Below the pieces are notes generated by a model, which saw only the letters and a program-made list of their open reading frames with translations, made no database searches and had not been told where the DNA came from. A program made the translations under genes and the position numbers. Positions 1 through 64,000 of a DNA stretch of 64,000 nucleotides are shown in pieces (the first letter of the stretch is position 1; each line of letters begins with the position of its first letter). Source of the stretch: Melampsora larici-populina 98AG31 (taxonomy: Eukaryota; Basidiomycota; Pucciniomycetes; Pucciniales; Melampsoraceae); the NCBI RefSeq assembly GCF_000204055.1, contig NW_006768769.1:580699-644698 (forward strand), in the 5' to 3' direction.

Positions 1-852
1 TGGTGGTGCTACGGCTCTAGCACAGGCATGCACTACTATGGATCATATCAAAAGTGCAGTAAACTGATCTTCTGAAGCATTTTTGATTTATGTTCAAGGA
101 CATGTCACAATAAGATTACCAGAGGTTCAAAATCATGTAATTGGTGATTTGTCTCATGTTGGATCCATTTTTTTTCTCAAAAAAAAGGGAATCATTGGGT
201 TTTAAGACTGGTCAATGGCTTCCATGCTTCTGTCTTATATCTCATTGGTCAATGGCTTTCATGCCCTTACAATGTTGTTTGATATGTCTTCTATGCCTGT
301 GTGTCTGGTGTTGGGACAGATCTTGATCCAGAAACTGAGACAGAGATTGTTTCTTTCTAATGTTTTGCTTCACCCTCTCCTCCTTCACCACTCTATGGCT
401 GTATGGCTTGTAGACAGGTTGGAGAGGGTCTTTTCTTTTCAAAGAAATATCATAACCCTGAGCTGTTTGGCCTAAGGATTTGCCCACAACCACTCTGCCT
501 TTTTAGTATTTTCAGATACTGAGTATCACAAGTTTTTATAAATTACATTTCTTGTATATAGCTTTTTGTTTATTCACAATACACAGCCCTGCAAAAGTAA
601 TTTTTGGGTGAAGTTTATTCTTTGGCCAACCCTGGTTGCCTGCCACAATAGCAAGTGATGACGGGCAAAGCATATGAGAGGTCCTCAAAGCCATGTGCTT
701 TTGGACCCAAATATATATATATATATGTCCCCCAAAAAATCAAAAAAGTATATTAGAGAAGTATATACATGTACATATGTAGCTTGTAATTGAAAATTGC
801 ACTCTATACCAGAAAAAGCTACCTGCTCAGTAGAATCTGAAGTAAAAATTCA
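1..852. other. No gene seen; AT-rich flank with a short AT microsatellite
   Basis: I see no gene with a supported exon structure here. An (AT)n run lies at about 711-726. The first 170 bases hold a short open frame broken by a TGA at 65-67, too little to name. Confidence 0.4.
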
Positions 853-1222
853 TAAATGCTAATCCAACCAACACACCTTGCTCAATAAGGAATTCATACT
901 TTAATTCTTGCAAGTCAACACCAAATGGAACAAGAATCCACCCCATTTCATCAATTTCAGAGTTCAAACAAAACAGATGGAAGAATGTTATTGGTTACAC
1001 ACAATATTGATAAAAAACATACATAGGGAACCAAAGTAATATTTCATTTAAAAATTGGTACACAGTATTTACACAGAACACAATTAAAAACATCAAGTCA
1101 AAGCTTGAGATGGACATGAGTATCAAGCTTTACCAGGGCTTGTTTGCTCCATTGCTGATTTTACTGAAGGAGTAATACACCTCAGTTATGATGTGCCCAT
1201 GATGAAGAAAGAATGTGTCAAC

Positions 1223-2258
1223 TCACAAGCTCCATGAAGTGATTTTAACATTTGTTTCATCGTCTTGGAACCCAAGCCGTGACATCATCTGCGTAAAGAG
1301 TCATTCCAGTCAGGTAAACAATCCCAATAGTGGATTCATGATAACACATACTTGGTCAGAGAGATAAATTCCTGAACACCCGTCATCAATGTCAACAGGC
1401 TTCCCCGTGGTGAAAGCACACCCGTCCGCGATGATTCCGTCAACAGTCCGGTTATTGGCAATCACAGAGCTGTGCAAAAAGGAGATTAGTCAATCCTAGC
1501 TGATGACTGACAGACAAATACCTACACAGTTTTAAAGCAATTATTTTTTCCGTTATTCAACCTGATGTGAGAATAATTTGTGAGAACCTAATGTCAGCAT
1601 ACACTGATAGGTGCAGATCATAGTTGATGAGTAATATGAAACAACCCGGTAAGCCATCCAGGGACAGAATTTGAGTCATCTTGACCGCCTGAACCGTTCC
1701 AAGGGCACACAACAAGGTCTGAACCGCTATAAGCAACGCCACATGCCTGGATTTTTCAATTATGTAGTGTTAATAGGGTGTCTAGCAAACACAAGATTAT
1801 CACCGGTGATCAAGAAAATTACTTACGCCTTGCCCGCCCGAAGAGCCGGAAATCCTTTTACTCTGTAGCAACCAGTACTGATTGAGCACGCAGTCTCAGA
1901 TGACAGTGAAGATTCAAAGGGACGGACTTACGGGTTTGGTAGGCTTGATATCCGAGTTCACTTCGGCTGTCGCCATTGTTAAAGCGGAGGTCTGGAGACT
2001 GGTGAGCTATTGAGGAGAATGGTCCGTTTGAATAGACGAATCAGTTTAAGCTTCAAGGTACCACATGGAATCAAAGATTTCAGCACTGACTCGATAAGCA
2101 GACACGTCTTGGACTTTGTTAGAGTTGGTTAACCACTTGTAACACGTGCTATGAGGGTTTGCTGTGTTGTCTTTTGGTGCAGGGAACGTTGTAGGTTTTT
2201 CTCCCAAGACGTTGTGAAGCAAGAACATAAAATATACTGTGGCAACGTTCAAAGGCAT
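1223..2258 (-). CDS. Secreted double-psi beta-barrel (RlpA/expansin-like) protein, copy A
   Basis: Six exons on the minus strand: 2258-2091, 2006-1932, 1862-1827, 1746-1646, 1469-1352 and 1288-1223, giving 187 residues. The boundaries were set by matching copy B exon by exon; phases agree throughout. Residues 1-19 form a hydrophobic signal peptide ending VLG, so secretion is expected. The C-terminal half reads as a double-psi beta-barrel: an ACGVAYSG strand, then a VDGIIADGC segment, then a DGCSGIYLSDQ segment and a final ITSW strand. This matches the barrel shared by expansins, barwin and RlpA, with four cysteines in it. Such secreted proteins in rusts are candidate cell-wall or effector proteins; the role is inference. 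Odd point: the donor of intron 4 is GTTGTT, where copy B has GTTAGT. Confidence 0.8.
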
Positions 2259-2372
2259 CTTAACAGAGTTATAGGAACAAAAAATAGATATGGAAGAAAT
2301 TTCGAGTGTTCAAATTGGAATATGTAAGCGATTGTGTGAGGTGATGAACAAGAAGGCCAAACTGCACATGGC

Positions 2373-2379
2373 CTTTATA
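2373..2379 (-). promoter_or_regulatory. TATA-like box of secreted-protein gene A
   Basis: TATAAAG on the minus strand, about 115 bp upstream of the ATG, sits in a GGCC-flanked block conserved at the same distance in copy B. Confidence 0.5.
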
Positions 2380-3475
2380 AGGTCTTTGGACAGTGCAAAA
2401 GAGAGAACTGCTCGCGGACGGATCCTATGCTCCCCACTTCTCATCGCCCCTCGAAGCCTCATCGCGAAATGGCCAGCAATGTTATGTGCTTCACAAAGTT
2501 TGATATATGTCTGATCAAGAAAAGCTGTGCCAGATTGAATAGAGCCATTCAATCTGACGAATGTTTTGTCAAGCTCTCTTGTTACCTGTAACGTCAAATC
2601 CATACCGCACGGCCGTTGTTACCGGGTCACATCCTGACATCCAATCCACAATCCACAATTCACAATTCACAATTCACTGGAGCTTGCGCGAAGCGCCCGA
2701 AGTCCAGTATGATCGTGTCTAGACAGTGAGTGCGTAAGTGGGGCACGCAGCGCCAGCAGCTCGCAGACTTTAGATATCTCTTACACCATGCCGTGCAACA
2801 GATAAGTATCATATTGATCAATTTATAACCCTGGAGGTCTCTGTGGGGAACACCAAGTCCCCCCCCGATGCAGCCAATCTCCCCCCTGGATTTAGCAGTC
2901 ACAAGACTTGTGAATTCAAATCCCAAAGAGAGTAACAAATGAGAATAAAGGGGGCGGAATTGGGCAGTAAAAGTATACTAGGAGTATGAGCCCAATATGC
3001 ATTGACGCTGTTATCCTCTGCTCGCGATTCCACTTGCACTGGTGAGGAATAGGTGCACTCCCGGTACGGAGCCATTGTGGCGATGACCCATGAATCGATT
3101 CCTACGAGATAATAAGATTGCTTGTTACGACATTGTTGTTCTGTCAATGGAATATATATTATTTGGTGCAATTTGTACCTCATGAACAGAGGAGAGAACT
3201 ATGTATCACCTGACTACCCCAATAGAAAGTTTCAGAAAACAGGTAGGACTGCTGAGTCATGGAAGGCTTGCACTCTGTTTGAATCAATAAAAAGATGAAG
3301 CATAACTTGAACACCTTAACCTGCTTTCAGCAAGTGTTTCCATTCTCTGTCAAAAAGGCGGAGATTCTCTGGGGTTATCAACTTGTTGCAATAGAGTTGT
3401 GACCACACGTGCTTGTCATGAGATACAAGATGCTTCATTGCCATGGAATATGTAAAACATTCAACTGCGGAGGAA

Positions 3476-5519
3476 TCTCACCAGAGGTTCCCAGGCAGCT
3501 AATCATCAAAGACAAAATCCAAATGGAGAGTAGAAAGTGTATTCAGTGACTTTGTTTATCTGTTGGCCCATGAACTAATTCCTCCTCTACCTGATATATA
3601 GTACAAAGGAGGACTTTGAAATCCAGGATGAGCTTTCAGCAGGTGTTGTATTTGGAAAGATAAAACCTTTGTTGAATTATTAGGGAAGTCCAGGTTGGAA
3701 AAATGCTGAAAATAAAACTGTGCCCAAATCAAAATGCTACTTATAATGTTAGAATTTTGAAAAGCCTATCAGAAAGCCTCACCTGATCAAGAAGCACATT
3801 CCTAGACAAGAACAGTTGAAACCAATATACTTTCAAGTTTTGAGGGTATACAAGGCACTTTTTGGCTCACTTGAACCTCACTATTACAACCATTTTCATA
3901 GTACAATTCTTATTTAGTCCCAATGATCAAGCCTGATGCTTTATTTATCAAAGCCCTGTCAACTCAACTTCATGACCTTATCACAATAGTTTCATGATCA
4001 TAAGAGATACAAGAGGTCATCCATGTGTATGTGTGTCATATCATTTTTTATAACATTGATGTCAGTACATTTCAAAATTATTGACTTTTGTTTTCATGTA
4101 TCTGGATCCAAATTCTGAATCCAAATATATACTTACCTTTAACAAAAGAAACAAATCAATGAGAAGTGTAAAAAGCCTTTTCAATGATTACTAATACAGG
4201 GAGCTCAATTTCAAAGATACTCAACTACTCTTGGGTAATATTAATTTACAGATGGAGCAGGACTATGGCTGTGACCTGGACTCTGCCCTTCCCATCTGAC
4301 TCTACCCAACAATATGTTTCAATTTGAAAGTCTGCAGCCTGTAAACCTGAAACCTAGCCACAAACACCCTGTGGGCACGTCAGTGGCCTTGGCTGCCCAG
4401 GTGCCTGTGTTTTTTTGCTCAACATTTTCTTTGATATTTTTCTTTCCATGATCTCAGTATAGCTCTTTTTGTTGGGCTGATTCCATACACAGAACATTCT
4501 TAGTATAATTAAGATGAAAAACCAATGAAACAAATCTTATAATCAGATTGTTAGAAGAAGCAATCAGATCAATCTTTATTACCTGATTACCAACACGGAA
4601 CAATCTTAGTATAAGTAAGATGAAAACCAAACCAAACCAATCTTATATTAAGATTCTCAGAAGAAGTAATCATATGAGGAAAAAGGAAAACATCTGATTG
4701 TTGTTTGAGGTCAAGTTATAAACAGAAAACAAAAAATGAATTGGTGTATGACATCATAGGATCAGTCATGTAACTTTATACATGATGTAATATCAACAAA
4801 TGAAAAGATGAAAACAGAACAAGAAACAATGTATGAAAATGATCAAGTTAAGTAATCACATTGATGAAAAAGACTTTGAAGGCATTCACAGATATTCAAT
4901 CCAACACTTTTTGATCTCCAAGTAGGCTCATATAGTCTGTAAATAAATTTTGATACACATATAATGTCAACATAGGTCAAGATCATTGCATTTTTAGCAC
5001 ATTTTTACACCTATAAAGCATTCAAGGTGTACCCTGCTTGACAGTAACCAAAGCTCAATGTAATTTCAAGCAATCTAACCTAACTAAGTCTTGGCAAACA
5101 AGCCTGCAAGAGATATAATTATATCTATGCAAGGAATTTGGCACAGGAGCTGGAGACTTTTTCCAACTGCTATATCTCAATATCTTACAGATAAATTGTC
5201 ATGAGCCTACTAATGGGTTTAAGCTTACTGTGTATCAGATCACAGATACTACTAGACAGCTTGAGCCATGTTGTACTAATGATTCCTCAGATCACAATCT
5301 TATCATTTATGCTCATGAAGCACCTCTTGATCTTTTTCAAACATGCTCCCTCTCATAACATATTACAAAGTCTTATCTCTGGACATCAGCAAGATTCATA
5401 CAAACATCTTGAAATCAAAAGTTAAGCAAAAGACAATCAGAATTTGATTGGAAAATTTCAAGAAGAAGAAGAAAGAAGTCAAATCAGAGCTTGAATTAAA
5501 TTCATTACAATAAGGGTGT
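3476..5519. other. Intergenic, no gene seen
   Basis: AT-rich DNA with no convincing open frame on either strand. The only structure noticed is the imperfect direct repeat at about 4487-4676, listed separately. Confidence 0.45.
4487..4676. repeat. Imperfect direct repeat, about 85-bp unit, two copies
   Basis: Two diverged units (about 4487-4570 and 4591-4676) share ACACAGAACATTCTTAGTAT / ACACGGAACAATCTTAGTAT, AAGATGAAAA and AGAAGAAG(C/T)AATCA in the same order. Confidence 0.5.
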
Positions 5520-6010
5520 CATGTCTCTATTAGCTTCAGGGCCAGCCGGCCTCAGCCCTGGGACATTCAGGATTCTACCAGGTAGGGCCAGGCAGGCCCT
5601 GGCTTGGGCCAGCCCTTTGTAAGCTGGTTTGAAAGCTTGGGAAGGATGCTTGATGACATCAATTTTTCCAGAAAATTGCCTCAACAAGCCCTTTACCCAT
5701 GCCTCCACAAAGATTTTTCTGATGGCCCTGGCCCCAAGTTTCCCTGGAACAGGGCCTTTGTCACTATCACCAGGTTGAGTTTAAGGCTTGGTTTTGACCT
5801 AGCCTGGAGACCACTTGGGTAGACTTGGCCAGCTCATAGCCCAAGATTGCATACACTTGCACTTGTTTCACCTTTTGGATTCTCTGCCCTGCTTGGCCCT
5901 GAGTGATTTTGGGATACCCTTGTGTGTACCCAAGGCCGGATTTAGCCCTGTGTCCGGCCCTGAAATCTCAGGGTCGGGTCACAGCCCTAGGCAGGACAGT
6001 GGTGTCTCTC
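5520..6010. repeat. GC-rich island, probable degenerate repeat
   Basis: GC content jumps here relative to both flanks, with many GGGCC, CCAGGC and GGCCTGG words in both orientations. The open frames crossing it have no recognisable protein features. It looks like an old repeat fragment; the family is unknown. Confidence 0.35.
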
Positions 6011-6607
6011 TATCTCATGTATGTTGGACATGTTACAAGACTTTGCCACACACCTATCTAAAATTGATATTTCCTCAACTTCCTTGGCTTGGCATGTTGT
6101 TTTCTTTTGTTTTACTGATATGTAAGATGCCAAAAGACTTGTTCTAAGAGTTGGATTCAAGATATTGATTCTCTCTCATAACAGAATCTCTCCTTTGTTT
6201 TTCTGAACTTAAAAGACAGAATACCATGAGTGTTGAAAGAAATTATATTAACAAACAAATATCATCCGTCAAACCTAAAAAAAAGATCACGATCTGTCCA
6301 ATTTCATAAGACCCCCATAGATTTTTTTTACCATTCTGCTTGGCGTTTTATATGTCCTTTTGTATGTTTTAATATGTATATGTATATAAAAAAAAGTTAT
6401 ACTTGTGATTAGAATCTTAATCTCACAAGTTTGATAAAAAGATATGACGATATCTAAGTTTTTGATCAGAATCAAACCAAAACCCAAAGAAGATGAAAAG
6501 GAAGGAAAATGGAAAATGGAAAATGAAAGGTGACGAGATATGTTGTAGAAAAGACTGGAAGATATGAAGGAAGTGATAGTTTGAAGCCGAAAAAGAAAAC
6601 ATAATGA

Positions 6608-7917
6608 TCAATGTAACCAAGTCCTTGCGACTGATCTAGGATTACTTGGGCCAGCTCGAGGATTTGAGGCGACTCGAGGGTTAGGAGTCGCTCGAGAATT
6701 AGAGGCTGGTCCAGGTTGAGGGGTATTCCGACGATGTCTAGCAGGACCATGAAGAGAGTTACCAGGATGATCATGATATCCAAGATGATAACCAAGATAC
6801 TGATGTCGAGCACCCGGAAGTTGAGCTGGTGGAGCTGGATGATGTAATTCAAAGCCTTCGATCCCAGGTAAGTTTAAACCACGATGAACAGGAAAATCAT
6901 CATGTTGTACAAATAAACCAGCTGCAGGTTGAAGACCTAAGGGAGTTTGATGATTCGGTTTTAGACGGGCTGCTGTATCGAGTAAAGCTCTTCGGTTTGT
7001 CCATTGAGTTAATTTTTCTTCTCTTTCAAGTTCCATAGCTAATGCTTCTGAATCCTTGCCTTCTGATCTAAGCATACTAAGTTGATGATCCTATCATTCA
7101 TAAATAAATAAAAATTAATGTCTTGAATTGAATCTCTTCAGATTCATTCAACACGCTTGAATGAACTTACAAAGTATTTTTGTATGATTGATTCAAGAAT
7201 ATACATTCGAGCAGGTGGTGAAGTCGATTCTTGTCGACAAGATGGACAAACCGACTAAAAGTGAAAAGAGTTGAAGATCAGTCTCAATAAGTTTTTTAGT
7301 GAAGTTAAGTAGATTGAACTTTGTTCGCGTTTAGATCGACAAACCTCTTTTTGTAACCAATCATGTGCACAACTACCACAGAATGAATGACCGCAAGCGA
7401 AATTAACAGGCGAAACAAATAATTCACAACAGATTGGACAAGCTAATTCTGAATTAAGAAGCAAAAAGAAAAAAGACAATCGGATCAGAGATTGATATAA
7501 TTGATCAAATTTTAAGACAAAAAAGAACTTACCTTCATCTAAGTCAAGAGAGGGAGCAGAAGCAGAAGAGGAAGGTTTTGTAGGATGATCAGGTTCAGGT
7601 GTTTTTGATTGATAATTAGATAAAGTAGTTTGTTTTAATTTTTTTACATGATGAAATCGATTTTGATCAAGATGATGACTTGTACTTGTACTTGGATTTG
7701 ATTGAGTTCTTTTATTGGTAGAAATTGGAGGTGAATCTAATGTTAAATCAATGATGGTTGATGTTGATTTCTTTGAAGTCGATTGAATTCCTTCATCATC
7801 TTCTTGAACTTCAGCTTTGTTTTTGTTTTTGTTCTTCTTTTCTGATCCGATCTCGATTTCGTCGTCTTGATCTGAATGAGATAAAACTAAGTTCAAGTAT
7901 TTGTTTTGATTACTCAT
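6608..7917 (-). CDS. RING-finger E3 ubiquitin ligase with SUMO-interaction-like motif
   Basis: Four exons (7917-7533, 7448-7345, 7254-7171, 7090-6608) give 351 residues in continuous phase. An upstream in-frame ATG at 8037 exists, but it precedes only a low-complexity Lys/Asn tract. Residues 1-125 are polar and probably disordered, with acidic stretches and a TIIDLTLDSP segment that fits a SUMO-interaction motif. Exons 2 and 3 build a C3HC4 RING: CPIC, then an 11-residue spacer, CGHSFCGSC, and VCPSCR after the splice. The tail after the RING (MYILESIIQKYF) resembles the segment following the RING in CHFR-type ligases. The C-terminus is rich in Pro, Asn, His and Arg. Expected activity is E2-dependent ubiquitin transfer; the substrate is unknown. 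A SUMO-targeted ligase is possible. Confidence 0.85.
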
Positions 7918-8039
7918 ATCGATTGGAATCGAGTAGTTGTAGTTGGTCAGTGTCCTTGTTGATAATCGATGATGGAGAGGAGAAGAAAGTTGAGTATTTT
8001 TATTTTTATTTTTTTTATTTTTTTTAAATATTTTCACTG

Positions 8040-9187
8040 AGCGTTTTAGAAATTCTGAAGATTTCTTTTGATCAACTTCTTCTCAGCAAACCTTTGTGTA
8101 CAAGTTCGAGTATCCTAAAACCAAATTACTAAAACTGGATTTGATTTACAGTTATGTACTTGAATACAACTTCAAAGAAATCGGTAATGTTTAATGGATA
8201 CAAATCTTTCCATAGGAATCACAAACTGACAAACCACCATCTTGCCTCATGTTGATGTCCATCATCTTTGTCATTCTTTATTTCCTTTCTATCCCATAAT
8301 TCCTCAGCTTTGGATTGTATTTGGAATACCAAATGCACGATCTGTACCATAACCACAAACTTATAAAGGTACAATCATACTTGTGTACCCCCTGTGTGTG
8401 GACTTATAAGATACAGAAGCTTGATTTCATACTTGGACAAAGGGAAATGATTGTATTTCGGAAGTGGATATCACAGATGAAATGTGTTCAATAAGATATG
8501 TATCTCGTGAGGGTAACTACCTGTTATTTTTGCCCTTTTCCCTCTCTTGTATATTTGCTTGCAACCTTCGACGTCCACTTCCAGGTTGTAAGATATCCAA
8601 CCAAATCGAGAACATACCCTCATTCGCAGATAAACCTTGAACAGACTCTGCTCAGCCGCCTAAAGCTAGTTGGAAAAACGAGAAAGGTATCATCACAATG
8701 AAATACAAAGGACTCTCTGCAACTGTTCTGATCCAAACGGACTAAAATGGGTGCCAACTGTTTCGTTTGATGCGAACCCAATCGCTTCACAGAACTCCTT
8801 TGTGTTTCCCCTTGTGCAGGTTTTACACCCACCAATCAAATATTTGTTCGAGTTCACTTGAAGACCATTCACAGAAATGCAAAAGTTACGTGTTATCAGC
8901 TTATAAGCGTGTACGATATTATTCGAGTTCCTTTTGATACAAGTCTGATTTATAGCAGGTGTTAGGACACTCTTAAGCTCGCGAAATCGGTGCCTTTTGA
9001 ATTATCGACGAGAGCAAAAAAATCATGTGCACTCTCCTCATCGGTTTAAGTGTCATAACTAACCGAAAGCTGGATATCCTTACGAGTTTTTGGGAAAAAA
9101 GAATGCGTGATGGGCAGACACTTGGTGATTGAACATACCCTATGATCAGAAAAGGCCACTCTCATTGAAATGTGGACTAAATATTTT
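8040..9187. other. Intergenic, no gene seen
   Basis: Upstream region of the RING gene. I found no coding region or structural repeat I can support. Confidence 0.4.
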
Positions 9188-9626
9188 TAAATGCTAATCC
9201 GACTGTGAAGCAAGACCCAATGCTCAATAGGAAGCGAAATAATACGTAGTGGTACACTTCAAAACTCAAGATCATGGTTATAAGTACAAGGCAACATGAG
9301 ATGGAACAAGAATTTATTCCATATCATGAAGTTCAGCGTTCAAACTAGACAAATAAAAAAGATAACAGTGAATAGCTTTGGATACTAATAAGAAAATGTC
9401 TCTGGAATCAAAATAGTATTCAACTTTAAAAGGAGATTCAAAAACCATTGTGTGATTGTCTTTGAACACGCACGTAACACATAAACAATAATAAATCAAG
9501 ACTCGGAACGGACACCGCTATCAAACTTCACCACGGCTGATTTGCTGGAACTTCGGTTTTGCTGACCAGACAAGAAATCTCAGTGATGATTTGGTCATGA
9601 TGAAGAGTTTCAAAGAATGTGTTGAC

Positions 9627-10659
9627 TCACAAGTCCCATGAAGTGATCCTAACATCTTGATCATTATCTGTGAAGCCAAGATCTGACATCACCTACACAG
9701 AGAGTCATACCTGTCTGTCAGGAAACAATTCTTAGGGTGCCTTACTCATGATAAATCATACCTGATCAGAGAGATAGATATCTGAACATCCATGATCAAT
9801 GTCAACAGGTTTGCCAGTACTGAAAGCGCACCCGTCCGCAATAGTTGCGTCTACAGTCCGACCATTGGCAGTTACAGTACTGTGGAATAGAGAAGTCAGT
9901 CATTTATATTTGATAGTTGAAAAAAGAATGCCTACACAGTTTTGAAGCAATTGTTTAGGCCTTTAAGTTCTCTGACATAAATAAAGCCCATGTTCAACTC
10001 ATGTCAGCATAATTGGTGTGAATCATACTTGATGACTAGTATGAACTAACCCAGTGAGCCATCCAGAGACATAGTTTGGGTCATCTTTACCGAAGGAACC
10101 ATTCCAGAGGCACACCATACGATCCTGACCGCTGTAGGTCACGCCGCATGCCTGGGTAGTCAAGTACGGTATCAACAAGATGTCGGACAGACAAAAGTAT
10201 CACCGGTGATAAAGATGATCGCATGCTTACACCTGTGAAACCAGAAGAGCCGGAAATTCTCTTACTCTGTAACGAGAAGTATCGGTTGAGTAAGTAAATG
10301 ACAAAGAGCTCTAAAGGGGGTGACTTACGCGATTAGCAGGTTCAATGTCATTCTGTGAGTTTACTTCGGCTGTCTTTGCTACCAAAGCAGAAGTCTCGAG
10401 ACTAGTAAGCTACCAAGACGAATTATCCGTTTGCATACATGCACGCATCAGTTTAAGCATTAAGACACTAATTGAAGATGCAAGTGCTGACTCGATGAGC
10501 GGACACTCCGTTTGATTTTTTGAAGTCATCTCTCCACTTGCGACACCTACTATGAGGGTTTGCTGTGTTGTCTTTCGGCGCAGGAAACGTTGTAGATTTT
10601 TGTCCTAAGACGTTGGTAAGCAAGACTATAAAAAATACCGAGGCAACGTTCAAAAGCAT
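9627..10659 (-). CDS. Secreted double-psi beta-barrel (RlpA/expansin-like) protein, copy B
   Basis: Six exons (10659-10492, 10409-10329, 10266-10231, 10151-10051, 9879-9762, 9692-9627) give 189 residues. An ATG exists 57 bases upstream in frame, but copy A has no match to it and the signal peptide starts cleanly at 10659. Exon sizes equal those of copy A except exon 2 (81 against 75 bp). After the signal peptide comes a conserved STTFPAPKDNTANPHS block, then a variable linker, then the barrel with ACGVTYSG, VDATIADGC, DHGCSDIYLSDQ and a VRITSW end. Differences from copy A concentrate in the linker and around the first barrel strands. A carbohydrate-binding or wall-modifying role is inference from the fold; no catalytic residue can be assigned. 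Confidence 0.82.
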
Positions 10660-10774
10660 TTTAAGACAGTTAAAGGTGCAAAGAGAATCGATACGGAAGA
10701 ACTTGTTAGTTATCAAATCAGAGTATGTAAGTGATGGAGTGAGCTGATGAACAAGAAGGCTGACTGCATATGGC

Positions 10775-10783
10775 CTTTATATA
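10775..10783 (-). promoter_or_regulatory. TATA-like box of secreted-protein gene B
   Basis: TATATAAAG on the minus strand, about 116-124 bp upstream of the ATG, in the same GGCC-flanked context as in copy A. Confidence 0.5.
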
Positions 10784-11945
10784 GTCCTCAGGGCAGTGCA
10801 AAACAAAGAAATGCTCGCGAACGGATTCTATACTCCCCACTTCAAGTTCGCATCGCCCCTTGGAGTAAACTCATCAGAGTCCCACGCTGTCGCTCGCAGG
10901 AGCCTCGGAGCCTCGGAGCCTCTGGAGTCTGCGCTCTTTCCCAGAATCGACAAAGACCAAATGAGTCGATATCATTTGAGATGTGTCCAATCGTTCGAAA
11001 GAGGAGAAAAAAAGCTTTGCAAAGATGAATAGAGCCAATCAATTTAACTCCTGTTTCGTCTGACTCTGATATTGTAACATCAAATCCACACCGCATGGCC
11101 TTTGTTAACCGGGTCACATCTTACCATCAAAAAATCACCAATCTCTGGAGCTTGCGCAAAGTGCCCAAAGGCCAGCAGAATCATGAGTGAGTGGTGAGTG
11201 TGTAAATGTTAATGGAGCGCGCATCAGCCATCGGACTTTAGACATCTCTTACACCGCGCAATGCTATGTATAAATAGTTATTGTACAATATTGATCGATT
11301 CACCATTCTCAAGGTCCTTGTGGGGAGCGAGGGCAATGCAGACAATCCTCCCCCTTGGTTTCGGAGTCACGAGACTTGTGGAGTCGAAGCCCAGAAGAGA
11401 CAAATGAGCAAGTGATGGGAGGATATGGGGCGGCATTAAGCAGTGATGTATCTTCTCCAGGGAGCCCCCACGTCCATTTGTAGCTTGTGAGTTGACTCCA
11501 CTTGCGCTGATGAGGTATGAGTGCACTTCCAGTACAGATCTGTTGCGGTGTTTGCCAGCAAATCGATTCCCATGAGACAAGAAAGATTCATGTTCCGACA
11601 CCGCCTTTCAGTCAATAGAAGATATCCATTACCTTATGGACCCAGAGGAGAGAAGTATCATCTGACAATCCCATTGCAACTCCAGAAACACTAGACCAAA
11701 CTGATCAGTCAAAAAGAGCTTGGCTCTTTGTATATTATGGGCTATCCAAAATACAAAAAACCAAGCAAAACTTGAACTGTTCAACATGTTGACGCGCTTC
11801 TACCAAGCAACTCCTTTCTCATGTGAAGGTGAGGAATAAATCCCTCGCGGGGATCGACTCATTCAACCAGAGTTGAATCACGAATGTCAATGATGAGACA
11901 AAAGACGATTTATTGCCGTATAATATAACATTCAACTGCTGCTAC

Positions 11946-12711
11946 ACTACACTGCGCGTATCAGTCCCATAAGTATCACCACATCTTCATACATTGGGTA
12001 GCCAGATTTCTGGCATTTGTGCACTCTATTTTGACTTTGAGACCGAAGCCAACAGGCATCATGATGATGTAGCAGGAGAGCATTGATCTATGCCAATTTG
12101 CTCACTTTAACTTCACCAAACATCTCTCCTCTAGGAGATCCAGACTTATTATTCTTCAACTATTCAAAGAATCAAGAGAAAAGCATATACATAGTATCAT
12201 CTACCTTTGACTATCAAGTCTCCAGACAACTTCCAAGATTCTCATCTGGCATGACCAAAAAATTATATCACAAAGAAAACTCCCTTTCACAAAATGAATA
12301 ATCCACAACTAGGACCAGCATAACAAGACATCAACTGACTGTTTTTACCCAATAAATCTTCAGTAAAGAATGCTTTTAAACCCATCTCTATATAAGTGCA
12401 AAGTATTGCCTAACCCTACTTACATATAATCACATATCAAAAAAAAAAGAAGAAATCAAACACTAAAACTTCATCAACACATATCTCCAGTTTACGATCT
12501 TAAGCCTTGACTTGATTTTTGGTCTACTAAAAGTGTCAAGATGAAGATCTCAAGTATAACTCTCTACACAGGAAGCCGATGGGTCCTTCCGTTGGATCGA
12601 AATCATACATATGATATGTCATGAGAAATGACCTTTTAGTGGGATGAAGGTACACTTTTTCGAGTATTTGATGTTCAAACATTCATCAAAACACGTCCAG
12701 ACACTTTATCA
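11946..12711. other. Intergenic, 3' flank of GOT1; no gene seen
   Basis: Contains only short open frames without protein-like composition. Confidence 0.4.
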
Positions 12712-13737
12712 TCAAACTGGACTTTGCCGTACACCGGCAAGTCGATCTGTAACCTAAAATTCGTAAACCATACAACCATTTTTTTCGGTCAACCTTGTAC
12801 CCATCATCGCTTGCTGGGATTGTTTCAAAGACTCACTCCTCTGATGTAAGGTAAACTTAGAAACGTTCCTACCATAGGAACTTGCCGTAAGAATGAAAGA
12901 ACCACAGGAAAGAAATCTCTACAAAACAAAAATCGGAAATCATGAATCAGTTGCAAAGAAGCGTTACCAAAAAAGACAGAAAGACGAACTAACCCAAATA
13001 GATTCAGAAATCCTAAGTAGAGACCGAAAAAGAAGATCAAGGTATTAGATAGATTCACATTTATTTAGTTAAAAAAATCACACCAACCAAACATCTCAAT
13101 CAAGATCCCAAAGAAAGGATATTTAACGAAAACTCTAAAAAGAAAATATCAAGTCCATTTCAATCAGTTACTTTTCAGTGACTTTATTCAAAAAAATCTT
13201 TTTGATTCTAAAGGATAATCAATTGGAAAACTAACTAACAAAACGATCCCACCTAAAAAACATACAGTTCCACGAATCTTATTCCATCTTGCAAAAAAAT
13301 AATACGTTTTCCTAGGTCCAATCACCAAGGTGATTCCCGAAAGAAAAAGAACCTAAATTCTCTCCGTCCCACCCCCCCACACCACGACCAAGAAAAAACC
13401 AAATCAACCCATCAATTTTATATAAACTCATCATCAATTTAAAGATTTCTTTTTTGTTTTTTTGTTTTTTTTTGTTTTTTGTTTTTGATTTATCTACTTA
13501 CATTTCCTAATGCTAATAAAGGTCCATCAAAAAATAACATACTACCAAGTAACAAAAAAAAGAATCCAGCAGTCGTAAGTCCTACACCGATTTTTTGTCC
13601 ATCTGTTCTATTACCATCGGAAAAAGAAAAAAAATAAAAATAAAAAAAACAAAAAAACAAAAAAGATTCATGTTGTTTATCATTAGTACAGGGTTTCGTA
13701 TATATTTTTGGAGTTGAAAGATTTCTTACAGCCACAT
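12712..13737 (-). CDS. GOT1: Got1-like Golgi vesicle transport membrane protein
   Basis: Seven exons: 13737-13730 (8 bp), 13607-13502, 13352-13240, 13134-13088, 13012-12994 (19 bp), 12918-12837 and 12753-12712. They add up to 138 residues, the length of yeast Got1. The start MWLTDGQKIGVGLT closely resembles the yeast and animal N-termini. The RDFFPVVLSFLRQVP segment and the LAGVR..PV end are also family hallmarks. Four hydrophobic segments are visible. Got1 is a small Golgi/ER tetraspan protein that helps ER-Golgi transport and vesicle fusion. The first exon carries only ATGTGGCT, and its donor GTAAGA follows directly. All splice phases agree, and every exon is needed for the match to the family. 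Confidence 0.93.
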
Positions 13738-15113
13738 TCTTTTAAATTGGTTTGGGTTCTTGGGGTTCAAGGAGGTTTAATGATTCTTGATTCGGTTTGA
13801 TCGGTTCTTAAGGCTTGAGAAAGTGTAGTTCTAAGTTTGATTTCTTTAAATGATTCAGTGGTAAGCTTTGGTTTGAGTGGTTTTGAGGAGATGAGAAGTG
13901 TTGAAGTGATGCTGAGCTTGGTGGTGAATGAAAATTTAATCGTGAAGGATATATTGCTCGAGTTGATGACCTGATGACGACGATTTCTCAAAACTGCAGA
14001 TGTCAACTATCTGTCACGCTTCACTCTGCCAATTCAAGCCCTTGACACCTCTTTCTGAATCAGACTCTCGGTCTCTGATGGTGACATACGCGGGTCGGCT
14101 CATCGGGGCCACAGGATGAGAAAAACATCTTCGCATCTCTTCTTGCCTTCTTCTCTCTCACCCTGCTAGACAGCAAAGGCATGTTAGAATCATGTCCTTT
14201 GGGCTCATTTAAACCGCTTGAAAAATGGTCAAGAAGCAAACCCACAAATCACACAATACTCAGGGATACCTGAGCAATGGGTGGATCATTTCATTTTCTT
14301 ATTCATTTGAATAATTGAATTATTTCAATCTTTCTTATCAAAATCTCTTTGGTAAAAGAAAGAAACCACAACACAAAGAAAAAAATGTTCAAAGATTTCT
14401 CTAAAAAACACAATCCAATCTAATCCAATCCAAAAAAATCTTTGCAATGCTTATTTCTTTCCCTTTCATCTTTCCCCTTATTCTTCTCTTATTCTTCTTC
14501 CTTTTACATATATACAAAAAACATCAAAAGAAAGACATCAAAAGACCAATCAAAAAGTAAAACCAGCAAATTAAAAAAACAAGACCAAAAAGAAATCTAA
14601 AATCTAAAATTTTGTAATGTTTTTCTTTGGTGTTTGTTTAAATACTTACATCAGATCCAAGTGATTGTTAAAAAGAATAATAAACAGATAAATAAAATGA
14701 TCAAAATCGAAAAAACAAATCAAAAGAACCGTTCATTTTTCAAAAAGATTTGTAATGATAGAAAAAAAACGAAACAAATCAAAACGAAAATCATAAAACG
14801 TTTTATATAAAAAAAATATTAAACCAAGAAACCCATGATCATCTTCATCTGCTTCGAATCCGAGGATCAAGAATTAAAAAACCCCACCATACAGATCCAC
14901 CAATTGCTTTCCCTCACCAAAAAAAACAGAAAAAAAAGCAAAAAAAAGCAATTCAAAGGTCTACCGAAATATACAAAACACTCGAAAAGAAAAACCAGAG
15001 AAAAGAAGATGCAAGGTTTTACGTTTTTTCCCTCTTTAAAGCCTCTGTTCAAAGGATTCAATCACATAAACGTAAAATTCAAATTAAAAGATACACTCCT
15101 AATAAACTAAGAA
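13738..15113. other. Intergenic, very AT-rich; no gene seen
   Basis: Lies between the 5' end of GOT1 and the 3' end of the ankyrin-DIL gene. Long A and T tracts dominate. The open frames at 13767-14006 (minus) and 14835-15110 (plus) are low-complexity and not supported. Confidence 0.4.
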
Positions 15114-18100
15114 TCAATAAGTTTTCAATTTCCTATGTTTTTCCCTAAAAGTATCTAATCGATTCAAAACCTTACTATCAAGTACCGGAACGGCCAGCAC
15201 AGACTTCTTACATTCCCTAATCTTTTCCATTTCTTTTTCCTTCAAACTCTCTTCTGTTTCTTCTTCCATCTCTTCCATCTCTTCTTCTTCTTCTTCTTCG
15301 AATTCTAATGTCAACGAATTCTTAGGTTGTTCTTCATCGTATTCTAAAAACTGGAGTGTTCCAAACTTGGCTAATCTATTTAAACTTACAAGTGATTCAG
15401 TTAAAGTAGGTAATCCGAATGGTAACTAATCATAAATCCCATATCGATCATCAGTTCATAATCAATTCCACAACCTTTGAAAAAAACCAGCTTACCATAT
15501 ATCTAGAATCCAATAATTCACCTAAACATTCAGGAGAAGCAGGTGGAAGATAACTCTCGAATTGGCTTTCATCCATCAATCCTTCATCAATAGCTTTGAC
15601 CGCATTATCTTCAATCACTTCAGCTCTCACTAAACCTTCTAATCCATTATAGCCATTCCCATTACCTTGATGAGCTCCCATCATCTCTTCTTCTGCTTTT
15701 TCTCTTTCTTCTAATTCTTCTTTTCTACTTAACCTTTTCTTATCCCAATCTTGTTGTAATTTCACTAAATACGTTCTACCTTCTTCTGTCATCTTGGTTT
15801 CTTCAATCTCATATCTATAATCTTTTAATGATTTTAACATTTGTACTGGATTCAATGAACTCGGATTCAATTCATTAATCACGCAAATCAATTTATTCAT
15901 ATCTTGAACTTGTTCATTCGAAATCGATTGTAACCATTTCAACATCGAATTCAATGGTTTAAAGTATTCTTGAATCAATCGATTCGGTAATCGATTATGT
16001 CTTGACCATTCTTCAATCACATTCACATTCAATCTGATCTCCATAGCCTTCGATCTACATAAATATTTCCTTCTAGTGATGATTCGATTAAACAATTCAC
16101 ATCCTAACCAATAAAACAATTGTGAAAAGGCTTGAACGATCAAAGACGAATGTAACTCATACGATTGTAATACATAAAGCACAGACGAAAGTAAATCAGT
16201 AATCGCTCGTGGTCCAATCGATTGATTGTTGGGGTTAAGATGATTTGATTTTAATGGGGTCGTATTAGGTGATGAGACTTGATGAGAACTTGATCTTAAA
16301 TGAGTTGGAGTCTTGTTAGGTGTTTGTTGAGCAGATCCAGATGAAGGAGGTGAACGAGGTGAGCCGACCAAAAATGAACTCAAACTAGGTTTCAATGAAG
16401 TTTGTCGACTCCTTTTAACCGTCAAAGCTTTCACAAATCTCCATGATCCTTCTGGTTCGAATTCGACATGTTCAAATCCAGGTAAGGGTTGAAAATCTAA
16501 CATTGATGAATCTAAGACCTTATCTAATCTTCTTTCTGCATTTCTGATAACCAAAACAAAAATCAAATTAATTAAATCTTGTAAATGAACTTGAAATTCT
16601 TTGGAAACCGAATTCAAATGTGGTTCTCGTTTCAGATAATAAAGTAAAGTACAGCAATTGAATAACCAAAATGCAGAATTCGCCATACTATCCTCACGAG
16701 CCTATCAACTCGACCAGAAAACAAAATCTCGATCAATATCGAACCTTTTAGCACCAAATCTCTGTGTTGTCTGTTTGCTTACCAAGACCACATCTTCAAT
16801 CTGATCCAATGCACCCAAGATCAATTCTTCAAGTAAATCTTCCGTACCGAAATGAGCAGCAAATCTTGCACAAAGAAAGATCACATTCGAAGGTACAAAC
16901 CGATGATTTCTTGATCTTTTGGGTTCCATCGAACTGATCACTGCATCAAATATGATCGGTAATTCATCAATCGAACAAACTAACATTTGATCCGGTAAAC
17001 ATTGATCCCAATCGAACTCTTCTGATCTTTGTTCTTGTTCCCATGCTTCAATGGAATTTGAGTTTTGTAAATTGTTAAGATGATGTGAAGTATGAGAACT
17101 TAGAGTTGATAAAAATAATGAAGATGAGTTGAGATGACTAGCAGGTTCATTGTCTGTTGAAGTTGAAGGAAATCCAAATAAATTAAAATTAAGATCTAAT
17201 GTTTTAGCCGCCAAGCTTGCAAGTTCACGTAATTGATTAGATTGTGATTGATGAGCTTGAAGTTGAGCTTGACGTGCAGCAGAAGGAGGACGTGGGGATT
17301 TCATGGAAGCCAAAGATGGAGGTCTAGAAGATCTACTCGGATTAGATTGTTGATCTTGAGATTTGAGTAAGGCATCAGCTTTAGCTTCTTCTGCCATTCT
17401 TAAGATATGACGAATATCATCACCCTCGGGTCCTCTTTTAGCCAAATCATAGGGTCTTAATCCTCGAAACCTTCTGGTTCGTTTTGAAGGTGTATCAGTA
17501 GGAGTAGTAGGACAGGATGGTTGATCTTCACAATAACTAAGTGAATCAGAAGCTAAAGTGGAAAACGAACTTGCAGATAAACGTGAATGAGTTGAGATTG
17601 AAGAAGATTGACAAGATGAAGGAGGCATGGATGATTCAGAATAAGAAACTAAATTGGTAGTTGCCCCATGATTGAGTAAATAAGATACGATTGTAAAATC
17701 ACCATTCCGAGCAGCCCAATGAAGTGCAGTCCAACCGACTAGAAAACCCATTGAAGCAAATCAAGTTAGTATATTAAACTCTGAATCCGAGAATTGAGAG
17801 ATGATTTAATGAACCTGAATCTCTAGAATCGACTACATTACCACCTATACCATCTACTATAGCACGTACAGCTTCAGGATGACCAAAAGCCGCGGCTAGA
17901 ATGATAGGAGGAGTTCCATCTTGATCGGTTAAATTTAAATTTAAATATTTTCTTGGTTCACCGGGTTTTAAGATCGAATGAGTGAGATTAGAAGTAGATT
18001 GGTTTGAAAGATTGTGTCTTGGATGACGAGTGAGATGATTAGGAATTGAAGTTAAATGATGATGATCGTGATCTTTTGATAATAACCATTCGATTAGATC

Positions 18101-18352
18101 ACTATCACCTGAACTAGCAGCCGAAAGGTAAGCTGAATTGAAGACTTCTTTGACTTGATTTTCTTGAATCGAATGAAGATGAATCGAATGAACCAGATTA
18201 GATAGATTGATAGGAGTAGGAGCCAATGCAATCAAAGGATCAATGTAAGAAGGATCTGGAATCAAACTTGAGTTTTGATGATTTGATGATGATGATAGTT
18301 CTTGTGATGGTTTTTTTGGTGATTGATGATTGATTGTTTGATCTTCAGTCAT
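15114..18352 (-). CDS. Ankyrin-repeat and DIL (dilute) domain protein
   Basis: Four exons (18352-17815, 17738-16783, 16701-15496, 15425-15114) in continuous phase give 1003 residues. After a disordered N-terminus, ankyrin repeats occupy roughly residues 60-215: NSAYLSAASSGDSDLIEWLL, then DGTPPIILAAAFGHPEAVRA, then GWTALHWAARNGDFTIVSYL, the last spanning the exon 1/2 junction. A long Ser/Pro-rich linker follows. The exon 3 region from FWLFNCCTLLYYL through RAITDLLSSVLYVLQSYELH and LFNRIITRRKYLCRSKAMEI to the NELNPSSLNPVQML segment is a DIL domain, the fold of the myosin V cargo-binding tail. The C-terminus has an acidic Glu run. Fungal ankyrin-DIL proteins lack a motor, so a cargo or membrane adaptor role is likely; the partner is unknown. 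Confidence 0.9.
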
Positions 18353-18682
18353 GTCTGATTGTTTTAATGTTTGATAGTTTGATGGTTTGATTGGATGGAT
18401 GGATGGATGGTAATGTTGTTGTTTGACGGTTTGAAGTTGGAAATTGAAATTGGCTCAAGCTTTACCCTAAATCCAAATCACGTCAAATACCCGAATGAAA
18501 AAAACCCGGACGAACCCATTTGAATCTTCACATCTTTCAAACGGGTATCTTGCTCATCAAGCGCACTTTATAAAGTACTTGCAGTCTGAGGAAGATTGTA
18601 ATTTAAAGTTGTTTTTGGATGAAAAGTGATTGATCAATCAATCTTGTTGTAAATCAAACATCAGAGAAACAGTTTTCCATGT

Positions 18683-20085
18683 TTACTTTGAGGTTGAGCC
18701 TTGTGATTGAGAAGTCTCAATGTCAGGTATAAAGTAACACAAATCCATTGCTTCCATATCAGTTGGCTCCATATTTCTGTGTATGAGCTCTAACATTATT
18801 TGGATGCAGGCTATGGCTTGCTTCATGTTCATTTCCTCAATGGCAATTTTTTGCTTTCTGGCCAATTCTTTTTCTCAATTAGAAGCCATCATTTTGGACA
18901 GCAGATCATCAATTTTTGTGGTGATGTTCTCTTGAATTTGTGCAGCACATTCTTCACTCTCAGCTTCTTCTTCTTTAGTACCTAGATGTTTGATTATAGA
19001 GTTGATACCTAAAAGATCTTGAGGTGAATCTGGAACAACAAGTGTATCTTTACTACTGACTCAACTGTATTTCCCAGACAGATTTGCAAGAAAAGCACTA
19101 GGGGTGTGGTCTTCAATAGCTGGCTTGTTATTCAATGGTTTTTGGAAAAGTATTTTGAGACCTTCCAATGGTGTATTCAGAGTTTGAGATGTGCAAGTTG
19201 GTGAAAGAAGTTGAGGCTGAGCAATTAAGAGAGGTTGAGGTCTGAACTGGATCACCTAACAAGTCCCTTGCCACCAATGTCATGGATTGAGGTCCTGATC
19301 CTACCCTGAAGGCTACCCTGACTATCATATTTCTTGTTCCCTCCTCCTGGTTTCTTAGCTAATTTGAATGCTTCAATGATGTCTTTTGAGACTGTAAATC
19401 CAAACATTTGACCCACCATGTTTGCCCTCCCCAGTTGATTTGGTCAAGTCATTAGAGCAGCTTTGAACCACCCTCCAAGTGTCTTAATCTACGTAATAAA
19501 TTGATGAGTTAAAGAAGAAAACTACTTCAACACTACATCAAAACAAGACTCACCTTCCTTAAGCACACTTGACCTGGTCTGCTCAAATATTTCTTGCTTG
19601 CAAGAAACTCTCCCACCTCCTTGAAATGCACAACCAGCTTTTGTGTGCACCAAACATTGTGGTTTTTATATACACTGTACCATTCACCATCATTACTTTG
19701 AGGTATAATTTTTTTTGGTCAAATTCTAAGTCTTTGTTCTTGCCAACTTGAGTTTGAGCTTCATTTTGATTTTCACAACCAGAATCAGGCTGAAATGGAC
19801 AAAGAGATTTCGAGATTCTGGGACTTCTTCCTTTAGAGGTTATTCTTGTGGCTTCTTAGGGGGGTTAGGAGTGGCCATAGGAGGCGTAGGTTGGTTGGTT
19901 GATAGTGGTGTCAGATAAGAATATGGCCAGATGGATTTGGTGGAGGCGCAACAAGTTTGCTGGGAGGAAAGGGTTGGGACTGTAAAAGCTGTCGAGGGTA
20001 AAGTTGCCTGAGTTCCGCCAGTATTTGTTTCAATAGCAAGTGTTTGCACAAAGTTCGTTGAGTTGGTTGAAGTTAATGTGGGCAT
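18683..20085 (-). pseudogene. Decayed multi-exon gene, probably repeat-family or transposon-derived
   Basis: The minus strand keeps long stretches of protein-like sequence interrupted by stops. A Thr/Ser/Pro-rich start lies at 20085-19840. A segment near 19680-19555 reads EWYSVYKNHNVWC then GEFLASKKYLSRPGQVCLRK and ends at a GTGAGT donor. A further segment follows (LGGWFKAALMT, stop, PNQLGRANMVGQM). The tail from about 19255 to 18683 stays in one frame with only two stops, at about 19060 and 18866, and includes a coiled-coil-like ARKQKIAIEEMNMKQ segment. I do not recognise the family. Rust genomes carry many such multicopy proteins, and a transposon-associated DNA-binding protein is one possibility. 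Confidence 0.45.
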
Positions 20086-20442
20086 AGTTTGAGAGGCGAT
20101 TGGGACACATGGAGGTGGTCAGGTTATTTGAAGTAGGCAAACTTTGGAGTTGTAAATTGAGAATGATCAGTAGTTGAAAGGTACATCAACTGATCATCAA
20201 GTAGTATACCAATCATAGTGCTTATGTAATCCAAATTATTCAATTCCAATGCTTCATCCAAATCCATCTTTCAACTTCTCAATCAAACTGAAGTTCTCCT
20301 CATCAGATTCATCATTTGGATATCCATTCTCAATCTTTAACACATTCCATCATCAAAACACAAAATACACATAATACACATTCATGAACCATCAAGTGTT
20401 TAATAAAGAAACCTATCTACATTCATCTCCATCATCATCTTC

Positions 20443-22539
20443 TCATTCAATACAATCATCATAGTCAACTTCATGATTCATCTGCACACTACCTTCTACT
20501 ACGATCGGACTACCAGGTACGGATTCCAATACAAGTGGGGGTGGTCTAGACCCATGACCATGATGATGTTGATGATGATGTGCTTGTTGATGATTCGTTC
20601 CATGTCCTCCTTTCAAATACCTTAATCTAGAAAGCCCACCGCCACCACCGCCTATACTTTTATCTGAATCAGTACTACCTGCTCGATTACGATGATCTGT
20701 ATATCCATTCGGTGGATTCGGATTACTCAGATTCCCAATCAGATTTCCCGAACTTCTTCTAGATCTAAGACTAGGACTTGGTCCACTTCCACTTCGTTCA
20801 TTCACTCCTGAAAGTTGTAATGGCAATAACCTATTACTCAGATTCGTCATGCCCGTCATCGTAGGTGATTCAGATCTAAATTGAGTGGTCAGATTAGGTG
20901 AAGGGGCTCCCATTCCTGTACTACTACTTGTTAATGACGTTCCAGTCGATCCACTACGTGTTCTGAAATCTTGAATCGCTTCTAAATCTTTACAAATCAA
21001 ATGTGAGACGGTTTTGGCTGTGAATGAACTGGTGGGACTACTAAGCGGTTTCGAATATGATTTCTTACTACTACTAGCAGCTGTAGTCGTCACCATCGAG
21101 TTAGGAGAAGGTGGAATACGTGAATTCGAAAGTGGAATGACTTGTGGCATACTGATCGATCGGTTCGGTCCTGATAACGAAACACCAAGTCCAGAGAGAG
21201 TTTCATCTGTTCTGATCGGAGCTGGTGGTCTTGATCTAAAGGTACTGGTCGAAGGACTTCCAGACCGTTCGACCGAATTACCGGCTGCAATCACCGCTGC
21301 TGCTGTGGCTGTACGTTTGGCTCGTTCTTTTTCTCGATCTCGTTGTCTAGATCTTTGTTCAGATTTTTTCGATTCGAAATGAGATCTAGCTGATTCTTGT
21401 AAAGCAGATTGAATCGAAAACCTATATACATATCCTCCGCCCCCCACCAACACAAAAAAAATCAAAAGTTTAAGTCAATTCAAAATATCAAATTAGAAAT
21501 GATCAAGAAACCGTATCGAACTAACGAAAATGCATAATCTGAAGCTGTAAATGTACTATTGTTCTTAGCCCAAAATGGACAACCTCGATCAATGAGTAAT
21601 AAAACGATTTTAAGATGACCCCAACCTGCAGCACTAATTCAATCATTAATGCTTAGAAAAGCACACAGACACACACACCCAAGGGATGCTAAAAAAGAAA
21701 ATCGTAAGTTTCTCAAAAGAAAGACTGACTAATGTAAACATGTATTCCCTTCATTATCTGTTAGTTCCACATCCGCATGTAGGTCTAATAAGAGCTATCC
21801 AAGCGAAAAGATTTGATCATTAGAATTTTTTTGGTCAAGATTTGGAAAGAAATTTGATTGACTTACTGAAACTGTCGTTTCGTGTCCTTTTTGAGAAGCC
21901 ACATGTAAAGCTGTCATACCCTCTGAGTTGGCCCAATCCAAAACAAATCTAATGATCATGAATCAGAAAAAGTCTCCTGTTAAAAATCAATCTTATAAAG
22001 ACTTACGGGTAATGAGAATGATAAAGAGTAATAATATCAGTAGAACCTCTTGATGCAGCCAAATGAATCACCGTATTATTCTCAGGATCCTACCGAAAAA
22101 AAAAACAGTTCAGTGTCCTTAACCAATCCAAAAGAAAAGAAAAAAACTTGAAACAAAACTTACCCTACTTACTGCATCTGATTCAACATGATATTCTTCA
22201 ATTAACATTCTACACATTTCAACATCACCTACTTCAGCTCCAACAATCAAACTAGTTTTTCTGGTCACTGGATCCGGTTGACTTGGATCTAATGGACTTC
22301 CATCTGAATTAATAGCTGTATTTAAAAGTCTTCTAACCAAGTTCACACTTGAAGTTTGAATGGCTTTTTCTAATCTGTCATAAACAAAACAGATGGTAAG
22401 TTTCATTTTGTTTTTTGTTTTTGTTTGATGGGAAGTATAGAATCTTGATGGTTTACCTGGCAGAGGGTGATCGTTCGTCTTGAAATGGTGGTGGTTCTTG
22501 ATGAGTATGTCTTCTTTTTGATGAACTTGAAGTTGACAT
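20443..22539 (-). CDS. Ankyrin-repeat protein, candidate TORC2 subunit Avo2-like
   Basis: Seven exons (22539-22457, 22374-22173 or 22164, 22089-22007, 21948-21867, 21794-21730, 21633-21526, 21421-20443) give 533 or 536 residues. Two in-frame donors nine bases apart end exon 2. The start was chosen because exon 1 (STSSSSKRRHTHQEPPP) joins in phase to RLEKAIQ. About five ankyrin repeats fill the first 200 residues (LIVGAEVGDVEMCRMLIEEY; NNTVIHLAASRGSTDIITLY; GMTALHVASQKGHETTVSLL; GNTCLHYAAGWGHLKIVLLL). A FSIQSALQESARSHFE helix follows, and then a long Ser/Pro/Arg-rich tail ending in an acidic YDDCIE. Ankyrin repeats at the N-terminus with a Ser-rich tail match yeast Avo2, but that tie is architectural only. 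Confidence 0.85.
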
Positions 22540-22756
22540 GATGATAGTTGATTTCTTGTCTGATTCCGATGTTTATGACGCGAGAGTGTTGAATCCATGA
22601 ATTGAAATTGTGTCATAGTAATATGTACTACTTGATATAAGCATATCCTTATACATAACCATCCCAATCGAAACCAAAAAAAAAGTTTAAAAAACATATC
22701 AGACCACTTTTGACACTTTTCAACCTTCAAACTTATCGAAAAGATTATAAAACATC
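22540..22756. promoter_or_regulatory. Shared divergent promoter of the ankyrin gene and RRP15
   Basis: Only 217 bp separate the two divergent start codons, so both genes must use this interval for transcription starts. No TATA box or named site is clear in it. Confidence 0.55.
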
Positions 22757-23909
22757 ATGACTTTAATCGCTTCATCAAGTAAACCTCACCAACCAAAGAA
22801 ATCAAGAAAAGAAGAAGACAAAGAAAGTTCACATTCCAATTCAAATTCAAGTTCAGATCAAGAAGATGACAACTCAGGATCAGGATCAGAAGATGATGAA
22901 ATCAGTACAGATGAAGAAGGAGATGAAGATGAAATCAAAACGTTGAATAGAAACAAACATGGAAACCAAACTCATCGGAAACTAGTTTGTGAAGAAGAAG
23001 ATCGATCAGATCAAAGTGATGAAACTTCAAATCATATCTCTCAAACTACAAAAAGTAATTGTCCAAAACACTTCCTTCGAATCTTTCATCCAACATAACC
23101 TTCCATTTTAATGTTGATTTTGGTTTTCTGAAAACAGAACGTAAAAGAAGAGCCACTTCACCTACTACTTTTGGAACGATCCTATCCCAAGCCATCGAAT
23201 CATCCAAAACATCAAATGCACATGGCCCAGCCACCTCACTAACCCAATCCTCAAGAGCCGCCCTAAAACAAGCCAAAAAAGATTCACTCCTAGAATCCAA
23301 TCGAAAAAGAACGGCCTCTAAACGTCACGAGTTACAAGAAAGAGGTCATATCAAAGATGTCATAGGAGGATGGACACCTAGACCAGCCTTACCGTTTTCA
23401 GAATGGTTAGTCGGCAGAAAAGGTATCGAAATCGAAATGGTCGGTGGAGTAGGGCACGAGAAAGTCTTGCGAAGGTTGGCTCAAACAGGTGTGGTGAAAC
23501 TGTTTAATGCGATCAGAGCTGCACAAAACGTTGTGGAAGATGAAGCCGGTCAACCGTTTGCTCCGGTCTCACTTAGTGGAGCTCAGAAACGTAAATTGAA
23601 TAAATTGGCGGGGTCTAAGCCTTTAGAGAAATCGGTGGAGCATGAAAAGGAGGAGAAGGATCAGACGAATGAAGGTTTGGTTAGTAAGACTAAATCCAAT
23701 GTACTTGGTAGTAGAGGAAAAGAACAAGCATGTAAGTGGTTTCACATCTTTGTTGAAATGTATTGTTTTTTTTTGCTTTTGGAACAAAGGTGAATCCTTG
23801 TGTGAAATTGATTTGAACTTGTTTTGACGATTGAAATTTAGTGTCGAATCTATCGAAGATTTCGTTTTTAGAATTAATTAAATCTAGTGGAATGAAGAAA
23901 CCGATATGA
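22757..23909 (+). CDS. RRP15: Ribosomal RNA-processing protein 15
   Basis: Three exons (22757-23054, 23138-23731, 23842-23909) give 319 residues in phase. The N-terminus (about residues 5-95) is a Ser/Asp/Glu-rich acidic tract. The Rrp15 domain follows: basic KRKRRATSPTTFGTILSQAIE across intron 1, a basic Ala/Lys/Arg stretch (ALKQAKKDS, NRKRTASKRHEL), then the hallmark RLAQTGVVKLFNAIRAAQ helix. Exon 3 adds SNLSKISFLELIKSSG. Rrp15 is a nucleolar pre-60S assembly factor needed for 27S pre-rRNA processing. The protein is slightly longer than the yeast one because of the acidic tract. It shares a promoter with the minus-strand ankyrin gene. Confidence 0.88.
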
Positions 23910-25874
23910 TTGAATGAAAAAGGAAAAAACACAATCGAGAGTTGATATTTGATATTTCAAGGATGATTTGTTGGTTTGATTCTTTTTTATGACAAGTTTT
24001 CTTTTATTGGATTCAAATTATTCTCTCGAATTGGAACCCATGAATTGATGAATTGAAAATCTAATTGGAGTGATTATAAAACCCTATAGAATACAAAGTT
24101 GTATGAACATCCAAGCCTTGTGTTATAAGATATGAAGCTCGAAATGGTATGTCAAAAGACGAACATCTCAGTCTTGCTTCTGTTCTCTAACTTTACACGC
24201 AACTCCGATCTTCCAGTTCGGGTTGGTAGAGAGCACTACACCCCATCAAATTCTACCAACACCTAACCTGGAACAGTGATGTGCGCCAAGTTCACTCTTG
24301 TTTCGGACGGATAAAACTTTTGGTCACTTTGCAAGTCAACTGAGACCCAGATTGATCTTGATCATCATTACAAAGTTTACCAATTTCTTGATTCTCCTGC
24401 TGCCTCGAAATGCAAAAATGTAAACAGAGATTGACCCTCTCCCCTGCAGAGGGCCCTCCAACGCATCATCTGTGCTGTGCTGAAGTGTTGATATATGCAA
24501 AGGATCTGTTTGCTATTGCCAAGACATTAGTTTTGATTTACCCGGATGGTTTGTGTGTTATTTACTCATTTTATAAATCGGTTATGTGGGGTCTTGAAAT
24601 ATGGAAGTTGAGTAAATTCAATAGTTTTTTTGATAAATAAACAGATCAATATAGACACTCGTTGCGAATCAATAGCGGATGATCTAAAGTGTGAAATTCT
24701 TGAAGTGATCACTGTGATTACCAGGTGTTTGGTTGTATCAACTTTTTTGGCAAATGGAAGTGTGATATGTACATCATACGTATTTCTTAGGAATGTAAAA
24801 CATGATGAAGTTTTTTATCACACTATTACTGTGAATTATACTCTCTCTATTATTAATAATATCCCTGAGGTGAAAATTTGAAAATACTCAATGATTTGAT
24901 CTATCCACCAAATCTCACTTGGCAAGCATGGTTCATCATGATTTGATGAGGTTAGATTGGTTTTAACCACTGCATGCTTTTTTATGTACACACAAACGGT
25001 CAAAGTCAAAAATGATTTGTTTTTTTTATAAAGTTTGGATGAACGCTTGAAAGTCCATTGATGATGATGTCATTTGGAAGGAACCGGAAGGAGAACTTGG
25101 CAAGAATCATAAAAACAAACTTGCGCATTGTTTAGATTCAGATTCATATTTCAGGTAAACACAAGATTACAGATGAGCTCATTGGAAGTACATAAACAAC
25201 TTGTGCTATAACATAATATCATTTTGAAGTCTATCGCAGCAGGTCCTGAGGATGGCAATAAAGAATGAACTATATATTACTTGAGGCAGGATGACCGTGA
25301 TGAGAAGTGAAGTTGAGAAAGTTAAACTGATTGGCTTGAGCAGGTTGTTAGCAAGTTGGATGGAAAAGTCGTTGATTGGAGATCATAAAACGATTCACAA
25401 CCTTCAGGATATCATGACTTTCAACTTATAAATATTACAGAGTTTAAGCATTCCTGCTATCTACAACCTTTGAAATGAACTTGCATGAAAAGACATGGCT
25501 TCTTGGCAAGACAATCTGGATCTTCCTCAAGGGTATCTCATGGTCAATTGAGCTGATGATCCCTATTTCCCCGCATTGCTTTAGTGAAACGCTTTGATAT
25601 GAGAATGATTTGGGGATTTGCAGCTAAACGACTTTATTCGATCAACCGATCAATTGGTACTATGTACCTAATACCTCCAAGACCCCTTATCAAGTAAATA
25701 AATCAGTAGTCAGACTCAGTACCCCTTATCTACTAATATATTACTCTTGAACCCCTCAATTTTAAGTTTCTTTCTTTCTTTCTGAAATTAAATATTCACT
25801 TGATTACCTATAAGAATCTACTTCACTTCATCCTACAATAGTTCTTACATAGCTTTATCCGATTATCAACTTCA

Positions 25875-25911
<37 letters not shown>

Positions 25912-26028
25912 CTAAACAAGTTGATCAATTCTCTTATTCGTTAACTATAGTTGCTTTCAAAGTATACTACTACTTCTTTAACCCTCAATCAAACTGTCTA
26001 CCTCAATCTACACTTACTTCATCTCAAT
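23910..26028. other. Intergenic, no gene seen
   Basis: About 2.1 kb without supported coding sequence. The last 150 bp, next to the amine oxidase start, contain the GATT microsatellite and are probably leader or promoter. Confidence 0.4.
25875..25911. repeat. (GATT)n microsatellite
   Basis: About nine uninterrupted GATT units lie roughly 120 bp upstream of the amine oxidase ATG. Length variation here could affect the leader or promoter. Confidence 0.9.
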
Positions 26029-28289
26029 ATGGCGTCGTCTAATACCAATAATAAATCTAATAGTAATCATACTATTAGAAACCCATTCAATTCTATCCTT
26101 AAGGCTCATGAACTCAATCAATTTGAGATCTCAGAGCTTGAAGGAACTCACCAAGTCGTCATCATTGGCGCGGGAATGGCTGGTCTTAGTGCTGCTCTAA
26201 AGTTGGCTAAACTTAATTACAAAGTCATCATTGTTGAGGCTAGAGATAGAGTTGGAGGTCGAATCGAGACTCGTGAATTCCAAACTTCTACCAAATCAAA
26301 TGATAGTGTCAAAGAAGATCCTAGCCGAATCGATCTGGGTGCAAGGTGAGTTGAATGTTGACTTCTTTACCAATCTGGTAATTGGCTCTGAATCACGTGC
26401 TTACCACTTTTTGCGATGATGTTTCGGTACAGTTTTCTTCATGGGATCGAAGGAAATCCTTTGATCGATCTTATGAAGGAGTATAAACAAGTAAGTCCTT
26501 GATTTGGTATATCAGACTCTATAATCAGAACATACTCACCTGGACTATCCACATCTTTAGCCCGTGCATTTCGAGAATGAGGAGAGCCCAATGAAGATAT
26601 ACTCCTTCGATGGTAAGTGACTCAAATCATTTCTGAAGTGAATTGATCAAAGTTGTTCACAAGTTCTTCCTTACCATTTCGTTTGCAAAAAAAAACAATT
26701 AGGTCCAGCTCTTCCTGATAAGTCAACCAAGAAACTTATAGATCATGCGTATCTTACCTTTTTTGAGTCGGCTCGTAACGATGCCCAAGCTTCTGAGACT
26801 CCAGATTCGGCTGCTTCATTAGGTTCCTACTTATATGATCCTCAATCACCATTATTCAATGTGGCTAGTGGACCAGAGGATCGTTCAGTTTTAGCACATT
26901 TGGTTGGTGGATTAGAGAGTTGGACAGGAGCAGCTCTTGAGCAAGTCTCACTTCGTTGGTGGGGATTTGAACGTGAATTTAATGGTAAAGATGGTGTAGT
27001 CACTCATGGATACGGTGTACTTGTTAATTTAATGGCACAGGAGTTTATTCGATTAGGTGGAAAGATCATCTTGGGTTACGAATGTCTTGGATTAGAATAC
27101 GACCTTGATGCTGGATTGGTGAAGACTTTAATCCGTCCAACTTTATCTGAATCTTTAGAAGATAACGCTCATGCAGAACGGATACCAAGGCCGGCTGAGG
27201 AGGCCGGTTCTAAATCAATTCAAGAGGGTGCCGTGATCAGACTCTCATCTGATTATACTGTCTGCACCCTTCCCTTAGGCGTACTTAAATCTATCTTGGT
27301 TAAAGATCATCTGTTCTTCAACCCTCCTCTGCCTGCTCGTCGATGTCAAGCTATTGAACGAATCGGATTCGGATTGCTTAACAAAGTTATCCTACGATAC
27401 GATCATGCCTGGTGGCCAATCGATGCACCATGGTTAATGCTCCTTCCACTCAACCCATCTGGATCTTTAACTTCCTCATCGCCTTCTTCTATTTCTCTCT
27501 CGAGCTCTGGATCTACTTCATCGGATTCTAGTTCAGGAGCTTCGACTCCTTCAAGCGTTTCGCCTTTCCATGGTCATCTTCCTAACCATGCTTCCTTACT
27601 TGAATCTACTATCTTTGCTACTTCAGTGAAGGTACAGAACTATGTTCCGATCACTGGTGAAGCTGCATTAGTATTTTTCTTTGGTGCATCTGCTGGAGAA
27701 GCGATTGAAGAGCTTTCAGATCAATCAGTATCCGAAATGATGCACGCTAAATTGGTGGCTCACTTGGATGACGCTGAAGAAGATGATCGTCATCTTGAGA
27801 TTCCTGAAGGACCATCTGAATGTATTGTGACTCGTTGGAGAAAGGATCGATTCTCACTTGGATCTTATGCTTTTATTCCTCCGTTTTCGAAGCAAGCTTC
27901 CAACTTGGATGAACCGGCTACTCCACTTGATATTATGGAGATGAATAGACCTTTGTGGAATGGTAGACTTGGTTGGGCAGGTGAACATTGTCAAGTTGAT
28001 CATTATGGTAAGCTTTATTTTTCTTTTCTAATCTGATTGTCCTGAAAATATCACTCACATGCCGATGACTATTTTAAAAAATCTACTTTTTGACTATTGA
28101 CCTCAAAATTGTTTATCTTCCAATACCACCCATCCTAAATGCGACTTAACTATTCCTATTCTTTTCAAATCGAATCGATCAACAAAAGCTTGTGTTCATG
28201 GACCTCATCTGAGTGGCTTAGAAGAAGCCGAAAGAATTCATGTGGCTATCCAAGCCAATACTACCGGTTCTCCTTCCTCCTCTGTCTGA
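26029..28289 (+). CDS. Flavin-containing amine oxidase (polyamine oxidase/LSD1-type fold)
   Basis: Five exons (26029-26345, 26433-26490, 26561-26612, 26703-28007, 28189-28289) in phase give 610 residues. The FAD-binding dinucleotide fold starts near residue 43 with VVIIGAGMAGLSAALKLA and continues to VEARDRVGGRIET. The DLGASFLHGIEGNPL block crosses intron 1. Exon 4 carries the substrate domain (WWGFEREFNGKDGVVTHGYG, TLPLGVLK, FNPPLP) with a Ser-rich insertion at about residues 390-430. Near the C-terminus, GWAGEHC and the spliced CVHGPHLSGLEEAERI form the second FAD contact. The enzyme should oxidise an amine with release of H2O2. No SWIRM domain or signal peptide is visible, so a cytosolic polyamine oxidase is more likely than a histone demethylase. 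Confidence 0.92.
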
Positions 28290-31200
28290 TGAGTAAGGTA
28301 AGGAAATGGGAGGAAAATGGGAAGATCATCAAAAAAACGTATCAAGTCGTCCATCATTGTAAGTATTTCTCAAATATCTCTGTGTGGGTTTGTTACTGAT
28401 TGTTAGTTCTTTTTTGTGTAGGTAACGTGTTCTGAAATCTTAAGATTTTCTTGTAAGAAGTAAAATCACGGATTTACTTGAACCTATGAAGAAAAAGAAC
28501 TTATAGACTTCATCATGATCGAGACTTGTATGTAAAGATGATAAAAAACAGATTCCCCTTAAACTTATACTCAATGAATTCTTAATTTTTGTTTTGAGAA
28601 ATTTATCATTGATGTCAATTGTGTGTTTTTTTGATGTGATTGTTTGATTGTATTACCATTTTCTTTTTGTTTTGTTTTGAAGTCTTATGGTATTGGTGAT
28701 TTGAAAGAAATACATGTCAGATTATGGTATCCTATACACAAAGTCAAATCTGAAACTTTTCCACAAAGTTTGCAAAACTTTTCTGAAAACAAAAAATTGG
28801 CTATGTTCTAGACTCCTGAACTTGTGAACAAAAAATACATCTTTGAATGATCTAGATTGGTGGGAATGGTACACTGTGGGGATTTGATTGAGTTTCAGAA
28901 AAGTTGTTGAATATATTTTGGATTTCTGACTTTCTGGAAACTTTTTGGAAAGGTTTTAGAAAGGTTTTAGAAAGGTTTCAGAAGTGGCTTTGGGCAGTAT
29001 GATTGATGGAAATGTATTGGTTCAAGTATAGCTGGTTGTGAAATTAAATGTCTTGTGTGCAAAACTTCATGTGAGTTTGGTTGCCACACGACCACCTTTT
29101 ACCAACACAGCAACAGAGTAACAGAGTCATTGGTTAGCCCATACCCAACCTTGGAATGACATGTGCTATATTGACAAACAGCATCTGAACTTTGGAACCC
29201 TGCCAGATACCACACACATGGGAGGCACACAGAGTTGTTGGATGAAGATTGTGACTTCATGCTAGAACTGCTGAATGGTAATCCTAGCCTATGACTAGAA
29301 AAGTGTTGACAATCTGTTTACCATTGTACTGGAACTTGGATTTCCCTCAATACCATTGCTAACAAGCTCAAGAATTTCCTGAACCTGATACTCAATAAAT
29401 CTCAAACCTGGTATCCATTTCAAAGTGCCACCAAGCCCAATTTCTATGATAATCAACCCACTCACCTGATCAACCACAGTAGTTCCAGACAATTGTAACT
29501 TTTGTTAGGATTCACCACATCATACCTTTGAGGCATCAATATCTGGTATTGTTATTGGAAGCAGATGCCTACCAAAGCGCGGCTTTGACCACAACATTAG
29601 CTTACCTTTCTAGACTTCATTCTTTCCTACAATTCTGCATATTCACAATTTGCCCTGCAATCTGCCACCAATTTAACCAGAGTATGCAAAGTCCTCAGAG
29701 GAGTCACAGTCCAAATTTCACTTTTAGTAGAGAGCAAAGAACCACTCATGTGATTTCTTCAGTTTTTTTATCAATACTTCAATTGGTTTATTGATACCTT
29801 GAAAAATTAATCAATGATTCTGTGAAATCTATATACTCATTGGACAAGATCACAATCTGTTGAGTTTTGCATCAACAAAGAGAAGGCTTAAAAACAAAAT
29901 ATCACAAGCTTATCACTTCAAGATTGTGATTTTCTTTATCATTCAATACTTATTTGATGATTTTGGTAAGTGTTTAAAATTATTGGAAAAGAGAGTTGTG
30001 CAATTATGATGTCTCACCAAAGCTGCTGCCTCACTAACAACCAAGTTGCTGATCGATCTAGCAAGTTATTGATGATAATACAAGTAGAACAAGCAAGGTT
30101 TGCATGTATTGTAACAGTAAACAGATAAATCAAAAATCATTCAATCAAGAGGATGATTTTCAGACTTGATTGAGTATGATTTTGTACCAAGACATATCAA
30201 CCACATCAAGTTCTCATCATCAAATCATGAAGACATTCATCCTCTTCTTCTGTTGTATTTTGTAACAATACAAAAAGACTTAAAAATGAAAGGGTTGGTA
30301 TTTTATGTAGCAAGGAAATTGAGTTATCATTGATGGAGATGGATAAGATGTATGGAATTGGAATTGGATTGAGAGCTCGTTTAGAGCCTTGGTGTATGTT
30401 GCTTGAATAGCAGCAGAATGAAAGCTGAGGGCTTATAAAGCTCAAGCTGTGATTGTACACAGACTTTTGATGGGTCTTGTCTTGAATCAAACATGAGTCT
30501 GACCAGGAGCCAGATTTTTCTCTTTGGTTGGACAAGCTTTCATGGAAAGGCAGAATTTTTGGTGTCCAGGCAAGATACAGTGTGTAGAGCACAGGAATAA
30601 CAAATGTGTTTCAAGCTGTGGAGTTGTAAGGATAGATGTGCATGAGGCTCAGTGTAAAACTGTTGCAGCTTTTACTGCTTTGTGCTCAAATTGTATATCC
30701 TCTCCAAGTGGTTTCTGTAATCACTCAATTGCTCAAGCAAGCAGTACTACTACCATGGCAAACCCTGTAGGAGAAAAACTTGCAAATATTTGATGATGCA
30801 CGCTTGAATCTATCAAATAATGGTCCCATCCCTTGACTTAACTGACATAGGGTAAGATTGGAATGCAAGTGAAAATAGGAGGAACACATTCAATTGAAGC
30901 AATTTGACTTAATGTAAGGAGCCTGATGCCCGGATTCGCTACCGGTCAAAATCACTGGTTACAAATGCTAGGTGTGAAGGCGTGTACATCGTAAAAACAG
31001 CATGTTTAATCGAAATGATTTAATAAAGGAAAAGAAAAATCTAGTGCCACGAGAGTAAGGTTGTCTGCTTAAAAACATATTCACATAGAAAATTCTAATG
31101 ATGTCTGTGGAAAACTGTGTGAGTGGAAGTGAGAAATGCATGGTTGTCATATCTGAGTAAAATGAAAAACATGCGATCATCGTGGATACGAAATACAAAG

Positions 31201-31314
31201 CATAGTAGGAGTAAGAAAACTGATAGAGCACTGTCCATTGAATTGTGCAAAGAGTCATGAAAATTTTGCAGAGTCGAAACGCAGCAGGTGCTTGAAACCT
31301 TTGTAATGTTCAAA
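28290..31314. other. Intergenic, no gene seen
   Basis: About 3 kb, including the 3' flank of the amine oxidase. A run of short TTTTAGAAAGG repeats lies at about 28945-28985. Open frames at 29295-29794 and 30206-30793 lack conserved features or splice support. Confidence 0.4.
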
Positions 31315-31639
31315 TTATAGATTTTTCCGAGTAGACAGCGAGATCGGAACTTTAAGATGTGCATTGGAGTCCTGATCAGTTGAGATTTGTCTCGCGGCCA
31401 AGCTTTGAAGGGTCCATTGATGGATGGCACCTGTTAGAACATCAACAAAAAGAGCATGATGTGTCAGACAAGATGTAGTCAATTCTGGTTGAGCACGTGA
31501 ACATACCATTGTATTGTTTTACCGCATCCGACAAAGGGGTTCTCGGATGAGTGTGAGCTTGTGAAGGATCACTAGGAAGATGTAGAGAGCTAAAGCTTGA
31601 ATTCTCTGATGAGACTGAATAGGATTGATTTGGTCGCAT
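31315..31639 (-). CDS. Small two-exon protein of unknown function
   Basis: Exon 1 31639-31507 and exon 2 31430-31315 join across a clean 76-bp intron (GTATGT donor, CTAAC branch site, CAG acceptor) to give 82 residues. The protein starts MRPNQSYSVSSENSSF, is Ser-rich in its first half, and ends in a helical segment (DAVKQYNGAIHQWTLQSLAA) and a basic tail. There is no signal peptide or membrane segment. I do not recognise the family. The good intron signals and open frame in both exons favour a real gene, perhaps a small complex subunit. It stands alone in non-coding DNA. Confidence 0.5.
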
Positions 31640-32337
31640 AGTGAATAGATGAAGATGAAGTAGGTAGGGTATGGTGCTATTGGTAGCGAAATTCTTAGGG
31701 CCAGGTGATGACTTCGTTAAAGCTCACTGGGTAAAGCTCGTTGATGTGTAAAAGGGTACTTCAATGTTCTTCCAATCATCAAGAAAGCTGAGGCTATTTA
31801 GGAAGTTCATGAAAAGACTGCCAAGGATCAAAACCATGGACCATTAATTCAGCTTGCCCAGAAGAGTCAGATGATGAATCGTAATTAACGATCAAGGCGT
31901 GCGGAAGGGTAATGACGAAAATTGCAAATATGACATCATATCGCATCGATCGAGTTCCCGTTCATTCATCATAATGCAGGTATCACGTCACCAAAGCATC
32001 ACACTCTCAGTCCTTTACAAATGACCAAGTTGTTGAGCTTGCTTTTATTTTTCAAAGCGTTCAGGCTAGCGCATTGATAAAAGTTACAACTTTTCAAAGA
32101 TTCATGACCTCTTTTATTACCAGTGACGTCAGAGTCAGGTAAACTTTCCAATGATATCTACAGTTGATTTGAAAAAGGTTGACCCGCAAAATTCAAGTGA
32201 TTTGTCTCGAAACTCTCGCCAAGCTTTGTGAGTTTGATTGTAACTATACGGGTAGATCACACCCTCAGATTAACTTGAACCTAAACTCACTTTGAGTGTA
32301 ATGATCCTTGCAAATGCGAAAAGACTTTAAAGCGTTA

Positions 32338-33258
32338 CAGTCTAACCCGCGCTAATGCATAATTTGGGGAGACTCACTTTCCTATGCAATTAGACGGGTT
32401 ATGCTTTTTGACCTACACCCCCAAAATGCATAAAAATATGCATTTAGATTTTGGGGTGTATTGCATAGAATTATGCATTAGTACGGTTATTGTATTGCCC
32501 CACCCATATGGGACAAGAGAGGGTGAAGGTGGGAAAACTTCAGTAAGAAAGTTTTCAATTTTGAGGACATTTGTTGTCTATTTAGTACGATATGTACAGA
32601 AAGAAACAAAAACAATTGTTTTCAAGAACATGGTTTATCGAATACAATGTGTTACAAAAAGCAGTCAACAAACAATAACTTTTGAGGACTTGTGCTTATT
32701 TGGTACGACATGTAGAAAAAGAAAGAAATTGAAGTATTTTTGAAGGTAATTTCTAGGTGGAGATCGATCAATAATCAAGTGTTAGGATATAGTCACACGT
32801 TGGAAGAAATCAGTTATTGCCACTTGTTTTTTGTTACCAAAAAAACTCGGACTCAAGCATCTCGGCATACTTCTGCAAAGAGTTGTCCAATTTGAGACCA
32901 GAAGCTGTACCAGTGCCCTCTATGTGTGCTAATTCCTTGTTTCCAGTAGCAGACATGATGAAGAAAGATGCAAAGTGATCTAAGGGAGCTGAAGATTGTG
33001 TGAGGTGGGTGATATCACTTCACTGATCATTCCAAAGCACAACTGCTGTTGCTTTTTGTCAGTATCACCACCACATCACTGGGTTTGACCTATGCAATAC
33101 CGCTTCCAAGATATGATTTTTTTTGCTTTGACCCTATGCATTATGCAATATGCAATTAAAATCTTGTTTTGGCCCGCACCAGCGTGGTGGAGACCAAAAT
33201 CTATGCATTTTGGCTGGATATGCATATGCGCGGGTATACAACAGCGCGGGTTAGACTG
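32338..33258. mobile_element. Non-autonomous DNA transposon with TA duplication and 16-bp terminal inverted repeats
   Basis: The ends are exact inverted copies (CAGTCTAACCCGCGCT at 32338 and its complement ending at 33258), each flanked by TA (32336-37, 33259-60). This is typical of Tc1/mariner-like elements. Both subterminal regions are packed with TATGCA/ATGCAT words in both orientations. Inside are two diverged direct repeats (TTTTGAGGAC... at about 32560 and 32680). A short minus-strand frame at about 32955-32830 starts MSATGNKELAHIEG and could be the remnant of an element gene. No transposase is present. The CAGTC.AACC end resembles that of the large element at 45866. Confidence 0.75.
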
Positions 33259-34946
33259 TATCTGGATGTTTCCAACTATGCACGGTGGTGGAGCACTGTG
33301 TGGTGGTGAATTAAGCATGAGAATCAACTTTCTCCTCCCTTCGTCCTAAGTCTACCACATCCCCTCCAAATACAAAGTCTAACTTTGTGATTGCACTACC
33401 GCTTTATTGTAATTCCACGGTTCACAATTTTTCATTTCAACATTTCAAGTTTTCGCTACTTTGAAGGCGCGTATTGTTTTGTACCCCACTTTGCATGGTT
33501 GTATCTAGATTTCTCCTCAACTCTCCATGTACTGTCCATTGCGAAAGTCTTGTCTAAATTTTCCCGTAAAACTCAATCAAGCTGGCGGAGAATTGTGGCC
33601 AACTTCTTTCTAACCGAAGGAATATAATGCAAAAATCAAGCTTTTCACATTTCAATAGCTCATTGACCCATCACTGGGTTTAAGCGTAGTAAGCCTTTGA
33701 ATAAATGTGGTCTGGTACTGCACTGCTCACTTCATACTCGAGCAATTTGTCTAGAACAATTCAGCATAGGCATCTTTTCTCAAAATACATGAAGACCAAT
33801 ATGGGGTTGCTGTGCAAGTTCTAGGCAAAATATTGGCACCTTTCCATTCATCCAGTCGCCTATTGGTTGTCCCTCTTCACAGGACAGCATCAGGTTGGAC
33901 AAATGATGATGCTGTGTGACTTGGGTAGGAGCACAGTTGGTCACTGTTCAACTTCCAGTAAGCTTTCTGTGGACAACCATGCTGGCTTGGATAGTGGTTA
34001 TTACGACACCTCTTAATTGTTTCACTATTCCAAGGGGGTATAGTCAATTTTGGGTGATGGATAGCTGACCTTGATTGTGTTGAAGCTTTTGGCATGCTGT
34101 ATGTTTCTAATGTGTGTACTAAATTTGCTTCTTAAAATCAGATAATTCACCTTATACCTTTTCCTATCATTATCTCACCATTCTCCTCTTGATTAAACTA
34201 GAGCTCCTGGGTGGACAGGAGATCCGCATGGCACTCAGATGCTTTCAGCATACCCGTCTGTTCTTATCAAATCTTTCAATCACCATCAAGGGTCATAGTC
34301 AATAGTCAAGTGTCGCAACTTCAAGCTATCTTTCCACTCTCAAGGGAGATTGCGAGTTGTGTTGTCGAATTAGTAAAGATTTTATCGTCGACGAACCAAT
34401 CAAACAGACTGTAATACCTGAAATACCACATATGTTCACGTCAGAAGTATAGTATAGCCTAGCCGTTACTCTTGAGCCAAGCTAAATGATATCAACAATG
34501 CTAGTTGATGTTCACCAATATGAATTTTATATATCAATTTTCAAAGAAAAAATTCCAAACCACACAGAGTCCAACTACATCGCTTGCAAACTAAAGTCCC
34601 TTCTTTTTCTTTTTGATATATACAGATGAAAATCAATAGAAAACCAATGAGATGACCCAACCACAGATCTCATCATCCGACATATAAACGTGTCAGCAAG
34701 CAGACTGATTTTGTGTCAGATTAATCCCACTAAGAAAACATATCATAATAAAAAAACATATGAGAGCATATATGAAGAAGTAGATTGGAAAGACTAGAAT
34801 AAGGAAAGATGGAAAGTAATAGAGGCCGGATTGTAAAGAGCATAACTAATGGGCGATCTTGCAAACACAAGGGTAAACTACGTATATCTGTTATGTGTGT
34901 GAATGTAAACCGGAAAGAGCTAAAGAGTCATGAAGAAGAGCAAGTA
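33259..34946. other. Intergenic, mostly featureless
   Basis: 3' flank of the Cut8 gene. It holds only the possible retroelement remnant at 33877-34095. Other open frames (33391-33627, 34211-34414) are not supported. Confidence 0.4.
33877..34095 (-). pseudogene. Possible remnant of a copia-type Gag zinc-knuckle region
   Basis: The minus strand reads RCRNNHYPSQHGCPQKAYWKL, which loosely resembles the C-x-H-x-C-W spacing of the Gag knuckle of rust Ty1/copia elements. The fragment is short, stops at both ends and has no reverse transcriptase nearby, so this is a weak call. Confidence 0.2.
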
Positions 34947-36269
34947 TCAAAGCATCTCCTCATGTGATTGTCCATAAGAATAATGACCTCCTCCAGTCAT
35001 CAATCGTGAAGAGAAGCCTTGAGAAGCGGTCCAAGAGGTTTGTTGAGAATATGCATTCTCTACTGTCATATTGAATGGAGCAAATGTCCTCCGTGAACGC
35101 ACAATGTCTCCAAATTGACGTTTAGCGAGATCTCGGATAGGTTCCATAAACTGCGAACTGTGACTCCTATCATCTTCAGAGGTTGGATGAGCAAGATCGT
35201 TGAGCTGGGCAAACCATTTCTCGATAGATGATTCTGACAGGATGATACCATTGGTTGAAGTGATATGATAGATCTTCTCAATGAACTGTCGCCAGGCTTG
35301 TAGTAGATCTGGTATCAAAACTGAACGCAAAGGTTGAGAAGCTGCATAATTGAGCATATCTGATTGATCACGACTGGTGGTAGGCAAACAGTTATCGATC
35401 TTTTTGATGGATGTGGTGAGTAAGTACAGAAAACTGAATTGATTCGAGACTGTGGTGTGGATTTGGGATTGTTCGAAACCATCTTCGCCTTTGGTCCAGA
35501 TCTTGAGTAAACCGAGACACTCGTTGACATACTCATTCAGAGGACATCGAACTCGGTTCCAGATGTATTCCTCTCGGTTAGTACGCTTGTTAGGTATCGA
35601 TTCCAAGAGCTGACTCTCAACCTCCGCTAGTTTGGTGGTGATAGCTTCGATTGTGGGTTTCGGAAGTAGCGCGGGAATAGATCGTTTGAGTTCTGGGTGT
35701 TGAGCGACGATACTCTGAAGTAAAGTGAGAAGCTCAGGCTTAGTGAGACTAGCTGTAGACAATTTCGAAAGTAGGTCGAGTGAGTCGATAAGTGACGTTA
35801 TCCTGAATTCAATAGTCTCGCAATAACTTACAGAATGCTTTTCCCAAATCAATTTGATCCTCTCCATCATCCTTTGAATCGCTGGTAGTCATATCAGCAT
35901 CCGAGGAAGACTGACTAACGCCCTTCTTGACTCTTTTAATCGGACAGGCAGAGATGATTCGAGTTGAGATGGGTTGCTGGTCGTGATCCATTTCCTCTGA
36001 TGTACATCGTTTTCGAGTCTTGGATGAAGAAACCGCTCTGGGTTGTTCTTTCTTGGGAGATAAAGATGTAGGTTGAAGAAATGATTGAGAAGGTCTAGCG
36101 AATCCCCATGAGAGTGGAACAGGAAGAGCGGGTTGTCGGAAGGGAACTTGATGACTCATTGGTAACAAAGGAGAATGGGTTGTAGTCCTGAAATATAAGA
36201 AGCGCAGTGTGATCAAGTTTTTAGTCAGACAAACACAAACCAAAGTTGATTGAGAGAAGAGACTCACAT
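34947..36269 (-). CDS. STS1: Cut8/Sts1 nuclear proteasome tethering factor
   Basis: The C-terminal exon (35752-34947) carries the Cut8 fold: ELLTLLQSIVAQHPELKRSI, ALLPKPTIEAITTKLAEVE, then RTNREEYIWNRVRCPLNEYV, followed by a helical bundle. The upstream exon (36187-35832) is Ser/Pro/Lys-rich with basic KTRKRC and KRVKKG motifs fitting a nuclear signal. The two join at phase 1 with acceptor CTACAG. The reading frame has no ATG at the 5' edge of this exon. However, splicing the GTGAGT donor at 36267 to the acceptor before 36187 makes AT|G in frame (MTTTHSPLLP), giving 387 residues. An internal ATG ten codons later is the alternative. Cut8/Sts1 anchors proteasomes in the nucleus and aids mitotic protein breakdown. 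Confidence 0.85.
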
Positions 36270-36664
36270 GATGGAATCCTATCTATATATCTTTACGATG
36301 TATATCTGCGTTGTAAACTGATTTGAATATACTAACTGTATGAGCAGTTGAAGTTGATGGATGGTGAGTATAGACAAAAGTATGTGATGACTGATTTTGA
36401 TTTGGAATGTAGTTAATGTTAATCAGAGCTTTTGATGTAATCCTCAGTTGTTCATTAGAGGAAGAAAGAAGCAGAAGATTGTTACTGATACTGATGAAGG
36501 ATGAAAGGATGAGAATCGATGATGATAGGAAGAAGTTCTCAACTTGGACTTCATCTCAACATTGCCCTCAGTCTCAGCTAGCCTCAGCTGCAGCTTATGT
36601 AAATCACATACATTGTTTTTTTAATGCGATTGTTATGACTTGTTACATATGTCATTACAGCTGT
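36270..36664. other. Upstream region of the Cut8 gene; no gene seen
   Basis: Probable promoter and leader of the minus-strand gene. No defined sites are recognisable. Confidence 0.35.
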
Positions 36665-36784
36665 CTCTGAGATAACCCATAGTTTCTGGGTGCAATCAGA
36701 AACTATGGGTTATCTTAGAGTATGGGCTACACCAGGATTCTCTGCATGAACCCATGAATTGATAGGTATGGGTTATTGCAGAGA
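36665..36784. repeat. Fold-back repeat with nested hairpin
   Basis: A 17-bp perfect hairpin (arms 36671-36687 and 36698-36714, 10-base loop) is extended by CTCTGA/TTAGAG. A third copy of the arm motif (TATGGGTTATTGCAGAG, about 36768-36784) forms an outer inverted pair with 36665. Probably a tiny fold-back element. Confidence 0.6.
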
Positions 36785-39700
36785 TTTTTGGCGGAAGGCA
36801 AGACAATAGCGCTTTTAATGCATATGATTCAAGAAGAATGAGAGAGGAAAGACAACAGGTTGTGCTGGACTACGTAGTGTTTTGGAGTGTGTGGCACTAC
36901 ATGCACCCAGAGCTTGCTGTATGGAATACAAAAGTTGGGAAGGCTCAAGATGGATCTCATTTATTGCAAGAGCTGGCAAGGGCTTCTCAGCGCAGTCAAT
37001 CAATGCAAAAGTAAAAAAGCAGATTAAGCCATCTCTAGCCCTTTCAAAATTGAGGTGAGAAACACCTCAATTGTGGTAAGTCTTTTCCTGAACTTAATAC
37101 TAAAAAAGATCAAGATAGACTAGATATCAAGCTTGAAAAAGATTGATATCTATTTGAATTGATTTTCAGATGAATCTTGGGCTTGAATGAATTAAGTTGA
37201 GATAAGTTGTTGAGTTAATGTTCTTGTTGATAAAGGTCCCATATTGTTGATATGGTGAAATTCAAATTGTCAACTTGCTGAGAGATCTTGAACAAGATTG
37301 ATAGTTGATATTTTAGCTGATAGGGGATGTTGAAGTTAGATTGGGAATGTGGTGATCTGATCAAATTCCAGAAAGGCAGAACACATTCTGGCTTTCTGGC
37401 TTTCTGGCTTTCTGGAAAATTTTTATGGAAACTTTGCAGAAGAGTTCCAGAACAGCTTTGTGTAGTATAATTGACATGGTTGTTGATGATATTATTGATC
37501 CATGATTTCTATTTCTAAATAAGATAGACTGCCTCCTTTTTCTAATTTATCTGCTTTTTTTTGTCATGAAAATTAGATCACAATTGATCTATGTTTTTGA
37601 TGTTCTGAGACCAGATTACCTGACCATCTAGCCAATACCACTAGAGATTTATAAAATCTATTCACCTGCAGAAGATTCAAAAGGTTAGGTAGATTGGCTG
37701 GTCTAAAACTTGTGGGAACTCCATGTAACAGGACCTGGCATGTATTGGGAAGTGTTTTCAGATTATTGTCTATTGGATGAGTCCATTGATGTTCATTTTG
37801 TAGAAGAAATCTAGCTTCATCCTGTGATCATGTAAGCAGTCTTTTGGGCATGGTTTTGCTGCACCTTAAACCCAAACTGGTTTATCTTCTAAAGTTATGA
37901 TCAAAGCTTGTAATACAGTATTTGTCTTGTCCCTGATTTAAGCCTGAGATAAGTCTGCCAACAGAGAGACTCCTGGTTGAGTATGGATAATAAATCTGCC
38001 TGATTCAAATTCATTTATTGCTTGTTTTGATGGAAGAGTGATTGCATCTGCATTTTTTTCTTCCCTTCTATCCTTTGTTTACAAACTATGCCCATCATTG
38101 CCCAGCTGGATTTCAGGTGGATGGAATAGTGATTGGTGGGGTAAGTTTCATCAAAATTGGCTTTGAGCTTAAATTTTTGATTGTCTTTTCCAAAGTCTAC
38201 ATGATGATATTCTGCTTTTGATTGTGTCTTGAAGGATAGGTATTGAGATTTTTCCCGAATTTGATGACTCTGTTAATGTTTTCTCATCCCATAGCTGTAA
38301 TGGGGATGCTTTGCCTTTGTGGTTAGTAATAAGATAGTCAATGAAGTTGTGTAAACCTTGATGAACATTTGCTGGAAACGTGGAGTTTTCCAATGAAGCC
38401 TTGCTGATGTTTGATCCTGTTGGGGGAGGAGGATTTGCAAAGGGCATATGGCTGATGATTTGATGATGAAGCAATGAAAAAACTGTGATCATGCAACAAT
38501 GAGGTGTTCCACAGTGACTGCACAGTTTTAATCAACTGTAGTGGTTCAAAGTAAGAAATGGTCATCCAAATCACATACATTGTACATGAAAGGCTGATTA
38601 TGTAGGCTACACCTGTTATGTATGGATTAAGCCACCTGGTCCTAGCCCTGACAGCTGAGTGCACCCAATAAGTTTTACCTCAAGGCCAAGATGAGGGCCA
38701 CACAAGGCCCAGACCAGAAAATTTCAAGTGGAAGAAAGCTTCCTCAGAAAACTAGTGACAATGTACAAGTGGCAACTGCCTGACAACCCATGCAGGATAG
38801 TGACTTTCATGAATATGAGAAGCTTTGTTGCATATAATGGGTCAGGTCATAGCCCTAGTTGAGATATCAAAATTCATCAAGGTCATATTCATGTTGATGT
38901 CTGCATTCTCTTTTGACCTCTTTTATATATGCCCATGTTGTTCCTAGATACAACTTGTCACAATGGTTTGTTTTGGATGGCTCAGCAACTTTGCCTTTGA
39001 GTCTTTTTGAATTTCTATCTTCTACTTCTGAATGTTTTGGAACCTCAATTGTCTGGGATTTCCCAGATACATTGTTCATTCCACCTTCTTTTGTAGGATG
39101 AGTGTTCATTAACCTCACGCATTTTAGTCTAATGTGTCAAAAATGTGTTGCAGGTATCAGTTTTGTGGCATTTGGCATGTTTGTGAGGGTAAAACCATCA
39201 GCAGATAAAACCAAAAGCTATGACCCCCACTCAGTTGCTGGTCCAGTCAAACATGGATGGTATATGAGTGACTGGCTATTAAGTGATCATATGTGATACT
39301 CTGTCAGTCATCAGCCAGTGCTATTCTCCTTGCTTGAGATCAATATAATAATGCTGCAGCAGTTTTGTCAAATGGCACCAGGTGGTACCTTTGTGATGGA
39401 TTCATCAATCTTGGTCCCAGATTCCAGCGCAAGCTGATTTTTGTGATCGATTGAATTGTAGAGCTAAGAGCAGTGGGCGGCAGCAACAGGGTTTTTGCAC
39501 GCCAGCCTTCGAAAACAAGTGGAATTGCGACCAGGGCCCATCGAAAATGAACAGGCCCTGATTTCATGGGCAGTGGATGTGGCTTAGCGAGTTGAGTAGG
39601 GTCGAAGGGCTGCTCATGTAGTTGTTTGGACAGAGGCCTCCGCTCCTCCGGGGAAACTCAGTCGGCGATGCACATGCACCTGCATTTTTCAATTGTGTCC

Positions 39701-40396
39701 GTGGAACGGCGAGAAACTTTCAGCGTATCTGACACAAAACACTTTCACGAGTGATCTGAGATGGTGTGATCAAACACATTTACTGTGTACGGAGATGAAT
39801 GAGATCAGAGCAAGGTGATTCCGGAAAGCCCAAAATTTTGTGACCACAGGCCAGCGCCAAGATACATTTCGAAGGAAGGAAGATAAGAAAGTAAAAAAGG
39901 ATAAGACATATGACAGGGTGGCTCTAGGGGAAAGCCGACCACCAGATCATAACGCGTGCCTCGACTACATGTCTCAACTGAAAGACAGCGTGAGCTCATC
40001 CCCGAGCCAAAAAAGTACACATCAAGTAGAAATCATGAACCCAAGCAAAGAAAGAGTAGAATCAAAGAACCACGGTCTATGTAGGAGAAAAGAAGGATTG
40101 GAGGATAATATTGGAATGAGATCATGTCATTGGACCTTGAGCCTCAATCCCTCCAATACGTAATCAGGTTGAAAAGCCGACTGAATCCCGGAAAAGCGGA
40201 AAGAGACAATGTTGGTATAAGTGCCGCATCTAGCGGGCACACATGGAGGGTAGTCCCATCACTACTTGTTGGTGTCATATATTCCCCGGGTATGAGTCGC
40301 ACGCTGAGCAGTGGGATTGGATGATGGTGACATCAGTAAAAGAGTATGCAAAGAGACACTGACAAAAACGTAAGTCGAGCAGCATGGAAAACTTAC
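36785..40396. other. Intergenic, repeat-like; no gene supported
   Basis: About 3.6 kb. A CTGGCTTTCTGG tandem run lies near 37395. A minus-strand open frame at 39118-38867 has protein-like composition (KLYLGTTWAYIKEVKRECRH) but no start context, splice support or recognisable family. GC content rises from about 39400. Confidence 0.35.
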
Positions 40397-40678
40397 GTAA
40401 TGAGCCAGTTCATCCTCGTGCTGTACAGGGCAAAAATATCAAGATCATGAGAATGAATGAAGGTTTTTGATAGAGGATATTGAAAATGTACGAACAACGG
40501 CAAATTCCTTCTTGCACACCGGGCAGATGTAGACAACTGCTAAGACTCGGCGGAGAGCTTCAATAGGGCGGCTGTGGACGGGAGGAGTCCAGAGAAGAAA
40601 CCGACGAGTTTGAGCTCTGAGAGTGGTGAAGCACAGCGTCCAGGGATAGAGGAGAATTGAAGCTGTGACATACATCAT
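40397..40678 (-). CDS. Possible small zinc-finger protein, partial model
   Basis: Exon 40678-40496 starts MMYVTASILLYPW, has a hydrophobic or amphipathic N-terminus and ends at a YICPVCKKEFAV segment. Joining GCCGTT to the exon at 40420-40397 adds HEDELAHY in phase and would complete a C2H2-like CPVC...H...H finger, with a good GTAAGT donor after it. The first donor (GTTCGT) is weak and I cannot place the next exon. The model is therefore tentative. Confidence 0.3.
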
Positions 40679-43202
40679 GGTGTTTGAACGAAGAAGGAAG
40701 GCTGAAGTAAGAGCGGGAGCAAGGAGATTTGATCGGCCAGCGGTTGGTTCAAAAGATAAAGTGAAGGCGTTTAAACTGAGTAGAGCATGAGGTGTAAGCT
40801 ACGGTATTGTGTTCGAGGTGAACAACAGAGGTTGGCTCACGGATGTCCTAGTATATAGTTGTTCAAGTGTGATATCAAATCGTTTGCTTGGATGTTTAAT
40901 CGAGGTGCAAATGCAAAAAGGAGTTGGAAAATGATGAAGGAGATGGTAGTTAGTAATTGAGACGGTGGTGGTATAGCTCGGGGCGAACAGCGGACGAATT
41001 TATAGAAATTGGAAATATAAACGACAGGACGTATGGACACAGCACGTTCGAGCTTGTATTGCGTCCGGAGCAGACGCAACGAAACAAATTAAGGAGGCAA
41101 CAAAAATGAAACAGGCTACATACGCAAGAGGGGTGTGACTGACCAGTGAAACAAGTTTATGGGCTATTGGAAGATAGCTAGACGGACGTGAGAGAAGGGG
41201 CGAAGGAGAAGAGGAGGGCACGAGAAGAGTTTGATGATCGATAACTCTCGATTAGCTCCTCATCAGAGGGTCACGCCGAGTTACGTCGAGAGACAATTCT
41301 GAGCTAAGGGACGCTCTCGACAAGCCGCTGTTCTCGAAAACGTAAGAAAGCACTTCTAAAAAGAGACCAAAGCTTGTAGATACGTAGGTGAGGTGCTTTG
41401 AGGTCAAGTGGGACGTACTGTACGAAGCTTGATGAAAGATTCATCGGTCCGTCCCAGTCTTAATGATCTCTCGAGAGTTGATAAGGGGTCGTATTAGACT
41501 ACGTGCCGGATGGTTTTTAAATTTTAGAGCCTGGATACGTGACCACTGACTCTAATCGGGAAGCGCTATCTTCTTTAGGAAGTTTGAAATTGCATTGGGC
41601 TTACTTGAACCTCCATGATCCAGCTCAGCATGGTCTTCACGCGGAAGCTCAAGATAAAATATTCAGTAGCGCGGCTCACAGCTTCATCACCGGCCAAGCA
41701 GCGGGTCATAACCATGAAGTATAATTAGCCAACCGATCTCATCCGACTCTCCAATTATAATGATGAACCACGTCTCGAGTCATTTGACCTCAGATTGTGT
41801 ACATATAAATATTTGTACTTTATACTTTCCCTCATGTGATTCGCCGGGTGATGGGTGAATCGATTTGCTACGGTTCTCGTGATCAAATCAAGTTCAGTCT
41901 TACCGCCCAAGCTCATTATGCTCAAAGACAGATGCTCAGCTGTAAGATATCAGCTCCGAGTCCCACAAGACTAGTGGAACGGAGCTTGTGTGTGCTGAGC
42001 ATCCGGCTCTATATCTGAGTCCGATCGGGACTGCGCCGTCCAGAGAATTGGAGGACTGCCGGAGGTTGGGAATCGCGGGAATGGGAATGGGCTGTATGAG
42101 CCTGTACTCACCGCCATGTTTCAGTCCAGAGGTTTAGGCTGAGCAGCACATACACATCCTTCTTTGTAAACATTCGTCCCATCGGCCGGCATAGAAACCA
42201 TACCTTGCATATGTTTTTAATGCATTTTGAGTACAACAATGGAGCGTGCGACATAAGACTACATTACATTTCGATAATCTTGACCAGACCCATCATAACA
42301 TCAAAATCAGAGTCTTCCAAGTTCTTCAGATGATTTCTCTGACTTAAGTTGAGTTATAGGGGTTGTAAAGGGTTGCAAATGAAAGGACCTACTGGAGGGC
42401 CGGATGAAAAACCCTCGATAGCTGTCACTTTTTAATCAGCATCGATCAAGCGCCATTGATCAGAACGTTCTGAGGACAAGACTAACCTGACAATGATCGG
42501 AAGAGAGTCGATCAAATGACTTGTTCTACTTTCTTTATCGTGTTTCTCTCCCTTGAAGTGCTCTGAAATTCAGACAGGCCAATCCTTGGTTTGACAAGCT
42601 GGTGGTGCTGTTTGGTCTAGCGTACGCTCTTAACTGGTTTCTTTCTTACGATCTTGAGTCATTTTTGATTATCTCAGCTTATAATATTCGATTGAGCCAT
42701 TAGTGTTTAGTCAAAAAAACATTGTTTTTCAAACTAATACATCCGAGAGCTTTGCTTGTTTGCCTCATCGATTTCGATCGATATGTTGCTTTGAAGCGGG
42801 TATGAGTTGATGATGCTCCTGCTCTGGAACTGCAAATCCTTTCAACGCTCGGTGATCATTGGAAAGAACGTAACTTTGTGTACATACATATACACGAAGC
42901 CAACGGTGTGGCGCTTTGTTGGATGTTTCAAAAGAAAAGTGCAGACCAATTGGGTGTTGACCAACTCCTGTATGCCCATTCATTCATACAGCTCCCATTC
43001 CCATTCCCATCCCATTCCCAATCTCCGGCAATCCTCTGGTGCTCCCGTTTTTGAGATGCTTAGGCGCACTATTTTTTCTCTGCACCCCCATCCTGAACCA
43101 CAACACCCCCACAACAAGGCGCATACAACCATGAGAAGAAAACAACAAAAGAAAAGATAAAAGATAAAAAAAAGATCCTCCATGCAGACAACATGATCAG
43201 GT
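40679..43202. other. Intergenic, no gene supported
   Basis: The first 600 bp may be leader and promoter of the minus-strand model at 40397-40678. Open frames at 40837-41221 (minus) include a GTCAGT donor but no recognisable protein. Nothing clear from 41250 to 43200. Confidence 0.35.
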
Positions 43203-44620
43203 AAACTTAGCAAAGTCTCATGCTTGCCTTGAGCAAGGCTGAAGCAAGCAAGGGACTTACACCAAACTTACACGCTCCATAACTTCACAGTAGACACTTT
43301 TTCAGGGAGCCTCTGTCATTGGCTTTTGTCTCATTCCACACCAGGGATTTTGGTATGGTCCAAAGAGAAAAAATATGCACCTTACTCTGGCGCATATTGT
43401 ACCAATACCTCACCAAGGAAACTGCTCCCCTCCATGAACAAAATTGCTACAAAGTTTTGGCTTCAATTGCAACTGCACATGTAAACCACACATGTAAATG
43501 CTGCAAATAGGAAGTGTTGGTGAAAATGGTTGGTTTTGTTATAACATGATCTACATAACAAGAGCCCTTTCCTGGGTGCAAAATTTGTACGATATGTGTC
43601 TTACTCTGGCATATATTTCTTTCCTTTGGACCATGGCTGAATCCTCAGTGTGGAAAAAGATAAAGGGGATCAAAGAAAGCTCCCTGAAAAATCCTCTACC
43701 ACAAGGTTATGGAGTGTACAAGTTGTTGAAAGACAATCAAGACTGATGTCAGGAGTGTTGTATTGAGTGTGAAAGGTGGAATAGGTGTCACGGTTTCTTT
43801 CTTATATTTATCTCGTCTAAGAGTGATCTTACGTATGATGTATAATGCTTTGTTATTTGCTGTTATTTTCCCAACCAACATTAGCGCTGATCTTTCCCAA
43901 TGTTTTGTGTTGAAGTGACTGAGATATATATGTTGTTTTGTCTGCTCGTCCTAATCTCTCTTTCCTCATCTATTGGAAAGAGAGTAAGTTTTCCACTACC
44001 TTTTTTCTAACTCGTATTAGCACTAATGTTACCACATCGAAGATTCCTATAGATCACTCAAGCCCTATCTTATAAGCTCATTACTTTTATTCTCATCTTA
44101 TCTTTCCTCCGTGAAACTTAGGTACACTACTATCTTCTCTATTTTTCATATCTTATCAATTGTGGTGTTCATATTATTTTTCTTTCTTATTGTGTTTCAG
44201 GTTAGTTTACCAGGTCTGCATACCTGCTTGTTGGAGAAGAGTGCTGAACGTCAAGCACTGTCTTATTAGGTTAGTTGGAAATGAATATTATCTATTGGAA
44301 AGAGAATTCCTATAGATCACTCGAGCCGTATCTTATAAGCTCATTACTTTTATTCTCATCTTATCTTTCCTCCGTAAAACTTAGGTTAGTTTACCAGGTC
44401 TGCATACCTGCTTGTTGTAGAAGAGTGCTGAACGTCAAGCACTGTCTTATTAGGTTAGTTCACCAGGTCTGCATACCTGCTTGTTGGAGAAGAGTGCTGA
44501 ACATCGAGCACTGTCTTATTAGGTACCTGTGTCTCTAGCCATTTACACAAGTTTGGCGCAAGTCCCCTTCTTGCCTCAGCCTTGCTTGAGGTGGGCGTGG
44601 GGCTTTGTTAAGTTGAATGA
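43203..44620. mobile_element. Element bounded by diverged inverted repeats of about 70 bp
   Basis: The left end (about 43203-43270, ACTTAGCAAAG ... CTTGAGCAAGGCTGAAGCAAG ... CCAAACTT) is matched in inverse by about 44547-44615 (CAAGTTTGGCGC ... CAGCCTTGCTTGAGG ... CTTTGTTAAGT). The interior has no transposase and carries the tandem repeats at 44040-44521. It looks like an old non-autonomous DNA element; target duplication is unclear. Confidence 0.5.
44201..44521. repeat. Three copies of a 68-69-bp unit plus a duplicated flank
   Basis: Units start at 44201, 44385 and 44454 (GTTAGTTTACCAGGTCTGCA...GCACTGTCTTATTAG). A roughly 80-bp block (TTCCTATAGATCACTC(A/G)AGCC...) is also duplicated, at about 44045 and 44307. 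Units differ by only a few bases. Confidence 0.8.
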
Positions 44621-45105
44621 TCCTGGGGTCTTGACTGCAGCTGAGATAACAAGCAAAAAAGACAGAAAAAAGACAACAACAATCTGCGGAGACAGAACAA
44701 ACAGATTGATCCTAATGAAAAATATGATCTGTGAGAACCACTCAAGTTGAGCAGCAAGCACGCTTGTGAAAGGACAGGGTTGGAGACAGGGAACAAAAAT
44801 AAAATAAAAAATGATACGTGAACAAAAGGAATAAGCCAGATCCTTCTTCATGTTGAAGTTGCTTGATGTGTGAGTTGTAAGCTTGTTGATCAGCTGGTGC
44901 AGCTGCTTGGAAATTGAAGGTGTATGCATTGAGTTGTTTTTGTTGCTCAGCCCACCAATCATTGTGCTTATCTTCTTGATCAGCATCCGTTGATTATGCT
45001 CACTGAATGGGATTGAGCAAAGTGAATTTCTGTCAAGTCATATTTTAAAGCATCTTCATGTATGCTCAATTCAATAGGGGGTTTTAAATTAAGTTTTTGA
45101 TGGTA

Positions 45106-45728
45106 CTACAGCTGGTTGCATAAAAAATTCTGTCACCCTTTTTTATTTTTTTTATTTTTTTAAAGTTGCACTAAAAATTACCAACATAGATTCTACATAA
45201 GAGCTGTGGCAGGCTGTCCTCGACTTTCTCAAGGGTGCAAAGTTTGCCAAAGATCCTGAAGATCACAAGTATTGCTGCCTTTGTATCCGAAATGCACAAG
45301 CTTTATCAACCTTTGGTATGGTTGCAACCAAAGCTCAGCATCACAATGGACAACCTGACACCAATAGGGCATGAAAGTGTTTTGAGCTTCATTCTGAAGC
45401 ACTTCTAACCCCTCTGGCTAGACTTCGCATCCCACCTCAAGACAACAATGTCCCACCGGCGCGCTCACATTACCCCACCGTGAGTAATCCAGATTGGAGA
45501 GGGTAGAAGGTGTGTATGTAATTGGAGAGGGGTGAAGACGAGTCAAAAGGTGGGACGAGATCAAAAAAGGGGATCTGCACATATGTCATACAACCTTTAA
45601 AATTCAGCACATCATGATCAACTACAGCTGCTCTTTATGTAGAACTATGTTGGTAATTTTTAGTGCAACTTAAAAAAAAATAAAAAATAAAAAAAGGGCG
45701 ACAGCATTTTTTATGCAAACAGCTGTAG
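45106..45728. mobile_element. MITE-like element with about 95-bp inverted terminal repeats
   Basis: The left arm begins CTACAGCTGGTTGCATAAAA and includes a T-rich block, GTTGCACTAAAAATTACC and TTCTACATAA. The right arm (about 45634-45728) is its inverse with few changes, ending CAGCTGTAG. The centre has no transposase. A perfect 14-bp palindrome (GCGGGCATGCCCGC) lies just outside the right end. Confidence 0.75.
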
Positions 45729-45891
45729 AGAGTATGCGGGCATGCCCGCAACAGTTGAACCATGATAGTATTTTTTCTGGTCAGAAATTCTGTAAGTGCG
45801 CGCACCCTTACGTAACATCAATTGTAAGTACTATGTAGTTCCAGTGAGGTGATACTGGTTTAGTACAGTCAAACCAGAATCGCTTGGCCGA

Positions 45892-46097
45892 TGTTATGAA
45901 CTGGTTCTATTTCACTTGAGTGACATATTCACATTACATGTCACAAGCTCGAGAACCATCTTATAGTTGTAGATACATTGCCTGTACAGATTTTCCCTCA
46001 TCCGACAATCCACATAGGAAGACTGGTAATAGATACAAATCCTCACCAGAACTCCCTTGACCCTCGTCGCCGAAAACCCCCAAGTCTGTCCATAACA
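45892..46097 (+). repeat. 5' LTR of the chromovirus
   Basis: 206 bp, identical to the 3' LTR. It contains ATCCGACAAT at 46000-46009, complementary to the sequence just past the LTR (46099-46108). Confidence 0.95.
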
Positions 46098-46098
46098 T

Positions 46099-46108
46099 AT
46101 TGTCGGAT
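46099..46108 (+). promoter_or_regulatory. Candidate self-priming primer binding site
   Basis: ATTGTCGGAT begins one base after the 5' LTR and is the exact reverse complement of ATCCGACAAT inside the LTR (46000-46009). In Tf1/sushi-type elements the 5' end of the transcript folds back on such a site and primes minus-strand synthesis without a tRNA. That mechanism is known for the group; its use here is inferred. Confidence 0.55.
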
Positions 46109-46508
46109 CTATAGACGAGACTCAAGGACTATAGATAGATCACCAAGAAGAAACAAGTAGAATTGACTTAAATCAAAAGAAAACCGAACCTCAAGATTCA
46201 GAATACTAGCGAATCTCGACCTCATTAGAAAACCTTATCTAGATCTCAGAAATTCAAAGTTGAAAAGACCCAAGAAACTATTCGAAATCGAAAACCTTAT
46301 TAACTAATCTGCATACGCTGAAACCGAATCCACCAGAACCTTATCTTACTTACTAAAAACTCTGTCGATCCCGACTGTGATCCCTGGACTAGCAAACGCA
46401 ACCACGTCTCCATCTTACCGTGCTCCTTTAGAGGAGGAGGACTCTGATAGTGAAACTCCGATCCCTTTTCTCGACGCCGATTCTAGCCTTACCGGTAGCG
46501 AGATCGAT

Positions 46509-47591
46509 ATGTCTGACACCAACATGACCTCTCTCGAAGACATACAACGCAAGCTTGCGGAGCTTTCCACCTCATTGGCTGAAGAACGCCTGATGCGAGG
46601 ACAAGCTGAAGCCAGATACCAGCAGTCCGAAGCTCGTTTAGCGGCGTTGGAATCCCGAGGCCCATCTGCACCTGCTGCAGCCACTCAACCACCCACTCCG
46701 CCACAGCCACCACCAGCTGAACCGGTCCTGAAGGGCCCCAAAGTCTCGACGCCCGATAAATTCAACGGCGCTCGAGGCGAACCCGCAGAGATCTTTGCGA
46801 GTCAAGTCCAGCTCTATATGCTGGCACACCCCTACCTCTTCCCCGACGACCGAAGTAAGGTGGTTTTCTCGCTGTCTTACCTCACGGGAGCAGCCAGCAG
46901 TTGGGCGCAACCCTTGACAAAGGAGTTATTCGACCCCGCTACCGCCCACCTCGTAACCTTTGAACGCTTCGTTACAAATTTTAAAGCTATGTATTTCGAT
47001 ACTGAGAAGAAATCGAAGGCGGAACGCGCGCTGCGAAACTTATCGCAGAAGACCACCGTGGCCGCGTATACCCATGAATTTAACATTCACGCAACTTCTA
47101 CTGGCTGGGAAACTCCGACGCTCATTAGTCAATACGAGCAAGGTTTGAAAAAGGAGATTAGAGTGGCAATGGTTATGACGCAAGAGGATTTCACGTCAAT
47201 TGAACAACTCACTAATTTAGCTATCAAGATAGACAGTAAATTACACGGCGCGACCAACCCAACCTTCCATACGCCAAGCACGAGTGCAGGAATCTCAGAC
47301 CCCAATGCCATGGACTTATCAGCCGCCTACGTTAGATTGTCCGAAGAGGAACGAGCACGACGTATGCGAGCGGGTTTATGCTTCCGCTGCAATGGCCAGG
47401 GTCACATCTCCAGCGCATGTCCCGATCGTAGAGCTAGTAGGAAAGGGAAGGGTCGAGGTGGTTATCAATCAAAAATAGCTGGATTGGAAATTAAAGTCGC
47501 AGAGTTGAGTAATCAGAGGGTGAATCATACCAGTAGTTTAGAAGGAGTAGGACGAGCTGAAACTTCAAAAAATGGAGAAGCTCAGGATTGA
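46509..47591 (+). CDS. gag: Chromovirus Gag with CCHC zinc knuckle
   Basis: The first in-frame ATG is at 46509 (360 residues). The same frame is open back to a TAA at 46305 but has no ATG there. The N-terminus has a coiled-coil-like stretch (LEDIQRKLAELSTSLAEERL) and a Pro-rich linker. The capsid-like region follows (KFNGARGEPAEIFASQVQLY; GAASSWAQPL; LRNLSQKTTVAAYTHEF). Near the end is the knuckle CFRCNGQGHISSAC with C-x2-C-x4-H-x4-C spacing and a basic tail. Gag packages the element RNA. The frame ends at TGA 47589 just after an A-rich slippery site. Confidence 0.92.
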   Translation: MSDTNMTSLEDIQRKLAELSTSLAEERLMRGQAEARYQQSEARLAALESRGPSAPAAATQPPTPPQPPPAEPVLKGPKVSTPDKFNGARGEPAEIFASQVQLYMLAHPYLFPDDRSKVVFSLSYLTGAASSWAQPLTKELFDPATAHLVTFERFVTNFKAMYFDTEKKSKAERALRNLSQKTTVAAYTHEFNIHATSTGWETPTLISQYEQGLKKEIRVAMVMTQEDFTSIEQLTNLAIKIDSKLHGATNPTFHTPSTSAGISDPNAMDLSAAYVRLSEEERARRMRAGLCFRCNGQGHISSACPDRRASRKGKGRGGYQSKIAGLEIKVAELSNQRVNHTSSLEGVGRAETSKNGEAQD

Positions 47592-48325
47592 AGGTTGTGC
47601 CCATCCTGAGCCACCTGGAGAATTTGTCATCAATTAATGTGGGATCTAGTAGAATGAACTTGTGCAATACAAACGACCCGCGCATTTTTTTACACACCAC
47701 ATTATCCATGTCCCAAATTCCCCGAGCCACACCGTCCCAAACATTTCCCGCTACGTTCCTCATTGATTCAGGTGCTACGCACGATGTGCTCAGTGAATCA
47801 TTTGCCTACCACGCTGGCTTGATAGCCGGTGCTGATCGACATGACCAATTGATCACTGGATTCGACGGCTCTGAGAGCCGATCTTCCTTCAAGACCCACC
47901 TTTTTATCAAATCCGACCCATTACCGACCCCATTCATCATTACAAGACTCAAAGACTCGTACGACGGCATACTTGGCATGCCATGGATCAAGAAAAACTT
48001 TCACCTGATTGACTGGAGTAAAAGTATGGTACACCCAGCCGAGACTCACGTTGCAACCACTTCATTGGTTTCGTATTGGCCGAAAACACCCTTATCTGGC
48101 CACTCTTTGGACCCCATGAGGGACGCTAGGCACAATTACGAGGGGATGTGTGTCAATTCTGACACGTTAGCATCCCCGCAATGTGAGTTCGAGAGTCCAG
48201 TTAATCCTAATCACCTTGAAACAGATGACAACCCTCTATCTCCCGATAGTTCCCCCCTTATCACGATTACACCCACCACGAACAACGAAAACCACGAACA
48301 CATCACGACACAAGACCCGGAGTGA
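47561..48325 (+). CDS. Chromovirus protease domain, -1 frame relative to Gag
   Basis: Open from a TGA at 47558 to the TGA at 48323. The LIDSGATHD motif (near 47755) is the aspartic protease active site, followed by YDGILGMPWIKK, a typical flap/C-terminal block. There is no good start codon upstream of the domain, consistent with expression by -1 shifting out of Gag. The region after the protease is a polar linker that ends at a stop, with reverse transcriptase continuing in yet another frame. Confidence 0.8.
   Translation, partial: NFKKWRSSGLKVVPILSHLENLSSINVGSSRMNLCNTNDPRIFLHTTLSMSQIPRATPSQTFPATFLIDSGATHDVLSESFAYHAGLIAGADRHDQLITGFDGSESRSSFKTHLFIKSDPLPTPFIITRLKDSYDGILGMPWIKKNFHLIDWSKSMVHPAETHVATTSLVSYWPKTPLSGHSLDPMRDARHNYEGMCVNSDTLASPQCEFESPVNPNHLETDDNPLSPDSSPLITITPTTNNENHEHITTQDPE
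47567..47573 (+). promoter_or_regulatory. Candidate -1 ribosomal frameshift heptamer
   Basis: A AAA AAT in the Gag frame fits X XXY YYZ. It lies in the 30-base window where a shift can work: after the protease-frame stop at 47558 and before the Gag stop at 47589. No downstream structure was computed. Confidence 0.5.
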
Positions 48326-51300
48326 ATACGGCCTCGTCCGTCCCGCCACAGAACCCCGACGATCCCAAGGAGGAGCCTCAGGGGCACGCAAGGAACAGTG
48401 ACGAGGGGGCTAATGTCTTTTTAGATATATCAACGCCCCCGCAATGTGAGTTTATTACTGATTCCAACCCATGTTCAACCCGAACAGCTGGCAAGCCTGT
48501 TTCTCCCTTGAATAACACATCAATCCAGGTCACAACAGCCAAGACGTCCTGGTCAACCTCAGCACGACTCGCCGCCGACAAAAAGAAACTCGAACCCGTC
48601 AAAGCTCTAGAGGAAATTGTCCCGTCTAGGTATCATAGGCACTTACACATGTTTAGGAAGTCCAATGCCCAACGCCTACCCCCGAGACGCCGCTACGACT
48701 TTCGTGTCGAACTGATACCAGGAGCTCAACCGCAGGCTAGCAGGATAATTCCATTATCACCAGCCGAGGACGCTGCTTTGGAGGAATTGGTGAATTCAGG
48801 CTTAGCCAACGGGACTATCCGTCGAACCACTTCGCCATGGGCTGCCCCTGTGTTATTCACAGGGAAGAAGGACGGCAATCTGCGCCCTTGTTTTGATTAC
48901 CGTAAGCTCAACGCCCTAACCGTCAAGAACAAATACCCACTACCGTTGACTATGGACTTAGTCGACAGTTTGCTGGATGCCGAAGACTTTACCAAGCTTG
49001 ATATGCGCAATGCGTACGGTAATCTTCGAGTAGCAGAGGGTGATGAGGATAAACTGGCCTTTATATGCAAACAAGGCCAGTTTGCACCTCTGACTATGCC
49101 TTTTGGGCCAACAGGCGCCCCTGGTTATTTCCAATACTTTATTCAAGATATCTTATTGGGACGTATAGGTAAAGACACCGCGGCCTTCTTGGATGACATT
49201 ATGATTTATACAAAGCCTAAAGTAGATCACGAAGGCGCTGTTGATGGTGTACTTGACGTCCTATCCAAGCATACACTCTGGCTGAAACCCGAAAAATGCG
49301 AGTTCTCGAAGAAGGAAATTGAATACCTTGGCCTTATTATCTCTAAGAATAAAATCAGAATGGACCCGACGAAAGTGAAAGCCGTCAAAGAATGGCCAGC
49401 ACCCCAATCAGTATCTGAACTCCAACGCTTCATTGGATTCGCCAATTTTTACCGACGTTTCATCGACCAATTTTCAAGAACCACAAGACCACTTCATAAT
49501 CTGACCAAGCTCAACGCGCACTATGTCTGGGATGAAAAATGCGAAAAAGCCTTTGAGAGCCTGAAGACCTCCTTCACCACCGCACCCGTACTGAAGATAG
49601 CCGATCCATACAAGCCGTTTACTCTGGAATGTGACTGCTCCGATTTTGCATTAGGAGCAGTGCTATCACAACGCAGCGAGGACGATGGAGAACTCCACCC
49701 AGTAGCTTACCTGTCCAGATCACTAGTCCAAGCTGAAAGGAACTACGAGATCTTTGATAAGGAACTACTGGCGATTGTCGCGTCTTTCAAAGAGTGGCGC
49801 CACTACCTGGAGGGAAACCCCAACCGCCTAGATGTGATAGTCTACATGGACCATCGTAACCTGGAGTCTTTCATGACAACCAAGCAGCTTACCCGCAGAC
49901 AGGCTCGATGGGCGGAGACACTGGGCTGTTTCGATTTCGTGATTAAATTCCGACCCGGCAGTAAAGCTACCAAACCAGATGCCTTATCTAGAAGACCGGA
50001 CCTGGCGCCTACTAACGAGGAAAAATTGACCTTTGGCCAGTTGTTAAGACCCGAAAACATCGGCCCAGACACGTTCCCGGTCGAGCTTGCTAGCGTAGAG
50101 GGGTTCTTTGAAGATGAAGTGGTTGCACTCGACAATTCTGAGCACTGGTTTGAGGTGGATGTATTGGGCATCGCTGAAACTGACACTAAGGCACCGGACA
50201 TTCCTACGGATGATCAAATTATACAACGAATCAGAGACGCAAGCAAAGAGTGTGACAGGATAGGGGAACTGATGAACGCAACCTTGAACCCGATATCAGC
50301 CAAGACGAAAGCAGCTTTGAAGCATTACAAAGTACAAGATGGTATCCTCTACAACCAAGGTAGAATAGAGGTACCTGACGTCGACGACATCAAATACTCA
50401 ATACTAAGAAGCAGACACGACTCATTGCTTGCGGGCCACCCAGGTCGAGCAAAGACTCTCGGATTGGTCAGGAGAAGCTTCATCTGGCCATCTCAGAAAG
50501 CGTACGTCAACAGGTACGTGGACGGTTGTGACTCTTGTCTAAGGGTTAAATCAACCACACAGAAACCCTTTGGGACTCTGGAGCCACTACCGATACCGGC
50601 TGGCCCGTGGACGGATATCTCATATGACCTTATCACCGGCCTCCCTGCATCAAACGGCTACGACAGCATATTAACCGTGGTGGATAGATTAACGAAAATG
50701 AGTCATTTCATTGCTTGTACTGAATCAATGTCGGCTGAAGACCTAGCAGATCTCATGATGAAGAACGTATGGAAGCTTCATGGAACTCCCAAGACGATAA
50801 TCTCAGATAGGGGTAGTATTTTCATTTCACAGATCACGGAAGAAATTGACAAACGCCTAGGTATACGCCTTCACCCGTCAACCGCTTTCCACCCACGTAC
50901 AGACGGTCAAAGCGAGATCGTCAATAAAGTAATCGAACAATATTTACGACATTTCGTTAAATATCGACAAGACGATTGGGAAAGTCTACTGCCCACAGCT
51001 GAGTTCTCGTATAACAACAAAGACCATGAATCCACGGGCATTTCACCGTTTAAAGCTAACTATGGATTTAACCCATCATTCAACAAAGTACCATCAGCTG
51101 AACAGTGTGTGCCAGCAGTAGAGAAGAGGATGCAAACACTCGCCGAAGTGCAATCTGAATTAAATCAATGTTTAGAATTAACTCAAGAGAAGATGAAAGA
51201 ACAATTTGACAAAAGAGTACAACAAACACCAAGATGGGAAGTAGGAGACCAAGTCTGGTTGAACGGACGAAACATTTCGACAACTAGGCCAAGCCCAAAA

Positions 51301-51699
51301 TTAGAAAATAGATGGCTAGGTCCTTTCTTCATTATCCAAAAGATATCAAATTCTACTTATAAATTGAATCTCCCTCTTTCCATGAAAAGCGTCCATCCTG
51401 TATTTCATGTCTCTGTACTCAGGAAACATAACCCGGATACAATACATCAACAAAAACAACCCCCAGTCGAACCAATCATAATACAGGATGAAGAAGAATG
51501 GGAAGTCAACGAGATACTAGATTGTAGAAGAAGGTACAACAAGAAGGAATACTTTGTGAGTTGGAAAGGATTTGGCAAGGAAAACAATTCATGGGAACCC
51601 GAAATCAACCTCAAGAATAGTCAAGATTTAGTTAATGAGTTTAATTTAAAATATCCCGACACAACAAATAAGTACAAAAGGAGAAGGCGGAAGAAGTGA
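48322..51699 (+). CDS. pol: Chromovirus Pol: reverse transcriptase, RNase H, integrase, chromodomain
   Basis: A 1125-codon frame (open from 48250, no ATG near its start). Reverse transcriptase spans about residues 125-370, with the FLDD box at about 289-292. RNase H begins near 430 (TLECDCSDFALGAVLSQ). The integrase zinc finger (H...H...C-x2-C) lies at about 690-735. Its catalytic core has the three acidic residues at about 768, 827 and 863, with DD35E spacing (ISDRGS to GQSE). A C-terminal chromodomain at about 1055-1100 (EEWEVNEILDCRR, YFVSWKGFG, NSWEP) defines a chromovirus and would steer integration to marked chromatin. The N-terminal frame differs from the protease frame; see the junction findings. 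Confidence 0.95.
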   Translation: MNTASSVPPQNPDDPKEEPQGHARNSDEGANVFLDISTPPQCEFITDSNPCSTRTAGKPVSPLNNTSIQVTTAKTSWSTSARLAADKKKLEPVKALEEIVPSRYHRHLHMFRKSNAQRLPPRRRYDFRVELIPGAQPQASRIIPLSPAEDAALEELVNSGLANGTIRRTTSPWAAPVLFTGKKDGNLRPCFDYRKLNALTVKNKYPLPLTMDLVDSLLDAEDFTKLDMRNAYGNLRVAEGDEDKLAFICKQGQFAPLTMPFGPTGAPGYFQYFIQDILLGRIGKDTAAFLDDIMIYTKPKVDHEGAVDGVLDVLSKHTLWLKPEKCEFSKKEIEYLGLIISKNKIRMDPTKVKAVKEWPAPQSVSELQRFIGFANFYRRFIDQFSRTTRPLHNLTKLNAHYVWDEKCEKAFESLKTSFTTAPVLKIADPYKPFTLECDCSDFALGAVLSQRSEDDGELHPVAYLSRSLVQAERNYEIFDKELLAIVASFKEWRHYLEGNPNRLDVIVYMDHRNLESFMTTKQLTRRQARWAETLGCFDFVIKFRPGSKATKPDALSRRPDLAPTNEEKLTFGQLLRPENIGPDTFPVELASVEGFFEDEVVALDNSEHWFEVDVLGIAETDTKAPDIPTDDQIIQRIRDASKECDRIGELMNATLNPISAKTKAALKHYKVQDGILYNQGRIEVPDVDDIKYSILRSRHDSLLAGHPGRAKTLGLVRRSFIWPSQKAYVNRYVDGCDSCLRVKSTTQKPFGTLEPLPIPAGPWTDISYDLITGLPASNGYDSILTVVDRLTKMSHFIACTESMSAEDLADLMMKNVWKLHGTPKTIISDRGSIFISQITEEIDKRLGIRLHPSTAFHPRTDGQSEIVNKVIEQYLRHFVKYRQDDWESLLPTAEFSYNNKDHESTGISPFKANYGFNPSFNKVPSAEQCVPAVEKRMQTLAEVQSELNQCLELTQEKMKEQFDKRVQQTPRWEVGDQVWLNGRNISTTRPSPKLENRWLGPFFIIQKISNSTYKLNLPLSMKSVHPVFHVSVLRKHNPDTIHQQKQPPVEPIIIQDEEEWEVNEILDCRRRYNKKEYFVSWKGFGKENNSWEPEINLKNSQDLVNEFNLKYPDTTNKYKRRRRKK

Positions 51700-51794
51700 G
51701 AGGGCTATGCTTTTTCCCACTGGGTTTTTTAACGCAGCCCGTGGAAAGAATGCAGGGCTTGCAAGAGGAAGCTTGGGCATTAAAGGGGGGATAA

Positions 51795-52000
51795 TGTTAT
51801 GAACTGGTTCTATTTCACTTGAGTGACATATTCACATTACATGTCACAAGCTCGAGAACCATCTTATAGTTGTAGATACATTGCCTGTACAGATTTTCCC
51901 TCATCCGACAATCCACATAGGAAGACTGGTAATAGATACAAATCCTCACCAGAACTCCCTTGACCCTCGTCGCCGAAAACCCCCAAGTCTGTCCATAACA
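51795..52000 (+). repeat. 3' LTR of the chromovirus
   Basis: 206 bp, identical to the 5' LTR. It is preceded by a purine-rich tract and followed by the GCCGA target duplication, after which the mariner sequence resumes. Confidence 0.95.
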
Positions 52001-52191
52001 GCCGATCCAATTTTTATTTAATCTTTTTCACAGAAATACAGGCAAAGCTATAAGCATAGCCTTGTACTTGCATTGAATTTCGAACTGGGGCTGTTGACCA
52101 AATTGGTCAACAGCTCAGCTATTCAACCACCACATCTCCCTTGATTGCTTTCTTATTATCTTAATCTTTTGTTTTCTTCATCTATCCCACC

Positions 52192-53335
52192 ATGCCTTAC
52201 GTCAAATATACGGCTCAAGTGAAAGTTATTGCCCTCACAAAGTTCATGGCCGGTCAAACCATGAAATCGATCAACGAAGACTTGACCACTGCGATCTCAG
52301 CCCATTCCTTCTCTTGGTGGAAGTCTCTCTACGACAAGACTCAAGCAGTTGTGAGGAGTCCGGCTACCTACAAAAAACGTGGTCGTAAAACCATTCACTC
52401 CGACATTGATTGTCAGTTCATGGTTGAACTCCTTGAAGCCAATCCGACAATGTTCCTAGACAAGATCCAAGAAGCGATGTACGATCACACCGATCTCATC
52501 GCTTGTCGACAAACTATAGCGAACGATTTAAAAGAGAGACTCTTTCTTACTGTTCACAAAGCCTCCAAGGTCGACATCAATCAATCACCCAAACGTCGAG
52601 CAATCTATTCCGGCCAAGTTGCTCATTTGCCATCCAAGTGTTTGGTATTCTTAGGTTAGTCAAACTTTCACTTCTTCATTCCAATCCACAATCTCCATGA
52701 TTCTGATTTCATTTTGTTCTTATATATATGAAGACGAGACCGGTCTTCGGCCACAGGATGTGCAAAGGAACAAGGTTCTATCTCAAAAAGGAGAACGTCC
52801 AAAGGCTTTGAGACGCACCAGGGCCGGTTCTCACTATAGCATGCTAGCGGCGATCTGCGAGTTGGGGTTACTGGCAGTCAACGCCAAGGTGAATGCCTAC
52901 CACCGAAACGAATTCGAAGCATTTTTAAAACACGTTTTAGTAAGTGTTTTCTCTCTCTTTGAATTGTTATTGAGCAAGTTAAGCTGATTATCACGGATTT
53001 TAATCAAGCTTCCTGTCATGCGGCCGTACCCAGAGCGAAACTCGGTCTTGGTCTTGGATAACGTGTCAATCCATCACCGTGGAGCCATTGAAGCGCTGTG
53101 TGATGCAGTAGGGGTTGTCCTAGTTTACTTATCACCTTATTCGCCATCTTTCAACCCAATCGAGCGAACGTTCAAGGTGTTCAAGGATGCCCTTCGTCGG
53201 AACGGGCTTTTTGCTGAGGCGCTGGACAAGATGGGTTGTATGAAGAGAGTAATGAGTCATATCTGTACCAGCACATTCATGAAGAGTCTTTATGCGACTT
53301 GTGGGTACAGAAAAAAAGAGTATGCAGAGGTGTAA
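52192..53335 (+). CDS. Tc1/mariner (IS630 superfamily) DD34E transposase
   Basis: Three exons (52192-52654, 52734-52939, 53009-53335) in phase give 331 residues. The N-terminal 150 residues look like helix-turn-helix DNA binding (KVIALTKFMAGQTMKSINED; YKKRGRKTI). The catalytic domain has VFLDETG across intron 1, LVLDNVSIHH in exon 3, and NPIERTFKVFK. There are 34 residues between the second Asp and the Glu (DD34E), and YSPSFNPIE is the family hallmark. All three acidic residues are intact. It should cut at the element's inverted repeats and insert at TA. The gene lies about 130 bp inside the restored left end and converges with the second element gene. Confidence 0.93.
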
Positions 53336-53543
53336 AGAACAAAGTTGTAAAATTTCTTCATGTTTCTATTTCTAAAAAAATCAAACACGTGTATCTTATC
53401 CAAAATGATTGAAGAAATGAACTTATTTTTCTCTACTCTAAACACAATTGAGTGCAACTTGAACATGAATCAATTTGATTCAAATAGCAAACTAATTTAT
53501 GATTGATGCGATGGCATGGACTGATTTCTGTGTTAGTCAGCAA

Positions 53544-53583
53544 CTGTAGAAATCAGTTCATGATCATGAACTGATTTCGACAG
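53544..53583. terminator. 40-bp palindrome between convergent element genes
   Basis: A perfect 30-bp palindrome centred on TCATGATCATGA is extended to 40 bp with one mismatched pair. Related half-sites (AGTTCATGATCA) recur to about 53632. It sits between the 3' ends of the transposase and the convergent gene, so a bidirectional 3'-end or insulator role is possible, but unproven. Confidence 0.35.
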
Positions 53584-53876
53584 CTCAAGATTTCGACAGT
53601 TCAACAGTTCATGATCAGTTCATGATCATGAACTTCTGTCAATATGATCATATCTCAGTTTTATCAAATCAATGACTCAAAACATTGAGTGAGTAGTTTG
53701 GCGCATTAAATGTTTCACTAAAAAACCATTTCATTACACAACAGTCATACAAAACAGGCGGATAATAATGTATACAAGTACTTTAGTTATAGTATACTGT
53801 AGCTACAAATTTTAACAGTACTCTTTGAGAAGAGGGCGGATCAGTACATTTTTTTTAAGGTCGGAAGAAAGAAGGA

Positions 53877-56009
53877 TTAAGACAGAGCCAATCTGTTTCT
53901 CTTCTTGAGTTCCTCTCGATACAACGTAGGCTTTTGATGAAGGCGAAGAGCAGGTCCAAATTTGAACCCAAACTCTCTCATCTTTGCAAAACTAAGCTCT
54001 TCGGATGAAAACATTTCGAAATCCACGATATTATATTTCTTGACAAGGTCTCGAGTTTTTTGATCCTCTGGGCCGATCAAACAAAACTTGAGGTAGTCCT
54101 CAATTGGAGGAGGGGTCCCTGGGGATGGTAAATCTGATTGAGGTGCAGCAACAGCTGCTTGGTTTTTGTTGTTGTTCAAGGCCAGCAGAGCACTGATGGT
54201 GTCGAGCGCAGAATTCGAGGTTGATTGGTTGTTTGATTTCGATGTCGGAACCAAGGAAACCCATTTGAACTCCGGGCCGCGAGGTGGTTTCCTGATTGTG
54301 ACACCTTGTTTCTTTTTTACCTGTGTCAAAAAGATCAAGGATAGTTAGTCTCTTGTTTTCATAAAATAAGATGAAGATTGGAGCTGAGAGGAACTTACAA
54401 GATCATTTGCCCAGATGTCAAATCCCAGATGACTGATCGACATCGCCTGGTCGGGGTTCTCGATGTTAAGACATCCCATGCACTCCCTGCCGTTAATCAA
54501 GAAATCACTATACAAGGCCATCAACGTCGTTAGTTGGGCCTGAACTGCTGCATCGATATCTATACTCTGTTGTAGAAGAGCGATGAAGAGGATGATTGAT
54601 CAGAAAAAAATTGGAAAAAGAAAGTAAAGGTGAAAGAAACACACCGGCATCTCTATCTCATCTTGTTGAGCCGGAGCCAATGCATTAGGAATATGATGGT
54701 GCATTGCTTGATTGAATTTTAATGCCTGTTTGTTAATTCAAGATGTTAATGGACGTATCACTTCAAGATTGAGATTGAGAAGATTATTTGACTTACCTTA
54801 GAAGTAGTTTGTTCTTGAGTCTTTGGGTTCATCATGTCAAAACAAAACCCAACCTCGTTGTTGGGTTTCTTGATCATCATATTCTTGAAATCGTCCAATA
54901 TGGATTCCATGTTGATTACCGGCAACAGTGACTTACCAAAAGCCTCACCGTAATTAATGTAGCCCTTGAGGGTTACTCGTCCTTCGTCATCGGCATCTCT
55001 GAGTAAAGTGCCACATCCTCTCATGTGTGCGTTGCATGCCCGAAATAGATCAGTCTTCAAATCCAGAAGGGATCGGCCATGGATGTGGAGGAGGATGTCA
55101 AAATATGGCTTGGTGTGATGGTCGGAGTAGGTTAATGGAACACCTGACCGTTTCTGGGCATCCGTGAGGCCATCAGCTATGAAAACGTGGAAGGCGAGTT
55201 TTGCACGGGTCGGTTTGGATTCGGTGGTGGCTACAACGGGCGATTTGGAAGCTTGAGTTGCTTGTGGAGCTGGACTCGGTGAAACCGTCAGATCCACATC
55301 AATATGTGGATCTAAAGAACAAATTTCAGGATTAATATCAACCAAGGTTTCAATAGATAGAAACATTGGAACACTCACTTGACCCAGCCGAACGAACTCG
55401 AGTTCCAGTCGCTTGACCACCAAACATGGGATCTCTATGGACCACGTTTGGATCATTGCGATGGTGGTCTCCAACGGCCGCGGTTGGAGATCCTTGAACA
55501 GCTTGTTGACTAGAACTCGGTAAAGGAGCGGTATCGACGTGGGCATCTATAGATGCGATACAAGTTAGTTGAAATAATATGAGAGGCTGTAAATTGAGAC
55601 AAAACACTGACCAGGACGAAGATGAAAGGGACAAGGAAACTCCCGAAAGCCTACCTTGGCAAAGGGGTTGACATGGACCAAATCGATATCGCGGTATTGT
55701 TGTTTACCGTATCGACCATTCTCCCAATGATGACCGGGTCTGAAAACCAAAGAGAAGATGATCAGACTCAGACAATGAAAGAGAAAAAAAAGGTTAGGAA
55801 CTCACTTATCAAAATAGCAAGGAGTCCCAGTCCTGCCGGAATCAGGACTAAGGCCTTCTGGCCCAGCCTGACGGGCTCGGCGTCGCGCACTATAAAATAT
55901 GACCATTAGTAATGATCATGAAAAGAAACGATAGAAATTGAACTTACAAATCCTTCTTTCTCGCCTCTTCTTCATCAGCGAGCTCTTTCTTAGTTTTTCG
56001 GGTGGGCAT
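53877..56009 (-). CDS. Mariner-borne accessory protein of unknown function with SAM-like C-terminus
   Basis: Eight exons (56009-55948, 55889-55806, 55739-55612, 55546-55379, 55311-54797, 54725-54645, 54566-54399, 54320-53877) in unbroken phase give 549 residues. The N-terminus is highly charged (RKTKKELADEEEARKK). Next comes a CYFDKPGHHWENGRYGKQQY segment, then a Ser/Pro/His-rich linker. A probable globular core follows (FHVFIADGL, KPYFDILLHIHGRSLLDLKT, ACNAHMRGCGTLL), with GRECMGC and HLGFDIWANDL blocks after it. Residues about 470-545 (EDYLKFCLIG, YNIVDFEMFSSEEL, FGFKFGPALRLHQK) read like a SAM-type helical domain. I do not recognise the family. It lies wholly inside the mariner ends, so it is carried as cargo or is a second transposition protein. 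Confidence 0.8.
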
Positions 56010-56030
56010 GTTGGTATCGCATGGGTATTG

Positions 56031-56084
56031 GGGCTATTGGAAGGTATTGGAAGATATTGGAAGATATTGGAAGGTATTGGAAGG
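56031..56084. repeat. Five-unit decamer repeat (AAGRTATTGG)
   Basis: Units of ten bases repeat just upstream of the accessory-gene ATG, in its leader or promoter. They could be protein-binding sites for element regulation. Confidence 0.8.
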
Positions 56085-56177
56085 TGAAGGAGTGGTGAAG
56101 GAGTGGTGGATCGAGGGCAATGAGGTGAAAGGGTCAACAGCCCAAATTCAATCGAGGGTATCTCGATTGAAGGCTAT

Positions 56178-56257
56178 ATATGCTTATAGCTTTGCCTGTA
56201 TTGCTGTGAAAAAGATTAAATAAAAATTGGATCGGCCAAGCGATTCTGGTTTGACTG
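56178..56257 (-). repeat. Right terminal inverted repeat of the mariner element
   Basis: Complement of the interrupted left repeat (45866-45891 plus 52006-52061), with one mismatch and an ATAT insertion at its inner end. Similarity continues imperfectly to a CTGTTGACC word on both sides. Confidence 0.9.
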
Positions 56258-56259
56258 TA

Positions 56260-57668
56260 TTTACCACCAGAGAGATCAAAATTTTTATCAACTTGTAAAA
56301 CATATGCAATTCTGAATGGGATGGATTGGATTGTCAATGGCCGGATTAGAAATGTGATTGAAAGATAATGTTTGGTTATGATGTTATGAATAGTGTTTTT
56401 CTAGTCTTGATTGTGTTAGTTTTTCCTGATTTACTTCAAAGGTCTATTGGGTGATCTGAATTGAGATAAGCAAAATTGTTAAATTTTCTTATTCAGTTCT
56501 TTGATAATCAATCAATTGTGAAATCTTACAACATTCATGGTACCCAAAGCTGTGTGTATTTTGCTGTGTATTGGTTTTTTATTTGCAGCTGGACATGACC
56601 CGGAAAAAGTCTATGTAGTGCAAATGAAGATCCTTGCCGATGGAAGCAAGATTTGATGAGGTCTGTGACCCTCATAATGGGCAAAAACAAAAAAATGACC
56701 AAAAATCTTGCTGTTGTGAGTATAAAAACATGACATTAGCCGTAAAAAACAGCCTTAAAACTCAAGGTCAGAATCAGGCCTTGGGGGCACGAAAATTTTT
56801 TTGCGCCAATCGATTTTGCGCCAAAGTGAGAGGGTTTGTGAGCTTCTGAATAGGCTCAATTGATAGCCCTAGTTCATGCGCATCTTTTGATGTGATCTGC
56901 ACCTTCAGACGAAGAGTGGTGCGTTGTGTAGAGCCCAAAAACTGAAAAATACGTTTCGTCACATACATCTATAGGCTCATTCCTGGGTCCTATTTGAAGG
57001 CAATTGTCACAAGTAGCTCTCGTTGAAATGGGCACGAGGTTTATCCAGACAAAGTGGGTGCTTTTGCGTTTTTGAAAAACCTTCCAGCCAAACTCGAATT
57101 TTGCACTCCCTGCCCACACACCAAGACCGGCTGATAATTCCCAAGTCCCTCTGCAGACAACCGAGCCCGCGAGGAAAACGTGTTAGTTAAGTTGGATCAA
57201 TCATTATTTGTTCAACCCCCTTGCAAAAAGGACTCTGTGCTGCGCTCGTTGATACATACTAGGCTATCATAAAATAGGGTGGTGATATGCTTCGAGGGAG
57301 GCGATACAAAGGAGTTACCGAGCTTCATCAGGGCTCTGGGTTAAGCATTTTGGGACTTGAGATTGTCAAGGTAGCGAATCAGTCGTCATGCTGCTTTGGC
57401 CATCCCTACAAACTTTTTTTCTTCGACCCCATAGAAAGCTGATGATCACCATCATCGCTTGAATTGATCTCGTCTTCAATAATCTAATTCCCACCTCATC
57501 TAAGATCAAGCAAGTCCTCACAGATTAATCATAATCCCAATTTCCCCCAATCATTCCGTAACCATCTTCAAAGAGGACTCGCACATTGGTGGAGGACAAT
57601 CGAGTGCAGCCTGGTCTGCAAGACCTGAGTTGGTGGACTGTCTGTGTTTGTGAAGACAGTCATCAATC
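56260..57668. other. Intergenic, no gene seen
   Basis: Flank of the transposon and upstream region of the CSC1-like gene. The final 150 bp before its ATG are likely promoter and leader. Confidence 0.4.
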
Positions 57669-60600
57669 ATGCCTTTGACTGCACACCTTGACGTATTCAC
57701 ATGGGGAATCATCATCAACTTGGTGATAGCAGCTCTATTCACCTCACCACTTTTAGTGAGTCATGATATGCTGAGTGACCATTTCTCCAGACATACAAGC
57801 CTGATTGATCGTCAAACTTCTCCAAATCTTTCACTTCATCCATTCGGCTTCGTACGTGCGAATATCTTTAGTTCATCTTTTTCCGCGCTTATCATCACCC
57901 CACCTCTACCCTTTGGAAAGCGGTCTATGTACCACGAACCTGGTGGCCTCCTGATCCAACAAAGCGAGCACACCGAATTTTCGATCCACTCCCCGCTTAC
58001 TCGCTGCTCAAATCAACTGCTCTATTGCTCGCAGGGTCTTCCTGGCGTTTGATACATCCTAACGAGTCTTCATCAGAGTGTGCGAAAGATAACGATCCTC
58101 GCTTGTTCACTGATGAGGAGATCCACCTTCGATTCTTGGCACTTTGTTTGAGAATCACGCTCCTCGGACTCCTTCTCGGGATCCCCGTCTGCTTCGTATT
58201 ATTCATTTCAGAAGTACCACTTGAACCCCCTGAGATTGCTCCTAGCTCTCTCGAAAACTTCACGGTTCTTAGATTGATCTACTCGTATGATCTCTCACCT
58301 GCTCGCTACTCTACCAAGCTCGTACTCTGGGGGGTATTTTCCCTAGTCATAGGTAGTGTCATCGGATTTCTCCTAGTGCTAGCCGAATGGATCTTTCTCA
58401 GGTACCACCTTCAGCGTTTTTCACAGAAGAAATGCGACAAGCTTCAAATCGTCTTCCTCCCTTCATCCTCGACTTGTGGCCTTGATCAAATTGGCGAGAA
58501 AGATATGCTCCGATGGGTGAGAGCCTGCGCTCTGGGTCCTTCCGGAGCAGAAGGCGACGGTCACGCATTGGAAGCTTTCAAACTACACAATAAGCCCCCT
58601 GCGCGCAGTCAGCCCGCAGAGAAGAATCGTAAAAATAAGTCCAAATTCATTCCTAGCTCATTTGGTACATACGCCAATATCGACGCAGTCGCGGACGGCG
58701 AGGGCCTACACCAAAGTCAGAGGGATCCGTGCTCCCGTTCTTCAGATCACTCGCTTGACCAGAGAGCCGTAATAATCCATGGCGTCTTCACCATCTCAGA
58801 TCTGGATCAACTCTGTACTTTGTCTGATCGCCGAAAAAAGGTCATCGATGACTTGGAGCTTGCTGAAGCTAAATACGTTGCGAGCTTTGTTTCCGAAGAT
58901 GAAGAATTTGAAGAAGTACCAAAGAAAACTCATTCACGGACCCAAAAGAAATTTGGTTGGAAATCAAGAAAGAAGTCAAAGCCAAAAGAAGAGGTTACTC
59001 CTTTTGCACCAGCGGCCTTTTACAAGCTCGAAACCGCGCCGCTCGAGATGTTGAGCTTCGATTGGAAAAGCCCATCAATAAGGACTTCTCAGGCGGATTG
59101 GGGGTTCGATTGGGACGTCGGAAAGGATGATGTGCCCATGCAGGAAGTAAAAGTTGCAACATCACAAACCCCGAAGTTCAACGAGGTTGAGCAAGATTTG
59201 GAGCTTCCCAATGCCGGCTATCAGGCCAAGGTAAATTTCTAGACTCTTTTCTACCGTTTCCACATTTTCTCCAGGTGACATTCTGATAGGCTGACGGCTT
59301 GACATTATTCATCATTCAGTGGGCAGTTGGATGCCAAGTAGAAATGAAAACTGACGGTACCCTCTTCCCCGTATCGCCACTTGTGCCACAATCTCAAGCG
59401 TCTCGAGCTTTAGCGTCTTTTCCAAGTAGATCGGATCTACTTCTTACAGCTGAGAAAGAGGGATTGCCACTTCCCTCTTACAACGACCCTCATGCATCCC
59501 CTTCCTTCAATAAGTCGATCTCATCAAAGTCTCACCGTGGAAGCACGTCGACTCTAGACTCGTCAAATGATAGCCACATCAATCCACCTATCACAAATTC
59601 GACTGTTAGTCTAGTCTCATATCGTGAAGATGAGAAGCGGCCTGAGCGACGTTCACTTGTAAACAAGACTCCCTCTCAGCATAATTTCTGTGATGGCGAG
59701 ATTCCTTTAACACTTTCCTTCATTGAAAGGAGCAGTAAAACACAGAGATCAGTAGCTTCACATTCACAGCGAGGCTCCAAATTCACTACGAAGCAAGTTC
59801 CTCATCCTCAGAGCTGGGCAAGAACTGTCTCCCAACATCAAGCTCTCAAGGGAAGGCACGTAGACCCCGAAACCACTGAAATCCAAAGCATTAGGAATGG
59901 TTTATATGAAGATCCCTTTTACTCAAATCCATCGAGAAGAGGACCAATCCCAGTCCAGCTTCAATTCAGAACACCATCTATAGCAACTTCTCAACTCCGC
60001 TCTACAGCTGCCACTCCCATGACCGCTTCCAGATCGACTTTTCACTCTGAGGCTCCCCTTTGTAAAAAACTAAAACTACGCCGTGCCGTCAAATCGGATG
60101 AGATCAAGCAACTTTACCATGCGATCCGACAACATCGCTCCCATCTCAAACGCCTGAATGATGACTTCCTCAGTGCCAGGAGCCAAGCCATCAAAACCTT
60201 AGAGGAAGGCGTCAACGGTGCCATACGGGGATGGATCATTGTCGGAAAAGGTGTAGATATGATACAAGGGGCGCAAAACATCATAGGAATGACTCGCGAT
60301 GATATCAATTGGAAAAATTTAGGTAAAAAGTCCGCTTCAGTGGGATTAGGTGTCTTCTGGAGTTGCTTCTGTGTCCTGGTGACTCTGGTGTGTGTAATCC
60401 GTGAGTTGCCACGCTTCTTATATTTTAGGTGAATGAATCTTATCCATTACAGATACCTAAATTGATAGCTGTCAAAAATCCTTCACCCTTTGAAACCCCT
60501 GCCACAGTCGGACCCATATCTCTTTTGACTACGAGTGCCTCTCTGGAGCTTCGACAAAATTCCTTGATATTTCAAAAAATTAATACAGACAGTGCTCTAA

Positions 60601-62023
60601 TTCTCAGTCTTATCTCAATAACCACTCCCTCGATCTTGTCAGGTGCACTTCTTCTAGCCAGTTTATTGATCATATCATATCTTGCGCATAATCATTCTGG
60701 ACTCCCTTCAAACTCTGCAGCACAAATTCTTGAAGTGAAAGCAAGTATGATCATGATCATCTGTTGTTTTATCGCGTGGTTCACTTTTTCGGGCGCCACG
60801 GCCAGCTCTGCTCTACAAAACAAAGAAGGTGATCAAATTCACCAAATTGCCAATGGTATCTCTACCATCTCCTCCTTCTTTCTTGCATTCGAATCTCTGC
60901 TTGCAATAATCATACCGGCGCTGGTACTGGCCCAGCCAAGCCGGTGGAAATCGATACGGAATGTCCTCAAACAGACCCAAACACCACGAGAAAGAGTCTT
61001 GAGTCTTTGGCCACACGATATGAACTCAGGGATATCGCGAAGTGCCACTTGTCTGATAGGAGTAGTGGTGATGTCATTTTTCCCGATTGCTCCTCTAACA
61101 GTGAGTTTCCGCGCATGAGCATCTTCAGCTCCAAAATTTGTATGGAACTTCATAATAAATGACTAATCTGATCTGAAACCTATCAGACTGTGCCAGCTTT
61201 GTTCTTTTTTTTAGTCATGATCCTAGTTCAGCATAGAAACATCCGATTACTCTATCGCCGTAGTAGTCAGAATGGGGGAAGGACAGAGTTGACCATGGTC
61301 TCAATTCTTGCACTGACCTTGGGACTCCAAAGCGCATTCGTCGGCTTCATCCTATTCTCGCGAAAACAGTGGCATCTCGCCTCCTGTTCCTTTTTCATCG
61401 CCTGTTCGATCTTTTTAATCTCATGTCCAATGATGTTACATGACTGGAATCGCCAATCACGAAAGAAATTAGACCCGGAGTCCAGACTCGCGCTCGAGGT
61501 GTTTCAAAAGGGGCCACAGCACGCAATCCATTCAACGTCTGCGACATCTGCGCTTGGGCAGCGAGGTACCGGAAACAATAATCCAGACTCTCGCCCACAT
61601 TCAACTCAATCCGTGATCGATATCGTCAATACTACGTTGAATTCGACTCATGGCACAAATCATAGAGTGGTCCCATTACCAAGTGAAAGCGTTGATGACT
61701 TAGTTGAAACTCGTTTAGCTCTGAGGACATACCCGGACGCTCCTCCCCACCTTCCAGATCTTCCTTGGGACGAGGCAGGGACCTTCTCTCACGAAACATT
61801 GTATCCACCCGTTTTGATGCAGAGATCTCCAGCGATCTGGCTGCCTAAGGACGGTGTGGCAGAGGAAGAGGCACAAGATTTGACTAAATATTGGAGTAAT
61901 TTGATTCTCTCTTTGACCACACAATCTTCACATCATACACTGAGCTTCTCCGGGTGTTTTTTTTCAGATTTGGATGCATTCTATGAAGAAGGAATCTCCA
62001 CCAAACTTCTTAATCTATATTGA
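57669..62023 (+). CDS. Divergent CSC1/OSCA/TMEM63-family membrane channel
   Basis: Five exons (57669-57755, 57872-59230, 59290 or 59320 to 60393, 60453-61100, 61187-62023) give about 1340 residues. The N-terminal helix (IIINLVIAALFTSPLLFIFF) runs into KAVYVPRTWWPP, and the DEEIHLRFLALCLRITLLGL helix is placed as in the RSN1/CSC1 N-terminal domain. The cytosolic region has the VIIHGVFTISDL strand and RRKKVIDDLELAEAKY helix of the PHM7 cytosolic domain, then a Ser-rich insertion of about 300 residues. IRGWIIVGKG and DINWKNLGKK lead into the C-terminal multi-helix pore region. Family members are mechano- or osmosensitive cation channels. The long insertion and low similarity make the family call moderate. 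Confidence 0.7.
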
Positions 62024-63162
62024 CGAGAGACTGCGAGACACAGTGCTGCCAATGGATTCGCTGGACATTCAATTTTCTTGCGAGGAAAATTGAGATCGTG
62101 GGTGTCACAATAAAACTAGGTCAAAGCTTTGATAATTCATATATTTGTGGGTCAATTTTAATTCATTAAATTTTTCTCATCTTTATTTGCCTCATCTTTC
62201 AGAAGGCAAAGAAAGTAGAATCTTCCTTATAATTTCGATTTCAGACACTGATATCCCACACAATTCAAGACGTTTACTTTTGATCATCGACTCCGCGCAT
62301 GCCTGCTTACCATGTTTCATCCACACTCTGCAGCTACTATACCTGAGTGTATTGGGCTCAGGATTTGTTTCTCTGGATATCAAGAACCATATGCAATTTT
62401 TTTCTTAATGACAGTCAACGATCTTTGTACCCCATAAAGCTTCTTAAAATTCCAGTTCTTATCAATTATGCATTTTTGTGTAATCTAGCTGAAGCTGTAG
62501 ATGTAATCAATTATACCAGGACGCCTCAAGTTTTCTGCATACTCTTTTCAACTTATAGGTTATCCTCATCACCGGGGCCAGCAGCTATTGAGCTGCCTCT
62601 TCACTAAGGATCACGAGCTTGTTTGACTGAAGACTGGGATTTGTGGACCACAGAGCATGTGAAAAATATGTGTTGAAGTGTGCAATCGACAGAAAGAAGA
62701 AATGATGAATGGCAAGAAAAGATATACATAATCAGCATTGACAGATAAACCAGAAAGTTGTCATCAAGTGAAAAATGAAATGACATCATTAATTACCCCA
62801 ATGTATTCAAATTGATGATCTACCTATAATAATCGTAACTTGATTTAACTTACTTCTTTTCCCCATCTTAATTATCTCATTGTTATGATTGAATAAGATC
62901 ATTATTGTCTTACTTTACCAGCGATCAGTTTTCAATCATCAACAACTTAGTAAACTGATCAATCACTCTATCAATCTGATCCTACATATAAGTATTAGTT
63001 GTTTTCTATTTGATTCAATTCCTTCTATCATTCTGATGAGATTATTGTTGTTTATAGGTCAGAGTTCTTCATTTTAGAAAAGTCTTGTCGGTGTTGTGAT
63101 CTTTGTGCTGAAGCGCATGCTTTTAGATCCGGGATCAAAGAATTCTAGACATTCTTGGCTGT
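62024..63162. other. Intergenic, no gene seen
   Basis: 3' flank of the CSC1-like gene. Open frames are short and unsupported. Confidence 0.4.
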
Positions 63163-63389
63163 ATGCTCTAAGCCACCACCAACAAAGTTACCTTGGGGTT
63201 TTGTATCTGAGGCATCATTGGACTAGATTACCTGGGACTGCATGTCCAAGGTGATGATCACACGCATTATTTGGAAGTGAAAACAGCCTTGGATAAAATT
63301 ACCTGGACATTCTGTCCAAGGTAATTTGGTCCGATGATACCTTGGATTCAAAATCCCAAGGTAACTTTGTTGGTGGTGGCTTAGAGCAT
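63163..63389. mobile_element. Short fold-back element (MITE-like hairpin)
   Basis: The two halves are inverted copies meeting near 63270. The outer arm ATGCTCTAAGCCACCACCAA...GTTACCTTGGG is matched in inverse at 63389. The inner parts (TTACCTTGGACA type words) repeat several times in both orientations. There is no coding content, and no clear target duplication. Confidence 0.65.
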
Positions 63390-64000
63390 CCACACCACTG
63401 TTGTGCCTCTTTGGCATGACTTATGACCATGTTAGTGTAGGCTGCCAAGGGGGTACTGTGATTGTGTGGGTACCTTCTTATATTTTTTTCTCCAAACCAA
63501 AGAACCAGCTGACAATTGCAACACAAATTGAGGATTGCCCATGCCTGTATACCAGTTGGCCTGTAGGCCTGTAGGCCTGTCAAGAAATGACCTGGTTGAT
63601 AATAGTTGTTGGTAACATGTTATTAGCTGATGGGAATGTGGGAAATTCAGACTTCTAATGCACATGTAACTTTTCTAATGGGTTGGATTCTGTTGACTTG
63701 ATTCTGTTCAACAGGTATGATGTCATCATTCTGTTGACTATCCTTCACCAAATTTTCCCATAGCTTTCACATCTGGTTTCTCTTTAAACTATCAATCTTA
63801 TATCTGTCTATTTCTTTTTGCATCCCACCCACCCATTTCTTTCCCTGGTTTTTATTCACAAACATTTGATATTATACTTTGTGAAGTTTTGTGTTAAAAT
63901 CAAAGATAGTCTTGGTGTCTTTTATTTTTTACTTTTATATTTTTCATTTCACTTTATTTTTTGTGTTTGGTTATATTCATTTTTTAATATTTCATCCTTT
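63390..64000. other. Intergenic, no gene seen
   Basis: The last 300 bp are pyrimidine-rich. A triplicated GGCCTGTA word occurs at about 63557-63580. Confidence 0.4.

Follow-up and report, generated by a model that had tools for sequence, protein, structure and literature searches.

A candidate two-component Tc1/mariner lineage in the rust fungus Melampsora larici-populina

We analysed a window of 64,000 nucleotides from the Melampsora larici-populina 98AG31 genome (contig NW_006768769.1, positions 580,699 to 644,698) together with related copies across the same genome. The sequences point to a two-component Tc1/mariner lineage in which the second, accessory protein would act as the cognate partner of its transposase, a reading to which we assign a probability of about 0.5. 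Well over a hundred related copies show the two genes side by side, which makes the second gene look like a standard functional component of the element and not a passenger. The sequences themselves show how the element is built and that it recurs, that the genes pair by class and diverge in a correlated way, that the accessory gene is under purifying selection and that copies carrying it have moved recently.

Results

Anatomy of the element

The preliminary description had treated 45866..56257 as a single element whose matching inverted ends and TA duplications enclose both genes. The ends proved exact: TA adjoins each boundary, CAGTC follows directly inside it, and the 79-bp inverted repeat contains one mismatch (Table 1). 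Most of the length, however, is an inserted Ty3/gypsy retrotransposon, which lies inside the left inverted repeat and splits it; its two LTRs are identical, 206 bp each, and the 5-bp target duplication is GCCGA. Since this insertion makes up the bulk of the 10.4-kb span, the element proper measures only 4,278 bp. The insertion had not been mentioned before. Related empty sites showed a 4-nt difference at the junction.

Table 1. Coordinates of the element and of the retrotransposon nested in it (window positions)
Feature	Position	Strand	Details
TA target-site duplication, left	45864..45865	.	
Left terminal inverted repeat, outer 26 bp	45866..45891	+	same as right end
Ty3/gypsy (chromodomain) LTR retrotransposon	45892..52000	+	nested, foreign to element; LTRs 45892-46097 and 51795-52000; GCCGA at 45887-45891 and 52001-52005
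Remaining left inverted repeat	52001..52058	+	starts with second GCCGA copy; 57/58 bases as in right end; TAAGCATA box 52051-52058
Transposase gene	52192..53335	+	3 exons, 331 aa, DDE_3, DD34E
Spacer, stop codon to stop codon	53336..53876	.	541 bp; palindromic repeat cluster 53544-53634
Accessory gene	53877..56009	-	eight exons, 549 aa, no Pfam match
Right terminal inverted repeat	56179..56257	-	TAAGCATA at inner end, 56179-56186
TA target-site duplication, right	56258..56259	.	

The transposase exons lie at 52192-52654, 52734-52939 and 53009-53335. Those of the convergent accessory gene lie at 56009-55948, 55889-55806, 55739-55612, 55546-55379, 55311-54797, 54725-54645, 54566-54399 and 54320-53877. 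Every intron in both genes is GT-AG, and both genes are open, as had been proposed. Splice modelling with the M. americana protein P0001 as guide reproduced the accessory gene apart from the junction of exons 3 and 4. The TATA-like boxes of both inverted ends are TAAGCATA. In 18 of 23 loci TAAGCATA lay 63-82 bp inward of the end on the accessory side (0.6% in shuffled sequence), and on the transposase side it was present in the window and in three of four other ends.

The transposase matched PF13358 (DDE_3) with 94.5 bits against a cut-off of 28.6, and its D-D-34-E spacing is 34 residues. The same spacing was found in 10 of the 12 transposase models examined; no complete set of motifs could be located in the remaining two. 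With a DDE_3-type transposase, this spacing, a TA duplication and terminal inverted repeats, the element has the features of Tc1/mariner, but its two genes depart from the usual single-gene layout. A single gene is usual and not defining for this group, because the TBE/Tec elements have three genes (PMC7325037).

Recurrence and class-specific pairing

A convergent accessory homologue was present within 9 kb of 40/42 close transposase matches (class A), and of 77/85 and 36/41 matches in the diverged classes B and C, respectively. The two-gene arrangement that the preliminary description had reported was thus found at 153 of 168 transposase matches, whereas random placement gave a mean of 6.5 and a maximum of 16 in 500 trials. 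The nearest own-class neighbour within 15 kb was convergent in 155 of 156 cases. Within 9 kb, class A paired with A only and class B with B only, and class C paired with C save at one locus with an A-type match; no accessory exchange between classes was seen in this genome over this distance. The accessory proteins of the three classes are probably homologous, class B being compared through three conserved blocks only and the class B and C gene models being partial or weak; these models gave no meaningful Pfam match.

The accessory core exon was detected at 48, 107 and 53 loci in the three classes, more than two hundred in one rust genome. A convergent class A-type transposase match lay within 9 kb of 43 of the 48; four of the remaining five loci were examined, and all were just partial models containing stops. 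Judged by this adjacency, with both ends read in few loci, the accessory gene does not occur mainly outside such ends, a concern raised earlier. The end on the accessory side could be read at 25 of 28 loci and both ends at a few only; the two genes lay inside TA-flanked inverted repeats in the window and at C7, L047, L050 and L052.

Ten loci carried the window's inverted repeat at 76% or above. Seven of them had a single end only, with no class A transposase or accessory match within 10 kb. These seven single-end loci look like non-autonomous copies; one, C120, had a class B accessory match 7.5 kb away. Whether the accessory gene is missing from the majority of copies that share these ends, as the preliminary description had asked, depends on the copies counted: coding copies nearly always have it (40/42), but most loci lack it if short single-end copies are included (7/10). 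Among the 108 other matches to transposase exon 1, only 24 had an accessory gene by the queries used, so lineages lacking it may exist.

Selection, divergence and movement

The accessory dN/dS was 0.18-0.37 in 46 of 55 pairs drawn from 11 stop-free models, indicating that the second gene is maintained, as had been proposed. At least one in-frame stop occurred in 17 of 29 class A accessory models, caused by decay or model error. For the transposase, dN/dS was 0.10-0.14 in the 4 of 10 pairs with a defined value. Identity to the window was correlated between transposase exon 3 and the accessory core (Spearman 0.82, 38 loci). Class pairing and correlated divergence would arise from linkage in one mobile unit alone. 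The copies of two pairs, L013/L014 and L034/L036, were near-identical (silent difference 0.011 and 0.019) with unrelated flanks, indicating recent movement of accessory-carrying copies.

The accessory protein

A Pfam search with the accessory protein, taken to E 1, gave no match, and so none to a TET/JBP domain, a zinc finger or a recombinase; PDB gave no match either. Single-sequence and profile searches alike found just two database relatives, both Melampsora americana proteins, among the 7,995 scored candidates that shared most words. AlphaFold2 modelled the M. americana homologue from a two-sequence input with low confidence (mean pLDDT 31). The C-terminal 87 residues gave a low-confidence model of five helices (pLDDT 48), which had no fold match, SAM included. 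This C-terminus, which may resemble a SAM domain, showed no SAM match by sequence; the best PDB matches of its profile were acetyltransferases (E 0.48 or worse), and its Pfam matches were weak and single-member.

Discussion

We propose that the two genes form one unit in a cut-and-paste transposon of Tc1/mariner type. The DDE domain and the TA duplications suggest that the transposase would cut and join at TA, and the TATA-like box common to both inverted ends probably provides matched promoters for the two genes. The second protein would cooperate with the transposase of its own class; its likeliest role is that of a partner in DNA binding, assembly or regulation, through which it would enable or control the movement of its own element class. 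At slightly less than even odds, we further suggest an old rust lineage whose movement needs a fast-evolving, class-specific partner of an undescribed family, kept across at least three diverged classes, with exchange unseen in this genome.

The second protein might instead be an anti-silencing factor that takes no part in cutting or joining but keeps the host from silencing elements of its own class. It could work like VANC in the VANDAL elements of Arabidopsis, or serve the purpose that TET/JBP enzymes serve in other rust transposons. We regard this as possible but rather doubtful. Class-specific pairing would suit an arms-race factor, and the accessory gene changes faster than the transposase (0.18-0.37 against 0.10-0.14, the latter from 4 of 10 pairs). 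VANC proteins are matched to particular elements (PMC5735166) and TET/JBP genes are carried by seven other rust transposon lineages (PMC12730594). However, the lack of a Pfam match means that a TET/JBP domain is absent, and spacer repeat clusters, possible VANC-like targets, were present at only 6 of 26 loci, which rules out such arrays as a general feature.

The second protein might also restrict transposition or set its timing, for instance by repressing the transposase. Such a regulator would fit both the class-specific pairing and the promoter-like box common to the two ends, but we consider it unlikely: some lineages of active elements should have lost a pure repressor, and no evidence here distinguishes a regulator from a positive factor. 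The preliminary description had also allowed for captured host cargo without a role in transposition, and the gene is indeed intron-rich and lacks a known transposon domain. This origin appears quite improbable, as 43 of 48 core-exon loci adjoin a convergent transposase match, the four others examined are partial models with stops, the gene position is kept in three diverged classes and accessory changes are constrained; no accessory homologue was found in a host-gene setting in this genome. Although the window locus does hold a nested retrotransposon, chance neighbourhood or two nested transposons can be rejected with near certainty on the 153 pairings observed at 168 matches, where random placement never exceeded 16, on the fixed orientation and on the shared ends.

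Tc1/mariner elements are textbook single-protein movers, usually of one to two kb. The rust element has the DDE_3 domain, D-D-34-E motif, TA duplications and inverted repeats in common with DD34E elements of this group (IS630-Tc1-mariner), but adds a conserved second gene and measures 4.3 kb. VANDAL elements, whose transposase is MuDR-type, belong to another transposase superfamily, and the rust element is without general repeat arrays. The two are alike in an extra element-encoded protein fitted to its own elements (PMC5735166). A precedent for a multi-gene Tc1/mariner is provided by ciliate TBE/Tec elements, which according to PMC7325037 are of Tc1/mariner type and combine a DD34E transposase with further genes; TBE genes are under purifying selection, and TBE inverted repeats are about 80 bp, compared with 79 bp here. 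TBE/Tec elements differ in having three genes instead of two and other hosts, and neither the TBE zinc-finger protein nor the Tec recombinase described there was matched by the rust accessory protein in Pfam. The rust TET/JBP transposons share the rust host and an extra gene, and one of them, PHISTA, also duplicates TA and has a third, uncharacterised protein; they belong to other transposase superfamilies and carry the TET/JBP domain that the accessory protein lacks, and their TET/JBP genes move between superfamilies, as described in PMC12730594, whereas accessory exchange was not seen even between classes in this genome.

No fungal two-gene Tc1/mariner element was found in the literature searched, a scope that left out most subscription papers and Repbase. 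If the proposed partnership is true, a fungal lineage whose conserved second gene is paired class by class with its transposase would be a natural setting in which to test the contribution of a partner to DD34E transposition, be it to targeting, to assembly, to control or to the evasion of silencing. The accessory proteins point to a family without annotation, and two or more 'hypothetical proteins' of Melampsora are probably encoded by transposon genes.

Structure of the element and its insertion site

The genome searched, to which the window belongs, comprised 98.3 Mb in 243 contigs. The preliminary description had proposed matching inverted ends with TA duplications around a transposase and a convergent second (accessory) gene, and this arrangement was recovered, with a retrotransposon inside one end.

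Features of the transposon and its surroundings, in window coordinates
Feature	Position	Description
Tc1/mariner element	45866-56257	TA-flanked inverted repeats, 79 bp, one mismatch; encloses transposase and convergent second gene
Ty3/gypsy chromodomain retrotransposon	45892-52000	Within the transposon's left inverted repeat; LTRs 206 bp, identical; 5-bp duplication GCCGA
Flanks of the transposon host site	45765-45865 and 56260-56360	Another repeat
Palindromic repeats of TTCATGATCATGAA type	53544-53634	Clustered between both genes

With the retrotransposon and its duplication subtracted, the element measured 4,278 bp. The LTR was present at 100% in at least 40 places of the genome (40 of 51 candidates scored), so the Ty3/gypsy insertion looks recent. 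The flanking repeat has three paralogous copies (C10:1268581, C10:1868885 and C94:136578, contig and site) that lack the element and continue across the insertion point seen in the window, with a 4-nt difference there; these are related empty sites and not alleles of the window site. The palindromic repeats also occur in the C68 copy (locus L027), and the cluster is not general, with a repeated 9-mer in 6 of 26 loci.

The transposase has 331 residues in three exons, matched PF13358 at 94.5 bits and carries the expected DD34E signature (D-D-34-E); the 34-residue spacing was seen in 10 of 12 models inspected, drawn from three diverged transposase groups, classes A (that of the window element), B and C. 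Its closest named relative was a partial M. larici-populina protein (66% over 70% of length), and the best-scoring database match reached 67%.

The accessory gene is maintained

The eight-exon structure claimed for the accessory gene, open and spliced in phase for 549 residues, was reproduced, and every intron was GT-AG. The closest named relatives of the protein were two M. americana proteins (80% and 61%). The 80% identical one, DFH28DRAFT_927356, is annotated as hypothetical; its exon 3/4 boundary departs from the frame of the window gene and may be mis-annotated. The accessory protein matched no Pfam family, ten members searched against Pfam gave a single weak match in one of the ten (E 0.13), and the accessory profile had no match in the PDB.

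Class A splice models were scanned at 46 loci, and 29 scored above 700. Eight exons were present in 19 of these; 12 had no in-frame stop, and the other 17 had 1 to 4 each, from decay or model error. Comparison of 11 stop-free, near-full-length models gave 55 pairs. Nine of these were saturated at silent sites, and the remaining 46 had dN/dS of 0.18-0.37, although silent distances exceeded 1 in many of them. Picking stop-free models biases toward intact copies; even so, the ratio reflects constraint while those copies diverged. One close informative pair, L024/L025, gave 0.27 at dS 0.13. These ratios agree with the earlier claim of maintenance.

Recurrence of the gene pair

The accessory core exon (the exon used as query) gave 51 matches at 48 loci genome-wide, and 43 of the 48 had a convergent transposase match within 9 kb; judged by adjacency, the accessory gene was not found mainly outside such elements. 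Four of the five remaining loci (C185, C38, C45, C50 and C7:1053286) were modelled, giving partial accessory models with at least one stop each. Transposase exon 1 gave 42 matches at 56% identity or more, followed by a gap down to 45%, and the accessory gene lay in the same convergent place beside 40 of them, the exceptions being C5:1437247 (broken transposase model) and C20:1191312. Among the other 108 matches, below the gap, the queries found an accessory gene in 24 only; lineages without one, or with one too diverged for detection, may exist.

Classes B and C were reached through weak C-terminal exon matches beside more distant transposases and reads of further loci, which gave accessory genes of class B at three loci (L047, L052, L053) and of class C at two (L050, L051). 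Searches with one core exon per class yielded 112 (B) and 53 (C) matches. From the best 150 transposase matches per class, those above score gaps were used (85 for B, ≥61%; 41 for C, ≥54%), and a convergent accessory gene lay within 9 kb of 77 and 36, respectively. From the accessory side, at least 78 of 107 class B and at least 39 of 53 class C loci had a transposase neighbour. Within 9 kb, class A transposases adjoined only class A accessory genes and class B only class B; one class C locus had an A-type match, and two class B loci had an additional one inside 15 kb. The nearest same-class neighbour inside 15 kb was convergent in 155 of 156 cases, with none in 12 of 168. Pairing was observed at 153 of 168, against a mean of 6.5 and maximum of 16 for random within-contig placement (500 trials).

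Collinear profile alignment of accessory classes A and B gave P 4.5e-6 (probability 87%). By block, the values were 9e-5 (59%) for the core, 4.9e-6 (86%) for the C-terminal block and a weak 0.008 (5%) for exon 7; mismatched controls gave 0.12, 0.25 and 6e-4, the last close to the core value. Class C aligned with A at 25% across most of its length (splice alignments, two loci). The three classes are probably homologous on these alignments.

Mobility and end sequences

A TACAG-type terminus was found on the accessory side in 25 of 28 class A loci; the window element, C7 (L011 with L055), L047, L050 and L052 were examined at both ends. L013/L014 and L034/L036 differed at silent sites by 0.011 and 0.019; their accessory-side flanks were unrelated, with TA at each, and flanks compared in nine pairs were alike at 6 to 18 of 42 bases. 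L013 and L014 also have transposase exons that score equally and lie at matching distances. To judge from these comparisons, the element moves together with its second gene. The box TAAGCATA, chiefly in the form TATAAGCATA, lay 63-82 bp inside the accessory-side end at 18 of 23 loci, against 0.6% in shuffles, and recurred at the transposase-side end of the window element and at 3 of 4 other such ends. The simplest reading would be matched promoters in both ends.

Role of the second protein

A partner in transposition was the leading reading, at a probability of about 0.5. It fits the class pairing, the constraint and the correlated transposase-accessory divergence (Spearman 0.82 for exon 3, 38 loci; 0.61 for exon 1, 35 loci); linkage alone would also produce the pairing and the correlation. 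Against a partner stand the stops in the accessory models of most class A copies, the low count of accessory genes among the 108 more distant exon 1 matches, and the inverted-repeat search, in which 7 of 10 loci had a single end and lacked a class A gene inside 10 kb. Six of the seven (C48:705041, C38:595113, C35:496665, C33:907658, C12:103467 and C3:2194778) share an equal score (81%), have no transposase or accessory match within 10 kb and, on that basis, may form one non-autonomous family. The possibility that most copies with the same ends lack the gene thus applies to these end loci, but not to coding copies, nearly all of which keep it (40 of 42).

For the transposase, dN/dS was 0.10-0.14 in the 4 of 10 pairs where it was defined, roughly half the accessory value, a difference in keeping with an accessory role in specificity or conflict. 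An anti-silencing factor ranked next as a tentative reading; TET/JBP genes are carried by other rust transposon lineages, according to the available portion of PMC12730594, whose main text lacks the word "mariner". A regulator limiting transposition appears doubtful, and captured host cargo, as suggested earlier, is the least probable role.

A rust transposon survey (PMC12210899) reports, in its accessible portion, a TIR-Tc1Mariner family retained in Melampsoraceae, and that portion mentions no accessory gene with it. Literature searches returned no recognised fungal two-gene Tc1/mariner element. The precedent lies in ciliates, where multi-gene Tc1/mariner elements are known (PMC7325037, available portion), whereas the element described here is fungal and carries two genes.
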